Positions 1 through 64,000 of a DNA stretch of 64,000 bases are shown piece after piece (within the stretch, counting starts at the first letter, position 1; each line of letters starts with the position of its first letter). The stretch is taken from assembly GCA_004376375.1 (NCBI GenBank), contig SOJX01000142.1, forward strand, positions 1 to 64,000. Reading direction: 5' to 3'. The DNA comes from Planctomycetota bacterium. GTDB lineage: Bacteria; Planctomycetota; E44-bin39. The notes beneath the pieces are model-generated. The model did no database searches, was not told the origin of the DNA, and worked only from the letters and a program-made list of their open reading frames with translations. The translations under genes and the position numbers were made by a program.

Positions 1-64
1 AACTTCAGCACTTCTCAACTTCAGCACTTCTCAACTTCAGCACTTCTCAACTTCAACACTTCTT
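1..64. repeat. 16-bp tandem repeat, four units
   Basis: Three exact copies of the 16-mer AACTTCAGCACTTCTC are followed by a fourth with two changes. A half unit then leads into the promoter of the next gene. The array resembles the CTTCAACA array at 20438-20493, so it belongs to the window's family of short-period intergenic word repeats. It may continue beyond the left edge. Confidence 0.9.
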
Positions 65-83
65 AACTTCCTGCCTTTTTCCG

Positions 84-113
84 TTGACGTGAGCGGGCAA
101 AGCTCATTATAAT
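84..113 (+). promoter_or_regulatory. sigma70 promoter for the zinc-ribbon/TPR gene
   Basis: TTGACG, an 18-bp spacer, then a perfect TATAAT. Predicted transcription start is near 120, about 58 nt upstream of the ATG at 178. Confidence 0.6.
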
Positions 114-177
114 TGGCGCGTTCCCGTTTGTCCGGCGGGAACGGGAATAACGGGCAGATATTGGAGCTTAGCCACGA

Positions 178-1830
178 ATGTACACCTGCGACGTTTGCCT
201 CAAGGAATTCACTACCGACGACAGCCTTCTGGTTCATTCTTCCGTCGTGCTTTCGTGTAATGAATACCTGGACTACCTCGTGGAGTACTGGATCGAGAGC
301 GGCACCGTGCCCGAAAAGACGATTCGCGACCGGTCTCCCGGGAAAGTCCATGAGATGGCGCGGGAAAGCATTCGCGGCGATGCGGGCGACCAGCCGTGGC
401 TCGTCTGTCCGGATTGCACGAGCCAGTATTTCTCGCAGTGCGTGGCAATGGAGGCCCGCGAACAGGCGCACGCATATCTGAAAGGCGAGGACCGTCCGGG
501 TTTTGACGGCAAGAAAAGCACTCCGCTCGAGCCCGCAGCAGAAAAAACTGATGATAAAGTAAGATTACTTGATGAACGGCCGGAGCGGCCGCCGAAGGAC
601 GAGGAGCTCGAGGAAGAGGAGTTGGAAGAAGCCAAGCCGCCTGCGCCCGAATCTATGGAGGAAAGTGAGGAGCCCGCCGAGCCCAGCGCGGTCGATATTC
701 TAAAGAACCTGAGTGAAGATGCTCCGCCTGCCGCTGAACTGGATGAGGAATTTTCCAGAGCCGGCGCTCCCCCCGATTCGGACTTCGATATTAAACTTGA
801 CGACGATATCGAGCTTTCCGATATGGATATAGATATAGATGAGAAAACTGAAGAGCCTATGCCGCCGCTTATCACGGAAGATGAGCTGGATGACTTGAAG
901 CTCCCCGAAGAAGACCTTGAACTCGATGAAGAACTTGAAGAAGCGCCCGAAGAAGAGGCTTCCGAGCCGTCGAAGCCTGAAGTGCCTTTGATCAAAGCTC
1001 CGCCCGGCAAAATTGCCGTCGCATGCACCTGCGGCAAGCAGATGGTCGTCCCTGAATCGTTCGGCGGGCGAAGGTTCCGCTGCAAGTCCTGCGGCGCTAC
1101 GGTTGTCGTCGGAACGCCTGATAAAGAGGGTGCCGCGGAGGATATTCTGCCGAAGGCAAGCGGGGCGGTCGAGCGCGGTGATTTCAACGAGGCGCTGGAG
1201 CACCTGCGGGAAGCAATGAAGGTCGCGCCCGATGACGAGGAAGTGTGTGACCTCGCGGCCATGATTCTTTTCCGCGCCGCCCGCGAGCCCGAAAAAATAA
1301 AGAAGGAGTTGCTTGAAGATTACCGGTTTGACCAGTTCTTTTCAGAATGTTCAGAGTGCGGCAGGACATGGATTCCCAATCCCATCGCAGCGTCGGACAA
1401 GGTATCGGAAGAGGGCGGCGTCTGCAAGTCATGCGGCCGGGTCTATTGCGCACAGTGCGCGGCCGAAGGCGGCGAGGCCTGCAAAGCCTGCGAATCAGAG
1501 CTTGCCGTTCCCATGGGGCCGACGGGCAGGACGTCAAAAGGCCCGGTTGAGACGGAGGGTTTGAAAAAGGTTCTGCTCCTGCATGAAGCGCCCAAGTTCG
1601 GCCAGCCCGACCTGAACCGCATGCTTTCGGAGCTTCGCCCCGAGCTGAAAATCCGCGGCGTCAAGTTTGCCCTGTTTCCACAGAAGAAGTGGCCGGACCA
1701 GGTGGAACAGCAGGTGGCGATGCTTGCGCAGAAACACGCCGCAGGCACCGACCTGTCCCGCCTGAGACACGAGGTTCTAACTGACCCGGGGACCGACAGG
1801 CTGTTGTGCCTGGTATATTGCTACGAGTGA
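178..1830 (+). CDS. Zinc-ribbon, acidic-linker and TPR protein
   Basis: 550 aa, function not recognised. CxxC pairs occur near the N terminus (C4/C7, C77/C80). A long very acidic Glu/Asp-rich stretch covers roughly residues 135-270. A second zinc ribbon (CTCGKQM...CKSCG) follows near 280-310, then a TPR-like helix pair (GDFNEALEHLREAM) and a cysteine-rich block of at least eight Cys near 392-450. There is no signal peptide or membrane segment, so it is probably cytoplasmic. The acidic linker and several zinc knuckles suggest a protein-interaction scaffold, which is inference. The ATG is the first in frame after the promoter; a GGAG lies about 12 nt upstream. Another TPR gene follows 80 bp downstream but has its own promoter. 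Confidence 0.8.
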   Translation: MYTCDVCLKEFTTDDSLLVHSSVVLSCNEYLDYLVEYWIESGTVPEKTIRDRSPGKVHEMARESIRGDAGDQPWLVCPDCTSQYFSQCVAMEAREQAHAYLKGEDRPGFDGKKSTPLEPAAEKTDDKVRLLDERPERPPKDEELEEEELEEAKPPAPESMEESEEPAEPSAVDILKNLSEDAPPAAELDEEFSRAGAPPDSDFDIKLDDDIELSDMDIDIDEKTEEPMPPLITEDELDDLKLPEEDLELDEELEEAPEEEASEPSKPEVPLIKAPPGKIAVACTCGKQMVVPESFGGRRFRCKSCGATVVVGTPDKEGAAEDILPKASGAVERGDFNEALEHLREAMKVAPDDEEVCDLAAMILFRAAREPEKIKKELLEDYRFDQFFSECSECGRTWIPNPIAASDKVSEEGGVCKSCGRVYCAQCAAEGGEACKACESELAVPMGPTGRTSKGPVETEGLKKVLLLHEAPKFGQPDLNRMLSELRPELKIRGVKFALFPQKKWPDQVEQQVAMLAQKHAAGTDLSRLRHEVLTDPGTDRLLCLVYCYE

Positions 1831-1850
1831 TAATGGCGGTTTGAATCGGT

Positions 1851-1878
1851 TTGACAGCGGGTTATAATCGATTAAAAT
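1851..1878 (+). promoter_or_regulatory. sigma70 promoter TTGACA-N16-TAAAAT
   Basis: A consensus -35 and five-of-six -10 with a 16-bp spacer. The predicted start is near 1885, 25 nt upstream of the ATG at 1910. This supports translation beginning at 1910, upstream of the in-frame TGA, and not at 2300. Both copies of the duplicated RNA element (59.6 and 60.7 kb) have the same -35/-10 pair and spacing. Confidence 0.65.
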
Positions 1879-1909
1879 AGAATTAACCAGCCGGTTAAAG
1901 TTGACAAAA

Positions 1910-3862
1910 ATGAAACACATTTCCCTGTTATTCCTCGTATCTTCTTTCCTCTTCTGCTCGGTCGGATGATCCGGCGGCGATGATTCAGATTCCAGCGGCT
2001 GGGATCAGAACCCGGGGGGTAAATATGAGAAGAAAAGCGCGCCCCCGCGCCGCAAATCCCGAAAAAGAAAATCCGTATCGTCACGAAAGAAATCTTCATC
2101 GTCCAATGCAGGCCGCCGTGCCCGCAAAACGAAACCGGGTGCAGAAGAAAAATGGCGCGACGATTATGATGATTTTGATGAGGACGAAGACATCGAGCTC
2201 GCACCGGAGCTTTCGCCGAAAGAACAGGCAAGAGCGGACCTGCTTTCGAAGGCATCCACCTCGTTTTCGTTCGGCAACACTTCAGAGGCCCTGAGGCTGG
2301 TGGAAAAGGCCCGCGCCATCCGTAACGGGCCCGACATCGGTGAACTGGAAGGCCATTTCTGTTTCATGGTGGCCCAGGGCGCGCTTCTTAAGAATTCGTT
2401 CGAGGTAGCGCGGTCGTATTACAGGAAATGTATCGAAATCCCCTACAACGGATACAGTTGCCTGATCGGACTCGCGCGCATTGAACTCGGCAGAGGCAAC
2501 AATTCGGGTGTAAAGGTCCATCTAAATTCCGCGCTCGAGTTGACGGGCAATTCAACCGCCGGACTGAGCGACCTGGCGGAGATCGCCAGGAAGGCTTCTT
2601 ACAAAGAACTTGCCATAAGCATCTATAAGAAGGCGGCCAGACTTTCAGGAAAAGCGTACCATGAAAAGTTCCAGCTGGGGTCGTTGTACTGGGACCTGGG
2701 AAACCTCCAGGCCGCGTGGTCGTGGTACGAGGCCGCGCTCTCGGATATGCCGGGATGCCCGTATGCGCTTTATAACCTTGTGCAGGCGGGAATAAGCCTG
2801 CAGAACGCGACGCTGGTTCAGAAGTATTTCGAAATTCAGAAGAAGGCCGCGGCCGATCCAAGCCATGAGACTCTGACCGGAAAGGCTGCCAGGTTTCTTG
2901 CCGCCCACAGTTTTCTCAAAGGCAATTTCGGGAAAGCCTCTGAGTATATTGAAATCGCCGTTGAGTACCTGCCTGAGCGGGCGGACATCGAGAAGGACGC
3001 GGAGTTTCTCAAAGAAGTGCGCTCCCACGGCAGTCAGGATTTCATTCCGCGCGCATGGGGCAACGCATGGTCGCTCGAGATAAATAAATACAGGATAAAA
3101 ACCTGCATCCCGCTGACGGTTGTGCAGGCGGCGTGGCCCCGTGTCTGGAAGGAAATAAACAAGATCGCCGAGTTTTACGGCAAGACGCCGAGGAAGCTGC
3201 AACTGAAAGGCGATATTTATCTTTTCAAGTCCGAAAACGAATACAAGAGCTGGTGCGAAAAAAAGCATCCGAAATGCATGTGGGCCGGTGGGTTTTACAG
3301 CCCTGCGAAAGACCTTATCGTAAGCTACGGTCGTCCGGAAATTGCGCCCGAGAGGCTTGTGACCGTTATCGTTCACGAGGCCGCGCACCAGATTATACGC
3401 CGGGTATGGAAAGAGAAGCTTCCTATCTGGTTCGACGAAGGGATGGCGCAGTATTTTGACACGCGCGTCAACGTGGATGAGCACTGGGGGTACAGCAACG
3501 AGCGCCTGAGCAACTTTGCCATCCTTGCGACCGCGCGGCATAACGGGAACGCGTTTTCTTTAAAACAGTTGCTCTGGGCCGATTATGATGAGTTCTACGG
3601 CGAGGGCAGGCGCGAGCGTTACTACGCCCAGGCCTGGAGCTTTCTCGAATTCATGTTCGAGGCGGGGAAGCTCAAGTGCAACCGCGTACAGATAAAGGAT
3701 TTTCTCAGGCGCTACGACAACAAGTACAGGCAGCAGAAGTACCTCCGGTGGGAAGAAGAGTGGATTAAATGGGAGGCCGACCGGATAAAGGCCCTGGGGA
3801 TTTCCGCCACACCCCGGAAGGTTGAAAAACCACCGGAGGATAAAAAGGAAAAAGACAAGTGA
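1910..3862 (+). CDS. TPR metalloprotease-like lipoprotein with in-frame TGA (candidate selenocysteine) at the lipobox
   Basis: 650 aa if the TGA at 1967-1969 (codon 20) is read through. Residues 1-19 (MKHISLLFLVSSFLFCSVG) form a lipoprotein signal peptide. The TGA stands exactly where the invariant lipobox cysteine should be, and what follows is SGGDDSDSSG, very like the CSGGDSGGD of the lipoprotein at 56904-58127. The frame stays open through a basic Ser/Arg/Lys region, an acidic patch and several TPR-like repeats. The C-terminal domain carries H489-E-x-x-H493 and a downstream E510 (IWFDEGMAQYF), the gluzincin/peptidase-MA pattern. A second gene of this type lies at 13022-14779. Starting at the next Met (2300) would remove the signal peptide and begin inside a TPR helix without a ribosome site. 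The alternatives are a recent nonsense mutation or a TGC-to-TGA sequencing error. Reading the frame as one gene is well supported; the identity of residue 20 is inference. Confidence 0.75.
1984..2010 (+). promoter_or_regulatory. Candidate bacterial SECIS hairpin downstream of TGA 1967
   Basis: GATTCCAG (1988-1995) pairs with CTGGGATC (1999-2006) around the three-base loop CGG. After one A.A mismatch the stem extends by TTC/GAA. The apical loop lies 26 nt after the TGA and has G at its second position, which fits the published bacterial SECIS pattern (loop 16-37 nt downstream, G in the first two loop bases). CCGG at 1971-1974 can pair with CCGG at 2012-2015 as a basal helix. Confidence 0.6.
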
Positions 3863-3933
3863 GCCGTAGCTCGTGAGTGTGCGCCAACAACGCTGAAGAA
3901 CCATATATCAGCAAAAAAATATTTCATCTTGTC

Positions 3934-3961
3934 TTGACACCACCGCTTTATTCGCTATCAT
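3934..3961 (+). promoter_or_regulatory. sigma70 promoter of the arginine decarboxylase cassette
   Basis: TTGACA, 16-bp spacer, TATCAT. Predicted start is near 3968, giving a leader of about 100 nt before the ATG at 4068. I recognise no riboswitch in this leader. Confidence 0.6.
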
Positions 3962-4067
3962 GGACGCGCTTTTTTCCGGCTGAATCTGAGATTGTGATTT
4001 AATTGCCGGTCGCAGAAGGTTGAGAACATGAAGCCGTTTGGTTAGCAGTGATGGAGAGGAGGCCCCT

Positions 4068-4613
4068 ATGCAGATAATACCTCGGGAGGTCTTCTTCACA
4101 AAGGGAGTCGGGCGCCACAAGGAAAAGCTTGCAAGCTTCGAAGAGGCGCTGCGTAACGCATCCATCGCGGAATTCAACCTGGTCAAGGTTTCCTCGATTT
4201 TTCCACCGGGTTGCAGAATCATTTCACGTGAGCGTGGTCTTGCCCGTCTTGACCCCGGACAGATTATGTATGTTGTGCTGAGCGAGAACGCGTCCGACGA
4301 GCACCGCCGCCTGCTGGCGGCGAGCGTCGGTCTTGCCGCGCCACGTGACCCCAAGATGTATGGATACCTTTCGGAACACCATAGTTTCGGTTCCACCGAG
4401 GACGATGCCGGAGAATATGCGGAAGACCTTGCGGCAAGCATGCTGGCGACTACGCTCGGCGTTTCCTTCGATGCCGACAAGAACTGGGACGAGAAAAAAG
4501 AAGTATTCAAAATGTCGGGCGCGATTGTCCGCACTCGAAATATAACGCAGTCCGCGATGGGGCGCCGCGGCGAATGGACGACCGTTATCGCCGCTGCCGT
4601 ATTTTTGCTATAG
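4068..4613 (+). CDS. pdaD: Pyruvoyl-dependent arginine decarboxylase
   Basis: 181 aa, the usual length for the family. It decarboxylates arginine to agmatine using a pyruvoyl group made by self-cleavage between two serines. The cleavage site is visible as V41-S42-S43-I in [12 protein letters not shown], and the conserved C-terminal Glu-rich region and [11 protein letters not shown] strand are present. The ATG at 4068 is chosen because GAGAGGAGG lies just upstream; a TTG at 4038 in the same frame is less likely. Agmatinase follows 16 bp downstream, so the pair makes putrescine from arginine. argG and argH, which make arginine, are elsewhere in this window (39-42 kb). Confidence 0.92.
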
Positions 4614-4629
4614 ACGGGGCTCTGGCTGA

Positions 4630-5535
4630 ATGCAGCAAATCAGGAATTTCCTCGACATTCCCGACGCAACCGACGCGAAGGTCGTGGTTCTTCCCGTGGC
4701 GTACGACGCCACCGCGACCTACCTGAAGGGCACGGCCGAAGGCCCCGGGGCTGTAATCGACGCGTCGGCCCACGTTGAATACTTCGATGCGGAGCTGGGG
4801 CTCGAGCCCTGCAACGTCGTCGGCATTGAGACTCACCCCGTCATAAAATCTTCCGATTCTCCCGAAAAGTTTCTCCCGGAACTGACGGAGATTTACTCCC
4901 GGATTGTTGCAGGGGGCAGGTTCGTCCTCATGCTCGGCGGCGAGCATTCCATTACTCTTGCGCCGGTGGAGGCGCTGGCGGAAAAGAGAGAGCCGTTTTC
5001 GATCCTCTCGCTCGACGCCCACTCGGACCTGCGCGAGGAATACGAAGGAACGCGTTACGGGCACGGGAGCGTCATGCGCCGCTCCCGCGAGCATGTCGCC
5101 AGGATCGTGGAAGTCGGCGTCCGCGCCCTCGACGTCGAGGAGGCGAGGCTTGTTGAAAGTGACCCGGGTATAACTGTGTTCTTCGCCCACGAGCGCCGCG
5201 ACGCGGATTCGATTGCAGAAGACGTTCTCGAAGCACTGACGGACCGTGTCTACGTTTCCATTGATCTGGATTACTTTGATATGGGAATTGCGCTGAGCGT
5301 GGGGACGCCGGAGCCGGGCGGCGGTTCGTGGTGGGATGCGCTAAGGATACTCAGGCGCGTTTTTGAAAATAAGCGCGTCATCGGATGCGATATCGTGGAA
5401 ACCCGGCCGGCGCCGGGAATGGTTGCAGCGGAATTCACCGCTGCGCGTCTAGCATATAAATTAATCGGATACCGGTTCTGCATAGGAGAGAGCGTGCGGC
5501 ATGGCGGCAAAAAGAAAAAAATCGCCAAAGGGTAA
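4630..5535 (+). CDS. speB: Agmatinase (ureohydrolase)
   Basis: 301 aa. Hydrolyses agmatine to putrescine and urea. The binuclear manganese site is complete: H106 (GGEHS), D129, H131 and D133 (SLDAHSDLR), D212 and D214 (SIDLDYFD). The ribosome site is weak and it is probably translated with the upstream decarboxylase. Its last 35 nt overlap the start of the DksA-like gene in another frame, and its C terminus (GGKKKKIAKG) is basic because the overlapping DNA also encodes the next gene's lysine-rich tail. Arginase is the alternative within the superfamily, but the adjacent arginine decarboxylase favours agmatinase. Confidence 0.92.
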   Translation: MQQIRNFLDIPDATDAKVVVLPVAYDATATYLKGTAEGPGAVIDASAHVEYFDAELGLEPCNVVGIETHPVIKSSDSPEKFLPELTEIYSRIVAGGRFVLMLGGEHSITLAPVEALAEKREPFSILSLDAHSDLREEYEGTRYGHGSVMRRSREHVARIVEVGVRALDVEEARLVESDPGITVFFAHERRDADSIAEDVLEALTDRVYVSIDLDYFDMGIALSVGTPEPGGGSWWDALRILRRVFENKRVIGCDIVETRPAPGMVAAEFTAARLAYKLIGYRFCIGESVRHGGKKKKIAKG

Positions 5536-6238
5536 GGCGAAAAAGAAATCCTCAAGGAAGCAACCGAAGAAGAAACCGGCGAAGAAAAAGCCGGCCAAGA
5601 AGAAAAAAGCGGTAAAGAAGAAACCGGCGAAGAAAAAGCCGGCCAAAAAGAAGCCTGCAAAAAAGAAAGCGGTTAAGAAGAAATCCGTCAGGAGGAAACC
5701 GTCCAGAAAGAAGAAAGCGGCTGGGAAAAGCAGGAAAAAGACTGCCGCCAGAAAGCCGAAGAAGAAGCCGGAGAAAATAACGAAGAAGAAGACGGCGAAG
5801 AAGGCTCCGAAGAAAAAATCGCCCCCCAAGATTGCCGCCAGGCCGAAAAGCCGCAAGATTGTAATTCCCAAGCGAAAGAAAACGCACCAGCTTTCAAGGC
5901 GTGATCAGAGGATATATATAGATCTGCTTGCCCGCAGAAAGCGGCTTATCGAGGAGCTGAGGGAGAAGCTCGCGCTCGACCTTCACGACGATTCGCTGCT
6001 TGACGAAGGGGACCTCGCCAACCGCGACACGGCAAGCGATTTTCTCATGGCCGTCGCGACCATCGAGGGCGAGGAGATAAAAAATATCAACGACGCTTTG
6101 CACGCCCTGAAGGAAGGGACGTACGGCAAGTGCACCGTCTGCGGCAATAAAATCCCGGCCGAGCGGATCAAAGCCCTGCCCAGCGTACAGCTCTGCCTTG
6201 ACTGCAAGCGGAAAGAGGAGCAGGGGGCGCTTTTCTAA
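5501..6238 (+). CDS. DksA/TraR zinc-finger protein with histone-H1-like lysine-rich N-terminal tail
   Basis: 245 aa. Residues 1 to about 128 consist largely of repeated KKKPAKKKPA-type motifs like those of histone H1 and bacterial H1-like (Hc1/AlgP) proteins. Residues 130-245 form a DksA/TraR domain: a coiled coil (LLARRKRLIEELREKLALDL) and a CTVCG...CLDCK four-cysteine zinc finger. DksA proteins act in the secondary channel of RNA polymerase, and the tail would add non-specific DNA binding (inference). The start ATG lies inside speB, with GGAGAGAG about 12 nt upstream, so translation is coupled to polyamine synthesis. The lysine repeats are encoded by near-identical GAAGAAACCGGC-type DNA repeats that could change length by slippage. 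Confidence 0.85.
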   Translation: MAAKRKKSPKGKAKKKSSRKQPKKKPAKKKPAKKKKAVKKKPAKKKPAKKKPAKKKAVKKKSVRRKPSRKKKAAGKSRKKTAARKPKKKPEKITKKKTAKKAPKKKSPPKIAARPKSRKIVIPKRKKTHQLSRRDQRIYIDLLARRKRLIEELREKLALDLHDDSLLDEGDLANRDTASDFLMAVATIEGEEIKNINDALHALKEGTYGKCTVCGNKIPAERIKALPSVQLCLDCKRKEEQGALF

Positions 6239-6241
6239 GGG

Positions 6242-6370
6242 ATAAGGGATACGGGATAGGGGATAAGTAAAGAAAAAAGAGAAGAAAAGAAAAAAACATA
6301 TTTAGCCGGCGAGCTTGCTCGCCGCGTTTATCGCAGGATTTGTAGGGGCGGGTCTCAGACCCGCCCTTAT
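6242..6370. repeat. GGGATAAG word repeat and two GC-rich palindromes
   Basis: The segment starts with imperfect GGGATAAG/GGGATACG words (6239-6268). A perfect 8-bp palindrome with a TT loop follows (CGGCGAGC-TT-GCTCGCCG, 6307-6324), then a perfect 9-bp palindrome with a TCA loop (GGGCGGGTC/GACCCGCCC, 6346-6366). They lie between convergent genes and could terminate transcription, but neither has a long T tract. Related elements recur across the window. Confidence 0.75.
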
Positions 6371-6393
6371 TAAATTCCCTGTTTGATTCTGGT

Positions 6394-6678
6394 CTAAACG
6401 CAGGAACACGGAATCGACCCGCACCGCGGGCACCCGGTGCCGTATTTCGCCTGCACCGCCCTGTCGCAGTCGATTCCGAGGATGTTTGCAATCGTCACCG
6501 TCCACGCGAGAACGTCGGCGAACTCGTTTTCGATCTGTTCCTTGTCGCCTTTCCTTATCGCGCGGGCCAGCTCGCCGATTTCCTCCATAAGCCATGTGAA
6601 GTTAGCCGGGATGCCGCGTGCGCCGTCGCGCTTTCCGTATATGTCTTCAATCAGTTTCTGAAATGCCTTGATTTCCAT
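6394..6678 (-). CDS. MazG-like nucleotide pyrophosphohydrolase
   Basis: 94 aa, a minimal single-domain MazG-type protein. Members hydrolyse nucleoside triphosphates (often non-canonical) to monophosphates. The metal-binding motifs EEIGELARAIR and ENEFADVLAW match the family's ExxE...ExxD signature. The C terminus adds a short cysteine-rich tail (CPRCGSIPCSC) that could bind zinc. It is a lone minus-strand gene between plus-strand genes. Confidence 0.85.
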   Translation of the reverse strand: MEIKAFQKLIEDIYGKRDGARGIPANFTWLMEEIGELARAIRKGDKEQIENEFADVLAWTVTIANILGIDCDRAVQAKYGTGCPRCGSIPCSCV

Positions 6679-6776
6679 CTGACGCTCCTTCGACCGGACA
6701 TGTTCTGACGGATGTGGCGGATGATACCATTCCCGCGGGGAAAGTGCAACCTCGGGTTTCTCTCGCCTTTCTTTTA

Positions 6777-6805
6777 TTGATACCTTAACGCCCTCTTGCT
6801 ATAAT
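6777..6805 (+). promoter_or_regulatory. sigma70 promoter of the cytochrome gene
   Basis: TTGATA, 17-bp spacer, perfect TATAAT. The predicted start is near 6812, so the ATG at 6837, preceded by GAGGAGCGGG, is the natural start and the in-frame ATG at 6804 is not. Confidence 0.65.
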
Positions 6806-6836
6806 GCCGCCCCAGCGACCTGAAGAGGAGCGGGAA

Positions 6837-7700
6837 ATGACTAAAGCCGGAAAATTCTTCTACATCGTAGCGGCGTTCTTGCTGGTCTGTTCGATCTGTA
6901 CCTGCGCGTCGGCGGATAAAACAGGCAAATCCGCTTCAGGAGGCGTAAGGAAAGCGCGCGCGTTCGACAGGATACTTATCAGCGAGATCAGCGACTACGT
7001 CGGTTTTTTTTATTACCCGCATGCGTTGCATTATTATCCCCGTTGTGAAGGCGGGCAGGGAATTCCCTGTGCATGCTGCCATTTCGAAATATGCTCGACC
7101 GGAACCGAAGTTCCGGGCCCTTGCCGCATGTGCCATCAGCCTTCCGATGAAAGGACGGACATGCGCACCCGCGCGTTGTGAATGGCTACACATCGCCTGT
7201 GCAGCGGTTGCCACAGGAGACGAAACCCGAAATACCCGAAAGCGAAATCCTTCAGAAAGTGTCTTGACTGCCACAGCGCGCAGCCGGAAGAAGTGATGAT
7301 TTTCGGCAACGAGTTGAAACTGTATTTCAAGGTGAACCTGGCGGGTGGCGGTCAGGAAGGCGGGAAACTCGTCGAGGAATACATGAAGGAAAATTACGAC
7401 CTGCTGGATTTTATTCTGGTCAAGGAGAACGAGGCGGAGGTGCGGCTGAAATGCGATATCCGGATTGAGGAAAAGTTCGACGACAGGCTTATTGCAGAAG
7501 CGAGCGGCATGCGCATGTTCAAAGGGATCTGCCGCATGCGTATGTTTCACAATAAAACCGAAATTTATCATACGTTCATCGAGTCGAAAATCATAAGCGG
7601 CAGAGACGTCAATGAAATTCACAAGATTATCCTGAACTTCCTGGCCGAAAGAATTTTCAGAGCTTCCAAGGTCCCGCTTGAGAGAATAGTGGAAGAATAG
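6837..7700 (+). CDS. Tetraheme c-type cytochrome with C-terminal domain and in-frame TGA (candidate selenocysteine)
   Basis: 287 aa if the TGA at 7179-7181 (codon 115) is decoded. Residues 1-26 are a signal peptide ending ASA. Four heme-attachment motifs follow: C78ACCH82, C96RMCH100, C122SGCH126 and C142LDCH146, as in class III/c7-type multiheme cytochromes, so the protein is periplasmic or exported. The TGA lies between hemes 2 and 3, in RAL-(TGA)-MATHRLC, four residues before H119, which could be an axial heme ligand. Residues 150-287 form a domain I do not recognise. The ATG after the TGA (7182) has no ribosome site and would give a heme protein without a secretion signal, which argues for one gene. 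The TGA may be selenocysteine, a nonsense mutation or a sequencing error. A DMT transporter follows 10 bp downstream. Confidence 0.75.
7196..7217 (+). promoter_or_regulatory. Candidate bacterial SECIS hairpin downstream of TGA 7179
   Basis: CCTGT (7196-7200) pairs with ACAGG (7213-7217) and GCA (7201-7203) with TGC (7209-7211), with one bulged C and a GCGGT apical loop. The loop starts 22 nt after the TGA with G in first position, inside the 16-37 nt window known for bacterial SECIS elements. A simple six-pair alternative is CCTGTG/CACAGG. Confidence 0.55.
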
Positions 7701-7710
7701 CTGCGCCATC

Positions 7711-8637
7711 ATGTCGAATCCCGAACCGTTATTTCAATACCACGGCGAACTGGCAGCCCTCGCGACTGCCGTCTGCTGGACGTTTACCTCTCTTTCCTTC
7801 GAGGCGGCCGGCAAGCGCATCGGCTCGATGTGCGTTAACCTTATCAGGCTGGTTTTCGCCCTTATCTTCCTCACGGTTCTCTGCTGGATACTGCGCGGGC
7901 GGCCAGCTCCGACGGACGCCACGCTGGAGATGTGGGGATGGCTCGCCCTTTCGGCGGTTTTCGGGTTCTGCATCTGCGACCTGTGCCTTTTCCGCGCGCT
8001 CGTTCTTATCGGCCCGCGTGTCGCGATGCTAATAATGTCGCTTGTCCCTCCCTTTACGGCGCTTACCGGCTGGCTGATAATGGGCGAGGTGCTCAAGTGG
8101 AACCACTGGCTGGGAATGGCGCTCACGGTTTCCGGTGTCGGATGGGTTGTACTTGAGAGGAAGAGGACCGGTGAGGGCAAAAAGGGCGGTCTCTCGCTCG
8201 ACCTGTGGGGGATTGCGCTTGTCTTCATCGCCGCGATAGGCCAGGCCGTCGGGCTTGTGCTCTCCAAAAAAGGAACTCTCAATTACGATCCCTTCCAGGC
8301 CACGCAGATACGCGTGATAACGGGCGTGGTCGGTTTCATGATCATCTTCACGTGCATCAACTGGTGGCCGAAGTTCTTCAAAGCGATAAGACACAAAAGC
8401 GGCATGGCGTTTACGACCTTGGGCGCGTTCTGGGGACCGTTCCTTGGAGTATCGCTCTCCCTTGTCGCGGTTAAATACACGGAGTCGGGAATTGCCGCCA
8501 CAATAATGTCGATAACGCCCGTCCTTCTGATCCCGATAGTGATTTTCTTCTACAAAAAGAAGGTCAGCCTGCGCGCAATTATCGGCGCAGTCGTCGCCGT
8601 CCTCGGCGTCGCGCTCCTATTCCTGCCGAAGGCATAG
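7711..8637 (+). CDS. EamA/DMT-superfamily transporter
   Basis: 308 aa integral membrane protein with about ten hydrophobic helices in two repeats of five, the drug/metabolite transporter architecture (each repeat an EamA domain). The first repeat contains FRALVLIGPRVAMLIMSLVPPFTALTG-type helices typical of the family, and the second ends in the characteristic GAVVAVLGVALLFLP helix. The substrate cannot be predicted; relatives export amino acids or metabolites. It starts 10 bp after the cytochrome gene and may share its transcript. Confidence 0.88.
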   Translation: MSNPEPLFQYHGELAALATAVCWTFTSLSFEAAGKRIGSMCVNLIRLVFALIFLTVLCWILRGRPAPTDATLEMWGWLALSAVFGFCICDLCLFRALVLIGPRVAMLIMSLVPPFTALTGWLIMGEVLKWNHWLGMALTVSGVGWVVLERKRTGEGKKGGLSLDLWGIALVFIAAIGQAVGLVLSKKGTLNYDPFQATQIRVITGVVGFMIIFTCINWWPKFFKAIRHKSGMAFTTLGAFWGPFLGVSLSLVAVKYTESGIAATIMSITPVLLIPIVIFFYKKKVSLRAIIGAVVAVLGVALLFLPKA

Positions 8638-8725
8638 AATAGCAGTGAAATAAAAATCTTGATTCCTGCCGGGAAAAATATTTCAATCGTAAATCGAAAC
8701 TGCAGATCGACAATCGGAGGTTGAT

Positions 8726-9403
8726 ATGCCCGAAGCATACACTGCTGCCGAGATGAGGGAACTTGACCGCAAAGCAATCGAGGATTATGAAATTCCCGGG
8801 CTGATTCTTATGGAAAACGCGGGTCGGGGCGCGGCCGAGGTCGCTGACATGATGATTGTCGAAAGCGACCTCGAGGGCAAGGTGGTTATTTGCTGCGGCT
8901 CCGGCAACAACGGCGGCGACGGTTTCGTTATCGCGCGCCACCTGAAGAACTGGGAATACGAGGTCGAAACTTTTCTCATCGGCACTGCCGAAAAAGTGAA
9001 GGCGGGCGATGCGGCGACCAACTTCGGAATCGCGCAGCGGATGAATATTTCCATCAGCGAAATAACGGATGCGGAGGGAATCGAGAAAGCGAAAGCAGCG
9101 ATGAAGAACGCTGCGCTTGTCGTTGACGCGCTTTTCGGCACCGGCCTGCAGCGCGAGGTCGGCGGTTTTTACCGCGATCTTATTGAAGCAATAAATGATT
9201 CCGGCAAACCGGTTCTGGCGGTTGATATCCCCAGCGGTCTTTGCAGCGATACGGGAAAACCGCTCGGCGTCGCGGTAAAAGCCAACGCTACAGCAACGTT
9301 TGGCGGAATGAAGGTCGGTCTTACAGTGCCTGAGGCCGAGGATTACGCCGGCGAGGTAACGCTTATCGAAATTTCAATCCCACATTTCCTGTTCGAAAAA
9401 TAA
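8726..9403 (+). CDS. nnrE: NAD(P)H-hydrate epimerase
   Basis: 225 aa, a stand-alone YjeF_N domain that interconverts the R and S epimers of damaged NAD(P)H hydrate for repair. Diagnostic motifs are MENAGRGAAE, CGSGNNGGDGFVIARHL and VVDALFGTGL, with the active-site Asp in LAVDIPSGL. In many bacteria this domain is fused to the NnrD dehydratase; here the dehydratase is absent from the window. ATCGGAGG lies just upstream of the ATG. A strong terminator follows. Confidence 0.92.
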   Translation: MPEAYTAAEMRELDRKAIEDYEIPGLILMENAGRGAAEVADMMIVESDLEGKVVICCGSGNNGGDGFVIARHLKNWEYEVETFLIGTAEKVKAGDAATNFGIAQRMNISISEITDAEGIEKAKAAMKNAALVVDALFGTGLQREVGGFYRDLIEAINDSGKPVLAVDIPSGLCSDTGKPLGVAVKANATATFGGMKVGLTVPEAEDYAGEVTLIEISIPHFLFEK

Positions 9404-9425
9404 CTGCCGACACGACGTTAAATAG

Positions 9426-9455
9426 AAAAGAGCCGCCTTGTTTGGCGGCTCTTTT
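9426..9455. terminator. Bidirectional Rho-independent terminator
   Basis: A perfect 12-bp stem (AAAAGAGCCGCC / GGCGGCTCTTTT) with a six-base loop. It has A tracts on one side and T tracts on the other and sits between two convergent genes. Confidence 0.9.
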
Positions 9456-9472
9456 GATTACCGGTAATCGGT

Positions 9473-10501
9473 TTATTTTCCAGGCCCCGGTGGCGGTGGA
9501 GGCGCCGGCTCAGAAGGATCGTCTTTCTTTGGCGGGGGTACGGGCTTTTTCGGGTCGGCGGGTTTTTTCGGCTCGGCAGGCTTCGCGCCCGGTTTCGCCG
9601 GTTCGGCCGGTTTTTTCGGCTCGGCGGACTTGGGAGCCGGTTTTTCTATTTTGGGCTCTTCAGGTTTGGGGGCAGGTTTCGGCTCTTCCTTTTTCGGTGG
9701 TTCAGGTTTCTTGGGGTCTTCTTTTACGGGTTCAGTCTTTTCCGGTTCGACTCTTACTACTTTCGGTTTGTCGCTTTTCGGCACCTCTTTGGCCACAGTT
9801 ACGGCTGCCGATTTTGTCGGGCCTCCGTATTGCTGGCGAAGGCGCTCCGCTTCTTCTTTTTCACGTTTTATCCGGTCGGCGGTAAGCTGCTTCCGATCCT
9901 CCTTGAGTTCGGCGAGGTAATCGTCGAACCGGCCGTTTTTCAGGTCGGAGGCGAACCTGTCGATGCAGTCGAGGAAAAGATCTGGCTCGATTTTCTGCTT
10001 CCAGTACGCGTATCCTACGAAGACGATCCAGCCGTAGTATTTCTCGTCGTGCTCGGAGACGTACTTTTTGAGCTCATGCCCCTGGACGTCCTGCACGGAT
10101 AACGCAAGCCTGACGCGTATTTTCAGGGCGGCGGGCAGCCCGAAACCGAACGTGAAAAGATTGGGGATGCCGAAAACCCAGTTGTAGGGAATGAAGATCG
10201 AGTTGAACGCACCGGGCGCCTGTTCCGCCGAAAGCGGGTAGGCGGAAAGGTAGAATTCGCTGCCTTTTTCGCTGAGCCCCTCGAAGTGAGGCCTGTGCTC
10301 GCATGAGGCGAAGGCTTTCATTCCTCCAAGAAGTTCCGCGTACTCGCCTCGGTTGACCGTAACCTTGTACGGGAGCTTTGCGCCGGACAGCCGCTGCTTA
10401 ATTGTCGGGATGTCGGGGAAGTCGCCCCGTGTGTAAAAATAGCAGCCGGTCTGGAAAACCACGGGAAGCACCAGGATTAGCAGAAAGAGCCGTTTTGCCA
10501 T
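9473..10501 (-). CDS. Lipoprotein with Pro/Lys/Glu-rich C-terminal tail
   Basis: 342 aa, not assigned to a family. The signal peptide ends in the lipobox QTGC (Cys19). The globular part (residues 20 to about 230) contains a hydrophobic IPYNWVFGIPNLFTFGFGLP segment and WIVFVGYAYWKQK. From about residue 245 the protein is a low-complexity tail of KPEPPKKEEPKP/AEPKKPA repeats ending in PPPPPGPGK, like a TonB-type or wall-spanning extended linker. It probably tethers something in the periplasm (inference). GAGG lies about 9 nt upstream of the ATG. Confidence 0.8.
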   Translation of the reverse strand: MAKRLFLLILVLPVVFQTGCYFYTRGDFPDIPTIKQRLSGAKLPYKVTVNRGEYAELLGGMKAFASCEHRPHFEGLSEKGSEFYLSAYPLSAEQAPGAFNSIFIPYNWVFGIPNLFTFGFGLPAALKIRVRLALSVQDVQGHELKKYVSEHDEKYYGWIVFVGYAYWKQKIEPDLFLDCIDRFASDLKNGRFDDYLAELKEDRKQLTADRIKREKEEAERLRQQYGGPTKSAAVTVAKEVPKSDKPKVVRVEPEKTEPVKEDPKKPEPPKKEEPKPAPKPEEPKIEKPAPKSAEPKKPAEPAKPGAKPAEPKKPADPKKPVPPPKKDDPSEPAPPPPPGPGK

Positions 10502-10644
10502 GACTCAGCCTCGCTGTTTCTAGGATAGGATTACGGGTATCCTTCGTATCTGCACAGAAACTTATCACCAAATATCCGCAAGTTATATTGTTTATACCGT
10601 TTCTGACCGGATAGGGTTCAAATAATCCAGCGTCAAAATACGGG

Positions 10645-11589
10645 CTAGTCTTCATATATCTTCGGCATGCCGGGCGGGCGGCGTTTCCAGCGCCTGTGCA
10701 CCCATATCCACTGTTCGGGGTACTTCCGCACCATCGGCTCCATCGAGTCCACCAGCCGCTGCGTCATGTCGCGTACCGATTCGTCGAAGTCGCCTTTATC
10801 GATAAAGGGGACGGGATCGAGAACCAGTATGCGGTGTTTCATCCGGGAAACCCGGATTATATAAACGGGCGTGACGGTCATGTTACGTTTGCCGGCGAGT
10901 ACCGCCATCAGGTCCAGCGTTGAAGCCGGGATGCCGAAGAAATCGACAAAAATCCCGCCTTCCTTCGGCTTCGTGTCCTGGTCGAGCACGCTTGCGACGA
11001 GACCGCCTTTGCGGAGCACCTTTATGATCTCCCGCGCGGCGCCTTTCTTGAATATCACCTGCACGCCGCCGTAGTCCCGTTTCGCCATCCAGAAATCGTT
11101 CCAGAATCTGCTGCGGAGCTGCTTGGTTATCAGGTGCACGGGGATTCCGCGCAGGCTGCTCGCGAGCGCAAGCATGTCCCAGTTGCCGAAATGCGCCGTC
11201 ATTGTCAGGATGCCCCGGCCTTCGTCGTGCTGCTTTTTCAGGATTTCCCATCTCTCCCACGTCACCGTGCGACCGATGTTCTCCGGCGTGTAGAGCGGGA
11301 AGCGGATGAACTCCGCCGCGCTTCGCCCCCAGTTGCGCCACATGGCTTTTATGATTTTCCTGTAACGGCCCGGCTCGGATTCTTTGCCGAATACAAGCTC
11401 AAGGTTACGGAAGGCTATGCGCTTCTTGCCCGGCAGAAGGTAATAACCGAGCCCGCCCACGAATTCGCCGAGCCACATCGAGGCCGAAAGCGGCAGCCGC
11501 CGCATGAACGAGAGGAACGCGTCCAGCAGCCTGCCCGCGAGGCGCAGGCGCAGGGGAAACGGTGCATAGGGGTCCCGGCGCCGCTTCAT
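10645..11589 (-). CDS. Lipid A biosynthesis acyltransferase (LpxL/HtrB family)
   Basis: 314 aa. Transfers an acyl chain to lipid A precursors (or a related lipid) at the inner membrane. The catalytic HxxxxD motif is H133-FGNW-D138, followed by a typical KQLRSRFWNDFW and the C-terminal WVHRRWKRRP. The ATG at 11589 overlaps the tilS stop codon as ATGA, which fixes the start; a longer upstream frame exists but lies inside tilS. Last gene of the TPR-peptidase/tilS/acyltransferase operon. It is evidence for an LPS-type outer membrane, though related acyltransferases act on other lipids. Confidence 0.88.
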   Translation of the reverse strand: MKRRRDPYAPFPLRLRLAGRLLDAFLSFMRRLPLSASMWLGEFVGGLGYYLLPGKKRIAFRNLELVFGKESEPGRYRKIIKAMWRNWGRSAAEFIRFPLYTPENIGRTVTWERWEILKKQHDEGRGILTMTAHFGNWDMLALASSLRGIPVHLITKQLRSRFWNDFWMAKRDYGGVQVIFKKGAAREIIKVLRKGGLVASVLDQDTKPKEGGIFVDFFGIPASTLDLMAVLAGKRNMTVTPVYIIRVSRMKHRILVLDPVPFIDKGDFDESVRDMTQRLVDSMEPMVRKYPEQWIWVHRRWKRRPPGMPKIYED

Positions 11590-13025
11590 GCCCACGCTCC
11601 CGGTTCTGCGCGCAGAAACACGACCGATTTTGTGCCGGGCTTTACGCGTGCTTCTTCGCCCAGGCGGTAGCCGACGACCCAGAGGATAGTATCGCCCTGG
11701 ACGACGAGCGGGATAGTGTCTCTTATTGCCCGCGGTATTTTCTGGTCGGTGAAGAAATCCGACAGTTTCTTCGACCCGGGCGCGCCGAGCGGGTGGAACC
11801 GGTCGCCGGTACGGCGGGACCTTACGACAAGGTCGGCCGCGAGTTTTGCGGGAATATACTCGGTCCATCGCCCGGCGCCCCGCAGGGACGCGGGTCTGAT
11901 GTTCTCCATCGTCTCCAGCAGCTGCGCGGAGATTTTTACGGGCTCGTCGCCGAAAAGCGCGAAGCCCGGCACCGGGAGCGGAACGGGCTCGGGTTTCTTG
12001 AGCTTTGTTTCCCTTGAAGGCGTGCGCGAGAGGGTGAATTCCTTCCGGTCCACTTTCAGGCGCATCCGGCCCGGGAAGTCGCGCTCTTTTGTCTTGCCGA
12101 TTCTCAGGGCCTGCTCGAGCCTGTGGTAATGGTCGGCCGTGTAATCTCTTTCACCCACATCCAGGACGTGCATGGCGCGCAGGAACATTTCTCTTGTGAC
12201 GGGCGGCTCGAGCTCGAGCAGCCTTTCACGGTTGAACCGTACGCGCGCCCGGCTCGATTCGATGACGATTTCAGGCCAGAAATGCGCGGCCATAAGCTCG
12301 ATGCTTTTGCGCATGGTCTCCGCGGTGCCGGCCAGGTCGGTTAGCGATTCAGTCACATGCGGAAAATGTTTTTCTATAAACGGCATCACGACGTTGCGGA
12401 TGTGGTTGCGCTTGTGTTTCACCTCCCGGTTACTGGGGTCGGTAAGTGTCTTTGCCTTGCGGCCGCGGCAGTATTTCTCGATCTCATCCCGGGAAACGCA
12501 GAGGAGGGGCCGCACAAGCTTGAGCCCCTCCGGCTCGAAACGGAAGAGCGGGCGGATTGGCTGTATGCCTGCAAGACCGGTTATGCCTGTACCGCGCAGG
12601 ATTCTGAAAAGCACGGTCTCGGCCTGGTCGTTCAGGCTGTGTCCCGTGGTTATTTTGTTTGCGCCGAGCTTTTTTGCGGACCGGGCGAAGAAATCGTAGC
12701 GTACCTCCCGCGCCGCGGTTTCGAGTGAGACGCCGTGCTCTTTCGCGTAGGCGGGGACGTCGGCCCGCTCGGTGATAAACTCCAGCTTGCGCCTCTTTGC
12801 GAATTGCCTGCAGAATCCGGCGTCGTCGTCGGAGCCTTTGCGCATCCCGTGGTCGAGGTGCGCGAGCCCGAGGCCGGAGATTTCCCCGCGCTTGTGAAGT
12901 TCTATCAGGACAAGCGCGAGCGCGGTCGAATCCGGCCCGCCCGAGAGGCCGACGCAGACGACGTCGTCCGCGGCAAGCAGCCGGTGTTCGGCGATGAACG
13001 TTTGTATGCGTTCGAGAAAAGTCAT
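11586..13025 (-). CDS. tilS: tRNA(Ile)-lysidine synthase
   Basis: 479 aa. Modifies C34 of tRNA-Ile2 (CAU anticodon) with lysine and ATP so that it reads AUA codons. The N-terminal PP-loop is S28GGPDS33 (SGGPDSTALAL). The HLDHGMR and TGHSLNDQAETVLFRILRGTG motifs are characteristic. The C-terminal substrate-binding domain (VRSRRTGDRFHPLGAPGSKKLSDFF) is complete. Start and stop both overlap neighbours by ATGA, so translation is coupled in a three-gene operon. Confidence 0.95.
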   Translation of the reverse strand: MTFLERIQTFIAEHRLLAADDVVCVGLSGGPDSTALALVLIELHKRGEISGLGLAHLDHGMRKGSDDDAGFCRQFAKRRKLEFITERADVPAYAKEHGVSLETAAREVRYDFFARSAKKLGANKITTGHSLNDQAETVLFRILRGTGITGLAGIQPIRPLFRFEPEGLKLVRPLLCVSRDEIEKYCRGRKAKTLTDPSNREVKHKRNHIRNVVMPFIEKHFPHVTESLTDLAGTAETMRKSIELMAAHFWPEIVIESSRARVRFNRERLLELEPPVTREMFLRAMHVLDVGERDYTADHYHRLEQALRIGKTKERDFPGRMRLKVDRKEFTLSRTPSRETKLKKPEPVPLPVPGFALFGDEPVKISAQLLETMENIRPASLRGAGRWTEYIPAKLAADLVVRSRRTGDRFHPLGAPGSKKLSDFFTDQKIPRAIRDTIPLVVQGDTILWVVGYRLGEEARVKPGTKSVVFLRAEPGAWA

Positions 13026-14779
13026 CTCCCCACCGATGCAAGATAGCCTGCTTCAAGTTTCAGCAGGCTGTTCGCCCTGTAGATTTTCTTGAGCGCGGCA
13101 GCCGAGTCGGATCCGCCCTTAATCAGTTCGAGCATCTCCATGAACTTCGGGTAGCCGCCTTCATCGAGAAGGTATTGGACGAAGATACCCGATTGTGCGT
13201 AAAACAGCGTAACTCTATCTTCGTCCGGGTAAGCTTTCATACCTATAAGCGTCTGAAGCGGGAAATGGTTCTTGCGTTTGAATTCCCCCCCGAGGCAACG
13301 GCGATAAAAGGCTTTTTTCATTTTGTTTTCAAATGAAATCGCGAGCCCTTCGTAAGCCCAGAGCGGGATTCCGGTATTATAACCTAGAAGACGGGCGAGC
13401 ACCAGGTGGCAGAGCTCGTGCGGGAGCACACTCCCGAGCAGGTTCCCGGCGGCCTGGTAACAGATTATGTCCTGCTCGAGAAGCTTGCCGTGCGCGTGCC
13501 TGTAACGGGCGACGCCGCCCGACCAGGCCGGAAGGTCCGATTTCTTCTTGTATTCTTCTTGCGTCGGGTAGATATGGATAGGGCATTTCTCTTTCCACGG
13601 CTTCATTTTTCCAAGATAGTCGAGCGCGGATACGACCCGCCCGTAATACAGCTCGGCCGATTTCGCGACGCGCGCTGCGACGTAGTCGTTTCGGTGATAG
13701 ATGATAAAATGCGCGGTCTCGAGCTTTCGGGTTTTGCCCGGCAGCACTTCCTTGAAGCGTTTCTCTTCCTCGGCGCGTTTTGCCGCTTTCTCAGGCGGCA
13801 GCAGGCGTTTGAGCGCCTCCGCGCGCAAGTCTTTTATCGTCGTAGAAGGAGTGATGACATAACCCGGCACGGCTTTGCGGTACGACTCGCGGGCAAGACT
13901 TTCCAGCTCGAGCCCGAGGTATGCTTCGCCGAGCAGGAAGTTCAGGGCGCTGCTATCCGGCACGACTTTAAGGGCGGCGCGGCAGCTGTCGCGCGCTTCC
14001 CTGTAGCGTTGTTTTCCCAGCAGCGTCTGGATGCGCGTGGCTTTGGCCGCAGTCCAGCGCGGTTGAAGAAAAGGCAGAAGGCCTGGATTATACTCGAGAG
14101 CCTTGTCGTAATCCTGCCCGGCCGTTGCGTAATCGCGGATTGACATTGAAGCGTCGCCCAGCTTGAGATGGCAGGAAGCCATTTTCCTGTAAAGCTCTGC
14201 GCGGCGAAACGGCATGTCCTTAAGCACTTTTTCGTACTGCGAGAGGGCTTCGTCGTACTGGCCGATTTCGAAGAAGGCGTCGGCGGCTTTTCCGCGGTTT
14301 GTCGCGTCGCTTATGATTTTTCTGACGGCCGCAAGCCCCGTTTTTGCGCCCGGCGAATCGAACTTCGCCAGTTTGTTATATGTGGCTTCGGCCCTTTTCA
14401 GGTCGCGGCGCTCGAAATAATATTCCGCAAGCGCGGCGTAGCATTCGCCGAGCTTTTTTCCGATTTCTTTATCGTCCGGTTTCTTTTCGTACGCGCGGAG
14501 GTAGTATTCGGCGGCGTCCTCGAGCGCGCCCAGCTTCATGAGCCGTCCGGCTTCCTTGAGAAGGTAATCCTCATCGCTTTCGCGCTCGATGCGCGCAATG
14601 CGGTCCCTGGAGATCTTAACGCGTCCGCCCGGCACGTCGAGGGTAACGGCTTCATCGTTTTCCTCGACGATTCTTCCGCTTATCGTGCCGCCGTCGCGCA
14701 GGACGATCGTGTCCGCGCCGAGCGGCAAGGCGGCGATAAACAGCGTAACAAAAACGCAGGTGCAGATGCGGACTTTCAT
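13022..14779 (-). CDS. Periplasmic TPR protein with peptidase-MA-like domain
   Basis: 585 aa. After a signal peptide (to about residue 22) comes a small beta-rich segment (DTIVLRDGGTISGRIVEEN). TPR-like helical repeats fill roughly residues 55-320. The C-terminal domain has H454-E-L-C-H458 and E477 (WAYEGLAIS), the HExxH plus downstream Glu pattern of peptidase-MA-like gluzincins. Domain order and motif resemble the gene at 1910-3862, so the window has two such proteins. It overlaps tilS by ATGA. Proteolysis is plausible, but substrates are unknown. Confidence 0.82.
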   Translation of the reverse strand: MKVRICTCVFVTLFIAALPLGADTIVLRDGGTISGRIVEENDEAVTLDVPGGRVKISRDRIARIERESDEDYLLKEAGRLMKLGALEDAAEYYLRAYEKKPDDKEIGKKLGECYAALAEYYFERRDLKRAEATYNKLAKFDSPGAKTGLAAVRKIISDATNRGKAADAFFEIGQYDEALSQYEKVLKDMPFRRAELYRKMASCHLKLGDASMSIRDYATAGQDYDKALEYNPGLLPFLQPRWTAAKATRIQTLLGKQRYREARDSCRAALKVVPDSSALNFLLGEAYLGLELESLARESYRKAVPGYVITPSTTIKDLRAEALKRLLPPEKAAKRAEEEKRFKEVLPGKTRKLETAHFIIYHRNDYVAARVAKSAELYYGRVVSALDYLGKMKPWKEKCPIHIYPTQEEYKKKSDLPAWSGGVARYRHAHGKLLEQDIICYQAAGNLLGSVLPHELCHLVLARLLGYNTGIPLWAYEGLAISFENKMKKAFYRRCLGGEFKRKNHFPLQTLIGMKAYPDEDRVTLFYAQSGIFVQYLLDEGGYPKFMEMLELIKGGSDSAAALKKIYRANSLLKLEAGYLASVGR

Positions 14780-14891
14780 TCGGAATCCCCGGCGGTAAAT
14801 GTAAAAGTCATTATAGAAGCGGTTCAGGATGTCGTCAAGGGTTTCCCGTATTTACAGTTGCACCCGCAACGTCATTTTCTCTCGAATGAAG

Positions 14892-14920
14892 TTGACAAAT
14901 TAACCTTATAAAGATAATAA
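14892..14920 (+). promoter_or_regulatory. sigma70 promoter for the GspE-N-like gene
   Basis: TTGACA, 17-bp spacer, TAATAA. The predicted start is near 14927, downstream of the in-frame ATG at 14920, so the ATG at 14953 is the likely start. Confidence 0.5.
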
Positions 14921-14952
14921 TGGTTCGGGAGCGCAACCCTGAGAAGATAGAA

Positions 14953-15399
14953 ATGAGTGAGCCGCAGCACGAGGAAGTCCTTTTCGGCCGTATCGCCAGG
15001 GTGAACGGTTACATATCCAAGGAACAGCTCATCGAGTGTCTCACCTTCCAGGCGAAGGAGGCGCCGGAAGAGTTTCTCGGCGATATCCTGCTCGGGCGCG
15101 GTTATCTCGATCTCGAACAGGTCCTGAGCGTCCTGCTGATTCAGCAGGAAAACCTCGAGCGCCAGGTCGGAGGCATTGATCGAAGACGCCGCGATATCCT
15201 TTTCGGCAACTTGTGCATAAAAAGAGGTTTTGCCGACATGGAAGATGTTTATAACGCCCTGAGGCAGCAGGCCGTGCATGAGCGCGAGGGCGGGTACAGG
15301 CAGATCGGCGAAATCCTTATTAAGCAGGAGAAACTTACGGACGAGCAGGTCGCCGAAATTCTTGAAGAGCAGAAAAAAAGTATGAAGAAGAAAGTATGA
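14953..15399 (+). CDS. Stand-alone GspE-N/MshEN-like domain protein
   Basis: 148 aa, no signal peptide. Two tandem copies of a small helical module are visible: VLFGRIARVNGYISKEQLIECL...GDILLGRGYLDLEQVL, and DILFGNLCIKRGFADMEDVY...IGEILIKQEKLTDEQVAEIL. This pattern is typical of the N-terminal domain of type II secretion/pilus ATPases (GspE-N, MshEN). The same module forms the N termini of both kinases at 45007 and 48647, so it may bind the same ligand or partner. The last residues (KKSMKKKV) are encoded by the AGTATGAAG word repeat that continues downstream of the stop. Confidence 0.75.
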   Translation: MSEPQHEEVLFGRIARVNGYISKEQLIECLTFQAKEAPEEFLGDILLGRGYLDLEQVLSVLLIQQENLERQVGGIDRRRRDILFGNLCIKRGFADMEDVYNALRQQAVHEREGGYRQIGEILIKQEKLTDEQVAEILEEQKKSMKKKV

Positions 15400-15455
15400 A
15401 GGATAAAGTATGAAGTATGAAGTATAAAATTTCATACTTCATCCTTCAAACTTTC
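15380..15455. repeat. AGTATGAAG word repeat with inverted arm
   Basis: Four or five copies of AGTATGAAG-like words (15380-15424) are followed by inverted copies (CATACTTCATCC, 15433-15446), able to form a hairpin. The array begins inside the upstream coding sequence and contributes its C terminus. Confidence 0.8.
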
Positions 15456-15472
15456 TTTAGATGGGAGCTCAG

Positions 15473-16924
15473 ATGCCGGTGGACGGAGCGAAGTACGATA
15501 ACCCACTCGCAGGCAGGTATGCCTCCGAGGAGATGCTTTCGGTCTTTTCGCCCGAGCGCCGTTACGGCACATGGCGGCGGCTGTGGCTCGAGCTTGCGCG
15601 CGCCGAGCGCGAACTCGGGTTGAAATTTATCTCCAATGAGCATATCGGGGAGATGGAGAAGAACCTCGACGATATCGACTTCGATCGGGTATCGGAAATC
15701 GAGGCCGAAACGCGTCACGACGTAATGGCGCACATTCGCGCGTTCGCCGAGGCCTGCGGCGGGGACGTCGGCGGCGTAATCCACCTCGGCGCTACGTCGT
15801 GCTTCGTTACGGACAATACCGACGTAATTCTTATCCGCGATGCGCTCGACGTACTGATAAGGCGGCTGGTGCGGGTCGTCGATTCGCTGGACCGTTTCGC
15901 CGTGAAGTATTCCGAGCTCCCCACGCTCGGCTTTACGCATTTCCAGCCCGCGCAGATTACGACCGTCGGCAAGCGCGCGTCGCTGTGGCTGCAGGACCTT
16001 GCCGACGACCTGTCGGAGCTCGAGCGCCTGCGTGAAAACCTGGCGCTTCGCGGCGCCAAAGGGGCAACGGGAACGCAGGCGTCGTATCTCGCTCTTTTCG
16101 ACGGCGACAGTGATAAAGTCGTCGAGCTTGAAAACAAACTGGCGGCGGCTTTCGATTTCTGCGCGACCGTGCCGCTGACCGGGCAGACTTATCCCCGCAA
16201 AGTCGATGCGAAAGTACTGGGCGGGCTCTGCGGCATTGCACAATCAGCCTCCAAATTCTCAATTGACCTCCGACTGCTCGCGCACATGCGTGAGATTGAA
16301 GAGCCGTTCGGGAAAAAACAGGTCGGCTCGTCCGCGATGGCATATAAAAGAAACCCGATGCGTGCGGAGAGGATGACCGCACTTTCGCGCTATCTCATGA
16401 CGCTTGCCGGGAACGCGCCTCTGACGGCTGCCTCCCAGTGGTTCGAGCGAACGCTCGACGACTCGGCCAACCGCCGCCTCGTCATCCCCGATGCATTCCT
16501 TGCGGCCGACGCGCTGCTTATCCTCTACGGCTCGATTGTGCCGGGCCTTGTCGTCTACCCGCAGCAGATTGCCTCCCATATCCACGCGGAGCTTCCCTTC
16601 ATGGCGACCGAGAATATCCTGATGGCCGCGGTCGCCGCGGGCGGAGACCGGCAGGAACTGCATGAGAAAATCCGGGTGCACGCGCAGGAGGCGGCGCGCG
16701 AGATGAAGGAATCCGGCGTGCCCAACGACCTGCTTGACCGTCTCGACGGCGACCCGGCGTTCGCGGCGGTCAAGGGGAAATGGGGCGAGATTCTCGATCC
16801 CGCGAAATTCACGGGCCGCGCGCCGCAGCAGGTGATCGAGTTTTCAACCGCTTATATCGAACCTGTGCGAAGAAAATATGCGGATGTACTGAAGTCGTCC
16901 GATGATGCCGACGTAAAGGTCTGA
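15473..16924 (+). CDS. purB: Adenylosuccinate lyase
   Basis: 483 aa. Catalyses two fumarate-releasing steps of purine synthesis (SAICAR to AICAR, and adenylosuccinate to AMP). The fumarase/aspartase-superfamily signature is GSSAMAYKRNPMRAE; other motifs are HLGATSCFVTDNTD and TLGFTHFQPAQITTVGKRA. The ATG at 15473 follows GGGAGCTC; another at 15461 is in frame but less well placed. It belongs to the longer form of the enzyme (about 480 aa), like eukaryotic and some bacterial versions. The next gene starts 3 bp after the stop. Confidence 0.94.
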   Translation: MPVDGAKYDNPLAGRYASEEMLSVFSPERRYGTWRRLWLELARAERELGLKFISNEHIGEMEKNLDDIDFDRVSEIEAETRHDVMAHIRAFAEACGGDVGGVIHLGATSCFVTDNTDVILIRDALDVLIRRLVRVVDSLDRFAVKYSELPTLGFTHFQPAQITTVGKRASLWLQDLADDLSELERLRENLALRGAKGATGTQASYLALFDGDSDKVVELENKLAAAFDFCATVPLTGQTYPRKVDAKVLGGLCGIAQSASKFSIDLRLLAHMREIEEPFGKKQVGSSAMAYKRNPMRAERMTALSRYLMTLAGNAPLTAASQWFERTLDDSANRRLVIPDAFLAADALLILYGSIVPGLVVYPQQIASHIHAELPFMATENILMAAVAAGGDRQELHEKIRVHAQEAAREMKESGVPNDLLDRLDGDPAFAAVKGKWGEILDPAKFTGRAPQQVIEFSTAYIEPVRRKYADVLKSSDDADVKV

Positions 16925-16926
16925 AA

Positions 16927-18273
16927 GTGGAAATAGTTTCACGTTCGTCAGACTCGCCTGCCGGGACGCCCGAGGAGGGCGCGGATTCCTCTCCGGCAAA
17001 ACCTTCCCGCGGGCCGTTTCCCTGGATGACGTTGCTGCTCTTCTGCGTGGTGACCGCGCTTTTCTGCCTCGTGGGAATGGATGCGGGCTGGTCCGGCGAA
17101 ACGCGGGGGACTGGTCTTACGGAACCGGCCCTGGAGTCCATCGACCGCCTCGGCGGTTTTTTTGCAGACGATGTTGAGAACAAACGTTATTACCGTCTGG
17201 TTACGGGAACGCTTTTCCATCCGACGTGGTTCGAGTTCATCCTTGCAGCCGCAGTCATCTTCTGGTCGATATCCCGGCAGGTTGAGAAAATGTGCGGGCC
17301 GCTGACGACCTGCATCGCATATGTGCTGGGGGGCGCGGCCGGGAACGCGGCAATCGCGCTGACCTTATCGGGCGGGCATACGTACATACCGTCTTTCGGC
17401 GGCGTGATTTTCGGCCTCGACGGCGCGATGCTTGGATGCCTGCTGCGGTACCGGTCGGTGTTCCCGAAAGAAGTTTTCACGAGCCTTCTCAAGGGAACGC
17501 TTTTCTGGATTGCGCTTATCACCATTCTGATGTTCTTTGCCTTCAGCGGAACGTGGCATTTTCTTCTCGACATACCGGCCGGGCTTTTCGCGGGCGGTGT
17601 CTGCGGGCTTCTTTTTCCCGTCCGGAAACTCGAGCGTGAGGCGCCTGTCGGCGGCACGGTCCTGAAATACCTCTGTTTTGCGGGAGTAATCGCCGTTCTC
17701 GCGGGCGGGTTCCTTTCACTCGAGGCCGGCGGTGGAGGAGGCGTTTCTCCGGGCATGCCGACTTTTTCAAGCGACGAGCATGTGAACAAGGAAGCCGGTT
17801 TTGCTCTCCGCCTGCCTGAAGGGGCGGATATCAAAACGAGGAAAAAGGACGAGAAAAACGTTACCAATATTGTCATCAAGCCCGGCAAGTTCATTATGAA
17901 TATCACCGTCACGCCTTCGGACGAATCCCCGGAATGGGTGGTGAGCCTGGCCCAGGAGAATCGAAACAGACGCATGCGGAAGCTCGCGAAAAACGAGACT
18001 TTTTCGGACGTGGAATTCGTGAACGCGATGACGCGCGTACTCGGTGGCGTCGAGGGGTACGCGTACCAGATTGTATATAAGGAGATAATTCCGCCCGGGA
18101 CCGGGAAGCCTGACGTTACGTTTATTGCCTGGTTCGAGTTTAATTACCTCCTCATCCATAGGGGGAAAGAATACAGGATCATGTTCGGTTCCGCGGAGGG
18201 CGAAGGGATCGACAACTCGGGAGACGATGAGTTGAGGTGGAAAATCCTGGAGTCTTTCCGGTTCCTGCCGTAG
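16927..18273 (+). CDS. Rhomboid-fold membrane protein lacking catalytic residues
   Basis: 448 aa, GTG start 3 bp after purB. Residues 32-235 hold about six hydrophobic helices in rhomboid order, including LVTGTLFHPTWFEF (loop 1 region) and IPSFGGVIFGLDGAMLGCLL. The position of the catalytic GxSG serine reads G-L-D165-G, and the helix that should carry the catalytic His reads LLDIPAGLFAGG, so serine and histidine are both missing. Residues 260-448 form a soluble domain ending in KILESFRFLP, reminiscent of DcrB/PsbP-like folds (tentative). It is probably a pseudoprotease (iRhom-like) that binds membrane clients. Confidence 0.75.
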   Translation: MEIVSRSSDSPAGTPEEGADSSPAKPSRGPFPWMTLLLFCVVTALFCLVGMDAGWSGETRGTGLTEPALESIDRLGGFFADDVENKRYYRLVTGTLFHPTWFEFILAAAVIFWSISRQVEKMCGPLTTCIAYVLGGAAGNAAIALTLSGGHTYIPSFGGVIFGLDGAMLGCLLRYRSVFPKEVFTSLLKGTLFWIALITILMFFAFSGTWHFLLDIPAGLFAGGVCGLLFPVRKLEREAPVGGTVLKYLCFAGVIAVLAGGFLSLEAGGGGGVSPGMPTFSSDEHVNKEAGFALRLPEGADIKTRKKDEKNVTNIVIKPGKFIMNITVTPSDESPEWVVSLAQENRNRRMRKLAKNETFSDVEFVNAMTRVLGGVEGYAYQIVYKEIIPPGTGKPDVTFIAWFEFNYLLIHRGKEYRIMFGSAEGEGIDNSGDDELRWKILESFRFLP

Positions 18274-18314
18274 CGGTTCATCCTCCATACTTTCCGAATC
18301 ATCGAGGAGCAGGC

Positions 18315-18342
18315 TTGACGGCCCGCCTGCTAAAGCTATAAT
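18315..18342 (+). promoter_or_regulatory. sigma70 promoter TTGACG-N16-TATAAT
   Basis: Perfect -10 and five-of-six -35. A GGGGGAGG ribosome site follows just before the GTG at 18364. Confidence 0.65.
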
Positions 18343-18363
18343 GCAGCCACCGGGGGAGGCATC

Positions 18364-18843
18364 GTGCGTTTGATTCTGGTTGCATTCATTGTATTTTTTG
18401 CCGCGGCGGCAATTGCCGGCGAAGTTGAACAGCCGAAGCCCGCTGATGCCGCTCCCGCTCCCCAGCCTGAAATCCTGCAGAAGGAATTTACCGGCTGGCA
18501 GGATTTCTTCTGGAAGTCACTGCGCTGGGGGGTCCTCGGGGCGCTGATTCAGACCCTGTTTTACCTTGCCGTCGCATACCTCATTAAACTCACTCACACC
18601 GAACTGTACCGGGCCTTAATCGTAGGCCTTCTCTTCGGCGCCGTATTGTTTTTCCTGACGCTCTCGCACTACTACGCGCTTTCGGAGAAGGCGAAGTGGA
18701 ATGTCCTTATATCATGCTGCGTCGCGATGCTTGCGATAATTCCCGCCTATCGCACAAGTATCGCGGAAGCCGTGGTCTTTATAATCATATGCGGGGTCGA
18801 AGCCGTTATGGGCATGGTGATCTTTTACCGTATTCTTGGATAG
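18364..18843 (+). CDS. Small membrane protein with signal peptide and three or four helices
   Basis: 159 aa, GTG start after GGGGGAGG. Signal peptide MRLILVAFIVFFAAAAIAG, a Pro/Ala-rich stretch, then helices at about 58-76, 83-100, 112-128 and 135-157. No family recognised. dacB begins 3 bp after the stop, so the two are co-transcribed and a role in the cell envelope is plausible. Confidence 0.75.
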   Translation: MRLILVAFIVFFAAAAIAGEVEQPKPADAAPAPQPEILQKEFTGWQDFFWKSLRWGVLGALIQTLFYLAVAYLIKLTHTELYRALIVGLLFGAVLFFLTLSHYYALSEKAKWNVLISCCVAMLAIIPAYRTSIAEAVVFIIICGVEAVMGMVIFYRILG

Positions 18844-18846
18844 AAA

Positions 18847-20325
18847 ATGTTTCGATTGCGGCGAATTCTTGTCTGTCTTCTGGCCTGCATCGCCCTCACG
18901 TGCGGGCATGCTCCGCCACGGTCCGTCGCCGACGAGTCGGAATCCGGGGCCAAGCTCAAAGCCCTGCTGGACGCGCATCTGGCCACGCGCAATCTGCCCG
19001 GCGAAGTTATCGGGGTGCTTGTCGCGGATGCGGGGGGAGGACAGCCCGTTTATGAGCAAAACGGGAAACGCCTTTTCATCCCCGCGAGCAATATGAAACT
19101 GGTAACGACCGCGGCCGCGCTCGAGATTCTGGGCTGCGCCTTCAAATTCAAGACTTCGTTGTACCGCCAGGGGCCGCTCGAAAACGGAATCGTTAAAGGC
19201 GACCTGCTCGTGGCCGGAAGCGGCGACCCGAACATCAGCGGACGGTTCCACGATAAAGACCCGGCCGCGATTTTCAAAAAATGGGCAGCGAAGCTCAAAG
19301 CCGCAGGAATCAAGCGGGTTACGGGCTCGATAATCCTTGACGACACCGTCTTCGACCGCGTTTTTATCCACGCCGACTGGCCGAAAAACCAGTTGCAGGA
19401 ATGGTACGAGGCGCCGGTCGGCGCGCTGGCGCTGAACGACAGCTGCGTGGACGTTACCGTCAAACCGGGCACGCAGGCGGGCGCGCCCGCGGTAATTATT
19501 TTTTCACCGCCGACGAAGTACCTTCAGCTCGCTAACCGCTGCACGACGACTTCCAACAAGAAGAAGCATACGTTCGGCTATACAAGGCGGCACGGCTCGA
19601 CGACGCTTACCGTCCGCGGTAAATTCTGGACCGGCACGAAAGCAAGGACGTTTAATGTTACGGTACCCGACCCGGTTAAATATTTCGGGACAGTGCTGCT
19701 GGAGACCCTGGCGTCCGAGGGAATCAGGGTTTCCGGCGGCATACGAATGGCCGACCCGGGCGCGCCACCCTCTCCGGAAGTGGAGGTCGCAACGCATACG
19801 AGCACGCTTGAAAAGACGCTGCCCGTCATGAACAAGCGCAGCCAGAACTTCTACGCGGAATGCATCTTCAAGGCAATTGGGAAAAAATCGAAAGGAAAAG
19901 GGACGTTTGAGAACGGTGCGGCGGCTGTCGGCGGCGTTCTGGAAAAGTGGGGTATTTCGAAAAGCAGTTTTACATTGCGTGACGGTTCCGGGCTTTCAAA
20001 GAAAAACATGATTACGCCGCAGGCGCTTCTGGCGGTTATGCGCAAGGTCTATGGGGGCAAACATAAAAAGATGTTCCTGGGGAGCCTTGCCGTCGGCGGC
20101 GTCGATGGCACGTTGAAGAAGCGTTTCCGCAAGTCGCCTGTGAAGGGCAACGTGCGGGCGAAGTCGGGTTATCTCACCGGCACTTCCGCGCTCTCCGGTT
20201 TCGTTACGGGGAAGTCGGGCAAAACGGCCGCCTTCGTGATACTGATAAACGGTCTGAAAACGAGCAACGCGCAGGCCAAGAAGTGGCAGCAGAAGCTTGT
20301 GGAAATTGTGTATGAAGAGTTCTGA
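18847..20325 (+). CDS. dacB: D-alanyl-D-alanine carboxypeptidase/endopeptidase (PBP4 family)
   Basis: 492 aa, periplasmic (signal peptide to about residue 28). All three penicillin-binding motifs are in place: S81-N-M-K84 (SxxK), S332-Q-N334 (SxN) and K439-S-G441 (KTG variant). Length and order match the S13/PBP4 family, which trims peptidoglycan stem peptides or cleaves cross-links. Translation is coupled to the small membrane protein upstream. Confidence 0.93.
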   Translation: MFRLRRILVCLLACIALTCGHAPPRSVADESESGAKLKALLDAHLATRNLPGEVIGVLVADAGGGQPVYEQNGKRLFIPASNMKLVTTAAALEILGCAFKFKTSLYRQGPLENGIVKGDLLVAGSGDPNISGRFHDKDPAAIFKKWAAKLKAAGIKRVTGSIILDDTVFDRVFIHADWPKNQLQEWYEAPVGALALNDSCVDVTVKPGTQAGAPAVIIFSPPTKYLQLANRCTTTSNKKKHTFGYTRRHGSTTLTVRGKFWTGTKARTFNVTVPDPVKYFGTVLLETLASEGIRVSGGIRMADPGAPPSPEVEVATHTSTLEKTLPVMNKRSQNFYAECIFKAIGKKSKGKGTFENGAAAVGGVLEKWGISKSSFTLRDGSGLSKKNMITPQALLAVMRKVYGGKHKKMFLGSLAVGGVDGTLKKRFRKSPVKGNVRAKSGYLTGTSALSGFVTGKSGKTAAFVILINGLKTSNAQAKKWQQKLVEIVYEEF

Positions 20326-20340
20326 CTTTTTTAAGTTTAG

Positions 20341-20397
20341 CAGCGCAGCTTGCTGCTCGTTAATAATTAAATATAACAGCGGGCAAGCCCGCCCGCT
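20341..20397. repeat. Two GC-rich palindromes downstream of dacB
   Basis: GCAGC-TT-GCTGC (20345-20356) and GCGGGC-AA-GCCCGC (20379-20392), separated by an AT-rich stretch. They are members of the dispersed palindrome family (compare 35905, 43436, 56815). Confidence 0.75.
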
Positions 20398-20437
20398 AAA
20401 TGTATTCGATTGGTACTTACAAAATTAATCTTTTTAA

Positions 20438-20493
20438 CTTCAACACTTCAACACTTCAACACTTCAACACTTCAACACTTCAACACTTCAATA
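20438..20493. repeat. 8-bp tandem repeat CTTCAACA, seven units
   Basis: Seven consecutive octamers, six exact and the last with one change. The final units overlap the 3' end and stop codon of the minus-strand NUDIX gene, so the array encodes that protein's last residues. It has no spacers, so it is not a CRISPR array. Confidence 0.9.
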
Positions 20494-21091
20494 CTTTTTC
20501 CACGTGCGGGACGAGGAGCTGGCTCCAGGTTTCCATTTTGGGGGCGGCTTCGGTCAGCTCGTCGATCGACGCGAATTTCCCTTCCATCATGTCGTTCTCG
20601 CGGACGGCGACCTCGTCTGATTCGCATCTGACGAGGAAGACAAGGCCGAAGTGCACCTGCCCCACGTCGTTCGAGTCGTCGTTAAGGTATCCGATGGGCC
20701 GGTAAGAGTATTCGGTGTTCAGGTCGAGCTCTTCGTGCAGCTCGCGCCTGAGGCCGGCCTCGATTATTTCCGGGATTTCGGCACCCTTGCCGGTGTCGGG
20801 GCCGAGGTCGATGTGACCGCCTACGCCGATGGAGTATTTGTCGTGCAGCCTCGCTTCGGTCTGGGATGCGTATCTGTGCAGCATGAAAACCCGCGAGCCG
20901 TGGGCCACGAGCATGTAAGGGATTACCTGTTTGAACTGGTAGCAGCGCTCGGCGTCGCTGCGCGGAATAAACGTCGCGCGGCGGCATATCGTCTCGTAGA
21001 ATTCGTCCAGGCGATCGGTGCCGAACCCGTGGGGGCTCGGTTCGGTTCCGAATAGTTCGTGTCTTGGTATAACCAGAACGAGAGATTTCAT
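20480..21091 (-). CDS. NUDIX hydrolase
   Basis: 203 aa. The NUDIX core reads GAEIPEIIEAGLRRELHEEL, close to GX5EX7REUXEEXGU, with the RELHEE metal-binding part intact. The N terminus (LVLVIPRHELFG) and the HDKYSIGVGGHIDLG segment resemble a family of phosphoesterase-like NUDIX proteins; substrate unknown. The ATG at 21091 is chosen; a longer frame begins at 21109. The C-terminal VLKC and the stop are encoded by the CTTCAACA repeat. Confidence 0.85.
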   Translation of the reverse strand: MKSLVLVIPRHELFGTEPSPHGFGTDRLDEFYETICRRATFIPRSDAERCYQFKQVIPYMLVAHGSRVFMLHRYASQTEARLHDKYSIGVGGHIDLGPDTGKGAEIPEIIEAGLRRELHEELDLNTEYSYRPIGYLNDDSNDVGQVHFGLVFLVRCESDEVAVRENDMMEGKFASIDELTEAAPKMETWSQLLVPHVEKVLKC

Positions 21092-21399
21092 GGCGGTATC
21101 CACGGTCAAGTCCTTATCCTGTGTGTTGTGCCGTCCGGTCTCAGCTATGGGACCGGCGTGCTGCCTTCAGATGAAATAACTTTGCCGCGAACATTTGTCT
21201 CGGGGAGTCTGGTTGAGCACGGAAGGTTTTTCAGCGTGCTCCCGGATGCAGCTTTCGGAAGAACCGCATCCCACCCCTCTCTTTCGGGCCACCGTGATCA
21301 TGCAGGGCTTGCCCAAGCCCCTGGTGTCGATCACATTCTTTATGTTAACACCCGGAACGCATTCTGTCAAGCGTTTGGAAAAAAATACAGCACTGCGCG
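21092..21399. other. Intergenic segment without recognisable gene
   Basis: Apart from the region preceding the NUDIX start I see no gene, repeat or known RNA here. Reading frames present lack ribosome sites and family resemblance. Confidence 0.5.
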
Positions 21400-21580
21400 G
21401 GTCCTTCGGTCTCTCGGTCCTTCGGTCGTTCGGTCGTTCGGTCGTTCGGTCATTCGGTCTTTCGGTCGTTCGGTCTCTCGGTCATTCGGTCATTCGGTCT
21501 TTTGATCTTAATAATAATGACCGAGGGACCGAGGGACCAAGGGACCGATTGACCGATTGACTGATTGACCGATTGACCAA
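21400..21580. repeat. GGTCNTTC word repeat with inverted arm
   Basis: About twelve copies of the 8-bp word CGGTCNTT (21405-21500, period 8) are followed, after TTAATAATAAT, by inverted GACCGANN words (21519-21578). The whole can fold into a long imperfect hairpin. The same design appears at 25593-25682. Confidence 0.85.
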
Positions 21581-21586
21581 ATCTAC

Positions 21587-21615
21587 TTGACACTCTACGG
21601 TGCGTAGAGTATTCT
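21587..21615 (+). promoter_or_regulatory. Promoter with operator dyad in the spacer
   Basis: TTGACA, 17-bp spacer, TATTCT. Between -35 and -10 lies the perfect dyad ACTCTAC-GGTGC-GTAGAGT (21592-21610), placed where a repressor or MerR-type regulator would act. It drives the SpoIIE-type phosphatase. Confidence 0.65.
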
Positions 21616-21640
21616 GTGGAATTAGCATTCAGGGGAATAA

Positions 21641-23365
21641 ATGGCGGCGAAAAAGTTTAGCTCCAGGGTAGGTAATTTCCCGGATTTTCCGGCCGGGGAA
21701 TACTCCGTCACTCTCGTCGATTTCGGCAACAACCTCAAGAAGCCGTTGGAGTATATAAAGAAGACTTTCCCGCTGCCGCCTCAGGCCCTCGACAGTCTCA
21801 AGTATTTCCTGCCCGCAACGCTTATCAAAGACATTTCCAAGGAAGCTGCAGAACAGATTGTAAACGATTTTTCCAAGGCGGGGGCATCCGCCGTCGTGCG
21901 CTCCGTCGGGGAACTCTCTGTGGAGGCTACGGCGGCCCTGGCCACTAAATCGTCGATGCGCTCCTCCCCCGTGACGGAAGCCAAGACCGGCATCTGGTCA
22001 CGCTCGAAAAAGCACGAGTCTCACAGCGGTGACATTACAAAGGCGACGAACATCCAGTTTTCGCTGCTTCCCGGCCAGATACCGGACATCCCCGGCTACG
22101 ACATGAGGGTGTTTTACGAGTCGATGGACGACGTGGGCGGGGACTACTATGATTTCATTCCCATCGACGGCGTTGAGAACCTCGGCATAATAATCGCGGA
22201 CGCGTCGGGCCACGGTTTTTCCGGCGCCATGGTAATGACCATGGCGCGCAGCTTTGTGAGGATGCTCGCGCTGAGGAATCCGTCGGCCAAAGCCACGATG
22301 ATAAAGCTCAACAAGTTCCTCACGCGTGATATAAAGAACGTGATGTTTCTGACCACGATGTACATGGTTCTGAATATCCATACGCGGACGCTCCAGATAA
22401 CGAATGCCGGGCACAACCCTCTTATCCTGTTCCGCGGCGGGCGTCACCAGCTCATCAATCCCACCGGCATGGCCATCGGCTTCGACGCGGGCCCGCTGTT
22501 TGAGAAAACCCTTAAGGACGCGATAATTCAGCTTCAGCCCGGCGACCGCGTGATTGCCTACACGGACGGCGTCGTTGAGGCGATGAACAAATCGCACGAA
22601 GAGTTCGGCATGGAGCGGTTTCTGGACATCGTCCACGAGCATGGTGACAAGTCTTCAAGCGAGTTTGTGAGAACGCTCATGACGGACCTCAGGCGCTGGC
22701 GGGGTGGGGTCGCCCAGAATGACGATATTACCGTGCTGACATTCAGATTCGTCGGCGACCAGGCGCCTAAAACCTCCAGCTCGGGCTCCAGCGTTTCCGA
22801 AACCTCGATTCCGGAATCGTCAGATGCGTCCGCATCGGGCGTCGGCTCGCAGGCGGGGAGCCGAAGCGGTTCGCGCGTTGAAGATAAGATTGCGGACGGT
22901 GGGGTTTCCGAACCGGTGGAAGATCTTCATGACGTGGAGCTGGATGGCTTCGTGGTTGCCGAACCTGTGCTGGAAACATCGCAGCCGCTTCAGCCCGAAC
23001 CTGTCGTGCCCGGCCAGGGGAGTTATATGGAATTCACGCCGGGGGAGGATTTCGCCGAAGGGATTCCTGAAGCGGAGCCCGTGGATGTGACGCCTTTCCC
23101 GGAATCGGGTGCCGATGATTTTGAACCTCTTGACGACGAGGACGAAAACTTCAGAAGGCTCGGCAAGCAGTCGGCTGCTCACGACAAGGACGCCACGGCC
23201 GAGACAACCCCGGAAGATGTGATGGAAACCCTGCTGGAGGCCGAGCAGGTTGAGGGCGCCCGGTCAGAGACTCCTCCGGAAGCTGAAGAGAATACGCCGG
23301 CGAAAGAAGATGACGATGACGTCGTGGATCTTGGGCCGAAACCTTCTGACCCGCCTGCAGAGTGA
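21641..23365 (+). CDS. SpoIIE/PP2C-type serine phosphatase with L7/L12-like N-terminal domain
   Basis: 574 aa, cytoplasmic. Residues 15-95 (SVTLVDFGNNLKKPLEYIKK...LIKDISKEAAEQIVNDFSKAGASAVV) resemble the C-terminal fold of ribosomal protein L7/L12. Residues 130-375 are a SpoIIE/RsbU phosphatase with metal-binding motifs DDVGGDYYDF, IADASGHGFSGAM, TNAGHNPLIL, AYTDGVVEA and NDDITVLTF. The remaining 200 residues are acidic and low complexity. Such phosphatases dephosphorylate anti-anti-sigma factors; the RsbW-like protein at 51607-52032 is a possible partner. The promoter has an operator in its spacer. Confidence 0.88.
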   Translation: MAAKKFSSRVGNFPDFPAGEYSVTLVDFGNNLKKPLEYIKKTFPLPPQALDSLKYFLPATLIKDISKEAAEQIVNDFSKAGASAVVRSVGELSVEATAALATKSSMRSSPVTEAKTGIWSRSKKHESHSGDITKATNIQFSLLPGQIPDIPGYDMRVFYESMDDVGGDYYDFIPIDGVENLGIIIADASGHGFSGAMVMTMARSFVRMLALRNPSAKATMIKLNKFLTRDIKNVMFLTTMYMVLNIHTRTLQITNAGHNPLILFRGGRHQLINPTGMAIGFDAGPLFEKTLKDAIIQLQPGDRVIAYTDGVVEAMNKSHEEFGMERFLDIVHEHGDKSSSEFVRTLMTDLRRWRGGVAQNDDITVLTFRFVGDQAPKTSSSGSSVSETSIPESSDASASGVGSQAGSRSGSRVEDKIADGGVSEPVEDLHDVELDGFVVAEPVLETSQPLQPEPVVPGQGSYMEFTPGEDFAEGIPEAEPVDVTPFPESGADDFEPLDDEDENFRRLGKQSAAHDKDATAETTPEDVMETLLEAEQVEGARSETPPEAEENTPAKEDDDDVVDLGPKPSDPPAE

Positions 23366-23436
23366 TAGTTATGGCGCAAAAGCTGATAAAACTGACCTTG
23401 CCGTCTCCAGAGACGGGCCATAAAACGGGAGGCGCA

Positions 23437-24222
23437 ATGACGGACATTATATGGAGAAGCCTGGCTGCCTTGATCGTTCTGATAACAGCATCCGGGTGCC
23501 CGGCGCCGGAAAAGGTCTTGAGCGAAATACCGCCGCCGCGTATCAAGCACAAAGAGCGCAAAGTTACCCTTTCCAGAGCGGCGCGCAAGGATATTGACCG
23601 TCTTATCAAGGAGCTCGAGGACCCCAAGACGATAATGGGACGGGACCCGGTCGGCTCGAATGTACCTTTTCATTGTTCGCAGATTGACAACCTGGCCGAA
23701 TACGGCAAAAAGGCGATTCCATCGCTCCAGAAAGAATACCTGCGGCTGAAGAAAACCGAGCGCAAAATCGTCAAGGAGTTTTCCGGTGTGGGAATGACGG
23801 CGCTCGACAAGCTGATGGAGGAACGCTATATAGTCCGCACCCGCAGATATGCCGTTATGCAGGCTCTGCTTCGGATCAAGCATCCCTGGAACGTGGAGTT
23901 CTTTGCCGTCGAGCTCTGCGCGCATTACGATCCCGAGACGGATGATTTTGCGCGGGATGAACTCAACCGGGGGGATCAGGCCGTTCGAGTCCGGGCCGCC
24001 AAGTACCTGCTCGATAACGGCGACGAGAAATCGATTCACAACCTCGTCTGGGCTCTCTGGGATGATGACAGAGCGGTCAAGCGCATGGCCGCCACCGCGC
24101 TTCGGCGTCTCACGGGGGAGGGCTTCGGCGTCAGCAACGCGGCTACCGAGAGAGAAATGGATGAGGCCGTCGCGGTCTGGTGGGACTGGTATCAGGACTA
24201 CCTTTTCCCCGAGGAAGAATAA
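23437..24222 (+). CDS. HEAT-repeat lipoprotein
   Basis: 261 aa. The ATG at 23437 follows ACGGGAGG, the best ribosome site, and yields a lipoprotein signal ending TASGC (Cys21). Residues 70-235 contain HEAT-like helical pairs (GKKAIPSLQKEY; RVRAAKYLLDNGD; AVKRMAATALRRLTG). The C terminus WDWYQDYLFPEEE is aromatic and acidic. It probably acts as an interaction scaffold on the periplasmic face of a membrane. It starts about 70 bp after the phosphatase and may be co-transcribed. Confidence 0.8.
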   Translation: MTDIIWRSLAALIVLITASGCPAPEKVLSEIPPPRIKHKERKVTLSRAARKDIDRLIKELEDPKTIMGRDPVGSNVPFHCSQIDNLAEYGKKAIPSLQKEYLRLKKTERKIVKEFSGVGMTALDKLMEERYIVRTRRYAVMQALLRIKHPWNVEFFAVELCAHYDPETDDFARDELNRGDQAVRVRAAKYLLDNGDEKSIHNLVWALWDDDRAVKRMAATALRRLTGEGFGVSNAATEREMDEAVAVWWDWYQDYLFPEEE

Positions 24223-24257
24223 GTTCTGATATTATCGAAACGGCGAATGAGCTCAAC

Positions 24258-24737
24258 TTGAAAAAACTTATCATACCGGTATTCTTTCTATTCAGTCTGC
24301 CTGCAGGATGTGCGGGCGTTACCTCGCTTCCCGATTATTCCCGGCCCGCGCAGGTTTTCCTGAAACAGTATCTCGGCCTTGCAAGCATGCCCGGCGGGGA
24401 GAACCTCTACTTCAGCGGGCGCGACAAATGGAAACGCCGGCACGACCTTGACCGCTCCCGGCTGGCGGAGCTGGTAAAAGACGACCCCGAGGGCGCGCGC
24501 GCCGCCTTTGACGCAGTGCTCGGTGCGGCCGAGACCGGGTGGAGAAACATGGAATATTACCTGAGGCGGTCGTTAAAAAACTCCGGGCAGGCTGCCAAAT
24601 ATCAGCGGGCGTCGATTGCCGACTTCATGGTCGCGCATGACATCGTCACTGCGATTGCCGACGCCAGTGGTGAAGAATCCGCCGCTCCGCTGAAGAAGCG
24701 TTTTCGTAAACTCGCCAGGCGACTTGACCCGAAATAA
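24258..24737 (+). CDS. Small lipoprotein of unknown function
   Basis: 159 aa from a TTG start that gives the signal MKKLIIPVFFLFSLPAGC, with lipobox PAGC. The mature part is helical and basic, with no recognised domain. The nearby ATG is out of frame, so TTG is the only start that fits a signal peptide. It lies 35 bp downstream of the HEAT lipoprotein. Confidence 0.7.
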   Translation: MKKLIIPVFFLFSLPAGCAGVTSLPDYSRPAQVFLKQYLGLASMPGGENLYFSGRDKWKRRHDLDRSRLAELVKDDPEGARAAFDAVLGAAETGWRNMEYYLRRSLKNSGQAAKYQRASIADFMVAHDIVTAIADASGEESAAPLKKRFRKLARRLDPK

Positions 24738-24992
24738 GGGATAAGTTAATAAGTGATAGGTGATAAGTGATAAGTGATAAGGGATAAGGAATTTTCGATT
24801 TTCGATTGGCGATTTACGATTTTTCTCCTTGTCCCTTTTTCCCCTCTTCTCCTTTTCTATTTTTTCCCGTGTCTCCCCGTCGCCGTGTCTGGACTTTCGC
24901 AGACAATCTTACTTACGCAATTGAAAATCCGCAATCTACAATCCGCAATCCGCAATCTGCAATCCGAAATCCGCAATTGAAAAGACCGCCTG
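24738..24992. repeat. GTGATAAG, TTCGATTTTCGA and AATCCGC word repeats
   Basis: Three families of words in one gap: about six GTGATAAG/GGGATAAG units (24738-24787), a TTTTCGATT/GGCGATT group (24793-24825), and seven or so 7-bp AATCCGC/AATCTGC units (24927-24978). The last family also precedes the gene at 32793, and the second recurs at 43457-43530. Confidence 0.8.
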
Positions 24993-25034
24993 CATCTGCA
25001 AACGGTCCCGGGCATTTTTATCGGTCAGGTTTCG

Positions 25035-25496
25035 TTATTCGTCGGGCTCTTTTGGCTCGGGCCACGGCGGCGACTGTCTCTTTTTCCAGTCTTTCAGCTG
25101 TTTGCGGTCGCCGTCGAGGTAGTCGATCGAGTTCTCTTCCAGATAAGTGGTAAGCTCCTTTTCCCATTTTGCCGCAAGATTTCTGTCGGTCACAATCTCC
25201 TTCAGCCACCGGTCCGACATTTTGTACTCATAGTAGAAAATTTTCGTGATTTCGTGCACGGTCCGCTGGTCGGGGAAGGCCGCGAAAAACTCCGGGTTGA
25301 GCGCGAGAGCTTCCACGCCCATTTTCTTGATCTCTTTTTTCCATAGGTCTTTTGGAAGGATTTTCTTGCCCGGCAGTCGCTTTGCGGCAAGGCGTTTACC
25401 CGGCCTGGGCGGCTTCGGCCTCTCGGGCGGCACGATGCAGCCGCTTGCGAGGAATGCGGCGGCGAGAATTATTATAAACAGTCCGCGTTTGAGCAT
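25035..25496 (-). CDS. Small basic lipoprotein
   Basis: 153 aa. Signal peptide MLKRGLFIIILAAAFLASGC gives lipobox LASGC (Cys20). The mature part starts with a Pro/Lys/Arg-rich linker and continues with charged helices (IVTDRNLAAKWEKELTTYLEE). No known family. The ATG at 25496 is chosen for the signal peptide; a longer frame exists. Confidence 0.75.
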   Translation of the reverse strand: MLKRGLFIIILAAAFLASGCIVPPERPKPPRPGKRLAAKRLPGKKILPKDLWKKEIKKMGVEALALNPEFFAAFPDQRTVHEITKIFYYEYKMSDRWLKEIVTDRNLAAKWEKELTTYLEENSIDYLDGDRKQLKDWKKRQSPPWPEPKEPDE

Positions 25497-25592
25497 TGCG
25501 GCGTTTCCCTCCGCTTTCCGGCAAAGATTCCCCAAAACCGACACACGGATATTATAACGGCCGCACCTTCCTTTGCAAGCGAAAAGCGGCCA

Positions 25593-25682
25593 TTGGTCGT
25601 TCGGTCATTCGGTCTCTCGGTCTTCTGGTCATATTATTAATTAAATAATAAAGACCGAAGGACCTGGGGACCGAGGGACCAT
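25593..25682. repeat. GGTCNTTC word repeat with inverted arm
   Basis: Four GGTCNTTC words, an AT-rich turn (ATATTATTAATTAAATAATAA) and inverted GACCGAGG/GGACC words form a hairpin of the same design as 21400-21580. Confidence 0.85.
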
Positions 25683-25753
25683 GCAACCAATAGACCTTTT
25701 CCCTTGACTCGTTTTGTAGAAGCGTGGTATTGTGTCGGGTACCGGGAGAGATC

Positions 25754-26389
25754 ATGAACGAGGATTTTTTTGTAGAACAGCTGAAATCGCTCGGCGGGCT
25801 GTGGATTCACGGTGGGGGGGCCGCGCCGCATGCGCTGCTTACGTCGGGCAGGCATTCGAACGGTTACGTGAACATGACGAAGGTTATAGAGAATCCCATG
25901 GCCGCAGGGGACTTCTGCCGGGCCCTGATAAATGCACTTACGCTGAAGGGAAAGCCGGACGTTGTCGCAGGCAGCGCGATGGGTGCTATCACGATAGCTT
26001 ACCAGGTGGCGGCAGTCTACGGCGGCAGGACGCGTGCCGTATATACGGAAAAAGTCGGCAGCGAGATGGTGCTTAAGCGGTTCGATATCGCCGCGGGCGA
26101 GAAAGTGCTTGTTGTCGAGGACACGATGACGACCGGCGGAACCACGGTGAAGACGATTCAGGCGCTGAAAGCTGCCGGATGCGATGTTCTTCCGGTCTGC
26201 GGCGTTCTGGTCAATAGAAGCGGCAAGAGCGAGCTGGATATCCCCGGCGAAGCTGAAAAATACAAGATTGTCGAGGTTATTAAGCTCGATATCGAGTCGT
26301 GGGACGCCGATAAATGCCCGCTCTGCAGCGCAGGCTCAAAAGCGCTCCGGCCCAAAGAAAACTGGAAAATTCTGAATTCTGAATTATAA
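25754..26389 (+). CDS. pyrE: Orotate phosphoribosyltransferase
   Basis: 211 aa. Makes OMP from orotate and PRPP in pyrimidine synthesis. The PRPP loop reads VLVVEDTMTTGGTT, and LLTSGRHSNGYVNM matches the PyrE substrate loop. GGGAGAG precedes the ATG. An extra C-terminal tail carries CPLC, and the last residues (ILNSEL) are encoded by an AATTCTG word repeat that extends beyond the stop. Related phosphoribosyltransferases are an alternative, but PyrE is the best fit. Confidence 0.85.
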   Translation: MNEDFFVEQLKSLGGLWIHGGGAAPHALLTSGRHSNGYVNMTKVIENPMAAGDFCRALINALTLKGKPDVVAGSAMGAITIAYQVAAVYGGRTRAVYTEKVGSEMVLKRFDIAAGEKVLVVEDTMTTGGTTVKTIQALKAAGCDVLPVCGVLVNRSGKSELDIPGEAEKYKIVEVIKLDIESWDADKCPLCSAGSKALRPKENWKILNSEL

Positions 26390-26402
26390 ATTCTAAAATT
26401 TC
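26365..26402. repeat. AATTCTG word repeat across the pyrE stop
   Basis: Consecutive AATTCTG/AATTAT/AATTCTA words span the last pyrE codons and the following 10 bp. Confidence 0.6.
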
Positions 26403-26526
26403 AGCCTTCATCCTTTCTCCTTTCTTCAACTTCACATTATTGTCACATTCTTTACATTTATTTGTCAGAGTGCGGTTGTATAGTTGAACGGTTTGTCAAT
26501 CAGCTCGAAAATGAGAGGGGGATAGG

Positions 26527-26745
26527 ATGATGCAGTCAAGAGTAGGAATTGCCGGTTGCCGCCGCCGTGAGTCAAGGGCTATTCTCGAGGGCCGGCTCCG
26601 TTCTGCGCTGATTCGCGTGCTGCGCTACAAGGATCTGCGTGAAGAGTTCCCGCTGGCGTACAAGTCGGCCCTGGACGAGCTTGTCAACGTCCGCCTGACC
26701 CTGAAAGACCTCGAGGAGATTGCAGAGCCTCGCAGGGCCGCCTAG
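26527..26745 (+). CDS. Microprotein, paralogue of 27006-27188
   Basis: 72 aa with AGAGGGGGAT shortly before tandem ATGs. Soluble, basic and helical, with no known domain. The core YKDLREEFPLAYKSALDEL aligns with WRPLRNRYPLLFEGAKKQV of the microprotein 260 bp downstream (shared L-R-x-x-[FY]-P-L pattern and following amphipathic helix). The two probably arose by duplication. Function unknown. Confidence 0.7.
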   Translation: MMQSRVGIAGCRRRESRAILEGRLRSALIRVLRYKDLREEFPLAYKSALDELVNVRLTLKDLEEIAEPRRAA

Positions 26746-26820
26746 GCATGCCGATGCAGTGGAGAGTGTTTATCGTTGCAGGGATGAGACGAAGCTGACG
26801 ATGAAGCGATCTCTGTAACG

Positions 26821-26903
26821 GTTTTAGGTATTAGGTTTTAGGTATTAGGTCTTGGATTATATTTATTATTTCCTGACACCTGAAACCTAACACCTATAAC
26901 CTG
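26821..26903. repeat. TTTTAGGTATTAGG word repeat with inverted arm
   Basis: GGTTTTAGGTATTAGG words (26820-26851) face the inverted ACCTGAAACCTAACACC words (26878-26900) across an AT-rich turn, forming a hairpin between the two microprotein genes. Confidence 0.8.
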
Positions 26904-27005
26904 CGGCTTGCGACTTGAATTGAGAATATTCATCAAGATTCTCCGCTTTCGGGCCGATATATCCGGTGACAAGCAATACAGTTATATTTGTCACCGGAGG
27001 GAGCA

Positions 27006-27188
27006 ATGAAGCCCGAAATAGAGCAGACCCTGAAAGACCTTTCAATCGCCACCCAGCAGATGTTTGAATGGCGGCCCCTGCGCAACCGTTACCCGCTCCT
27101 CTTCGAGGGCGCAAAAAAGCAGGTCCGAGAGCTGCAGCACAGGCTGGAGCTTCTGAGAATAATCGATCATTCATACGGCGCTGCATAA
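27006..27188 (+). CDS. Microprotein, paralogue of 26527-26745
   Basis: 60 aa, ATG preceded by GGAGGGAGC, an excellent ribosome site. Soluble and helical. Shares the L-R-x-x-[FY]-P-L-x-[YF]-x-x-A motif with the neighbour upstream. A strong terminator follows within 25 bp, so this is a real transcription unit. Function unknown. Confidence 0.75.
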   Translation: MKPEIEQTLKDLSIATQQMFEWRPLRNRYPLLFEGAKKQVRELQHRLELLRIIDHSYGAA

Positions 27189-27210
27189 CAGGATTCACAT
27201 ATAGACACGA

Positions 27211-27252
27211 GAACCGCCTTTTGCCGAACACGTCGGTAAAGGCGGTTTTTTA
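27211..27252 (+). terminator. Rho-independent terminator
   Basis: AACCGCCTTTT (27212-27222) pairs with AAAGGCGGTT (27238-27247), followed by TTTTT. A small inner hairpin occupies the loop. Confidence 0.88.
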
Positions 27253-27331
27253 TTAATAAAGTTCTCCAAAAGCTGAACCGGGCACGTGACGATACAATGA
27301 AAGGAAAGTTATTCAATAAGAGAGCTGGGTT

Positions 27332-28405
27332 ATGGCTCATCATTCAACCGAACGCGGGCAGCCTGATAACGTCATAAGCGGCACGGTAGTGATTCTCCTG
27401 CTGCTGGGCATGCTGCTGTTTGCCGCCGCGGGCTGCGCGGTCGTCGACAAGCCGCCGGTGCTGGTGCAGGTAAGGCTCGTCAACGAGGATATAATCTCGG
27501 GCAGGCTCAAGCACATGGTCGACAAGAAACTTCAGATGAAAAACAAGTACGCCGGCGACCTGACCGTCGACTGGAAAGGCGTCATCGGAATTATTACCGC
27601 TAATAAAAGCCTGATTGAACTGAGGAGCGGGGACATCCTGAACGGCAGGTTTGTGAAAGCGTCCGATGGCAAGGCCAGGATAACGACCGACGCGGCGAAC
27701 TCTTCCGAGATTTCGATTTACGACGTCATGTCCATCGACGCGCCGCCCATCCAGTGGGAGGGAAAGCTGACGCTCAAATACAGCCGCGTGCGCGGCAACA
27801 CGATAACCGACGATTTCGGCGTCAGGCTCCGGACCAGCAAGGAATCCAGGAAGTATCGCATCTTTCTCAAGGGCTCCTACGACTACGGCGAAAGCGGGGG
27901 TGAGCTTCTCGTGAAGAAAGGCGATGTCAAGCTCAAGTACAGCCACAAGATTTCAAAACGCTGGTACGGTTTCGGCGCGGGGAGCGCGGAGTACGACCGC
28001 ATCGCGAAACTGAACATGCGCAGCACGGCGGGGGCCGGCATCGGAATGAAAGCAATCGACAACCCCGACGGAAGCCTGCGCTTCGAAGTCGGCGCACAGT
28101 ACACCAACGAGGATTTCGAAAACCTGGTGCCGGACCTCGACGACAGGTTCTCGGAAGGCACCTTCACCGCGGAATACGAGCGCAAGTTTACAAAAGACCT
28201 GAAACTATATTCTCTCCTTGAATTCGCGATGCCTTTCAAGACTTACGACAACTGGCGGCTGCACTCCGAAACCTGCATGACGTACAAGCTCTCGAAGATG
28301 ATTGCACTCGAGATAGGTTTCATTATCGACAGCGACCAGGGCCCGCCCCCCGGCGTCGAGCGCAACGACAAAGAAGTCTACGCCGGCCTCGCCGTCGAAT
28401 TCTAA
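27332..28405 (+). CDS. DUF481-like beta-barrel lipoprotein
   Basis: 357 aa. The signal region ends in AAAGC (Cys35), an unusually long N terminus of about 19 polar residues before the hydrophobic core. Residues 45-140 hold small beta modules (VRLVNEDIISGRLKHM; IELRSGDILNGRFV). From about 145 to the end, alternating strands (KLTLKYSRVRGN...KYRIFLKGSYDYGESGGE...LKYSHKISKRWYGFGAGSAEYD) match DUF481/YdiY-type outer-membrane barrels and end in an aromatic residue (AVEF). It probably sits in the outer membrane. Confidence 0.78.
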   Translation: MAHHSTERGQPDNVISGTVVILLLLGMLLFAAAGCAVVDKPPVLVQVRLVNEDIISGRLKHMVDKKLQMKNKYAGDLTVDWKGVIGIITANKSLIELRSGDILNGRFVKASDGKARITTDAANSSEISIYDVMSIDAPPIQWEGKLTLKYSRVRGNTITDDFGVRLRTSKESRKYRIFLKGSYDYGESGGELLVKKGDVKLKYSHKISKRWYGFGAGSAEYDRIAKLNMRSTAGAGIGMKAIDNPDGSLRFEVGAQYTNEDFENLVPDLDDRFSEGTFTAEYERKFTKDLKLYSLLEFAMPFKTYDNWRLHSETCMTYKLSKMIALEIGFIIDSDQGPPPGVERNDKEVYAGLAVEF

Positions 28406-28442
28406 AAACGCTTTTCCCAAATCACGCACCCAGGTTATTTAA

Positions 28443-28472
28443 TTGCATGTAATTCTTTAAATCTGGTAAAAT
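28443..28472 (+). promoter_or_regulatory. Probable promoter of the AT-rich gene
   Basis: TTGCAT, 18-bp spacer, TAAAAT. A short dyad ATATCA/TGATAT (28471-28490) overlaps the expected start. Confidence 0.4.
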
Positions 28473-28549
28473 ATCAAATATAACTGATATTAACTTATAA
28501 TCTATCATGTAATGAAAGTGGACCTTGTGGATCTATACAAGGGTGATAA

Positions 28550-29845
28550 ATGAGCAAGAGGAAAAAGCGAGCATTAATAATACTTATAAGTATTATAGCA
28601 ATACTTGTCGCTTATGTTATCTACCGAAGATGCACGAATTACTTTGTGTCTAAAAATGCCCGTTCGGAATTCGAATCCTGGCTGTCCAAACAGGATAAAT
28701 TATCTCCTGATAAAAACGGAGCGCAAATAATAAATAAAGGCATTGCTTTATTGGGAGATTTTCATTATTGGACGATTGAACTGGATTTCGATAATCAAGC
28801 TTCGGTGGTAGAAGTCACGGGCTATGTTGAGAAATTCCAGAATGCGATGCAATTGGTGAAAGCAGGTTTGAAATATAAGGAGTGGAGTTTTTCCCCTGAC
28901 CTTGAAAAGGGATTCATGTTAACACTGCCGAGTTTTTATAATTTACGGCAAGCCGAGATATTGTTTACATGGAAAGGGCAGCTTCAGGAATTAAAAACAC
29001 AATATTCGAAAGCAATGTTGGAGTATATTAGTATTTTAAAGCTTGCGAATACTCTTAATCGTAACCAGACAGTTATTTCCAGGCTGTTTCAGAGAATAAT
29101 CCAGATCCGCGGGCTTGCATCATTACGGAAAATGCTTTCAGATAAGACTCTATCTAAGACTGATTTGATTGTATTAAAAAAAACTCTGCTTAATTTGTAT
29201 TCCAATCGAACTAGTTATCTTGCCGTACTTGATACTGAATTTCATCTATTTCTTGAAAGTATTGCCAGGCTGGCAAGTGGTGATGAATGTGCAGGAGTAG
29301 AACCCTGGTACAATCCATGGATTTACGATTTCGGAGATGATGTCGACTACGTCCGATCCTGGATAAACGAAGTAAGTGAATTGGACCCATGCAAGTTTTA
29401 TGAGTGGCCTGAGCACATAAAAAAACGTGAAATGGAGGATGACTTTCAGTTAATTGCAAAAATGGGATTCTTTTCATGGCTCGGTTGGGAGCTCTTTTCT
29501 AGCGAGGCTTATCCGATTAAAGGTTTCTTAAAAAGCTACCTTGAAAGCGAGCTTGAATGGAGAGGAGTACTGACCCTTTTGGCAATCCGATTGTTTGAAT
29601 TCGAGCAAAATCAATTACCTGATAAACTTGTTAATATAAAAGACAAAGATTTTAGGGGAATAATTATTGACCCGTGCAGCGGTAAAGAGCTTATTTACAG
29701 AAAAGAAAGTAACGATTTCTATCTGTATGGTGTCGGGAAAAATGGAATTGATGATAATTGTAAGGCTTCAACACCTTTTGATGCTGAGCATGATGCTTTT
29801 GATGCAGACCTTGATTTTATTTTTCATACTCCATCCAAAAACTAA
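28550..29845 (+). CDS. AT-rich membrane-anchored protein of unknown function
   Basis: 431 aa, with an N-terminal transmembrane anchor (ALIILISIIAILVAYVIYR) and a mostly helical extracytoplasmic part. Near the C terminus DPCSGKELIYRKESNDFYLY followed by GVGKNGIDDN resembles a C-terminal motif I associate with planctomycete-like proteins. Base composition is strikingly AT-rich (many TTA, ATA and AAA codons) against GC-rich neighbours, suggesting recent acquisition. Function unknown. Confidence 0.78.
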   Translation: MSKRKKRALIILISIIAILVAYVIYRRCTNYFVSKNARSEFESWLSKQDKLSPDKNGAQIINKGIALLGDFHYWTIELDFDNQASVVEVTGYVEKFQNAMQLVKAGLKYKEWSFSPDLEKGFMLTLPSFYNLRQAEILFTWKGQLQELKTQYSKAMLEYISILKLANTLNRNQTVISRLFQRIIQIRGLASLRKMLSDKTLSKTDLIVLKKTLLNLYSNRTSYLAVLDTEFHLFLESIARLASGDECAGVEPWYNPWIYDFGDDVDYVRSWINEVSELDPCKFYEWPEHIKKREMEDDFQLIAKMGFFSWLGWELFSSEAYPIKGFLKSYLESELEWRGVLTLLAIRLFEFEQNQLPDKLVNIKDKDFRGIIIDPCSGKELIYRKESNDFYLYGVGKNGIDDNCKASTPFDAEHDAFDADLDFIFHTPSKN

Positions 29846-29866
29846 CTGCTTTTCTTGGCAATTTCT

Positions 29867-31288
29867 CTAAAGGTCGAATATCTTGCCGGGGTTGAGGATG
29901 TTGTTCGGGTCGAAGGCGCGTTTGATGCGCTTCATGAGTTCGATAGATGTTTCGTCAAGAGAGTAATGAAGATACTGCTTCCGCTTGTGGCCGATGCCGT
30001 GCTCGCCGCTTATAACGCCGCCGAGTTTTGCGGTGGCCTCGTAAAGCTTCTCAAGCGCCTTTGGAAGGACCGCTTCCCATTGTTCGATAGTCTGGTCCGG
30101 ATTCCTGACAAGCGTGACGTGAAGGTTTCCATCTGCCGCGTGGCCGTAGCACGGGACCTGTATGTCGAACTCTTCCGACAGTTTATCGAGTACCGGCATA
30201 ACGTCCGGGATGCACGCGATCGGGACGGTGATGTCTTCGGCGCTCTGGTCCGGGCTGACCGCCTTGAACGCTTCGGCTATGTTTCTGCGGACGTTCCAGA
30301 TCTTCTCCTGCTTTGCGCGGGTGTCGGCGACGAAAACGTCGAGCGCGCCGTTCTCCATGCACAGCTCTCCGATTGCCTCGTATTCCTCTTCAAGCGCGGT
30401 TTCGCTGTTGCCGTCCAGCTCGATAAGGAGCAATGCGCCCGAGCCTTCGTACGGGAGCTTTTCATCCAGGTACTCGCACGCGGTCTGCACCGATAGCAGG
30501 TCCATGTATTCGACGGCCGCGGGGATAACTTTTGCGCGGGTCATTATGACGGGGACCATGCGGATCGCGGACGCGGTGTCTTTGAACGACACAAGAAGAT
30601 CGACCACCTTGCCGGGCATGGGGAGGAGTTTGACAATAATTTTTGTGAAAATTCCGAGCGTTCCTTCCGAGCCGACAAGCAGTTTTATCAGATCGTAGCC
30701 CGTTACATTCTTGACCAGTTTCCCGCCGAGCTTTACGATTTCACCTTCCGGCGTGACCATTTCGAGTCCGAGGATATACCGTCCGGTAACTCCGTATTTC
30801 ACCGCCTTGCCGCCGCCGGCATTTTCGGAAACGTTGCCGCCGATAAAACAGCTCTGAAAACTCATCGGGTATCCGGCAAACCAGAGGCCGTGCTCCGCGG
30901 CCGCGGTGTTGATGTCGTTGGTGATGACGCCCGGCTCTACGACGGCGACCATGTTTTCAGTATCGATTTCGAGTATGGAGTTCATCCTGTCGATGAAAAG
31001 AACAATACCTCCGTGAATCGGCACTGCACCGCCGGAAAGGCCGGTGCCGCCGCCTCTCGGCGTGACCGGAATCTTTTCCCTGTTCGCAAGTTTCATTATC
31101 TCGGCGATTTCATCCGCCGTTCGGGGGCGCACAACGACTTCGGGGAAATGGCTGTACTTTTTTTCGGAAATCTCGTCGTGGGAGAACGGCTCGAGCTGTT
31201 CTTTGTCGCCGTGGAGCACATACTTTTCAGGCAGTATATTCTTCAATGCGGAGATGATTTCAGGAGTGACCTTGCTGTATTCGTCCAT
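29867..31288 (-). CDS. FAD-linked oxidase, GlcD/lactate dehydrogenase type
   Basis: 473 aa. The FAD-binding type 4 (PCMH) domain shows PRGGGTGLSGGAVP, GGNVSENAGGGKAVKYG and VTGYDLIKLLVGSEGTLGI; the C-terminal cap has CYGHAADGNLH and SGEHGIGHKRK. The family oxidises 2-hydroxyacids such as glycolate or D-lactate. It lies 20 bp downstream of larA on the same strand, so D-lactate supplied by the racemase is the likely substrate. No iron-sulfur partner (GlcF/LutA type) is adjacent. Confidence 0.9.
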   Translation of the reverse strand: MDEYSKVTPEIISALKNILPEKYVLHGDKEQLEPFSHDEISEKKYSHFPEVVVRPRTADEIAEIMKLANREKIPVTPRGGGTGLSGGAVPIHGGIVLFIDRMNSILEIDTENMVAVVEPGVITNDINTAAAEHGLWFAGYPMSFQSCFIGGNVSENAGGGKAVKYGVTGRYILGLEMVTPEGEIVKLGGKLVKNVTGYDLIKLLVGSEGTLGIFTKIIVKLLPMPGKVVDLLVSFKDTASAIRMVPVIMTRAKVIPAAVEYMDLLSVQTACEYLDEKLPYEGSGALLLIELDGNSETALEEEYEAIGELCMENGALDVFVADTRAKQEKIWNVRRNIAEAFKAVSPDQSAEDITVPIACIPDVMPVLDKLSEEFDIQVPCYGHAADGNLHVTLVRNPDQTIEQWEAVLPKALEKLYEATAKLGGVISGEHGIGHKRKQYLHYSLDETSIELMKRIKRAFDPNNILNPGKIFDL

Positions 31289-31308
31289 GGCGGTTTCCCT
31301 TTTGAGGA

Positions 31309-32589
31309 CTATGAATCCTGCAGTTTGAGAATAAGCATAGGGCCTTCCGGAACGACTGCCCAACGGGCTTCCTTTCCGAACCGGTCAAGCAACTCCTCGA
31401 CTGCGTTTTCAACCGAGGAAACAGGAGTAAAATGGTATTTTCGAACGACTTCTTCAGAAATGCCGTCCGTGTAGAGCCATATGGGATTTTTCAGCATAAC
31501 CTGGTAAATATCCTGCGCGCACCACTGGTCCATAAGAAAGAATTCACCCGCGGTCAGGCGTTTGAGAAAGTTGTCCGGGGTATCGACCATGTCCAGCACC
31601 TGCGCAAATTCACTGCTGCCCGGGCCCTCGAAGCACGAGGACGCGACCAGGATGACTCCTCCCGGTTTTACGACCGCGGCCGCGGCAGCGATCCCCTTGG
31701 AGGTCTGGTAAAGGTTGCAGTCGAGGGGGGCGCCGCAGTTTGTAGTGATAACGAAATCAAGCGGCTCGTCAAGGGTGGCGGTGCAGAACTGCGAAATAAA
31801 ACCGCATCCTTCTATATGGGCGTTCACGGGATGGCCCGAGAATATTCCGGTAATTTCTTTCTTCGTATTGATCGTGACGTTGACGATGAAATCCGCGCCC
31901 GCCTTCTCCATGGCGGAAAGTCCGGCTTCATGGAACGGGTTTCCGTCCAGCACACCGTAGGCGGTCATGGGGTGTGCAATCATTTCCGGGCCGTGCATGT
32001 ATTCGAGAATTCCAATCGAAGAGATGCCGGGCAGAATGGATTTCCTTCCCCCGGAGTATCCGGCCCAGAAATGGGGCTCGATAAGGCCAGTCAGGACCTT
32101 GAGGTCTGCATCGAAATAATGACGGTTTACGTGAACGGGAATATTGTTTCCAACATGGCCTGCAAGCACCATGTCTTCGGGTTTTCTGGAAAAATGGTTT
32201 TGGATACGGTAATTCCCGACAATTTCCTTTCCCAGCAGTTCGATCTGTTCCTCTCCCAGGTTCGGTTTGTGCGTGCCGGTAGCGATAAGGATAATTATGT
32301 TTTCCCGCTCAATGCCGGATTTCTCCAGCTTTTCCAGCAGCGGCGGCAGCAAAACCGAATTAGGGGTCGGGCGGGTAATATCACTTACAACAATGCAGGC
32401 GTTTTTTCTATCCCCGGCCAGTTCGGCAAGAGGCGGAGAGTCGATGGGATTTTCCAGACTTCCTTTTATCCTGTTGTGCGGATCTGAAACAGCCGGCGCC
32501 TCCCCGGGCTCGAGTACGCCTTTAAACCCGGGAGTTTCTGGAAGGTTTACCTTCAGTCCTTCTTTATTGTACTTCAGAAGTACTGCCAT
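31309..32589 (-). CDS. larA: Nickel-dependent lactate racemase family protein
   Basis: 426 aa, full length. LarA interconverts L- and D-lactate (homologues act on other 2-hydroxyacids) using the nickel-pincer cofactor. Recognisable motifs are VVSDITRPTPNSVLLPPLL, IATGTHKPN, EPHFWAGYSGGRKSILPGI and the Asn/Asp-rich middle. The adjacent oxidase supports a hydroxyacid substrate. The cofactor genes larB, larC and larE are not in the window. Confidence 0.9.
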   Translation of the reverse strand: MAVLLKYNKEGLKVNLPETPGFKGVLEPGEAPAVSDPHNRIKGSLENPIDSPPLAELAGDRKNACIVVSDITRPTPNSVLLPPLLEKLEKSGIERENIIILIATGTHKPNLGEEQIELLGKEIVGNYRIQNHFSRKPEDMVLAGHVGNNIPVHVNRHYFDADLKVLTGLIEPHFWAGYSGGRKSILPGISSIGILEYMHGPEMIAHPMTAYGVLDGNPFHEAGLSAMEKAGADFIVNVTINTKKEITGIFSGHPVNAHIEGCGFISQFCTATLDEPLDFVITTNCGAPLDCNLYQTSKGIAAAAAVVKPGGVILVASSCFEGPGSSEFAQVLDMVDTPDNFLKRLTAGEFFLMDQWCAQDIYQVMLKNPIWLYTDGISEEVVRKYHFTPVSSVENAVEELLDRFGKEARWAVVPEGPMLILKLQDS

Positions 32590-32723
32590 AAGGTTCCGCT
32601 CTTCAGAAGAAATTGCAGTTTATCAGATAATTCTTTGCTTGGCTGTACAGTCTAGCTGGAATCTGCAGAAGTTCAAGAAAAAGGTATTGGGATATCAATA
32701 AATGGGAATACCCGGCAATAATA

Positions 32724-32755
32724 AATCCGCAATCCGCAATCCGCAATCCGCAATC
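32724..32755. repeat. 7-bp tandem repeat AATCCGC, four and a half units
   Basis: Four exact AATCCGC units plus AATC, ending immediately before the -35 box of the next promoter. Same word as at 24927-24978. Confidence 0.85.
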
Positions 32756-32784
32756 TTGCATTATCTTCCCGTTTCCGGTATGAT
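32756..32784 (+). promoter_or_regulatory. Promoter giving a nearly leaderless transcript
   Basis: TTGCAT, 17-bp spacer, TATGAT. The expected start (near 32791) is at the ATG (32793), which has no ribosome site, so translation may be leaderless. Confidence 0.5.
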
Positions 32785-32792
32785 AATTCCCT

Positions 32793-33698
32793 ATGGCTGA
32801 ATTGCTTCAGAACAACACAACCGTGCTGAACGTCGTGTACGCCGCCGACCTCAAACGGCTTGCGGCCGCGTGTGAGAAAGAGGAAATTCGGCTGACCGCC
32901 CTTCGTGGCGCAGCGTGGCTGGCCGACGATTTCTCGGCAGCATCGCGGCGTTCGATGCTGGATATTGATATTCTGGTTGAGCCGGCCGATGCAAAAAAGA
33001 CAGTCGAAATCATCGTTCGTGACGGATGGCAACCGCTTCCCGGCGGCGAGTGCTGTTTCGCCCGGAAAGACCCGCCGAGATATATCGATCTGCATACGGA
33101 AATCCGCGGCGTGCCTCGGTCCAGTCAGAAAGAAATTCTTAAACACTCAAGGCCTGCCCGCGAAATCCCGGAAATAACCGTCCTGTGCGTCGAGGACGCG
33201 GTGCTGCTCGATGCGGTCCACGCCGTCGTCGACCACGGTTACCTGGATTCGAAATGGCTCGACGATGCGGCCGATACTATTCGACGCGCGGGAAATCCGT
33301 TTGACTGGAATTTTCTTTCGGAAAGCGCGGCCCGCGCCGGTATGAAAATCGCGCTGACAGTATTTCTCGAAGAACTGAGCGGACGTGTTGAAGTACCACC
33401 AAAGTTACTCAGGATTTCGGGCGGCGATTATCTTCGGCGCGCGATTGTGCGCCGCGTTATCGACCGGAAAAAACCGACAGTCGACCGCGGCCACGTAATG
33501 CGGATTCTTCTTGCGCCCGGCCCGGTGGAACTTGTAATCACCGCGGGCGGGATGCTTTTCCCGGGACTGCGTTTTGTCCGCCGCCGCTATGGGCTTTCTT
33601 CGCGGCGCGCCGCGCTGGCGCATTCGGTCCTGAGACCGTTTCGCGTCTTGGGCAAGCTGTTTTCGCTTGTTCGCCGCATGAGACCGAATCAGGCATAA
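32793..33698 (+). CDS. Nucleotidyltransferase-family protein
   Basis: 301 aa. The segment ALRGAAWLADDF...SRRSMLDIDILVEPADAKKTVEII matches the uncharacterised nucleotidyltransferase family (NTP_transf_5 type) with a D-x-D catalytic pair, and the middle HAVVDHGYLDSKWLDDAADTIRR is the typical helical part. Such proteins sit next to HprK-like kinases and PqqD proteins in several peptide-modification loci, as here. First gene of a four-gene operon; substrate unknown. Confidence 0.8.
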   Translation: MAELLQNNTTVLNVVYAADLKRLAAACEKEEIRLTALRGAAWLADDFSAASRRSMLDIDILVEPADAKKTVEIIVRDGWQPLPGGECCFARKDPPRYIDLHTEIRGVPRSSQKEILKHSRPAREIPEITVLCVEDAVLLDAVHAVVDHGYLDSKWLDDAADTIRRAGNPFDWNFLSESAARAGMKIALTVFLEELSGRVEVPPKLLRISGGDYLRRAIVRRVIDRKKPTVDRGHVMRILLAPGPVELVITAGGMLFPGLRFVRRRYGLSSRRAALAHSVLRPFRVLGKLFSLVRRMRPNQA

Positions 33699-33715
33699 GT
33701 AAATGTGAGGCAGCA

Positions 33716-33994
33716 TTGACGAAGCGTTATAAACAGAACCCCGATGTCGCGTGGCGCACGCTCGAGGGAAAGTCCGTCCTTGTCAACCTCGAGAACCAGA
33801 CCACTCTCATGCTGAACGAGGTGGGCTCGCGGGTGTGGGAGATGTTCGAGAATGCGCATACAATCGAAGAAGTGACCGGTCAGATTGTTGCCGACTTCGA
33901 CGCGCCCGAATATGATGTAAAAAAAGACGTGGAGGAGTTCACCGCCGAGCTTCTCGAAAAACGGCTGCTCCTGGAGGTCGCGGATGGCGGGTAG
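33716..33994 (+). CDS. PqqD-family peptide-recognition (RRE) protein
   Basis: 92 aa, TTG start after GTGAGG. The sequence NPDVAWRTLEGKSVLVNLENQTTLMLNEVGSRVW and the IVADFDAPEYDVKKDVEEFTAEL helix are typical of PqqD. PqqD-like domains bind RiPP precursor leader peptides and deliver them to modifying enzymes. The end overlaps the kinase gene by 11 bp. Confidence 0.9.
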   Translation: MTKRYKQNPDVAWRTLEGKSVLVNLENQTTLMLNEVGSRVWEMFENAHTIEEVTGQIVADFDAPEYDVKKDVEEFTAELLEKRLLLEVADGG

Positions 33995-34847
33995 CTCGCC
34001 GCTCGTCATGGGGTTTGCCGATACTTTCCTCGCCCTGGTGAGCGAAGACGAGCGGGTTCTCGGGCATATCACCGGCCGCTACGGCGCGTTCGCCGCACGT
34101 GAAGAATCGCCGCCATATTCCCTGAATATCGGGATAGATTCCTCTCTCGATCAGGCCGACCCGAATACGATAGACGTGAAAACGGCGGGGGAATCCCTTT
34201 CCGCGTCGTCGTCGTCGCTGAAGCTCGAGTACGATTTTACGGACGGCGGCGGCTCGGGGCGGCTTTCGATTGCACCGCAGGAGCTTTTCATAGATATTGA
34301 AAACTCGCTTCGGATTCTGGTTTCGCACCTGGTGCTGCGCCGCGACATGCTTCTTGTTCACGCGGCGGCTTTCGGAGAAGAGAACTCGGACAGGGTCGGC
34401 ATTTTCGCCGGTCAGTCGGGCGCGGGCAAGACGACGATATCCAATCTCGCAGGCGAGGCGGGGCTGGAAGTATTTTCAGACGACATGGTTCTGCTTGCTC
34501 CCCGGTCATATAGGGATGAATTGACGACCACTCAGGAGCTGACCGCCTGGCCGACTCCGCTCGGCAGCCTCGAAGGCCCGAAACCTGAACCGGTTAAACC
34601 GAGGCCGGTCTCGCATATTTTTTTCCTGGAGCACGGGAAAGAAAATTCTTTCAGTCTGCTCGACGTTCCGGACGCATATATGCGTCTGCTGACGGTGGTC
34701 CCGTTTACGCAGATCGATCATGCGGGAGTTAAGCAGCGCGTATTGACGGTGGCTCTTCAGGTTGACGGGTGTGTCCGCTCATCAGTGTTTTCATTTGTGC
34801 CGGACACGTCGGCGCCGCTGCGCGCAATGGAGCAGATGAGCAGATGA
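33984..34847 (+). CDS. HPr kinase-like P-loop protein
   Basis: 287 aa. The Walker A motif is GQSGAGKTT, embedded in LLVHAAAFGEE...VGIFAGQSGAGKTTISNLAG, and followed by SDDMVLLAP, as in HprK C-terminal-domain proteins that accompany PqqD and radical SAM genes (comparable to ScmC-like proteins and to the kinases of some lasso-peptide loci). The N-terminal 100 residues are variable. It probably phosphorylates a peptide or small molecule, which is inference. ATGA overlap with the radical SAM gene. Confidence 0.83.
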   Translation: MAGSSPLVMGFADTFLALVSEDERVLGHITGRYGAFAAREESPPYSLNIGIDSSLDQADPNTIDVKTAGESLSASSSSLKLEYDFTDGGGSGRLSIAPQELFIDIENSLRILVSHLVLRRDMLLVHAAAFGEENSDRVGIFAGQSGAGKTTISNLAGEAGLEVFSDDMVLLAPRSYRDELTTTQELTAWPTPLGSLEGPKPEPVKPRPVSHIFFLEHGKENSFSLLDVPDAYMRLLTVVPFTQIDHAGVKQRVLTVALQVDGCVRSSVFSFVPDTSAPLRAMEQMSR

Positions 34848-35803
34848 CTACACCCCCGCTCACCGCCGCCGAATACGAAGTTACGCGCAAATGCAATTTC
34901 AACTGCGTTCACTGCTACCACGACCCGGCCCGCAGGGGCGAATCCGAACTCGAACTGGATGAAGTTCTTTTGCTGCTTGATGACCTTGCCGGGGCAGGCG
35001 TGCTGCACCTGACGCTCACCGGCGGCGAGCCGTTTGCACGCGAGGATTTCCCGGCCATCCTGGAAGCGGCGCGCGCGCGCCGTTTTGCGCCGTGCATTCT
35101 CACAAACGGCTCCTTCCTCGACGCGGATACGGTCCAGTGGCTTGCCCGGGTAAAGGTCCAGAGGCTGGTGGTTACGGTACCCGGCGTATCGGAAGAAACT
35201 TTCGGCGCAGTTACCGGTAACGCGCGGGTGGTGAACGATGTTCTTGCGGGAATCGAGCGGGCCAAATCCGCGAAGCTGCCTGTTGAAGTGCAGGTCCCGC
35301 TTCTCCGTGAAAACTTCGGAGAATTGGATGCGTTTTCCAGGCTCGGTGGAGAACTTGGCGTGCCTGTGAAGATAAGTCCGAGGCTTTCACCACGTGAGGG
35401 CGGAAGCCTTGCGCCGCTTGAGCATGAGATTCCCGAAGAAGAGCTGGCGCGTTTTGTCTCGATGCTCGGCGTTTCGTGCCGGCGGCCGTCCGCGGGCGCG
35501 CCGGAGGCGCTTTGCCCCGTGGGGCGCGAGTCGATTGCGGTTTCGGCCTCCGGCGGGTTCATGCCGTGTTTCACGTGGCGTACCCATCTGGGCACAGCGC
35601 CGCGGGACAAGGCGGCGGAGGTCTGGAATTCTTCTGAAACCCTTATCCGGCTGAGGTCGATAACGCGCTTGGATTATGAGAAATGTGCGGCCTGCGAACT
35701 GTACGACTCCTGCCATTTGTGTCCCGGTGTCGGCGCGGTGCTGTCCGATTCGCCGGTTCCCGGCGCGGCCGACCCGATCGCAGGCCGACACGTCCATAAC
35801 TAA
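34844..35803 (+). CDS. Radical SAM/SPASM protein
   Basis: 319 aa. The radical SAM cluster motif is C17NFNC21VHC24, and LTLTGGEPFAREDF is the GGE motif. A C-terminal SPASM-like cysteine set (CPVGRES, PCF, CAACELYDSCHLCPG) would bind auxiliary iron-sulfur clusters. Together with PqqD and the HprK-like kinase it suggests modification of a ribosomal peptide. No precursor peptide gene is visible nearby. The ATG at 34844 overlaps the upstream stop. Confidence 0.88.
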   Translation: MTTPPLTAAEYEVTRKCNFNCVHCYHDPARRGESELELDEVLLLLDDLAGAGVLHLTLTGGEPFAREDFPAILEAARARRFAPCILTNGSFLDADTVQWLARVKVQRLVVTVPGVSEETFGAVTGNARVVNDVLAGIERAKSAKLPVEVQVPLLRENFGELDAFSRLGGELGVPVKISPRLSPREGGSLAPLEHEIPEEELARFVSMLGVSCRRPSAGAPEALCPVGRESIAVSASGGFMPCFTWRTHLGTAPRDKAAEVWNSSETLIRLRSITRLDYEKCAACELYDSCHLCPGVGAVLSDSPVPGAADPIAGRHVHN

Positions 35804-35811
35804 AAAGAAAG

Positions 35812-35985
35812 GGGCACGGGATAGGGGGTAAGGGATAAGGGAAGAGGGGAAGAGGGGAAGAGGGGAAGAGGGGAAGAGGGGAAGAAAGAAATATATATTT
35901 AGCGGCGCAGCTTGCTGCGCGGTTTTCTTTAAAAATGAAACTGACCAACCGACCAACCGAAGAACCGAACAACTGAATATGAGAT
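35812..35985. repeat. GGGATAAGG and GGGGAAGA word repeats, palindrome and ACCGAACA words
   Basis: GGGATAGG/GGGATAAGG words are followed by six GGGGAAGA octamers (35839-35884). Next come a perfect palindrome GCGCAGC-TT-GCTGCGC (35905-35920) and, near the end, GACCAACC/GAACAACT words. No gene. Confidence 0.85.
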
Positions 35986-35986
35986 A

Positions 35987-37357
35987 CTACCTCATCGTCA
36001 TTCTGAGGTCTCTTGCCATCGCGAGTAGAGATTCGTAGCGGTGGTTGGGGTTCTTGGCCATGCTTCGCGTAATGATATCGTTAAGGAGAGGCGGTACGTG
36101 CGAATTGAGCGAGATCGGAGGAACCGGGCTTTTTACTTTTATCATATTCGCGCATTCGGACGCGGTCTTTGCGGCGAAAGGCGGACGGCCCGTAACCATG
36201 TGATAGAGCGTTGCGGCAGTCGAGTAGACGAAGATACGCGGGTCGCTTATCGACGGGTCTTCCAGCAGTTCGGGCGCCGAGTAGCATAAGGCGGCGACGA
36301 ACTTGTCTTCCCGGCTTCCGGAGACGGCCGCACTTATCATCGGTGATGCAAATCCGACGCACGCGAGTTTGATCGAGCCGTCCGGGCAGATAAAGATGTT
36401 GCCCGGCGAGACGTCGCATTGTGTTACGCCGTTGTCAGAGGCGTACTGCAGCGCGCCGACCAGTTGCAGTCCTATTTTCACCGCTTCCCTGATCTGCATT
36501 CTGCCGCGGCTCTTGATTTTCTTGAGCGCGTTCTGCCCCTCTACCAGTTCCATCGCGCACAGGATGCGGGCGTCGACTACTTCGGCTTCGAGGAGGGGAA
36601 TGATGTTTGCATGCTGCAGCTTGGCCGCGGTTTCCGCTTTCTTAAGCAGGCGCTCGGGCATGTCCGACTTGCTTACGTCGGGCGGGAGCTCGATGACCTT
36701 CAAAGCCACCGCCTGTTCGGTGGTCTGGTCGACCGCGCGGTACACCGCTCCCGTCGCCTCGTCGGCGAATTTTTCTTCCACGCGGAACTTGCCGAAACAT
36801 ATCTCGGCTACCGAGCTGGACAGCGCTTTCTCGTGGCAGGCGGGGCAGAGGTACGCGCCGTCGGCCGTTCTTACCACCTGCCTGCGCGCGATCATGCCGT
36901 ATGATACGGGCGTTTTGCAGTCCTTGCAGTAGGCCTCCGGCTCGCCCGCGAAGGGAGCCTGCGGCCTCGGACTGGGCTGCTCTTTTATATGGGTGGTTGC
37001 GCCGTGCGGCGAAGGCACGACCGGCTCCGCCGACGGCACGGTGGCCATATTGGCCACGATGGCGGCCGGGGACTGGAAGACAATCTTCGTCGTGCCGAGC
37101 AGGATTTCGGTCCCGTCGACCAGTTCGGACGATTCAATCTTGATGTTGTTGATGTAAATTCCGTTTTTTGAGCCGAGGTCGCGTATCTTGCTGCTGATCT
37201 TGCCGATGTCGATCTGGCAATGGCTGCGCGAGAGCTCGGGGTCGGGAAGGACGATGTCGGCCTGTATGCTGCGCCCGATTATTATCTGCCGCGGCTCCTT
37301 GAATTCGAGCGTACGCGGTTCTTTGCCGTGTTCGGTAATTATCAGCTTTGCAAGCAC
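35987..37357 (-). CDS. FHA domain, zinc ribbon and Hanks-type pseudokinase
   Basis: 456 aa, GTG start after AAAGGGA. Residues 1-95 are an FHA phosphothreonine-binding domain (IIIGRSIQADIVLPDPELSR then SHCQID; LGSKNGIYIN). A zinc ribbon follows (CKDC...CPAC, about 143-173). Residues 195-456 have a protein-kinase fold, but the glycine loop is lost (FADEATGAVY), HRDxKPxN reads QCDVSPGN, and DFG reads VGF. The SAPE and MVTGRPPF segments remain. It is probably a catalytically dead signalling scaffold reading phosphorylated partners, possibly targets of the kinases at 45 and 48.6 kb. Confidence 0.85.
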   Translation of the reverse strand: MLAKLIITEHGKEPRTLEFKEPRQIIIGRSIQADIVLPDPELSRSHCQIDIGKISSKIRDLGSKNGIYINNIKIESSELVDGTEILLGTTKIVFQSPAAIVANMATVPSAEPVVPSPHGATTHIKEQPSPRPQAPFAGEPEAYCKDCKTPVSYGMIARRQVVRTADGAYLCPACHEKALSSSVAEICFGKFRVEEKFADEATGAVYRAVDQTTEQAVALKVIELPPDVSKSDMPERLLKKAETAAKLQHANIIPLLEAEVVDARILCAMELVEGQNALKKIKSRGRMQIREAVKIGLQLVGALQYASDNGVTQCDVSPGNIFICPDGSIKLACVGFASPMISAAVSGSREDKFVAALCYSAPELLEDPSISDPRIFVYSTAATLYHMVTGRPPFAAKTASECANMIKVKSPVPPISLNSHVPPLLNDIITRSMAKNPNHRYESLLAMARDLRMTMR

Positions 37358-37452
37358 TGTGGTCCCTTTCCGAGCAACACATTGTACGCTACGGGTGATT
37401 CTTTGTCAAGCAGTGTAAAATTATTTGAGTAATGCGTTGGCGGGGGAGAAAC

Positions 37453-37480
37453 GTAGGGGCACAGCGCGCTGTGCCCCTAC
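37453..37480. repeat. Perfect 28-bp palindrome
   Basis: GTAGGGGCACAGCG followed directly by its exact complement, ending 3 bp before the epimerase stop codon. Related GTAGGGGC palindromes occur at 6343 and 56840. Confidence 0.9.
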
Positions 37481-37483
37481 AAC

Positions 37484-38482
37484 TTATTTCGGGTCGTTCG
37501 ACTCGCCGTAGAGCGTGCCTTCGGCGAAGCGTGCCTGGAGTTTTTCGAGCATGTCCTCCGTCATCGCGGCAAGGTCGTATGCGGGCTCCCACCCCCATTC
37601 CTCGCGTGCGGCCGAGTCGTCGATCGAGTTGGGCCATGACTCCGCGATGGCCTGGCGGAAATCGGTCTCGTAGCTTATCTCGAACTCCGGTATGTGCTTT
37701 TTTATCTCGGCCGCGAGCTCGGCGGGGTTGATGGAAAAACCCGACACGTTGAAATCGCTGTGGTGCTCGAGCTTCGAGAAGGGCGCCTCCGCGATGTCGA
37801 TGGTCGCCTTCAGGCAGTCGGGCATGTACATCATCGGGAGGCTGGTTTCGGGGCCGATAAAGCTGGTGTATTTCTTGACCCTTATCGCCTCGTAGAATAT
37901 CTCGACGGCGTAGTCGGTCGTGCCGCCGCCGGGCATCGTTTCCGCCGAGATGATTCCCGGGTAGCGCAGCCCGCGCACGTCGAGGCCGTAGCGGTCGACG
38001 TAGTAATCGCAGATAAGCTCTCCGGCGACCTTGGTTATTCCGTATACGGTCTTCGGCCGGAGCACCGTTTCCTGGGGCGTCAGGTCCTGTGGGCAGCCTT
38101 CTCCGAATACCGCGATAGAGCTCGGTAGGATAACCCGGGCCATTTCCAGTTCGCGTGCGATTTCAAGCGCGATGATCATGCCTTTCATGTTGACGTTCCA
38201 GCAGAGGCCGGGATTTTTTTCGCCCGTGCCCGAGAGTATGGCCGCCATGTGGTAGATGGTGTCGATATTGTGCTTTTCGACGACCTCCCTGACCGTGCGG
38301 TGTTTCGTGACGTCGATGAAATAGAACGGGCCGGAGTCGCGCAGCCTGGCGCTGGGCTCGGTCTTGCGTCCGGTAGCGACGACGTTTTGGGCGCCGTACT
38401 TTTCGCGCAGCGCCATGGTGAGTTCGGAGCCGATCTGCCCGACCGCGCCGGTGACGAGAATGTTTTTCATTTCTTTTGCCAT
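37484..38482 (-). CDS. NAD-dependent epimerase/dehydratase-type SDR, L-threonine 3-dehydrogenase-like
   Basis: 332 aa. Rossmann motif GAVGQIGSEL, catalytic SSIAVFG and YGITKVAGE. The sequence HNIDTIYHMAAILSGTGEKNPGLCWNVNM and the ending HHSDFNVSGFSINP...WPNSIDDSAAREEWGW match the short-chain L-threonine dehydrogenase group related to UDP-glucose epimerases. That enzyme oxidises threonine to 2-amino-3-ketobutyrate; a nucleotide-sugar role cannot be excluded. GGAG lies 9 nt upstream of the ATG at 38482. Confidence 0.83.
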   Translation of the reverse strand: MAKEMKNILVTGAVGQIGSELTMALREKYGAQNVVATGRKTEPSARLRDSGPFYFIDVTKHRTVREVVEKHNIDTIYHMAAILSGTGEKNPGLCWNVNMKGMIIALEIARELEMARVILPSSIAVFGEGCPQDLTPQETVLRPKTVYGITKVAGELICDYYVDRYGLDVRGLRYPGIISAETMPGGGTTDYAVEIFYEAIRVKKYTSFIGPETSLPMMYMPDCLKATIDIAEAPFSKLEHHSDFNVSGFSINPAELAAEIKKHIPEFEISYETDFRQAIAESWPNSIDDSAAREEWGWEPAYDLAAMTEDMLEKLQARFAEGTLYGESNDPK

Positions 38483-38687
38483 GGCGTAAAACTCCGGTGA
38501 GTCTGATTTGCGATGGATTTCAAAGCGGAAGGCTCCGCCCTGCGGCCGAACTTTTATCCTTCCGCGCCGGAAGAGCGTGTATAACAAATTCCGAACACGA
38601 GGGCAAGCAAAAGTTAACTGTGCCGCAGGCGGCAGGGGCTGACCTTTAATCTGCGGTCAAAACGACACCGGGCGCGGGGCCCGGGAC

Positions 38688-39101
38688 TTATTTATCGTTG
38701 ACCGAGACGTTGACGAACGGCCAGAGGAAGGTGAAGCTTCCGCCCTTGCCCTTGGTTGCCTTGATCGAGAGCGCCTTGCATTCCTCGTCGAAAAGTACGA
38801 TAAGGTCCTTCGAGTCGGAACCGCCGATAAATCCCATCAGCAGGTGCGCGCCGTGGGAATACTTCCACTGTGCGATAAGGTATTTCCCGTGGCTGATGGC
38901 CGAGTCGGGAGCACCGAGCCTTTCGATAACGGTCTGGAGCGTGTCGCCCTTCTGAATCGGCGGGGCGGGGTCTTCCTCGGCGTTGACTTCTTTCATGTAT
39001 TTGGCCAGGTCGCGGCTGCCCGAGTCCCAGACGACGCACCCGGAAAGAAAAACAAACGCGCAGGCAAGCGCTGCCATGAGGAAAAGTGTGTGAGGCTTCA
39101 T
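38688..39101 (-). CDS. Small lipoprotein with SmpA/OmlA-like part
   Basis: 137 aa. Lipobox LSGC (Cys22) after a clear signal peptide. The segment IQKGDTLQTVIERLGAPDSAISHGKYLIAQW is like the 'G-x-T...v...lG.P' motif of SmpA/OmlA (BamE-fold) proteins. Function unknown, probably outer membrane-attached. AAGG precedes the ATG. Confidence 0.72.
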   Translation of the reverse strand: MKPHTLFLMAALACAFVFLSGCVVWDSGSRDLAKYMKEVNAEEDPAPPIQKGDTLQTVIERLGAPDSAISHGKYLIAQWKYSHGAHLLMGFIGGSDSKDLIVLFDEECKALSIKATKGKGGSFTFLWPFVNVSVNDK

Positions 39102-39119
39102 GTTTTCGCCTTTCTAAAA

Positions 39120-39165
39120 TAAAGGTCCTTTGGTCCTTTGGTCTTCCGGTTCTTTGGTCAGGAAA
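39120..39165. repeat. GGTCCTTT word repeat
   Basis: Five 8- to 9-bp words (GGTCCTTT, GGTCTTCC, GGTTCTTT) between the lipoprotein gene and the argH stop. Confidence 0.75.
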
Positions 39166-39175
39166 AAGAAACGGC

Positions 39176-40558
39176 CTAAAGTAATTCTTCCGCCGCCGTT
39201 ATCTGCTTTTCGACGGCTTCCTTCGCCGTGCCGCCCGTAATCGCGCGCAGGTCCGCCGAATGCGCTGCGTCGAAAAGACTGAACAAATCTTCTTCGAAAA
39301 GCCCGGAGTGTTTGCGGTAGGTCTCAAGAGAAAGTCCTGAGAGTTTTCCTCCGCTTATTTCCGCGTGCAGGACCAGTTCACCAACAACGTGGTGTGCTTC
39401 CCGAAACGGCATTCCTTTCCGGGTCAGGTAATCCGCGAGGTCTGTGGCGAAAATCTCGTCGCCCATTTCGGCCATTCTGTCAGGGTTCAGTTTCAAGCCG
39501 TCGAGCACGCCTGCAAAGATTTCCAGGCAGTCGGAGAGCGCCCCGATCGCGTCGAAAAGCGGCTCCTTGTCTTCCTGCATGTCTTTCTGGTAGGTGAGGG
39601 GGAGCCCTTTCTGAAACGTGAGCAGCGCGATGAGGTCGCCGAAAACGCGGCCGGTCCTGCCGCGCACGAGCTCGAGGCTGTCGGGATTCTTTTTCTGCGG
39701 CATCATGCTCGAGCCGGTCGAAAAGGCATCGGGCAGCTCGATAAATCCGAACTCCGCGCTCGACCAGATTATGAAATCTTCGGCGTACCGCGAGAGGTGC
39801 GCGATAAGGATGGAGAGCGCCGCGGCCGTCTCGGTCGCGAAGTCGCGGTCGCTTACCGCGTCGATGCTGTTGTCGCTGACGGCGGAGAAGCCGAGCTCAT
39901 CTGCGAGCGCTTCCCGGTCGACGGGAAACGCGCTCCCGGCAAGCGCGCCCGAGCCGAGCGGCATGGAGTCGGCCCGTTTCCTGCAGCCGATAAGGCGGCC
40001 GAGGTCGCGCTCGAGCATCCAGAAAAGCGCCATAATGTAATGCGAGAAGCGCACGGGCTGCGCACGCTGCAGATGCGTGTAACCCGGCATGATGATGTCC
40101 ATGTTCTCCCTGGCCGTCTCGATGATTGCGGACTGGAGCTCGCGTATCTCCATGCTCAGGCCGTCGATCGCTTTCATGACGAAAAGCCGGAAATCCGTCG
40201 CGACCTGGTCGTTGCGCGAGCGGCCCGTATGAAGTTTCCGTGCGGCGTCGCCGATAAATTCGGTAAGCCGCGCTTCGATTGCGGTGTGAACGTCCTCGAA
40301 CTTGATGTCCCAGTCGAAACTGCCCGATTCTATTTCGTCCCGGACGCGGTCCAGGCCGTTCTCGATATCTTTCAGCTCGTCTTCCGAGATGATGCCGATT
40401 CCGCGGAGCGCGTGCGCCCAGGCGATGTTTACCTCGATATCTTCCTGATAGAGCTGCCGGTCGAACGGCAGCGATGCGCCGAATCGGACCATCAGGGGGT
40501 CCATGCCCTCGGCGAACCGCCCGCCCCAGAGAGGCTTTTTTTTACTCTTATCATCCAT
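39176..40558 (-). CDS. argH: Argininosuccinate lyase
   Basis: 460 aa, full length. Splits argininosuccinate into arginine and fumarate. Signature GSSMMPQKKNPD; also WGGRFAEGMD at the N terminus and HTGRSRNDQVATD. The ATG at 40558 precedes MDDKSKKKPLWGG; a longer frame lies in repeat DNA. Downstream of argG on the same strand, about 110 bp apart with a word repeat between. Confidence 0.95.
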   Translation of the reverse strand: MDDKSKKKPLWGGRFAEGMDPLMVRFGASLPFDRQLYQEDIEVNIAWAHALRGIGIISEDELKDIENGLDRVRDEIESGSFDWDIKFEDVHTAIEARLTEFIGDAARKLHTGRSRNDQVATDFRLFVMKAIDGLSMEIRELQSAIIETARENMDIIMPGYTHLQRAQPVRFSHYIMALFWMLERDLGRLIGCRKRADSMPLGSGALAGSAFPVDREALADELGFSAVSDNSIDAVSDRDFATETAAALSILIAHLSRYAEDFIIWSSAEFGFIELPDAFSTGSSMMPQKKNPDSLELVRGRTGRVFGDLIALLTFQKGLPLTYQKDMQEDKEPLFDAIGALSDCLEIFAGVLDGLKLNPDRMAEMGDEIFATDLADYLTRKGMPFREAHHVVGELVLHAEISGGKLSGLSLETYRKHSGLFEEDLFSLFDAAHSADLRAITGGTAKEAVEKQITAAEELL

Positions 40559-40562
40559 GATC

Positions 40563-40671
40563 GAACCTTTCGATTTCGGATTGCGGATTTCGGATTGCAG
40601 ATTAAAAGAATAATAAATCCACAAACTTGAAACTCAATACTCGAAACTCAATACTCGAAACTCGGTACTTC
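40563..40671. repeat. CGAAACTCAATACT words and a GGATTTCGGATTGC pair
   Basis: Between argG and argH lie a short GGATT(T/G)CGGATT group (40572-40600) and then three AAACTCAATACTCG words (40628-40665) ending against the argG stop codon. Confidence 0.8.
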
Positions 40672-41901
40672 TTATGTCAGTCCCTCTTCCAGCGCGTGGC
40701 GCAGCAGGGCGGCGACTTTCTCGGGAAGCCCGAACAGGTTTATGAAGCCCTGCGCGTCGGCGTGGCTGTAGATTTCGTCGTCTTCAAAGGTCGCCAGGTC
40801 TTCGCGGTAAAGCGAGTAAGGGCTTTTGCGCCCGACGACCGTGCTGTGCCCTTTGTAGAGTTTCAGGCGGACGGCGCCGGTGACGCGCTTCTGGGTCTCA
40901 TTCACAAATGCATCAAGCGCTTCGCGAAGCGGCGAAAACCACTTGCCGTAATACACGATCTCGGCGTAACGCTCGGCGAGCACCGTCTTGAAGTGCGCGG
41001 TCTCCCGGTCGTGCACGAGCGTTTCCAGGTCCTGGTGCGCGTCGTAGAGAATAGTCCCGCCCGGCGTCTCGTACACGCCGCGCGCCTTGATGCCGACGAG
41101 CCTGTTCTCGACCATGTCGACCCGGCCGATGCCGTGCTTGCCGCCGGTCCGGTTCAGGGTCTGAATGATTTCGACGAGGCTCATTTCCTTTTCGTTCAGG
41201 GAAACGGGTTTTCCTCCCTTGAACCCGATTGTGACGTATTCCGGCTCGTCGGGCGCGTCCTCGGGATGGGTCGTGAGCACGAAGAGGTCTCTGGGCGGCT
41301 CGGCCCACGGGTCTTCGAGGATGCCGGCCTCGTGGCTGAGGTGCCAGAGGTTTCGGTCGCGGCTGTAAATCGTGCCCTTGGTTTTTGGGAGCGGTATGTT
41401 TCGCTCCTTTGCATATTTAATCGCGTCTTCGCGGGAGCGGATTTCCCATTCCTTCCACGGCGCAATGATATGAAGCTGGGGCGCGAGCGCCTTGTACGCG
41501 ACCTCGAATCGGACCTGGTCGTTGCCTTTCCCGGTCGCGCCGTGGGAGAGCGCGTCGGCTTTCTCCGCCAGCGCGATTTCGACCTGCCGTTTCGCGATAA
41601 GCGGCCGGGCGAATGCCGTGCCGAGCAGGTACCGGTTCTCGTATATGGCACCGGCCTTGAGGACCGGGAGCAGGTAACTTTCCGCGAATTCGTCCTTGAG
41701 GTCTTCGATGAAGCACTTCGAGGCGCCCGAGGCTTTCGCCTTTTCCTCCAGGCCGTCGAGTTCTTCTTCCTGCCCGAGGTCCGCGACCATCGCGATTACT
41801 TCGCAGCCGTAGTTCTCGACCAGCCACGAAATAATTACCGAAGTGTCCAATCCTCCCGAGTAGGCGAGGACCGCTTTTTTAACTTTTTTTCTTTCTACCA
41901 C
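40672..41901 (-). CDS. argG: Argininosuccinate synthase
   Basis: 409 aa, GTG start after GGGAG. Joins citrulline and aspartate using ATP. The P-loop [12 protein letters not shown] and the [11 protein letters not shown]-like segment ([15 protein letters not shown]) are diagnostic. First gene of an argGH unit. Arginine made here can feed the decarboxylase/agmatinase pair at 4-5.5 kb. Confidence 0.96.
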
Positions 41902-42044
41902 CTTTTTCTCCCAGCGAGACTGTTGCTTTCTGTCCGGTAAAAGTTTACGTAAGCCGAAACCCTATCAAATATAAGGCCTTTTCGCAAGGGTTATGGGCCT
42001 TTTTTATCGATATGTATATATTGTGTAAAATAGCATAATTTTGG

Positions 42045-42072
42045 TTGCAATTCTGCCGATACAAGGGATAAT
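42045..42072 (+). promoter_or_regulatory. Promoter of the subtilase gene
   Basis: TTGCAA, 16-bp spacer, GATAAT, about 40 bp upstream of the GTG start with AGGAGGA. Confidence 0.45.
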
Positions 42073-42116
42073 AAGCGGATAAGAATCTAGGGAAACTCTA
42101 GTAGGAGGATTTAATC

Positions 42117-43334
42117 GTGAAACGTGTCATCTTGTCACTCACTCTGGTCATTGCTCTGCTTGCCGCTTCGAACGCCGAAGCTGCGGGCGCACGGAAGATT
42201 GTACTCTCCACCGATGCAACGGGCGCGGAACTTGAAGGCCTTTGCCTGATTAACGGTTGCGGCGTTGTGCAGCATATGCCTGACGGCATTGTGATTACGC
42301 TGCCCGCGCGTGCATCCGAGAAAGCGCTCGCAGCGCTTCTCGAACACAACAAGGTTATCCTGATTGAGGATGACGCCGTTGCTTCAGCTGTCGGCAAGCC
42401 AACGGACAAACCGGGCAAAGGACCGGGCGGCGGCGGTGGCGGCGACGATGATACACAACCTGTGCAGGAGATGCCATGGGGAGTGAACAGAGTTGACGCC
42501 GATTTCGCGTGGGGAACGATCACCGGTGCGGGAGTCAATATCGCCATTGTCGACACCGGCATTGATTATACTCACCCGGACCTTGCTGCGAATTACATGG
42601 GCGGCTACAACGCGATCAATACCAAGAAGAGCCCAAAGGACGATGACAGGGCGCATTCGCACGGAACTCACTGCGCCGGCATTGTTGCCGCGCTCAACAA
42701 CGAAATCGGCGTTGTCGGCGTCGCGCCGGGTGCGGGCCTTTACGCGGTAAAGGTCCTCGACAGGAGCGGCTCCGGATGGGTGTCCGACATTATCGAAGGC
42801 ATCGACTGGTGCATATGGAAAGGTGATATCAGCGTCATAAGCATGAGTCTCGGCGCCGATGTTGCAGACGAGATTGTATCATTCCGCCAGGCGGTCCAGA
42901 GAGCGGCCGCCGCGGGGATTGTTGTTGTATGTGCCGCCGGGAACCATGACCCGGCACTCGCCGATCCGGGCGTGAGTCAGCCCGGCCGGTATCCCGAAGC
43001 TATCGCCGTCGCAGCGACAGGCGACTACCAGACCGGAACTCCTTCCGACGGCCTTGCCTCTTTCAGCAACACTGGACCGGAAGTCGACATTGCCGCGCCC
43101 GGAGTTGCGATCTATTCGACAATGAGGGGCGGGAGCTACGGCAACCTGAACGGAACAAGCATGGCCTGCCCGCATGTGACCGGCGTTGTGGCGTTGATGA
43201 AACAGGCGGGAACATGGTCGCTTGTAAACCTCTATGGAACGGCTGACAATATCGGCCTGCTTCCGGAGGAAGGCGGCGCCGGATTGCTCGACGCTGAGGA
43301 AGCTGCAGTCGGCACCGAGGGTGGAGACAACTAA
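42117..43334 (+). CDS. Secreted subtilisin-like serine protease (S8)
   Basis: 405 aa, GTG start after TAGGAGG. Signal peptide to about residue 22, an I9-like propeptide (residues 23-95), a Gly/Asp-rich hinge (GKGPGGGGGGDDD), and a catalytic domain with D146 (VDTGID), H182 (HGTHCAG) and S348 (NGTSMACPHVTG). The Asn oxyanion region (AAGNHD) is present. It is an active extracellular or periplasmic protease; its targets are unknown. Confidence 0.93.
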   Translation: MKRVILSLTLVIALLAASNAEAAGARKIVLSTDATGAELEGLCLINGCGVVQHMPDGIVITLPARASEKALAALLEHNKVILIEDDAVASAVGKPTDKPGKGPGGGGGGDDDTQPVQEMPWGVNRVDADFAWGTITGAGVNIAIVDTGIDYTHPDLAANYMGGYNAINTKKSPKDDDRAHSHGTHCAGIVAALNNEIGVVGVAPGAGLYAVKVLDRSGSGWVSDIIEGIDWCIWKGDISVISMSLGADVADEIVSFRQAVQRAAAAGIVVVCAAGNHDPALADPGVSQPGRYPEAIAVAATGDYQTGTPSDGLASFSNTGPEVDIAAPGVAIYSTMRGGSYGNLNGTSMACPHVTGVVALMKQAGTWSLVNLYGTADNIGLLPEEGGAGLLDAEEAAVGTEGGDN

Positions 43335-43370
43335 GGGAACTGTCCCTTACAAAATACCTGTTTGAGTGAA

Positions 43371-43398
43371 TGGGCCCGTTCGAAATCGAGCGGGCTCA
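43371..43398 (+). terminator. Hairpin terminator after the subtilase
   Basis: A 13-bp stem with two wobbles (TGGGCCCGTTCGA / TCGAGCGGGCTCA) followed by TTGCATTTT, a weak T tract. Confidence 0.6.
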
Positions 43399-43426
43399 TT
43401 GCATTTTAATGGGGATACGGGGTAAG

Positions 43427-43560
43427 TATTTAGCGGCGCAGCTTGCTGCGCGTTCTTCGATTTTCGAATTTCGATTGTCGATTTACGATTGAAAAGAAAA
43501 ATCGAAAATAGAAAATCGCAAATCGAAAATCCATTTGGCAAGCCCGCCCGCTAAATGGAT
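43427..43560. repeat. Palindromes flanking a TTTTCGATT/AATCGAAAA inverted word repeat
   Basis: A palindrome GCGCAGC-TT-GCTGCGC (43436-43451), then TTCGATTTTCGA words (43455-43490), inverted AATCGAAAAT words (43500-43530) and the half-palindrome GGCAAGCCCGCCCGCTAAA (43537-43555). The whole block can fold back on itself. Confidence 0.8.
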
Positions 43561-43567
43561 TTCCCAT

Positions 43568-44764
43568 TTAATTGTGTAATGATTTTAGCGCCTCATCCGC
43601 GGCCCTGCGGACGTGAACGGACGGGTCGTTTTTCAAAAGGTTTTCGAGAAGGGCTCTGCTTTTTTCACCGCCGATTTTTCCAAGCGATTCCGCGATGCTC
43701 ATGCGTACCGAGCTGTTACGTTCCGTCCGAAGCGTTTCTTCGAAGTTCGCCGCCGCATGCTTGTTTTCCAATGACCCGAGGGCTTTCGCCGCGTATTCCC
43801 GTACCGTTGCATCCTTGTCGTTCTGCATGGCGTCGATAAGCGAATTATACACGCTTTCGTTGTTTTTGAAATACCCCAGAGCCCCTGCGCACGCTACTCT
43901 GACTCTCATTTCCGAGTCTTCCTTGAGCGTGGCTGTCAGGGCGTTTACCGAATCCGGGTCCGCGATTTCTCCCATCACTTTTGCGGCCGCGGTGCGGGCT
44001 TTCATATCCGGATCGGAATTGAGTATTTCATTAAGAATGGGTGAATACTGCCCGGCGTTTCTGGCGCAGGGCAGGGCTTCGATTGCCCAGAGACGGGAGT
44101 CTTTTGCACTTTCGCTGTTCTGGATGATGTCGATGAGTTGGCGAATGCCGGTTTCAAGCTGCGCCAGATACGCGGCGGAGGAGCGGCGGGCGGTCTCGCC
44201 CTCCTTTTCATCGAGAAGCAGCCGCTCGAGAATAGGCGCGGCGGCGTCATCCTGAAGCTTACCGAAACCGAGGACAATCATGTTCCGCACATTCTCGGCT
44301 TTTTCAGATTTCAGCGCATCGTCGAAGACGGGAATGATTTTTTTATCTGCCATGAGGCCGAGGATGTAAGCCGCGCGCCAGCGCAGCTCGACGTCTTTTC
44401 CCTCCATGCTTTCGTTATTTTTCAGGATTTCAGACAGAAGCCGGAAGGCGCGCGGGCCGGCTTTTGCAAGCTGTTCGCATATCACTTTGGATTTCTGCCA
44501 GTCGCCCTCGGCCATCGCTTTTTTCAGCGACTCCAGCAGCGATTCCGGGTCCGGCGGCGTGGTCCCGGTGTTTTTATTTTCCGCGCCGTCGGGCTCGGTG
44601 ACTCCCGTAGGCGTACCCGCTTGTTGATTTTCTTTCTGCCCGGCATCTCTGTTTTTTGGTGCTATGTCAATTTCTACGTCTTTCACCTCACCAGCCCTGT
44701 GGGCAATGATAAATACTGCTGCAATAACAACCAGGGTTGCAAATATTGCATAGTATTTTCTCAT
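43568..44764 (-). CDS. HEAT-repeat protein with N-terminal membrane anchor
   Basis: 398 aa. A hydrophobic anchor or uncleaved signal at residues 4-21, a Thr/Pro/Asn-rich linker (25-70), then about nine HEAT/PBS-lyase-like repeats (ELRWRAAYILGLMAD; VRVACAGALGYFKNN; VREYAAKALGSLENK; VRMSIAESLGKIGG). It probably acts as a periplasmic scaffold. The stop lies directly beside the repeat block at 43427-43560. Confidence 0.82.
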   Translation of the reverse strand: MRKYYAIFATLVVIAAVFIIAHRAGEVKDVEIDIAPKNRDAGQKENQQAGTPTGVTEPDGAENKNTGTTPPDPESLLESLKKAMAEGDWQKSKVICEQLAKAGPRAFRLLSEILKNNESMEGKDVELRWRAAYILGLMADKKIIPVFDDALKSEKAENVRNMIVLGFGKLQDDAAAPILERLLLDEKEGETARRSSAAYLAQLETGIRQLIDIIQNSESAKDSRLWAIEALPCARNAGQYSPILNEILNSDPDMKARTAAAKVMGEIADPDSVNALTATLKEDSEMRVRVACAGALGYFKNNESVYNSLIDAMQNDKDATVREYAAKALGSLENKHAAANFEETLRTERNSSVRMSIAESLGKIGGEKSRALLENLLKNDPSVHVRRAADEALKSLHN

Positions 44765-44952
44765 GTATCAGTCCAGTGTTCCGGAGAGCAGCGTTGTTCT
44801 ATATGCTTTGATTATTATACCCTTAATTCATTGCCATGCAAACGCTTGATAACATTTTGAAAGAAATGCGCCGGGCAGGCTCGCCGGCTGATTATAATAT
44901 TTATTAATATCCCCTTCTCATCCTCCGTCTTTCATAAATCATAATTCATCCC

Positions 44953-44981
44953 TTGCCTTGGTTCGTTTTCGATATTATAAT
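44953..44981 (+). promoter_or_regulatory. sigma70 promoter TTGCCT-N17-TATAAT of kinase 1
   Basis: Perfect -10 with the start expected near 44988. TTGGAGGG then precedes the ATG at 45007, excluding the longer frame from 44953. Confidence 0.6.
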
Positions 44982-45006
44982 GCAGCGGGTATGTCTTGGA
45001 GGGTGT

Positions 45007-48000
45007 ATGTCTGAATTGAAGTATGGCCCTTTCGGCGACGCCGCGCTCAGGCTGGAATATGTTAGCGAGGAGCAGCTTGAGGAATGCCTCAAAATACAGG
45101 GAGTTTTCGCCCAAAGCGGAATTCAGAAGAACCTTAGTGAGGTTCTGGAAGATAAAGAGTATCTTTCCGCGGCGCAGGCAAAAGAGATTCACGACGAGCT
45201 GAAAGGCGACAAGAAGCAGCTCATCAAGGGTTACCGCATCGAAAGCCCGCTCGGCAAGGGCGGCATGGGCATCGTCTACAAGGCGATACAGGAATCTCTC
45301 GACAAGACGGTAGCCCTGAAGATTCTCCCTACCAACTTCGCTGCCAACGAAGATTACGTCGCCCGTTTCATACGCGAGGCGAAATCGGCCGGCAAACTGA
45401 ATCACCCGAACATAATGCAGGCGATCGACGTCGGCGAATCCGGCGGATTTCACTATTTCGTGATGGAGTTCGTTGACGGTATTACGGTGAAGAAACGGCT
45501 TGAAGAAGAAAAGGTTCTCACCGAAGAAGAAGCGCTCGAAATCGTCCGCCAGTGCGCACGCGGGCTCGAGCACGCCCAGGAAAACAATATCGTCCACCGC
45601 GACATCAAGCCCGACAATATTATGCTGACCAGAAAGGGCGTTGCGAAGCTGTGCGATCTCGGGCTTGCCAAGTCCACCACCCAGGACGCCGAGCTCACGC
45701 AGGTGGGAGTCGCACTGGGCACGCCATATTATATTTCGCCCGAGCAGGCGCGCGGCCAGGAGCACGTCGATACCCGAAGCGACATCTATTCCCTCGGCGT
45801 GACGCTCTTCCACATGGTCACGGGGCAGGTCCCTTTTTACGGCACGACCCCGGCCGTTATCATGACGAAGCATATTACCGACCCGATGCCCGACCCACGG
45901 GACTTTCGCCCGAGTATCTCGCCCGAGGTCTGTCAGATTATCATTAGGATGACTGAAAAAGATCCGGCCGACAGGTTTCAGACGGCCGCGGAAGTCGCCG
46001 AGACGATCGAATCGATACAGGCGCACCGCAAGGCGCTTGCCGGCGGCGTAAGCGGATCGCAGACGGCGTCCGCGGCGACGCTCGCCATGGAATCGGTAAG
46101 CGGCAAGACGGCGACCCCCACACTCGAGCAGGAAGCGATGCCGGGGACGACGCCTCCGTCCGCGGCCGCACCTGTACCTGCGCCGCAGAAGTCAAGGTCC
46201 GGTTTGCTGGCTTTTGTAATCATAGCGGTGCTGGTGGTCGGCGGCGTCGCCATCGCGTATTTCAGCTTCCTGATTTCCCGGAAAGGCAAAGTTGCTGAAA
46301 CCGGAGCAACAGGGAGTGTAACGGTTGTTATACCTGCGTCCGCGACCGGCGGGACCGGGCCTTCGGTTACGCCGAGGACGGCGACTTCCACCTCCACCGG
46401 TGGGCATCTCACCATGCGCATTACGGGTACGTCAAGAACCGCGACCGGGACCGCTACGGCCGCTGAGACGTCGAAGACCGGGACGTCTACCGGAGAGGCG
46501 ACCGCCACGGGCACGGCGACGGCGGGGACTGAAAAAGACAAGGCCGAGAAAGAGTCGTTGCGCGCGTTTGCGGCCCTCCAGAGTTATGCATCGACGAATC
46601 CGGGCAACTATGACCGGATCCTCGAGGATGCGGAGAATATAGCAAAGAAATATCCGGGCACGCCGGGTGCGAAAAAGGCGGAAGAGCTCTCGACCAAAGT
46701 GAAAAAGAAGCGCGACTCCGGCGCCCACAACGAAGCTGCGAACAGGGAGTTTGCGAAATTCGAGACGCAGGCAAGAATGCTTCTGGCCGAAAAGAAGTTC
46801 GATGAGGCGTTTCGCGTTATGACCAATTTCAGGGAAAAGTATGCCGGGACCCTTGCGGCCGGAAGAGCGCTCGCGGAGGAAAACGCGATAAAGGCCGCAA
46901 AGGCGAAATGGGAAGAGGAGCAGGCCAGGGCCGCGGCCGCCGAGATAGAGAAGAAGTTCGAAGAAATCAGGGCCGGGGCCCAGAAGCTGGCGGCGGAGCG
47001 GAAATTCAGCGATGCGCTGACCTTGCTTGATAATTTTACGGCGATGTACCCGGACTCGGGTTCCGCAAAACGGGCAGAGGAAGAGAAGAAAAATATCACC
47101 AGGCTGCGCGACGAGTTTTACAGGTATTACAAGTCCGAAGTGGACCGCGTTTCAAAAATGCTCGGGGAGGGCGAATACGCCAAGGTGCTGGAAGAACTGA
47201 AACGCCTGAACAAGGTGCCAGACGCGCCGAAAGAAGAGAGGGCGCGGGTCATGGAGCTTTTTAAGGCCGTGAAGGAGCGGCTCAAGGAAGAGCTTCTTGC
47301 CCGGTTCACTCAGGAGATTGACGCGGCGAAAAAACTGGTCGAGCAGGGGAAATACGAGGAAGCGCGCGAGGCGTTGAAAGAAATTACGGGAGCGGAGGAA
47401 GCACCGGAGGAGATCAGGAAGGAAGCGTCCTCTCTTGCGTCTTTGGTCGGGGAAAAGCTGAAAGAGGTCGAGGCCCGCAGGAAGATGGAAGAGCGCGAGA
47501 AAACCGCCGCGCGCCTCCTCGAGGACCTGGCGAATTATATCGAAGAGAAGCAGTGGAAAGACGCGATGGAAGGCGCGCACCGTTTGCTCGAGGAGTTTGC
47601 CGATACGGAGGTCGTAACCTCGAAACGCTCGGACATAGTCTCGATGCGCAGGCGCGCTTTGAAGAACGCTCTGAACCTTACGGGAGCGCTTCGATGCGAA
47701 GTCGATCTCGTCGAGAAGCCGCGGCGCGTCAGGTGTGTTTATAATTTCAGCAGCCGGCGGCAGAAGTTCGACTGGATAGTCGCCGCACCGGCTCAGGCGA
47801 AGGACGAGCCCGACGTCTGGTCGGTTGTACGCGGGATACTCGTCGGCGGGGGGAAGAAAGGTTATCGCTGGCGCGGGCGGATGCGCGGCGATATAGAAAT
47901 AAAATTCAAATTGAAAATCAAAAGCGGCGGAATGACGATACAGCTTTACACCGCGGGCGAGTCCGGATACGAGTTCTCAATGGCGGTAAACGCCGAGTTC

Positions 48001-48279
48001 GAGATTACCGCGCTCGGGGCCGGGGGGAAAAGAAAAACCCTCGCCAGATCAAGAGGCCTGGATTTCAAGCCCGGGAAGCAGGCTGACGTCTCTATCAAAA
48101 TAACCGGCGCAAAAATTATTATGACCAAGGACGGCAAAGAGGTGATAAGCGCAAGCCACGAGCGCTTCCGCTCCGGACCGATTACCTTCTGGGCACTTGA
48201 CTCCGAAATCGAGGTGGACGACCTCGTCATCACCGGCGAGCTCGACCCGAACTGGCTCTCCCGCCTCGGCGGAAAATAA
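45007..48279 (+). CDS. Ser/Thr protein kinase with GspE-N-like module, membrane anchor and repeat-containing sensor region
   Basis: 1090 aa. Residues 1-70 are the GspE-N/MshEN-like module also found at 14953-15399 and in kinase 2. The kinase domain (75-335) is complete: G83KGGMG88, VALKIL, H197RDIKPDN, D217LG (DLG for DFG) and YISPEQARG. One transmembrane helix near 398-420 (LLAFVIIAVLVVGGVAIAYF) is followed by a Thr/Gly/Ala-rich linker and about 400 residues of charged helices with TPR-like repeats. The C-terminal 180 residues look beta-rich (IEIKFKLKIKSGGMTIQLYT), possibly a lectin-like sensor. It probably senses envelope signals outside and phosphorylates proteins inside. Confidence 0.9.
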   Translation: MSELKYGPFGDAALRLEYVSEEQLEECLKIQGVFAQSGIQKNLSEVLEDKEYLSAAQAKEIHDELKGDKKQLIKGYRIESPLGKGGMGIVYKAIQESLDKTVALKILPTNFAANEDYVARFIREAKSAGKLNHPNIMQAIDVGESGGFHYFVMEFVDGITVKKRLEEEKVLTEEEALEIVRQCARGLEHAQENNIVHRDIKPDNIMLTRKGVAKLCDLGLAKSTTQDAELTQVGVALGTPYYISPEQARGQEHVDTRSDIYSLGVTLFHMVTGQVPFYGTTPAVIMTKHITDPMPDPRDFRPSISPEVCQIIIRMTEKDPADRFQTAAEVAETIESIQAHRKALAGGVSGSQTASAATLAMESVSGKTATPTLEQEAMPGTTPPSAAAPVPAPQKSRSGLLAFVIIAVLVVGGVAIAYFSFLISRKGKVAETGATGSVTVVIPASATGGTGPSVTPRTATSTSTGGHLTMRITGTSRTATGTATAAETSKTGTSTGEATATGTATAGTEKDKAEKESLRAFAALQSYASTNPGNYDRILEDAENIAKKYPGTPGAKKAEELSTKVKKKRDSGAHNEAANREFAKFETQARMLLAEKKFDEAFRVMTNFREKYAGTLAAGRALAEENAIKAAKAKWEEEQARAAAAEIEKKFEEIRAGAQKLAAERKFSDALTLLDNFTAMYPDSGSAKRAEEEKKNITRLRDEFYRYYKSEVDRVSKMLGEGEYAKVLEELKRLNKVPDAPKEERARVMELFKAVKERLKEELLARFTQEIDAAKKLVEQGKYEEAREALKEITGAEEAPEEIRKEASSLASLVGEKLKEVEARRKMEEREKTAARLLEDLANYIEEKQWKDAMEGAHRLLEEFADTEVVTSKRSDIVSMRRRALKNALNLTGALRCEVDLVEKPRRVRCVYNFSSRRQKFDWIVAAPAQAKDEPDVWSVVRGILVGGGKKGYRWRGRMRGDIEIKFKLKIKSGGMTIQLYTAGESGYEFSMAVNAEFEITALGAGGKRKTLARSRGLDFKPGKQADVSIKITGAKIIMTKDGKEVISASHERFRSGPITFWALDSEIEVDDLVITGELDPNWLSRLGGK

Positions 48280-48505
48280 TACTTACTCAAGGTGACTGCG
48301 TTTTGACAAGAACGCTAAAAAGCTGTCAGCATTCAGCTATCAGCTTTCAGCTTAAGACGAAATGCCAATACGAGATAAGACATTTTTCTTGCTGAATGCT
48401 GACGGCTGAAAACTGAAAGCTCAAAGTCTCGCTTTTCAACCTGAGATGTAAGAGTCGGGCCTACCATATTCTCCTATAACTGAGGCATTACAAAAAACCT
48501 CAAAA
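48280..48505. repeat. CAGCTTTCAGCT word repeat with inverted arm
   Basis: AGCTGTCAGCATTCAGC, TATCAGCTTTCAGC words (48320-48352) are matched by inverted GCTGAATGCTGACGGCTG and GAAAACTGAAAGCT words (48390-48422), a foldback separating the two kinase genes. The rest of the gap holds nothing I recognise up to the promoter. Confidence 0.75.
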
Positions 48506-48510
48506 AAGTC

Positions 48511-48538
48511 TTGCACACGAAGGCTTTGAGGATAAAAT
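48511..48538 (+). promoter_or_regulatory. sigma70 promoter TTGCAC-N16-TAAAAT of kinase 2
   Basis: The start is expected near 48545, leaving a leader of about 100 nt before the ATG; AGGGGTAGGG is the ribosome site. Confidence 0.5.
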
Positions 48539-48646
48539 ATACGGATTGTAAATCACACCTGCGTTAAGCCGCATATTGATAAACAACCTGGTGTAAGAGT
48601 TTTCGAGCTTGTGTAATCATGTGTAGGGGTTTTAGGGGTAGGGCAC

Positions 48647-51514
48647 ATGACCAACGCTACATGTACACGTTTCGGCGAGCGTGCAGTCAGGCGCGGTTAC
48701 CTCACACCGACCCAGCTTTCCGAGTGTCTCACCATACAGAACGTTCTCAGGGGCAACGGCATCGACAAGATGATCGGCGTCGTAATGCAGGAGAAGGGCT
48801 ACCTCACGCCGACGCAGGTCGAGGAGATCGCATACGAGATAGGCGGGCCCGCCGCGCAGCCCATCAAGGGCTACCTCATCGTGGACAAGCTCGGTAAGGG
48901 CGGCATGGGCGTCGTTTACGAGGCGATCCAGGAATCACTCGACCGGACGGTTGCGCTGAAGATACTTCCCACGCCCCTTGCGGCCGATAAGAACTATGTG
49001 CGGCGTTTCATCCGCGAAGCGAAATCCGCCGGCAGGCTGAACCATCCGAACATAGTCCAGGCCCTCGACGTCGGCGAGTCCAGCGGCTATCACTATTTCG
49101 CGATGGAGTACGTCGAGGGCGATACGGTCCGCGAGCGCCTGGAGCTCATGGGAGTTTTCGAAGAGCAGGAAGCGCTCGAGATTATCTACCAGGTCGCCCT
49201 TGCGCTCGAGCACGCCCAGCAGAACAACATCGTCCACCGCGACATCAAGCCCGACAATATCATGCTGACCCGGGACAACGTCGTCAAGCTGTGCGACCTG
49301 GGTCTCGCAAAGTTCATGCAGGTCGGCGGCTCGGTAACGCAGACCGGCGTGGCCATCGGCACCCCGTTCTATCTCTCGCCCGAGCAGGCGCGGGGCGACG
49401 CCGTCATCGACACTCGAAGCGATATTTACTCTCTCGGCGCTTCTCTCTTTCACATGCTTACCGGAAAAGTTCCATTCAGCGGCTCGTCCCCCTATATTAT
49501 TGTGTCCAAGCATCTGAACGAGGAGTTTCCCGACCCCCGTGCCGCCCGACCGGAGCTTTCGAAGGAAATCGCCCGGCTGGTGAGATGGATGACCGAGAAG
49601 AAAGTTAACGAACGCTGCCAGTCCCCGGGCAAGCTCGCCGAGACGATCGAGATGATGCTCGTCGGCGAAAAAAACCCGTTTGATTCCTCGGTGAGCAAGA
49701 CCCGCGTCTGGCGTAAAGGCACTTCCCGTATATTTGCAACGCCCCTGCTTCCGGAAGAAGAGGAGAAAAAGGAGGAGAAGGAGGCGCCGTCCAAACGCGG
49801 AAAGGGTAAGATTATCGCCGCAGCGCTCGCCGTGGCGGGATTGATTGCGGTCCTGCTCGTGCTCGATGCGGTGCTTGCGAATTACCGCTACAGGACTGCA
49901 CTCAAGGCGCTCCCCGGGAAGATTGAAGCTCACGCCTACGATGAAGTGCTGGCCGACCTGGAGGGGGCCCTGCCGTATGCGTTGCCGTTTTTTCTCAGGA
50001 GTTCCGTCGGCGAGCAGGCCACGAGGATAAAGGAAAAAAGGGCAAAGTACGAGAAGCTGCAGGAAGAGTCCGAGCGCATCAGGCTCGCGGGACTGAGACG
50101 TGAACAGGAGGAAGAGGAGAAAGTAATACAGGCGCGGTATGCGCTTACTCCCCTTATCAGGGAGCGGCTGGCGGCCGCGGCGCAGTTTGAAAAAGATAAC
50201 CGCTTCGACAAAGCGCATGCGGTCCTCAAGGCTCTTTGCCGCGATGAAAGTCTGGCGGGGCATCCCCTCATCAGGGAAATCAAGCTGCCGTTTCCGGTGG
50301 GTACGAAGCCTGAAGGCGCGGTTGTTGAAGTCGAGGGAATCGAAACGGGCCGGACCCCCCTGGTCCTTCGCCTGTCGCCGTTCGGCGGCGAGGTGAGCTT
50401 CAGCATTTCCAGGACCGCTTTCTACCCGCTCTATTTCAAACTGGACCCGATGACGTATGTCGAGTATTCCGATATTTCGCTGCTTCGCTCACCGCTGTGG
50501 GTTTATCCTCCGGTAGATGTTAAACCTTTCAGAAAGATAACCGGCGGCCCGGTCGCGGACGGGGGCCGGATTTACATTTCAGGCATAAACGCGGCGGGGA
50601 AGACCGTTCTTCTCGCCCTGGACGCGAAGACCGGGAAAAAACTGTGGGAGTCCGGGATTGCGGTAAAGGGAAAACTCGGCCCGGCCGTGCGGGCAGGCGA
50701 TTTCCTGTTTATAACGGACGGGACCGATAAGCTGTACGCCGTGTCCCGAAGCGACGGAACCGCGGCCAGGACGATCGAACCGGAGCCCGGCAGCAATATT
50801 ACGGCCGGCCCCGTCTGGCAGACGGCGTCGTCGAATTACGTTCTTGTTGGGACGGATTCCGGAAAAGTATATCAGGTTGCCGTCAAGTATCTGGGAAAGA
50901 GCCCGGGGTGCGACCTGGTTTATCCGGTGTCGGGCGCCGTCGAGTTCAACCGCAGGCGCATTGTGGTTTCGGGAAGGGGAGGCGGCATCCGGCTCTTCGA
51001 TCCGAACGGCAACGACTTCAGGCATGATCCCATCCGTATCGATGCAAACCTCAAAAACGCTGCGCCGATAAGCGAAAAAAGCAGCCTGGCGCTTATACCC
51101 TCCACATCCGGCGACCTGCATATAGTGGACCTCGATGCGTGGGAAAAGGTCTGGACCTACTCCGAGAAAAAGGTGGCGTCCGAAGTTCTTGCGATTGACG
51201 AAAACATCTTTTTCCTCGACGGCGCGGGCGACCTCCATTCCATAACCACCCGTAAAGCGCACAGGTGGACGGTCTCGCTTCAAAGCGAGGGCGCACGCGG
51301 CGCGCACGTCTCCGGTTGGAACTGCGGAAAGCCGGAGGAAGCGCTTGTGGTGGTTGCTGCCACGACTCCGCTGCTGATAGCCTATAGCCCGGGGAACGGG
51401 GAAGAGAAGTGGCGTTTTACCCCCCCGACGCGGATTACCGGTCCCGTAATTTTCCACACTGACCAGGTCTATTTCACAACCGCCGGCGGACGCGTATACA
51501 ATATTCTCAGATAG
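48647..51514 (+). CDS. Ser/Thr protein kinase with GspE-N-like module, PEGA domain and PQQ-like beta-propeller
   Basis: 955 aa, sister of kinase 1: the N-terminal module and kinase domain align throughout and the glycine loop (G83KGGMG) and HRD motif (H197) fall at identical positions. The Asp of DLG and the SPEQARG motif are present, so it should be active. A transmembrane helix near 393-412 (IIAAALAVAGLIAVLLVLDA) leads to charged helices, a PEGA domain (about 545-600: GTKPEGAVVEVEG...GRTPLVLRLSPFGGEV) and a PQQ/WD-like propeller (about 625-955) with repeated 'vlaLDAKTGKKLWE' blades. The extracytoplasmic part differs completely from kinase 1, implying different ligands. Confidence 0.92.
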   Translation: MTNATCTRFGERAVRRGYLTPTQLSECLTIQNVLRGNGIDKMIGVVMQEKGYLTPTQVEEIAYEIGGPAAQPIKGYLIVDKLGKGGMGVVYEAIQESLDRTVALKILPTPLAADKNYVRRFIREAKSAGRLNHPNIVQALDVGESSGYHYFAMEYVEGDTVRERLELMGVFEEQEALEIIYQVALALEHAQQNNIVHRDIKPDNIMLTRDNVVKLCDLGLAKFMQVGGSVTQTGVAIGTPFYLSPEQARGDAVIDTRSDIYSLGASLFHMLTGKVPFSGSSPYIIVSKHLNEEFPDPRAARPELSKEIARLVRWMTEKKVNERCQSPGKLAETIEMMLVGEKNPFDSSVSKTRVWRKGTSRIFATPLLPEEEEKKEEKEAPSKRGKGKIIAAALAVAGLIAVLLVLDAVLANYRYRTALKALPGKIEAHAYDEVLADLEGALPYALPFFLRSSVGEQATRIKEKRAKYEKLQEESERIRLAGLRREQEEEEKVIQARYALTPLIRERLAAAAQFEKDNRFDKAHAVLKALCRDESLAGHPLIREIKLPFPVGTKPEGAVVEVEGIETGRTPLVLRLSPFGGEVSFSISRTAFYPLYFKLDPMTYVEYSDISLLRSPLWVYPPVDVKPFRKITGGPVADGGRIYISGINAAGKTVLLALDAKTGKKLWESGIAVKGKLGPAVRAGDFLFITDGTDKLYAVSRSDGTAARTIEPEPGSNITAGPVWQTASSNYVLVGTDSGKVYQVAVKYLGKSPGCDLVYPVSGAVEFNRRRIVVSGRGGGIRLFDPNGNDFRHDPIRIDANLKNAAPISEKSSLALIPSTSGDLHIVDLDAWEKVWTYSEKKVASEVLAIDENIFFLDGAGDLHSITTRKAHRWTVSLQSEGARGAHVSGWNCGKPEEALVVVAATTPLLIAYSPGNGEEKWRFTPPTRITGPVIFHTDQVYFTTAGGRVYNILR

Positions 51515-51532
51515 TCCCAATTGAAAAAATTA

Positions 51533-51591
51533 AGGGCAGACCCGCAGGTCTACCCATTTAAAATACAGGGGCGAGCTTTACCGGCTCGCCC
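51533..51591. repeat. Two palindromes between convergent genes
   Basis: AGACC-CGCA-GGTCT and GGGCGAGC (51569-51576) pairing with GCTCGCCC (51584-51591). They may terminate both genes, though T tracts are poor. Confidence 0.6.
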
Positions 51592-51606
51592 ATATTGATT
51601 AATATT

Positions 51607-52032
51607 TTACATACGAAAACGAATCATAGTCAGTTTACTTATAAAACCTTTTTTATATTCATATTCAACTTCGTGCATTATCCGCCTGATAAGGAAGATC
51701 CCCAGGCTATGGCTGGGCAGGCGATTGATGAGCTCGCCGATTCCAATTTCTGCCGGTGATCCAAAAGGCACGACGTCGCCCGAGTCGTTTATTTCGACGC
51801 GCAGCCGTGTTTCGTCCGCGGCGATTTTGACGGACAGCTCGCCTTTGATGTGCTGCTCGCGGGCATTCAGGATAATGCCAGTCGCAGCCGTCTCGACTGC
51901 AAGCGAAATCAGGCGTCTTTCACGGCCGGAAAAACCCGTAAATCTGGTCACCGACTTCACGAATTCTCTTATCTCGTCAAGAGACTCGGTCTTTTTGCTC
52001 GTTACCAGTTCATTTGTTATCTGTTCAACCAT
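51607..52032 (-). CDS. RsbW-like anti-sigma/serine kinase domain (HATPase_c_2)
   Basis: 141 aa. Overall pattern of an RsbW/SpoIIAB ATPase: RRLISLAVETAATGIILNA (N-box region), RVEINDSGDVVPF (G1 region) and HSLGIFLIRRIMHEVEYEY (G2 region). The N-box asparagine expected five residues after the Glu-Ala pattern appears to be Thr (ETAATG), so ATP binding may be impaired. It might act in a partner-switching pathway with the SpoIIE phosphatase at 21641. GAGAG precedes the ATG. Confidence 0.82.
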   Translation of the reverse strand: MVEQITNELVTSKKTESLDEIREFVKSVTRFTGFSGRERRLISLAVETAATGIILNAREQHIKGELSVKIAADETRLRVEINDSGDVVPFGSPAEIGIGELINRLPSHSLGIFLIRRIMHEVEYEYKKGFISKLTMIRFRM

Positions 52033-52516
52033 TGCTGACTCTCAATCATCTTTCTTCGTTGCTCGTTTAATATAATACAAATCCCATGCCGCTATTCCGT
52101 GTTATGCAACTCCTTTATGTAAAAGGAGTAATAACCAGGCCTATAAAAGGCTGTTGTAAAGCCCCCTGAAACAGGCTTTACACTTTACGGATATCGTTGC
52201 ATTTTATCTAATCCTATTTAACCGGGCAGGTGGTCAGGTCTCCATGCGCAATAGAACAACAACTGATACCAATAATGCACAGTTGTCTAATATAGGGCAC
52301 ACTTTTAGAACCCGACAGGAATACACATGGCGCGAATCAATATAACTTATTGACGGCAAAGGAGTTACTCTGGCCATGTTAATGAATCCCCGGTATATAT
52401 TTTGCAGCTAGAAGTCTGGTTGGAAGTAGTCACCTGAATTCGCCGTTTTTTGTCGTGTATTTTAACAAAGAGCCGATTCACAGGCAATTAGCTCGTGAAA
52501 TGGAAAGGCTATCCAT
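52033..52516. other. 484-bp gap with three small hairpins
   Basis: No gene recognised. Three perfect small hairpins occur: CTCCTTT/AAAGGAG (52110-52128), GCCT/AGGC (52139-52151), and GTAAAGCC/GGCTTTAC (52156-52181, 10-base loop). The remainder is AT-rich with no convincing promoter; the FG-GAP gene's start region has GAAAGG 8 nt before its ATG. Confidence 0.5.
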
Positions 52517-54157
52517 ATGATCTCACGATTAACGGTCTTCATGCTTGTCGCGATTACACTTGGACTGGCGAACATGGCAACCGGTTGCGGCAGCGACAGC
52601 GGCGGTGACAATATCGTGTATGGCACAAACACTTCCACCGGAACGGGAACAACCGGAGGTGGAACTTCAATCAACACGGGGAAAACCAGCACAATACTCT
52701 CGTTTCCCGCCTGGGCAGGTGGTGAGGATTCCGCTTTTTCTGACGCCACGAGTTCCGCCGGCTTATCCAACATCAGCGCAAACCGGGTGGCATGGGGTGA
52801 CTACAATAACGATGGATATCCTGACCTGCTTCTCGATGGTCGTCTGCTCTATAGGAACAATGGGGACGGTACATTCACGGATGTCTCAGCCGTTGCCGGC
52901 CTGAACGGAGCACACAACGGCGGCGTGTGGGCCGACTACAACAACGACGGGCACCTGGATTTTTTCGGAATGAAAGGTCTTTATAATTCGGGAACCGATA
53001 TCCTTTACAAAAACAACGGCGATGGAACATTCAGCGATGCGACAGCCGAGGCCGGAAGCCCGTGCGATTCGTATCCGACCGAAGGCGTCGGGTGGGGAGA
53101 CTTTGACAGGAACGGTTTTGTCGACATTTACATAGCCAATTACGAGACTTCTGATGGCTCGGCAATCGGAACGCCTGACCAGCTCTTCATGAACACAGGC
53201 GGAGTATTCACCGATGCGCGGGGTTCCAGCGGCATCGGCAATGTTGCAGATCAATGCGGTAGAGGAGTAAACTGCGGGGATTACGACGGTGACGGTGACC
53301 TCGACATCTACGTTTCCAACTACAGGCTGAACGAAAACTTCCTTTTCAATAATAACGGCGCAGGGAACTTTACTGAAAGAGCACAACAGGCTGGCGTCAA
53401 AGGTTACCTGTTTGAAGACTCATACGGGAATACCGCTTTCGGGCATACAATCGGCTCAGACTGGGGTGACTTCAACTCTGACGGGCATATGGACCTTATT
53501 ACGGGAAACCTCGCACACCCGGCATATCTCGCTTTTTCCGATGTGACATGCATCTATTTCAACCATGGCTCCGGCAGCGGGTTCACCGATATCTTCAGCA
53601 CTTCCGGCGTAGCCTATGAGGAAACCCACTGTTCCCCTTCATGGGGTGACTACAACAACGACGGCTGGCTGGATTTCTATATTACATGCATTTACGACGG
53701 CCGGTATTCCTTCCTCTATAAAAATAACGGCGTAACTCCGAACACTTTCAGCGACGTTTCCGCGTCAAAAGGCGTTCGCGTGAATAACGGTTGGGGATGC
53801 GCATGGGCGGACGCCGACCGCGACGGAGACCTCGACCTTTTCGTTTGCTCGGTTTCCGGGTGCAAGTTCTTTCTGAATAACGGAAACGCCAATTCCTGGC
53901 TTGGAGTAGACCTCGTTTGTACGGCCAGCAATCGTGCGGGTATCGGTGCTCGCGTGGTTTGTGCGGTCGGTGACTTCATTCAGGTGCGTGAAGTCGACGG
54001 CGGTCACGGAACAGCATGCCAGAACGGCCAGACGCTGATATTCGGATTCGGTTCCCACGCCGGGTCCGTATATATGGAAATCCACTGGCCGAACGGTATC
54101 GTCCAGGTAGTCGGCAATGTCACAACAAATCAGTTCATAACAATAACGGAACAATAA
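52517..54157 (+). CDS. FG-GAP/VCBS repeat lipoprotein with UnbV/ASPIC domain
   Basis: 546 aa. Signal peptide with lipobox ATGC (Cys24), then the leader GSDSGGDNIVYG and a Thr/Gly linker shared in style with the lipoproteins at 54435 and 56904. Residues 70-450 hold about seven FG-GAP/VCBS repeats with calcium-loop motifs (WGDYNNDGYPDLLL, WADYNNDGHLDFF, CGDYDGDGDLDIYVSN). The last 90 residues (WLGVDLVCTASNRAGIGARV...IEIHWPNG-like) match the UnbV/ASPIC domain. A surface-exposed adhesion or enzyme scaffold is likely. Confidence 0.9.
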   Translation: MISRLTVFMLVAITLGLANMATGCGSDSGGDNIVYGTNTSTGTGTTGGGTSINTGKTSTILSFPAWAGGEDSAFSDATSSAGLSNISANRVAWGDYNNDGYPDLLLDGRLLYRNNGDGTFTDVSAVAGLNGAHNGGVWADYNNDGHLDFFGMKGLYNSGTDILYKNNGDGTFSDATAEAGSPCDSYPTEGVGWGDFDRNGFVDIYIANYETSDGSAIGTPDQLFMNTGGVFTDARGSSGIGNVADQCGRGVNCGDYDGDGDLDIYVSNYRLNENFLFNNNGAGNFTERAQQAGVKGYLFEDSYGNTAFGHTIGSDWGDFNSDGHMDLITGNLAHPAYLAFSDVTCIYFNHGSGSGFTDIFSTSGVAYEETHCSPSWGDYNNDGWLDFYITCIYDGRYSFLYKNNGVTPNTFSDVSASKGVRVNNGWGCAWADADRDGDLDLFVCSVSGCKFFLNNGNANSWLGVDLVCTASNRAGIGARVVCAVGDFIQVREVDGGHGTACQNGQTLIFGFGSHAGSVYMEIHWPNGIVQVVGNVTTNQFITITEQ

Positions 54158-54350
54158 AGATATTCCTGGGCGTGTTACCGATTTCTCTTCGAGAAATCAG
54201 TATACGTTCCCGCTTCCCGCCTGCAAGTTTGATTGAACTCCTGATAGGAGTCAAACGTTCCCGGATGTCGTAACTAATGTGATATAAGGTAGTTATCAAT
54301 TGCCTCCCTCCGTAGACTTGTAATTTTACATAAACGTGACATGAAATACC

Positions 54351-54379
54351 TTGGCAACAGGATATTCGTATGATATTAT
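54351..54379 (+). promoter_or_regulatory. sigma70 promoter TTGGCA-N17-TATTAT
   Basis: Upstream of the thioredoxin-like selenoprotein candidate. GGGGAGG precedes its ATG at 54435. Confidence 0.5.
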
Positions 54380-54434
54380 ATGTTTTAATAGGGGAGAAGG
54401 TTTATACCTGTACAACAACGTGGGGAGGATGTTT

Positions 54435-55007
54435 ATGACGCTACACAGATTTGGATTAGTCTTACTATTCGTGAGCGCGATTTGCTTTGCGCTTTCCGCC
54501 TGTTCAAGCGGCAGCAAGAAAGACAAGATCGTCACGGGAACCGGTTCGGGGACCGGTACAGGAACCGGTACCGGCACCGGTACCGGCACAGGCACGGGTA
54601 CGGGGACAGGGAGCGGCGACGCACCCGCGTTTAATATTTCCGAATGGTGCCAGGGCGGGCCTCATACCGTCGGCGACGGGATGATCTACCTGATTATGTT
54701 CGGCAATCTGGAGACGTGAGCCGCCTGCGTGGCACAGGTCCCTGATATGAATACGGTGGCGTCCACCTATTCCGGAAAAGTGGTTTGCATGGTAATCAGC
54801 TCTTCAGCCAAGGCGTCATGGGCAACTACGTATGGAGTTCAGTTCACAATCGCCAAGGACAACGGCGGCGCGACCGCTTCCGCCTACGGCGTCCCCGCCA
54901 CGCCGCACAACGTGATTGTAGACCAGCAGGGGGATATCGCCTGGGAGCGGACAGGTGGAACGGGTCTCAGCACTTTCACGACCCAGATTGACGCGCTGAA
55001 TCCTTAG
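54435..55007 (+). CDS. Thioredoxin-like lipoprotein with U-A-A-C motif (candidate selenoprotein)
   Basis: 190 aa with TGA codon 95 (54717-54719) read as selenocysteine. Residues 1-23 are a lipoprotein signal (lipobox LSAC). SSGSKKDKIVTG and a (TG)n linker follow, encoded by ACCGGT-type hexamers. The rest is a redoxin/TlpA fold: APAFNISEW, IYLIMFGNLET, then TGA-A-A-C98 where TlpA proteins have CxxC, VAQVPDM, and the cis-proline region YGVPATPHNVIVDQQGDIAW. Sec replacing the first cysteine of a thioredoxin CxxC is a well-known kind of selenoprotein. The part after the TGA has no start codon with a ribosome site and would lack half the fold. A terminator follows. The alternative is a recent nonsense mutation. 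Confidence 0.85.
54720..54760 (+). promoter_or_regulatory. Candidate bacterial SECIS element downstream of TGA 54717
   Basis: GCCGCC immediately after the TGA pairs with GGTGGC (54755-54760) as a basal helix. Inside it CAG (54735-54737) and CTG (54742-54744) close the loop GTCC, which starts 18 nt after the TGA with G first, as bacterial SECIS elements require. The upper stem is short, so this is the weakest of the three hairpins. Confidence 0.45.
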
Positions 55008-55031
55008 AGAATATTTCAGACAACATAATGT

Positions 55032-55062
55032 ACGGGCAGGCCTCACGCCTGCCCGTTTTTTT
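55032..55062 (+). terminator. Rho-independent terminator
   Basis: Perfect 10-bp stem ACGGGCAGGC / GCCTGCCCGT with loop CTCAC, followed by six T. Confidence 0.93.
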
Positions 55063-55162
55063 GTACTGCGCCCGCTTCGTTCAACCCGCCATGTTTTACA
55101 AACAGTAGAGGCTTTTCAGCGTAAAAGAATATAGATGGTTGACATGTAAAACAGGAGGCGGC

Positions 55163-55936
55163 ATGAAAAAGAAGATACTTATTGTCGGTTCAGTTTTGCT
55201 GATTATGGCGATACTTATCTGGATACTCGCCGCGGGCGGCGAGCCTCCGACGCCCGATACGGATAATCAGAAAACAGAGCGCGTTGCAGGAATCTCTCAG
55301 AGCACAGCCGATGCGGATAATACCGGCCTGCTGAAACCCGGCAGCATCGTGCCGATGCCTGAGCGTAAGATTTCTCCCGCGCCCGGACCGGAAAAGAAAA
55401 CCGGGAAAAAGGAATCAGAGAAGAATAAACTCGCCCGTAAAACCGGCGACGGAAACCGGGACAAACGGTATAAAAGAACGATCATGATAAACGGCAAACA
55501 GGTAGAGATATCCGGCTCCGGCAAAAGCGTCATGATCGACCCTAGCGGGAAAGTCGACAAGTATTACGCCAATCTCACCGAAAGGCTCGGCCTGAGCGAA
55601 AAGCAGGCCGATGCGGTAAGACGGATTTTCGACGGCCGCCAGTCGCGCCGGCGCGAAATCACCCAGGAGGTATGGCGGAAATCCCGCGAGTTGTCGAGGG
55701 AAAGGCGGGCGCGGATAAGGGAGCTGAGACGCGACGGCTTTGAAATAACCGAAGCCGACCTCGAGCCGTACAGGTTCGACTACCGGGAGGAGCGCAAGCG
55801 GCTCATCGGGGAACTTGATTACGAGATCGAGGGCGAGCTGGCGCAGGCCATGACGCAGGACCAGTACGACAAGTTCCGCTACGACGAAGAGCTCAAAAAA
55901 GGCCCGCCCGACACCGGCATCGTCATCAGGCAATAA
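55163..55936 (+). CDS. Membrane-anchored periplasmic coiled-coil protein
   Basis: 257 aa. The ATG at 55163 follows ACAGGAGGCGGC, an ideal ribosome site. N-terminal anchor (ILIVGSVLLIMAILIWILAA), a Pro/Lys-rich linker, then a charged helical region (LTERLGLSEKQADAVRRIFDGRQSRRREITQEV...) reminiscent of Spy/CpxP-like or heavy-metal-resistance helical proteins by pattern only. Function unknown. Confidence 0.75.
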   Translation: MKKKILIVGSVLLIMAILIWILAAGGEPPTPDTDNQKTERVAGISQSTADADNTGLLKPGSIVPMPERKISPAPGPEKKTGKKESEKNKLARKTGDGNRDKRYKRTIMINGKQVEISGSGKSVMIDPSGKVDKYYANLTERLGLSEKQADAVRRIFDGRQSRRREITQEVWRKSRELSRERRARIRELRRDGFEITEADLEPYRFDYREERKRLIGELDYEIEGELAQAMTQDQYDKFRYDEELKKGPPDTGIVIRQ

Positions 55937-56030
55937 ATGAGTACCGAGTACCGATTCGTGAGTCATTCATAATAAAATATATTAACCTGAAATCCGCGAC
56001 ACTTTTTAACTTCACTCTTCATACTTCACA
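55937..56030. repeat. GAGTACCGA and CTTCACACTT words
   Basis: GAGTACCGAGTACCGATTCG words (55939-55958) and TTCACTCTTCATACTTCACAC words (56012-56030). They border the stop of the minus-strand AhpD-like gene. Confidence 0.65.
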
Positions 56031-56032
56031 CT

Positions 56033-56398
56033 TTATCCTTCAGCACCTTCCGATAGTTCTTTTACTTCGTCCCATGCGGCGAAGGCCCTGCGCAGGTGGG
56101 GGATGGTGATGGAACCGCCGACCACGAGTGCTACGGCGAGGGCTTCCTCGAGTTCCGCGTCCGTGACGCTGACTTCGCGGCACTCGTTAAGGTGGTAATT
56201 TACGCAGTCGTCGCAGCGGAGCACCATTGAGGTCGCCAGCCCCAGAAGCTCCTTGGTTTTCTTCGGAAGTGCGCCGTCCTCGTACGCGTGCCAGTCGATA
56301 TTGAAGAAGCGTTTCATGTTGAGTTGCGCGTATTTCATCAAGAGCTCGTTCTGGGCCTCGCGCTCCTTTTTAAAACGTTCGAGTTTTCCTTCCGGCAT
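56033..56398 (-). CDS. AhpD-like/carboxymuconolactone decarboxylase-family protein
   Basis: 121 aa. The CMD-fold active site is LRCDDCVNYHL, with the CxxC and downstream His of AhpD-type peroxidase partners. The short length fits a trimer- or hexamer-forming single-domain protein that reduces thiols or peroxides. GGAGCTCC precedes the ATG at 56398. With the thioredoxin-like gene 1 kb away it suggests a local thiol-redox theme (inference). Confidence 0.88.
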   Translation of the reverse strand: MPEGKLERFKKEREAQNELLMKYAQLNMKRFFNIDWHAYEDGALPKKTKELLGLATSMVLRCDDCVNYHLNECREVSVTDAELEEALAVALVVGGSITIPHLRRAFAAWDEVKELSEGAEG

Positions 56399-56470
56399 CG
56401 GAGCTCCTTTCAAATCCCGGATTTAATATGACGGAGGCTAACCATTGTTTCACAATTAGAGCACGTCATT

Positions 56471-56707
56471 TCATTTTTTACCATGCAGCTTTCTAACTGC
56501 ATAAAAACAAAAGCCCAATGACAACACTGCAATAAACATGTATACTACCATTAAGAACTCAAGTATATTCCTTGTTTTATAACTTAGGGTAAAAAAACTA
56601 CGTAATAATGCACAACAACCAGTCAGCAGCAAGCAGCCTGCAACTATGGCTAGTGAGATTTTTACCGAAATTGGTAGTATTTGCTTTGGGTCTGATGATT
56701 CACTCAT
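56471..56707 (-). CDS. Small two-helix membrane protein
   Basis: 78 aa, AT-rich. Hydrophobic helices at about 15-35 and 48-70, cytoplasmic-type polar ends. AAGGA precedes the ATG. No family recognised. Confidence 0.6.
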   Translation of the reverse strand: MSESSDPKQILPISVKISLAIVAGCLLLTGCCALLRSFFTLSYKTRNILEFLMVVYMFIAVLSLGFCFYAVRKLHGKK

Positions 56708-56808
56708 TTCGGTCCTTGGTTTTAAATCTGTTTATGAGGTGCGCCTAAAGTGTATAAATCGAGGTGGTGGTATTATACTTGAAGCTGTGGCGAACGTCCA
56801 GTATTCAT

Positions 56809-56862
56809 ATAGCGGCGCAGCTTGCTGCGCGTTAAATTGTAGGGGCGCAGCGTGCTGCGCCC
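56809..56862. repeat. Two GC-rich palindromes
   Basis: GCGCAGC-TT-GCTGCGC (56815-56830) is identical in core to those at 35905 and 43436; GGGCGCAGC-GT-GCTGCGCCC (56843-56862) follows within a GTAGGGGC context like that at 37453. Confidence 0.85.
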
Positions 56863-56903
56863 GAAATTAAAATGAGTTTTACGGATATGATAACCGGGTC
56901 ACA

Positions 56904-58127
56904 TTAATCGTAATACACTTTCAGCGTGGGGTCGCCCATCATTATTATTTCCTGGCCCGACCATTCGATCTGGTCTTCCTGACCTCCCCAGTTGTCGTGA
57001 ATCCACTGCATCATCGCCTTGTAGGATTCGCCGAAAGTTTCTGTCTGGAGGCTGCCCGTATAGGTCGAGTCCCACTGCGGCTCGTAGCACATGTAGGTCG
57101 TCCCGGCCACCACGATAAGGCCGTGGTCGTTGAAAAGGCAGGCAACCGAGATGGCGTTGCTGGTCGTGAATTTCGCCGTCGAGCAGGAATGCATGTTCCA
57201 GAAACGCGTGCGCGGGTTGATCGATGCGATGTCGTAAACGGTAACGCCTTCCCACTCGAACGGGGAGCCGTGCGCGATCGCGTGTATCCACTCGTAATCC
57301 CTGGAAATTTCCGATTTCATTTTGTACGCGGCGTTGACGACGAGCGTGGTATCGGGATACAGGAGCGAAAGGTTCCCAACCTCAATGTCGGGGACGACGC
57401 TGATCGGGTTGGCGGTAAGGTAAGCGGCCTTATAGTTCCGCTCGAGCATGCCTGTCCGGTACTGGTGGTTTCTTTCGAAGTATTCCCTGTAATGCTGGAG
57501 CTCGCTCTTCCCGAACACTGTGAGCCCTTTGGCGTAAAGCCTTCCGCACCATATCTCCGGGTCGCGGTCGCCCGTTCCGGGAGCGTGTTTCTCGAAAACG
57601 CCGTCGCCGTTCGCGTCGATCCACTCACCGTCGAGGTCCATGTAATAGTAATCGCACCGTCCCGGTTCCGATGCGCCCGTCCAGTTGCATACCGCTTTCG
57701 CATACGGAATCTGGCCGACAAGTACGACGCCCGCGAGATTGCCCGCGCTGTCGTAGTTCGACTTGAGCAGGTTCCTGACGTCCCTGTGGTTCCCGGATGT
57801 GAATTCATGTGTAATCAGGGTGTAGCCTTCGTACTCGAGGTCGCTCTTGAACTGCGCGAACTCGCCCGAAAGACCTGAAAAGACGCTGGTGTGCGCCAGC
57901 AGGAGAACCGCACCATCAGCCCATCCGCCCGTACTGGTGTTACCGCCTCCGCCGCCGCCTGTTCCTGTGCCCGTTCCTGTGCCGCTGCCGCCCGGCGGAA
58001 GGCCGGTGACGATCTTGTCGCCACCGCTGTCACCGCCGCTGCATCCTGCCGCAAATACGATAAGCGAGAAAACTGAAAGTAAAATAAAGGCCGATCCTAT
58101 CGGTGAGCTGCACAGGACTTTTCTCAT
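56904..58127 (-). CDS. Gingipain-like (C25) cysteine peptidase lipoprotein
   Basis: 407 aa. Lipobox AAGC, then SGGDSGGDKIVTG and a Gly/Thr linker, the same leader type as at 52517 and 54435. The mature domain begins near residue 70 (GAVLLLAHTSVFSGLSGEFAQF) and carries the C25/caspase-like dyad His-Gly (WIHAIAHGSPFEWEG) and Cys (FWNMHSCSTAKF). A calcium-loop-like DANGDGVFE is also present. It probably cleaves proteins at the cell surface or in the periplasm. Two dyads lie about 200 bp upstream of its start. Confidence 0.85.
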   Translation of the reverse strand: MRKVLCSSPIGSAFILLSVFSLIVFAAGCSGGDSGGDKIVTGLPPGGSGTGTGTGTGGGGGGNTSTGGWADGAVLLLAHTSVFSGLSGEFAQFKSDLEYEGYTLITHEFTSGNHRDVRNLLKSNYDSAGNLAGVVLVGQIPYAKAVCNWTGASEPGRCDYYYMDLDGEWIDANGDGVFEKHAPGTGDRDPEIWCGRLYAKGLTVFGKSELQHYREYFERNHQYRTGMLERNYKAAYLTANPISVVPDIEVGNLSLLYPDTTLVVNAAYKMKSEISRDYEWIHAIAHGSPFEWEGVTVYDIASINPRTRFWNMHSCSTAKFTTSNAISVACLFNDHGLIVVAGTTYMCYEPQWDSTYTGSLQTETFGESYKAMMQWIHDNWGGQEDQIEWSGQEIIMMGDPTLKVYYD

Positions 58128-58323
58128 CGCATCGCCTCCGGAATTCCGTCTACCGCCGTGTTCCTGGCTGTTATTCCAGCCTTATCTCCTGTATTCCCAT
58201 ATATATAGAAGGCAAACCATATGCCAACCGCGGCGAAGTGCACCTTGTGCACGTAACTCATTTATAATCAAGGCATTATGGAAGTAAACCGGTATACTTT
58301 TCAGTAAAATCGGCCGGCGGAAC

Positions 58324-58368
58324 TGTTGATATTCTCAACAGTTTACCCTTTTGTTGACATTATCAACA
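58324..58368. promoter_or_regulatory. Tandem operator TGTTGA-N5-TCAACA, two copies
   Basis: Two identical dyads, 58324-58340 and 58352-58368, with centres 28 bp apart, within an AT-rich gap upstream of the minus-strand C25 peptidase gene. The 5-bp spacer differs between copies while the arms are exact, as expected for a repressor or activator site. Confidence 0.65.
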
Positions 58369-58417
58369 CGCGGGAAAAAGTACCAAGTACCGAGTGCCAG
58401 GTACCGAGTATCGAGTT

Positions 58418-59443
58418 TTAAAGTAATTCTCTGTTCATCCTGGAATAAAACCAGAGCGGAAGAAAATACAGGCCGTAGGAAAGCGGAATTCTTGTCAGGT
58501 AGCCGTCGTAGATAAGGTGATTGGAGCCTGCAAAGGCATACTTCAAGTCGGAAGGAGACATGCTCCCATAACCTGCAAAACGGACAATCATTTCCGCCCA
58601 GTCGTAAATGCGGTAGGCGTTATAAAAAGAACACAACTGGTCGATAGCGCAAACGATAAGAAACGCGACAGGGATAAAGAGCGGAAACCCGGGCAGCATT
58701 TCTCTTTCTACTGCGAGGTAGTAAAGAAAGAAAAGGGCCCCGGCCATGCAGTACAGCGAAAGGTTCTGAACGGGTGGCGACACCCAGTAAATATGTATAA
58801 ATTTGAGTCCGAGTTTATCGAGATGCATTCCGCGCACGATGGAGACCGCGGCAAAGAGACAGAAACTTGCGACAAATAATACCGTCGCCCACGTCCGGCT
58901 CCGCGGTTCCCCCTGTTTTATTATCCGGTTTTTCAGATGTATGAAAAGTATCAGGCCTGAAAGACAAAGCATGAGCTGACCGCCGCCGATAAGCCTGAAT
59001 ACCATACGCTCGGTATTGTAAGCTTTTAGTATTGGAACAATGTTCACATTGAAGCTGCGAAGGTTGTCAAACGCAATGTAGCCGGGCCTGACCAGGAACT
59101 GCTCGAGAGCGTAACCCGCCGAGACAAAGAGACACCCGACAATGACTAGAATGATCAAACGGTATCTCCATCTCCGGTTCAGGCCTTTCAGCCTTAGACT
59201 TACAAGCAGGAGGGCCGTACCCAGGCAGGCGCCGATAATAAGATGGGCAGTCCCAATGAAAATCCTGTTTCTGACTGACTCCTTGTATTGGAACAGGCTC
59301 GGCGTGTGGTAGGCGACGATATTTACCGCAAACCAGAGGACGACTAGAACAAACAGGCAGCAGCCAAGCGCAGTTAAAGGGGCTTTTATTCCCGGCCTTA
59401 AATCATAGACTTCTTCCTGTATATTCTCGTAAAAATCGTTCAT
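58418..59443 (-). CDS. Multi-pass membrane protein of unknown function
   Basis: 341 aa from the ATG at 59443. About nine hydrophobic helices (for example LGCCLFVLVVLWFAVNIVAY, LIIGACLGTALLLVSL, LMLCLSGLILFIHL, ATVLFVASFCLFAAVSIV, LFIPVAFLIVCAIDQL). No recognised motif. No ribosome site. The short acidic N terminus (MNDFYENIQEEVYDL) is cytoplasmic. Confidence 0.75.
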   Translation of the reverse strand: MNDFYENIQEEVYDLRPGIKAPLTALGCCLFVLVVLWFAVNIVAYHTPSLFQYKESVRNRIFIGTAHLIIGACLGTALLLVSLRLKGLNRRWRYRLIILVIVGCLFVSAGYALEQFLVRPGYIAFDNLRSFNVNIVPILKAYNTERMVFRLIGGGQLMLCLSGLILFIHLKNRIIKQGEPRSRTWATVLFVASFCLFAAVSIVRGMHLDKLGLKFIHIYWVSPPVQNLSLYCMAGALFFLYYLAVEREMLPGFPLFIPVAFLIVCAIDQLCSFYNAYRIYDWAEMIVRFAGYGSMSPSDLKYAFAGSNHLIYDGYLTRIPLSYGLYFLPLWFYSRMNRELL

Positions 59444-59600
59444 CAATTTTGAAATATCGCAGCTCTTCTTGCCTATATTCTACTACAGGATACTGTTTTT
59501 TCAAACGACTTCACCGCGCAGCGGAGGAAAGCGTGATAACGGTCACCTGGCGGATTGAGCCCTCAGGCCAAAATCTGACGGAGCGCCCGGAAATTGAAAG

Positions 59601-59833
59601 TTTCTTAAATATTTTCCCCATATTTTAATTATGTGCCTTGACACGTAAATTACAAAACGTAAAATACATTCAGCAAAAGGAATAAGCCGTTTGCGACCGG
59701 TTCGGTCTTTTCGGCCTGGAGCCGCAGGGCTTTAGCACTACGTAAATTATTCCGTTAAAAGGAATAGCGGGTCGAGAGAGAGGGGGAACCGAAGCATTAC
59801 GGACAACTGCGCCGAAAAGGCTTTCGGCGTCGG
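59601..59833 (+). ncRNA. Duplicated structured RNA element, copy A
   Basis: Matches copy B (60727-60959) over 233 bp without gaps, with 13 differences by eye (about 94%). TTGACA (59638-59643) and TAAAAT (59660-59665) with 16 bp between form a promoter, so an RNA from about 59672 is predicted. GGAATAA (59679-59685) can pair with TTATTCC (59747-59753), but the latter can instead pair with GGAATA (59761-59766): mutually exclusive helices as in a riboswitch. It ends in CGCCGAAA-AGGC-TTTCGGCG. The isochorismatase-like gene starts 17 bp downstream. Confidence 0.7.
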
Positions 59834-59849
59834 CAAGTGGTAGTGGCAC

Positions 59850-60662
59850 ATGCAGCAGGATACTTCTCCAAAGAAAAAATCTTCCAGGTGGTTCAAGTTC
59901 CCCGCGGGCATTATGTGGATTATTCTATTTGTTTTCGTCGGGATTATTGCGGGCATTACGCTGCAACACTACCACGCACCGCGCAAGATAGTTTTGTTTA
60001 CCCGCGAACTCATCAGTCAGCGGAGGCTCAGGAATTCCGGCGTGCATGCCGAAAACGGCATAATCAAACTCGGGGTCCGGAGATATATCGCGAATAAAGA
60101 GATTCATGAGCACGAAACGATTGAATTTGACATAAATAACGCGGCGCTGGTTGTTATTGACGCGTGGGATGACAGCAGCTTCAGGAACTGTAATCCTTCA
60201 GGACAACAGGTGAAGAGGTTTATCAGGCATCGAAAGGATAAGCTCCTGCCGCTGATAGAGCTCGCGCGCAGACATAAGATCAATATCGTACACGCCAGCC
60301 ATGAAAACGATATCGCCGACGAGGTCGAGCCGCGCGACAACGAGTATATAGTTGACTCGTTTAACATGACATACGACACGCAGGAGCTTGATAACTATCT
60401 CAAGCTGCACAAGATACGGTATCTGTTTTACGCGGGTTACGCGTCCAATTACTGTTTATTGGCCCGGCCGACCGGAATAATAAAAATGCGCGAGTTCGGG
60501 TATAATATCATAGTTGTACGGGATTGCGTGCTTGCCTTTGAATTGCCTGCGACGCTCAAGGGAGAGTATGCGAACGAGGTCGCAATAAACATGGTCGAAG
60601 CCCAGTGGGGACACTCGACGACGGCAAAACAGCTTGAAGAGGCCCTCGAAAAACGGAAATAA
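59850..60662 (+). CDS. Membrane-anchored isochorismatase-like cysteine hydrolase
   Basis: 270 aa. An N-terminal anchor (IMWIILFVFVGIIAGITL) precedes an isochorismatase/nicotinamidase fold: catalytic Asp in ALVVIDAWDD, Cys in YAGYASNYCLLARP, and the typical GYNIIVVRDCVLAFE. It may hydrolyse an amide or ester outside the cytoplasmic membrane. Located between the two copies of the structured RNA element. Confidence 0.83.
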   Translation: MQQDTSPKKKSSRWFKFPAGIMWIILFVFVGIIAGITLQHYHAPRKIVLFTRELISQRRLRNSGVHAENGIIKLGVRRYIANKEIHEHETIEFDINNAALVVIDAWDDSSFRNCNPSGQQVKRFIRHRKDKLLPLIELARRHKINIVHASHENDIADEVEPRDNEYIVDSFNMTYDTQELDNYLKLHKIRYLFYAGYASNYCLLARPTGIIKMREFGYNIIVVRDCVLAFELPATLKGEYANEVAINMVEAQWGHSTTAKQLEEALEKRK

Positions 60663-60726
60663 TCCGATATTATTGATATTCCGTAATATTCCGGAGGAAT
60701 CCGGGCTCGAAAGCCTCATAATGATT

Positions 60727-60959
60727 TTTCTTAAAAATTTTATCTATATTTTAATTATGTGTCTTGACACGCAAATTACAAAACGTAAAATACATTCAGC
60801 AAAAGGAATAAGCCGTTTGCGACCGGTTCAGTTTTTTCGGCCTGGAGCCGCAGGGCTTTAGCTCTGCGTAAATTGTTCCGATAAAAGGAATAGCGGGTCG
60901 AGAGAGAGGGGGAACCGAAGCATTACGGACAACCGCGCCGAAAAGGCTTTCGGCGTCGG
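60727..60959 (+). ncRNA. Duplicated structured RNA element, copy B
   Basis: Promoter TTGACA (60764-60769)-N16-TAAAAT (60786-60791). Differences from copy A cluster at a few sites. The change TTATTCC to TTGTTCC keeps both alternative helices through G.U pairs. The conserved middle (GGAGCCGCAGGGCTTTAGC) and the 3' hairpin are unchanged. The MerR-type gene begins about 130 bp downstream. Confidence 0.7.
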
Positions 60960-61087
60960 GTGTCTGTTCCCGTCTCTCTTTCCCGTATCCGACTCCACCG
61001 CCTAACTACTTGCTGGCTTTAACGTTATGTCGACCCGAGACGGATCGTATCTGTAAAACCATGACCTGGTAGATTGCTGAAAAAGGG

Positions 61088-61372
61088 GTGACCGTGACTT
61101 CGCCAAAGAGCCTGGTTCCTGAAAAAAGGTTTCGAATTGGAGAGATTGTGCAACATCTCGGCATTGGCCGCCAGACGCTGCATAATTATACAATGCTCGG
61201 CCTGATAGAGCCGGTTGCCAGAACTCGTGGCGGACACCGCCTTTACAATGAAGATGTTTTTAAGCGCCTGGCGAGAATCGATGAAATGAAAACCAGGGGA
61301 ATGAAGTTGCTCGAGATCCGGGACGCCTTTCAGGCGGAAGACAGGTCTTCTGAACGGAGTGTGGAATGCTAG
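61088..61372 (+). CDS. Short MerR-type transcriptional regulator
   Basis: 94 aa (or 92 from the GTG at 61094, which is better spaced from AAGGGG). Almost only the winged-helix domain: FRIGEIVQHLGIGRQTLHNYTMLGLIEP, then ARTRGGHRLYNEDVFKRLARIDEMKTRGMKLLEI. The long coiled coil and effector domain of typical MerR proteins are missing. Its stop overlaps the start of the large TPR gene (ATGCTAG), so they are translationally coupled. Confidence 0.85.
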   Translation: MTVTSPKSLVPEKRFRIGEIVQHLGIGRQTLHNYTMLGLIEPVARTRGGHRLYNEDVFKRLARIDEMKTRGMKLLEIRDAFQAEDRSSERSVEC

Positions 61373-63969
61373 AGCGCCTGAAAGAAATCGGCGGAGTATT
61401 TTTCTCAAGGGTGGGATTGTTCCTGCTCCTTGTGATGATTCTGGCTACAAGCGCCGGGTATGTTCTGATCCGGTTGACGCATCCGGAGCTCACGCGCAAG
61501 AAAATCTCGACCCATCCCGTGCTTGAACGTTACGGAAGCGAAATAACCTATGTCGACGAAGCAATCGTGGAGAGGAAATTCAGAGTCCTTGCCGATAAGC
61601 CGGCAAAGTTTTTTGAATCGGCGGAAGGCAAGGTTTTGACCGCCGGGTTCTTTTTTGATCTTGCGCGCATCCGTCCGCGGGTGTCTCTTTTCCGTCTCGC
61701 GCTCGATTTCCTGAGCGACGCGCGGAAAATGGGTTACGACATTGAGCGCGTGCTCAGCCTTCGGTACGAGGTTCTTCACGAGCTCCTGAAAAGAAAATTG
61801 GGGCATCACCTTGTGGTCGCCGAGCTTGAGAGCATGATGCGCGACCCGGGCCTGAAGGACCGTCTCCTGCGGGATGCGGAGTATCACCGGCTTCAGGCGC
61901 ATCGATACTCCGTTGAGGAGAATGACGAGGAGGCTGAGAAAGAGATAGAACTGTATTTTGACCTCAGGCGGACCCGGGGCGGTACGGCACGCCGGCTTGC
62001 GAAGTTCGAGGTCGCGCGGATCCGGTTCGATCTGGTCCGTCAGACGCTTCGTGCCGAGCTGAGGGACCGACTGGCTTCCATTCCTTCCGAGCCGGACCGT
62101 ATGGTGAAAGTGGTGGAAAGGCTCAAAAGGGTTGAAAACGATCTTTCCGTCGTCGTTGCCGAAGGCGAGGATGGTGAAACGTTTCGCCGGGAGTACCCCG
62201 ATATCTGGTACCACGCCCTGTTCATGATTGCCCGGGGGCGCCTGATGCAGGCGAAAATTAAAATGGACGCTGGGGACGGTTCGAGAAAATTCGTGCTTTC
62301 ACCGTCAGAGCGCAAAGTCGCCCTTTCCGACGCTGCGCGGAGTTTCACCATGATTAAGGATTCTCCCCTCGGTTCCGACTGGGTGTCGCAGTGCCGCCTG
62401 TTTCGCGCCGAAGCGCAACTGCTTCTTGGCCGTAAGGTTCGGCCTGCGCTTATCCAGCTGGAATCGCTTCAGAAATACGTTATGAACCCGGAACTGGCGT
62501 TCGCCGCCTACATTATTTCGGCAGAGTGGCTTATGGGCGAACGGCGAAACAAGGAAGCTCTGAAGGCCTTGCGGACGGCGCGCGATTTACACGTAAAGTA
62601 TCCGGATGCAGCGCTGGAATATCGCGATGAAATTGACCTGGAAGCCGCCTTCCGCCGGGTTGTCGAGGGACTGCTGGCTGAAGCGAAGGAACTGGCGGCG
62701 CGTGACCGGAAGCTGGAGGAAATTGATCCGCTTTATAATGATGCGATCGCGGTGTACGGGGAAATTCGCGATCTTCCCCAGGTGAAAAATGTGCCCGCCG
62801 TGCAGATTAAGTATCTGTTTCTTGAAGGAGAGGTGCGCGAGCGGCTGGCCGAAATGCTGAAAAAGTATGATATGGATCGTTCGAAAGAATCGTGGGTGGA
62901 GGCTGCCCGCTGTTTCGACAGTATAATCCGCACGGCTGCGCTCAGGCGCGAGCTCCGTATGAATGAGCGGGAAGCGCTTCACCGTCGCACCGCCGCCGAT
63001 TACAGGCGGGGCGATTTCAACCCGGGTGCGATTGTCGTCTATCTGCAGCATTTGAAGTTCTTTCCCGATTCCCCGTACCGCGGCGTTGTACTGAAGGATA
63101 TCGCGAGAACGCATTACGATCTTCATGACGTTGAAGGTGCAATCAAGTACTATGAAAGGAACATCGAGGAATTCTCGGCAAAGGAGGGGCGCCCGGAGGG
63201 CAAGAACATCCCTGAAACCAGATTCGAGCTTGCACAGGTGCTGCTGAGGCGGAACCGCCCCGAGAAAAAAGAAGGCGAAAAGGTTGTGGAGCCGTCCGAC
63301 CGCGATAAAGCTATTCAGCTTTTCGAAAGCCTTCTCAGGCATCCGGTTGTTGATCCCCGCTCGTCTCTGTGGAAGAGCGCGCTTTACAGCTGCGGGTTTG
63401 AACTGATAAAGGCCGGCCGGCGTGAGGCCGGTGAGAAAAAGCTGGAGATCGCTCTTGAGCGTTTCGGCACGGACATGCTCGCCTTCGATGCGATTGAGCT
63501 TCTGGGCGGGCAGCTCTTTGATGATAAGGACTACCGCAGGGCGAGGGAAATTTATCAAAAAGCGGAATACGTAGACGTTAAGCCGGGAGACGGATTGCCG
63601 TATGAGAAGAAACTGTTCGCCCGCTTCTCGGTCGGGAACTGCCTGCTCAAAGAAGGGAAGTACAGTGAAGCAGTTGCCGTGTACGAACAAACCGCCCGTG
63701 AAGCGGGAGATCGGCTTGTTACCGTCTGGGCATACGTGCAGATCGGTGCCGCCTACGATTATCTGGCTAAAGAGACGGTGGATGTTGCCCAAAAACGCGA
63801 CTTTCTCCGAAGGGCCGAGAACGCCCGCGCTCTGGGCGAAAGAAAGCTGCAGAAACTGGGTGACGAAGCTTTTCAGGATTACCCGAAGACGCTCGACAGA
63901 AAGTTTCATGAAGACATGTTAAAGCTGAAGAACCCTTTCTCAGGTATAGGGGCAGGTAAGGGGCCATAA
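61366..63969 (+). CDS. Large TPR protein with N-terminal membrane anchor
   Basis: 867 aa. One transmembrane helix (VGLFLLLVMILATSAGYVLIRL, about 16-37), then an extracytoplasmic helical region with many TPR/Sel1-like repeats, clearest toward the C terminus (FNPGAIVVYLQHLKFFPDSPYRGVVLKDIARTHYDL; GKYSEAVAVYEQTAREAG). No enzymatic motif. The pattern resembles BamD/YbgF-like or tol-associated scaffold proteins only in general fold. Overlaps the MerR gene by 7 nt. Confidence 0.8.
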   Translation: MLERLKEIGGVFFSRVGLFLLLVMILATSAGYVLIRLTHPELTRKKISTHPVLERYGSEITYVDEAIVERKFRVLADKPAKFFESAEGKVLTAGFFFDLARIRPRVSLFRLALDFLSDARKMGYDIERVLSLRYEVLHELLKRKLGHHLVVAELESMMRDPGLKDRLLRDAEYHRLQAHRYSVEENDEEAEKEIELYFDLRRTRGGTARRLAKFEVARIRFDLVRQTLRAELRDRLASIPSEPDRMVKVVERLKRVENDLSVVVAEGEDGETFRREYPDIWYHALFMIARGRLMQAKIKMDAGDGSRKFVLSPSERKVALSDAARSFTMIKDSPLGSDWVSQCRLFRAEAQLLLGRKVRPALIQLESLQKYVMNPELAFAAYIISAEWLMGERRNKEALKALRTARDLHVKYPDAALEYRDEIDLEAAFRRVVEGLLAEAKELAARDRKLEEIDPLYNDAIAVYGEIRDLPQVKNVPAVQIKYLFLEGEVRERLAEMLKKYDMDRSKESWVEAARCFDSIIRTAALRRELRMNEREALHRRTAADYRRGDFNPGAIVVYLQHLKFFPDSPYRGVVLKDIARTHYDLHDVEGAIKYYERNIEEFSAKEGRPEGKNIPETRFELAQVLLRRNRPEKKEGEKVVEPSDRDKAIQLFESLLRHPVVDPRSSLWKSALYSCGFELIKAGRREAGEKKLEIALERFGTDMLAFDAIELLGGQLFDDKDYRRAREIYQKAEYVDVKPGDGLPYEKKLFARFSVGNCLLKEGKYSEAVAVYEQTAREAGDRLVTVWAYVQIGAAYDYLAKETVDVAQKRDFLRRAENARALGERKLQKLGDEAFQDYPKTLDRKFHEDMLKLKNPFSGIGAGKGP

Positions 63970-63973
63970 TAAG

Positions 63974-64000
63974 ATGGCAGAATCGCCTGAAATCAATATC
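63974..64000 (+). CDS. Start of a further gene, cut by the window edge
   Basis: Nine codons (MAESPEINI) open to the end of the window, beginning 4 bp after the TPR gene's stop. Too little to identify, and no clear ribosome site. Confidence 0.35.

Follow-up and report, generated by a model that had tools for sequence, protein, structure and literature searches.

To our knowledge, the lipoprotein pathway of Lgt and LspA is taught as strictly Cys-dependent. Bacterial selenoproteins were catalogued in 2026 in 119 families, and the uses of selenocysteine (Sec) that we found described there are redox chemistry, catalysis, and metal binding (PMC13188914). The same source gives the constraints on the bacterial SECIS (bSECIS) hairpin as a loop of 3–9 nt with a G in its first two bases, a stem of 4–16 bp, a distance of 16–37 nt from the UGA, and an energy of −7.5 kcal/mol or lower (PMC13188914). 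In the literature searched, we found no description of Sec at a lipobox or of the lipidation of Sec by Lgt.

The gene analyzed here lies in a stretch of 64,000 nt from a member of the Planctomycetota, to which we refer as the window; the host metagenome-assembled genome (MAG) comprises 5.68 Mb in 157 contigs and is 94% complete, and 46% of it (2.6 Mb) was read for surveys of Sec and lipobox sites. On the plus strand, which carries all features of the gene, positions 1910–3862 form one frame that consists of a signal peptide (MKHISLLFLVSSFLFCSVG, 19 codons, 1910–1966), a TGA at codon 20 (candidate Sec20, lipobox position +1, 1967–1969), and then SGGDDSDSSG, with 630 open codons past the TGA, 620 of them beyond SGGDDSDSSG, and a stop codon at 3860–3862. 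The start codon is ATG (an in-frame TTG at 1901 is possible) and is located approximately 30 bp downstream of a promoter-like site, TTGACA-16-TAAAAT at 1851–1878, that agrees with the consensus at 11 of 12 positions; unlike most other genes inspected, ATG 1910 has no clear Shine–Dalgarno sequence. The tether (1970–2209) continues from SGGDDSDSSG into a basic Ser/Arg/Lys-rich stretch and an acidic stretch. It is followed by a TPR-type helical solenoid (2216–3030, helices from about codon 103), which is recognized by the Pfam models TPR_14, TPR_2, and TPR_8 over cut-off, by TPR chains in the PDB and by confidently modeled helices, and by a DUF1570/peptidase-MA-like domain (3359–3664; PF07607, 32.3 bits against a cut-off of 22), in which the translation reads HEAAH, an HExxH motif (codons 3374–3388), and then WFDEGMAQYF. 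In the structure model, which was built without an alignment, the TPR part is of fair confidence and the peptidase part is unreliable. These matches make the body of the protein a probable zinc peptidase of the cell envelope, built on a TPR scaffold. An earlier note on this DNA had described a signal peptide of 19 residues, a TGA at codon 20 and SGGDDSDSSG in the same frame, continuous with a TPR/HExxH protein of 630 residues behind a near-consensus promoter, and had pointed to a lipoprotein with C-SGGDSGGD elsewhere in the window; the sequence and its translation, the Pfam matches and the motif, the promoter-like site, and a minus-strand lipoprotein with FAAG-C-SGGDSGGD (Cys codon 58043) bear out this description throughout.

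We found no ortholog with a comparable N-terminus in 59 relatives, 392 genomes of the phylum, and GTDB contigs. The best distant matches are 24–34% identical and mostly confined to the peptidase region, and the readable N-termini of relatives are not comparable with that of the window protein. The TGA at codon 20 is known from one assembly, a single MAG.

To locate the lipobox, we used a profile that spans positions −14 to +9 and was derived from 238 Cys lipoproteins of the host genome with the +1 residue left out. Along the window protein, this blind profile has its maximum precisely at the TGA, with a score that ranks at the 82nd percentile among genuine lipoproteins; the agreement is somewhat inflated, since a lipobox-like pattern served to pick the candidate as well as the lipoprotein set. 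The score of the window protein is reached anywhere in the sequence by 3.7% of 135 other exported host proteins. The claim that the TGA sits where the Cys of a lipoprotein belongs is thus upheld by the host's own profile. The signal peptide has the lipoprotein form, with a charged n-region, a hydrophobic core, a short c-region that is lipoprotein-type by the in-genome profile, and lipobox-type residues SVG at −3 to −1, and the SGGDD tail is lipoprotein-like and matches that of the minus-strand lipoprotein noted above. A Cys at −4 is unusual, being present in 11 of the 238 genuine lipoproteins, and is common to the window protein and P0003, a secreted thioredoxin-like protein of the same genome. 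Because +1 is a TGA and not a Cys codon, we do not file the protein as a standard Lgt/LspA lipoprotein. The host genome encodes two Lgt-family and two LspA-family proteins (G000:C117:6228–7523 and C156:48169–48942; C128:39192–40570). Ordinary Cys lipoproteins of the window (52586, 54501, and 58043) have a Gly/Ser/Asp tether that passes into Gly-Thr/Gly-Ser repeats, for example, GTGSGTGTG.

Sec near the N-terminus of exported proteins is not confined to this gene. In the 2.6 Mb read (46% of the genome), we identified approximately 20 further in-frame TGAs that are flanked on either side by coding sequence, nearly all of them in exported proteins, and several follow a signal peptide that has no lipobox: LPAYC-U-GGGGG, AAGGC-U-GGGG, LIAADQ-U-GPGG, FAQAGG-U-CP, and DTAMA-U-GNCKC. 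The third and fourth belong to a related beta-barrel-like exported pair in which Sec near the mature N-terminus precedes a Gly-rich stretch (LIAADQ-U-GPGG and FAQAGG-U-CPIVPPGGGGGG; L055 4215, minus strand, and L068 9843). The P0003 family comprises seven secreted thioredoxin-like members, six of which have Sec just past the signal peptide (C-U-GGGG-xRPPxRPP), and its loci include L144 (C51:20001–40000) 15571–18627, L145 (C51:40001–60000) 4282–5980, L161 9240–9965, where the member has no TGA, and L141 1476–2342 (minus strand); at +25, a conserved SECIS-like hairpin falls on the RPPxRPP stretch. A scan of GTDB contigs with an alignment of the P0003 family returned no match. The lipobox profile has no peak at Sec in the C-U-GGGG members, the beta-barrel pair, or the U-GNCKC protein. 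It does peak at Sec in two other proteins, P0003 (ATG-U-GGGG) and a paralog (ACG-U-GGGGG), for which the family as a whole speaks for an ordinary signal peptide with a Cys-Sec motif behind it, not for a lipobox. The window protein is the best case of a lipobox Sec among the N-terminal Sec proteins of the host.

These proteins bear directly on the main rival to a Sec-anchored lipoprotein, namely that UGA gives Sec and that no lipid is attached there. The precursor would then be cleaved by signal peptidase I or by no peptidase, and a free Sec near the N-terminus, perhaps together with Cys16 or another thiol, would serve in redox chemistry or metal binding. The many exported host proteins that lack a lipobox and yet have Sec close to the mature N-terminus are in keeping with this explanation, as is the predominance of C-U-GGGG members in the P0003 family, even though P0003 itself is lipobox-like (ATG-U), and the Cys at −4 shared by P0003 and the window protein could mean a C-xxx-U redox motif. 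The blind profile, however, peaks at the TGA of the window gene with a high score, as it does not in most other N-terminal Sec proteins, and the short c-region and the SGGDD tail are those of a lipoprotein. We consider Sec without lipidation somewhat unlikely.

Whether or not the protein is lipidated, the decoding of codon 20 as Sec is likely and well supported. From the TGA to 2300 there is no in-frame ATG, GTG, or TTG, GTG 2300 being the first standard start, and the structure model places this codon within helix 2 of the first TPR repeat, so an intact protein requires that the TGA is read through. Codon bias is neutral over 1970–2101, close to the TGA, and clearly coding over 2102–2299. With codon bias as the sole criterion, screens for read-through could not tell TGA from the other two stop codons, as operon neighbors dominate their results, and the junctions themselves therefore had to be inspected. 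In the 2.6 Mb read, lipobox positions followed by at least 200 open codons are occupied by TGA in three cases, by TAA in none, and by TAG in one, compared with 201 Cys codons; the lone TAG lies in a Ser-rich frame and was judged spurious.

Downstream of the TGA, the sequence GATTCCAG-CGG-CTGGGATC forms a candidate bSECIS hairpin (1984–2010) that consists of an 8-bp upper stem (1988–1995/1999–2006), a CGG loop (1996–1998), an A.A mismatch, and three more pairs, that is, 8 bp or 11 pairs with one mismatch. With a G at the second loop position, a distance of 26 nt from the TGA and an energy of −8.4 to −10.8 kcal/mol, it satisfies the published bSECIS constraints. Taking as controls the 238 Cys lipoproteins of the host genome at the same distance past the Cys codon, we found that its energy is reached by 1.3% of them, the window hairpin being stronger than the remaining 98.7%. 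Across the genome, 11 of 20 Sec candidates satisfy the constraints, versus 6.7% of the 238 controls (Mann–Whitney p = 7e-9). When folding begins at the TGA itself, most of the windows tried have another structure as their energy minimum; the hairpin becomes the minimum once the first ~12 nt, which the ribosome covers, are omitted. A 64-nt fold that begins at the TGA gave no significant result (z −0.75), and an Rfam scan of the region returned chance matches only.

The same evidence weighs on the possibility that the gene is that of an ordinary Cys lipoprotein in which the TGA is a nonsense mutation, a strain variant, or a consensus error. A change of one base (TGC or TGT to TGA) would suffice, and the single MAG, the lack of an ortholog in the searches above, and the weak ribosome-binding site would all accord with a defect. 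Against a defect, neither TAA nor a convincing TAG is found in the 2.6 Mb at a lipobox followed by at least 200 codons, and the long TAA and TAG junctions that were listed resemble, on inspection, normal ends of genes or frames that are noncoding, not single proteins that have been interrupted. Moreover, a random error would not bring with it a hairpin in the top 1.3% at the right distance, and the genome has approximately 20 other Sec candidates. We regard a defect as distinctly improbable.

The host has the full Sec machinery. Three selB genes score over the family cut-off, each with SelB-specific domains (G000 contigs C156, C76, and C10); a single selA adjoins one of them, selD is present and itself has an in-frame TGA, and one tRNA-Sec with anticodon UCA was found. 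With three SelB proteins and one tRNA-Sec found, the SelBs may recognize different SECIS classes. Because selA exceeds the cut-off in 238 of 392 sampled genomes of the phylum, Sec use is normal in this group. Two points raised in the earlier note are supported by these data: the hairpin does fit bacterial SECIS geometry, as judged by the published constraints and the controls, and selA, selB, selC, and selD, on which Sec decoding depends, are all present, which excludes a genome without Sec machinery. In the stretches read, tRNA-Sec is the only UGA-reading tRNA, and both tRNA-Cys genes seen have the anticodon GCA. The machinery and the tRNA complement speak against a third explanation, in which UGA is decoded wholly or partly as Cys, for example, through Cys-tRNA-Sec when selenium is scarce, to give a normal thioether lipoprotein. 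The site calls for Cys chemistry, and Cys in place of Sec is known in other organisms; we nevertheless hold this explanation to be very improbable here. Least probable of all is a downstream start at GTG 2300 or a non-standard codon with the signal peptide as a separate leader or a chance occurrence, which has in its favor the position of that GTG and the neutral codon bias just past the TGA but would truncate the first TPR repeat within helix 2, leave a cytoplasmic protein, place the clearly coding 2102–2299 outside the gene, and reduce signal peptide, promoter, tail, and hairpin to coincidences.

Other Sec candidates of the genome include thioredoxin-like proteins with U-GGC or U-xx-C and a DUF3179 protein in which U occupies a conserved Cys position, DUF3179 being a known selenoprotein family (PMC13188914). 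On the minus strand of L063, adjoining genes with TGAs at 17855, 18425, and 19108 encode a thioredoxin-like protein, the small exported DTAMA-U-GNCKC protein, and a CxxCH-rich cytochrome-like protein, a cluster that from its gene order is a possible selenoprotein operon. Two kelch-repeat proteins with in-frame TGAs lie close together on one contig (GGWEDFC-U-TKATQ and MTKERG-U-PVSAELNDG; L068 5255 and 9005). A Cys lipoprotein, AFFG-C-THKDD, has an internal U-IT-C (L066 10259–10978, minus strand, TGA at 10783); as predicted from its sequence, it is a lipid-anchored selenoprotein with ordinary Cys lipidation and a useful control.

In an alpha-2-macroglobulin-like protein (L114, on G000 contig C60, 1003–6882), the TGA at 5446 stands exactly at the thioester Cys, LPGG-U-FEQTSSRAYP, which from the sequence makes a selenoester possible; further loci with this segment are C136:44281–44580 and C156:53259–53561. 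An alpha-2-macroglobulin gene whose thioester segment has TGA lies directly downstream of the second Lgt homolog of the host. We found no description of Sec in the alpha-2-macroglobulin thioester in the literature searched. Among the matches to the thioester segment listed for the 392 genomes of the phylum, 34, from many families, have one TGA and none has TAA or TAG, which indicates that the lineage puts Sec where exported Cys chemistry is needed; in the host lineage Sec then takes the place of Cys at sites with no obvious redox chemistry.

Returning to the window gene, we give even chances to the reading that it encodes an exported TPR-metalloprotease lipoprotein in which the lipobox residue is Sec, and likewise see the attachment of the lipid to Sec at codon 20 as evenly balanced between true and false. 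Under this Sec-anchored reading, SelB, Sec-tRNA(UCA), and the hairpin at 1984–2010 would recode UGA 1967 to Sec, a step for which the support is strong, and the signal peptide would carry the protein to the membrane. There, Lgt would add diacylglycerol to the selenol and LspA would cut before Sec20, yielding a selenoether-linked lipoprotein tethered by SGGDDSDSSG. When selenium is lacking, ribosomes would terminate at codon 20 and leave just the 19 residues of the signal peptide, of no use by themselves, which would restrict production of the protein to times of selenium supply. Oxidized selenoethers eliminate readily to dehydroalanine, and an oxidation-labile anchor is therefore conceivable. 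More tentatively, then, we propose that lipidation of Sec by Lgt gives a diacylglyceryl-selenoether lipoprotein whose anchor could be labile to oxidation and shed the protease from the membrane under oxidative stress, with synthesis made selenium-dependent by the UGA.

If this is true, Sec as a lipid-attachment residue would give the 21st amino acid a new kind of chemical function and add a new post-translational modification, Lgt and LspA would have a second possible substrate residue, and a class of proteins would escape gene callers and lipoprotein predictors, as these stop at TGA. With approximately 20 mostly exported candidates, and Sec at the alpha-2-macroglobulin thioester across many families of the phylum, the lineage is a rich one in which to look for non-redox Sec.

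Compared with known systems, the window gene resembles the catalogued bacterial selenoproteins in its in-frame UGA, its bSECIS hairpin, and the full Sec machinery of its host, whereas the catalogue contains no TPR/DUF1570 family and no entry described with a lipobox Sec (PMC13188914). The Sec of catalogued proteins is a redox residue or a metal ligand; that of the window protein would be a structural site of lipid attachment. With the DUF1570/peptidase-MA-like metalloproteases it shares the Pfam match over cut-off and the HExxH motif, but an N-terminal Sec signal and tether were seen in the window protein only and in no relative examined. ABC substrate-binding proteins such as SaoB are often lipoproteins. 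SaoB, an exported selenoprotein of this class, has a vicinal Cys-Sec pair (CUxxT, PMC13188914), whereas the +1 residue of the window protein would be Sec itself. P0003 and its relatives are alike in that Sec lies at the end of the signal peptide or close to it and is followed by a SECIS-like hairpin at +25, but most members combine an ordinary signal peptide with Cys-Sec and have no lipobox. Finally, the short signal peptide, the lipobox-like SVG, the Ser/Gly/Asp tether, and the lgt and lspA genes of the host are those of Lgt/LspA lipoproteins, in which a Cys codon at +1 is obligatory, whereas the window gene has TGA. A lipobox Sec would join two known kinds of protein, the selenoprotein and the lipoprotein.

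Follow-up and report, generated by a model that had tools for sequence, protein, structure and literature searches.

A tetraheme cytochrome family related to class III cytochromes, with a conserved in-frame TGA, very probably selenocysteine, four residues before a predicted heme ligand

Selenocysteine (Sec) in a multiheme cytochrome is already known in kind. A 2026 review names three families of Sec-containing cytochrome type: ExtKL, the GSU2204 family, and the octaheme tetrathionate reductase family (PMC13188914). The original description put ExtKL forward as a proposed family of TGA-containing cytochromes with neither non-Sec homologues nor a detectable SECIS (PMC1914089). It has been tentatively linked to selenite reduction, in the available portion of a later paper (PMC5877670). 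The gene described here resembles ExtKL of Geobacter (NF040886), a multiheme c-type cytochrome with an in-frame TGA for which the available portions of both papers report no non-Sec homologue (PMC1914089, PMC5877670). It differs in that ExtKL, in the part of the description at hand, has five hemes, all before the TGA (PMC1914089), whereas here two hemes follow the Sec. The families TIGR04315 and NF041027 are also listed as Sec-containing cytochrome types in the available text of the review (PMC13188914). By their names, however, TIGR04315 has eight hemes where the present family has four, and the GSU2204 family (NF041027) is an outer-membrane barrel. No match to NF040886, TIGR04315, or NF041027 was obtained for any of the eight members scanned against NCBIfam (E up to 1), and on sequence grounds the family matches none of the three families in the 2026 catalogue.

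No Sec-containing cytochrome of class III or of the tetraheme c3 type turned up in the literature searched, which covered few subscription papers and included the available portions of PMC13188914, PMC1914089, PMC5877670, and PMC9012536. Likewise, a Sec class III cytochrome was not found in the available portions of PMC12013277, PMC5029168, and PMC2398784. The combination of a c3-type member, a Sec beside the axial His, and a SECIS inside a heme motif was also not found in the literature searched.

The window, a stretch of 64,000 nucleotides from a Planctomycetota bacterium, contains eight CxxCH sites against 1.7 expected (0 of 100 shuffles reached eight), and four of the eight belong to a single gene at 6837..7700 on the forward strand, which is also the strand of all its features given below. 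A sequence-only reading had proposed that this gene encodes a tetraheme cytochrome with an in-frame TGA between hemes 2 and 3, and its account of the layout has held up. A single TGA (7179..7181, codon 115) interrupts an otherwise open frame, with two CxxCH motifs 5' of it (from codons 78 and 96) and two 3' (from codons 122 and 142). Read through the TGA, the gene gives a protein of 287 residues whose homologues have the same layout. The CxxCH scan places heme motif 1 at codons 78–82 (7068..7082), motif 2 at codons 96–100 (7122..7136), motif 3 at codons 122–126 (7200..7214), and motif 4 at codons 142–146 (7260..7274). Elsewhere in the window, CxxUH, in which Sec would replace a heme Cys, has no match, and UxxCH has two matches versus 1.1 expected.

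The N-terminal export signal (6837..6908) is confined to the part before the TGA, and its Cys21 falls in the lipobox Cys column of most homologues in an eight-row alignment. By a strict pattern, a lipobox-like motif is present in six of the nine members of the family, and the window copy is not among them. The second part also lacks a ribosome site, as had been claimed. A ribosome-binding-site-like GAGGAG (6825..6830) lies 6 nt 5' of the ATG at 6837, and none is seen before the ATG at 7182.

Nine TGA-carrying genes, distributed over seven genomes and six families, were found among the 392 genomes of the phylum that were searched. In a search of 59 genomes, the window gene, L021 of the host genome, and the G032 genes L018 and L022 were the four strongest matches. 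Each of them carries exactly one in-frame TGA, and three weaker matches of that search are without one. L028, L029, L030, and L031 came from a profile search of 392 genomes of this phylum, and L080 from a second profile run against the same genomes. Ten matches of this second search have E < 1e-20, nine with the TGA and one, in G038, without a stop. Class-level searches (14 genomes around G018 and two around G032) gave no further member, and a related-locus search of genome contigs returned only the two G032 copies. L021, the second Sec tetraheme cytochrome of the host genome, lies on contig C6 (L060:9082-9933, minus strand).

The Sec proposal could be judged by the residue that homologues hold at codon 115, and the column holds TGA in all nine members. 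In each, the TGA is four residues before a conserved His, which in turn is three residues before heme motif 3; the position of His119 downstream of codon 115 is thus as first described. The other eight members are only 21–28% identical to the window protein. The invariant columns of the eight-row alignment, which leaves out L080, are Met1, the Cys21 column, His62, His65, the four CxxCH motifs, Pro93, Sec115, His119, and Pro131, so that in these rows Sec is conserved as strictly as the residues that bind heme. Three non-Sec relatives (L019, L020, and L023) have Glu, Glu, and Ser, respectively, at the Sec position, and their proteins finish shortly after heme 4. A version with Cys at the Sec position was not found in the family searches of the 392 genomes.

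Two readings of the TGA would do without Sec. The first takes it as a true stop that separates two proteins, the second made by translational coupling from the ATG at 7182, and the TGA-ATG overlap at 7179–7184 in the window would suit such coupling. The overlap is peculiar to the window, since an ATG after the TGA is absent from all eight other members; the separate protein from 7182, which the sequence-only reading had set against its own proposal, is not conserved. The column also holds TGA in nine of nine members and never TAA or TAG, and the second product would have two hemes, no export signal, and no known route to c-type heme. We regard this reading as very improbable. The second reading invokes a sequencing error, a pseudogene, or another meaning of TGA, and the host genome is indeed a draft of 157 contigs. 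The TGA is present, however, in independent assemblies of seven genomes, and protein similarity extends to both sides of it. Another meaning is opposed by TGA serving as an ordinary stop elsewhere in the loci (for example at the ends of L018, L031, and L080) and by the presence of SelA and tRNA-Sec. Judged by the conserved column, this reading is in practice refuted, and its probability seems negligible.

The host genome encodes a tRNA-Sec (72.1 bits; cut-off 47), a SelA, and three SelB-like genes over the cut-off; SelB was searched in the host genome only. Each of the seven member genomes has a SelA that exceeds the cut-off, although in G071 it is split in two pieces on two contigs, and tRNA-Sec is present in all six member genomes tested (G071 left out). 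Sec machinery alone does not discriminate, because G022 and G038, which hold only non-Sec relatives, possess both SelA and tRNA-Sec. The host formate dehydrogenase gene has one TGA followed by a hairpin, which suggests that the organism uses Sec elsewhere. The features by which a selenoprotein is recognized from its sequence, namely a conserved in-frame UGA, a SECIS-like hairpin, and SelA, SelB, and tRNA-Sec, are all found here. Taken together, they make it very likely that the TGA at codon 115 specifies selenocysteine.

The three SelB-like genes of the host (L009, L010, and L011) are full-length and share 34–39% mutual identity, and one of them adjoins selA. The presence of several SelB could mean that the host has different SECIS classes.

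The sequence-only reading had also pointed to a SECIS-like hairpin 22 nt after the TGA. Such a hairpin is found at 7196..7217, where it overlaps heme motif 3; its stem begins at 14 nt and its apical loop at 22 nt. Rules for bacterial SECIS elements, as given in the available text of PMC13188914, call for a loop of 3–9 nt with an early G, a stem of 4–16 bp, a spacing of 16–37 nt, and an MFE ≤ -7.5. When these rules were applied at the same offset 5' of every heme motif, heme 3 passed in 9/9 Sec genes and the other hemes in 10/27 cases (Fisher p 0.001). At heme 3, the mean folding energy over eight genes is -10.6 kcal/mol, whereas the other hemes give -5.1 to -6.2. L018 and L022 have their best hairpin displaced by a few bases. 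Synonymous recoding of the heme-3 segment gave a mean z of -1.1, with single-gene p values of 0.008 to 0.40, and this test backs the hairpin modestly and is only suggestive.

Covariation gives stronger support for the hairpin than synonymous recoding. In the nine ungapped sequences, 88.9% of cells are paired versus 78.4 in shuffled ones (sd 2.4; 0/500), and the pairing falls to 22–48% when the partner is slid by 1–3 bases. Nine hairpin cells are changed on both sides versus 3.4 expected (1/500 shuffles). Counted by pair, double changes are not unusual (3 versus 2.1; 151/500 shuffles), and kinship among the sequences can inflate the other covariation values. The hairpin is composed of the heme motif 3 codons themselves. 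In the non-Sec relatives, heme 3 passes the SECIS rules in two of three cases, which suggests that such hairpins may predate Sec. More speculatively, CxxCH hairpins could have offered SECIS elements in advance of the evolution of Sec, and the overlap of SECIS and heme motif points to an easy way in which multiheme cytochromes may acquire Sec.

The heme domain belongs, by profile comparison, with the class III (c3-like) cytochromes. All eight members scanned match PF02085 (best E 1.7e-10), and PF14522 is matched too; the window copy alone scores 16.1 bits against PF02085, under the curated 22.9. Against solved structures, the family profile finds the hexadecaheme Hmc (2e84, E 2.6e-15) and a tetraheme c3 (3cao, E 5e-7). 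With these class III proteins, the family shares four CxxCH motifs, a preceding H-x-x-H, an A-x-H-x-x-C-x-x-C-H at heme 3, and, in eight of nine members, a His after motif 1. Unlike them, it has Sec four residues before the axial His, a lipoprotein-like signal, and an added C-terminal domain. In the solved relatives, the Sec position is occupied by Gln (3cao) or by Lys, Arg, or Asp (Hmc repeats), with the same axial His and CxxCH next. Sec thus appears to stand in for a variable polar residue that is probably exposed.

The invariant His62 and His65 (7020..7031) are predicted distal ligands, which we take to be the distal-ligand H-x-x-H of class III cytochromes. His119 (7191..7193), also invariant, is presumably the distal ligand of heme IV in the c3 ligand scheme. 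By this analogy, four distal His can be assigned in eight of the nine members. The residue after the first CxxCH is His in all eight other members and Phe83 (7083–7085) in the window copy, so one heme of the window protein, presumably heme II in the c3 scheme, may be five-coordinate. An AlphaFold2 model built from three sequences has heme-domain pLDDT values of mostly 24–37, and this part of it was set aside. By analogy with c3, Sec115, on the same helix face at minus four from His119, should adjoin heme IV.

Sec could in principle be a direct, perhaps switchable, axial ligand to heme iron, most plausibly in the window copy. The Sec column is invariant in the way that heme ligands are, the window copy is without the His after heme motif 1, and its heme domain has three His outside the heme motifs compared with at least four in the other eight members. 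In those eight members, however, the four assignable distal His make a Sec ligand unnecessary, and the three non-Sec relatives retain His119 too. Sec stands four positions ahead of this predicted ligand and would have to take its place. Coordination of this kind is quite unlikely in our judgment, and a role as redox or substrate site next to the heme would fit better.

The preferred reading is that the gene encodes an exported, probably lipid-anchored class III tetraheme selenoprotein in which Sec at heme IV trades electrons with the heme chain, and we hold this to be somewhat probable. UGA115 would be decoded as Sec through SelB and the hairpin formed by the heme motif 3 codons, and the product would be an envelope lipoprotein, anchored by lipid at the envelope membrane. 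Sec115 would precede His119, the distal ligand predicted for heme IV, by one helical turn. Its selenolate may serve as a redox or metal(loid)-binding site in direct electron exchange with heme IV, the heme chain taking the place of the resolving thiols of other selenoenzymes. In five of the nine members, Cys occurs in the heme motifs and the lipobox only, and those five hence have no internal resolving thiol. The likeliest direction would be reductive: the heme chain would carry electrons to a substrate that is bound or oxidised at Se, either in the periplasm or at the outer membrane. That Sec115 is a heme-wired active site seems a little short of an even proposition. More tentative is the full combination of a Sec that takes or gives electrons by a heme wire in place of thiols, perhaps a heme ligand in the copy without the distal His, with its Sec signal written in CxxCH codons.

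The gene neighbourhoods bear on another role, in which Sec would trap a metal or metalloid, or would serve for docking and exchange with the disulfide of a partner, and would not communicate directly with the hemes. Two of the nine copies adjoin metal-related genes. At L021 (L060), a gene for a CsoR/RcnR-family repressor lies upstream and the cytochrome gene follows 36 nt behind; the repressor keeps Cys and His residues that we take to be typical of copper sensors. At L066:984-6274 (minus strand), a metal repressor, a heavy-metal P-type ATPase, a 238-residue protein, the Sec cytochrome L022, and an FmdE-domain lipoprotein are encoded on one strand. These neighbours hint at metal or metalloid chemistry in the L021/L022 subclade, and the replacement of a polar, probably exposed residue by Sec would suit a trap or docking site. 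Against this, the six other loci compared (the window and L061 to L065; L080 left out) have no metal-related neighbours, and a conserved partner was not found at the compared loci. We rate such a role as unlikely, though less so than heme ligation by Sec.

Set against the start of the window, nine loci showed no neighbour gene shared across the family, metal repressors beside two copies being the only recurrence, and no catalytic partner or substrate gene conserved beside it was found at the compared loci. The protein encoded in front of L022 was considered as a thioredoxin-like protein, a candidate that was dropped as it has no match in Pfam, NCBIfam, or the PDB; it also shows no similarity to a gene near L021.

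The C-terminal domain (7290..7697) has no Pfam match, and the low-pLDDT full model suggests a weak resemblance to LptE/HpaA/CsgG-type lipoproteins. Matches of this type have Z 8–11, and the full model aligns with 8t8d_C (Z 11.0, rmsd 2.9, 131 aligned) and 8h1r_B (Z 10.1, rmsd 2.6, 113 aligned). Modelled alone, the domain reaches a mean confidence of 52.6, and its matches, at Z ~6, are mixed with unrelated folds. The C-terminal profiles of two subclades gave no significant match when compared with each other (probability 2.6%, E 0.017). Unlike in the outer-membrane lipoproteins LptE, HpaA, and CsgG, the domain here sits behind a heme domain.

If the preferred reading is right, the family would add to the selenoproteins a case in which Sec lies within a redox fold that is well understood, where it has no Cys counterpart. 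Being small and of well-known structure, class III cytochromes would make the interplay of selenium and heme directly testable. Such genes are likely annotated as broken or as two fragments, and more may be hidden. The pattern U-x3-H-x2-C-x2-C-H has 72 matches in the 392 genomes. Seven of the 30 matching loci that were read are family members with two CxxCH motifs on each side; the other two members, the window and G032:C110, are also among the 72 matches, besides the 30 loci read. Of the remaining 23 loci, only L117 has an upstream CxxCH, a single one. A further locus, L114 (~1501 in G202:C22), has a TGA in a long open frame, with 236 codons upstream and 175 downstream. An upstream CxxCH is absent there, and the TGA, which is followed by V-D-P-H-R-S-C-A-A-C-H, is either another Sec candidate or a plain stop.
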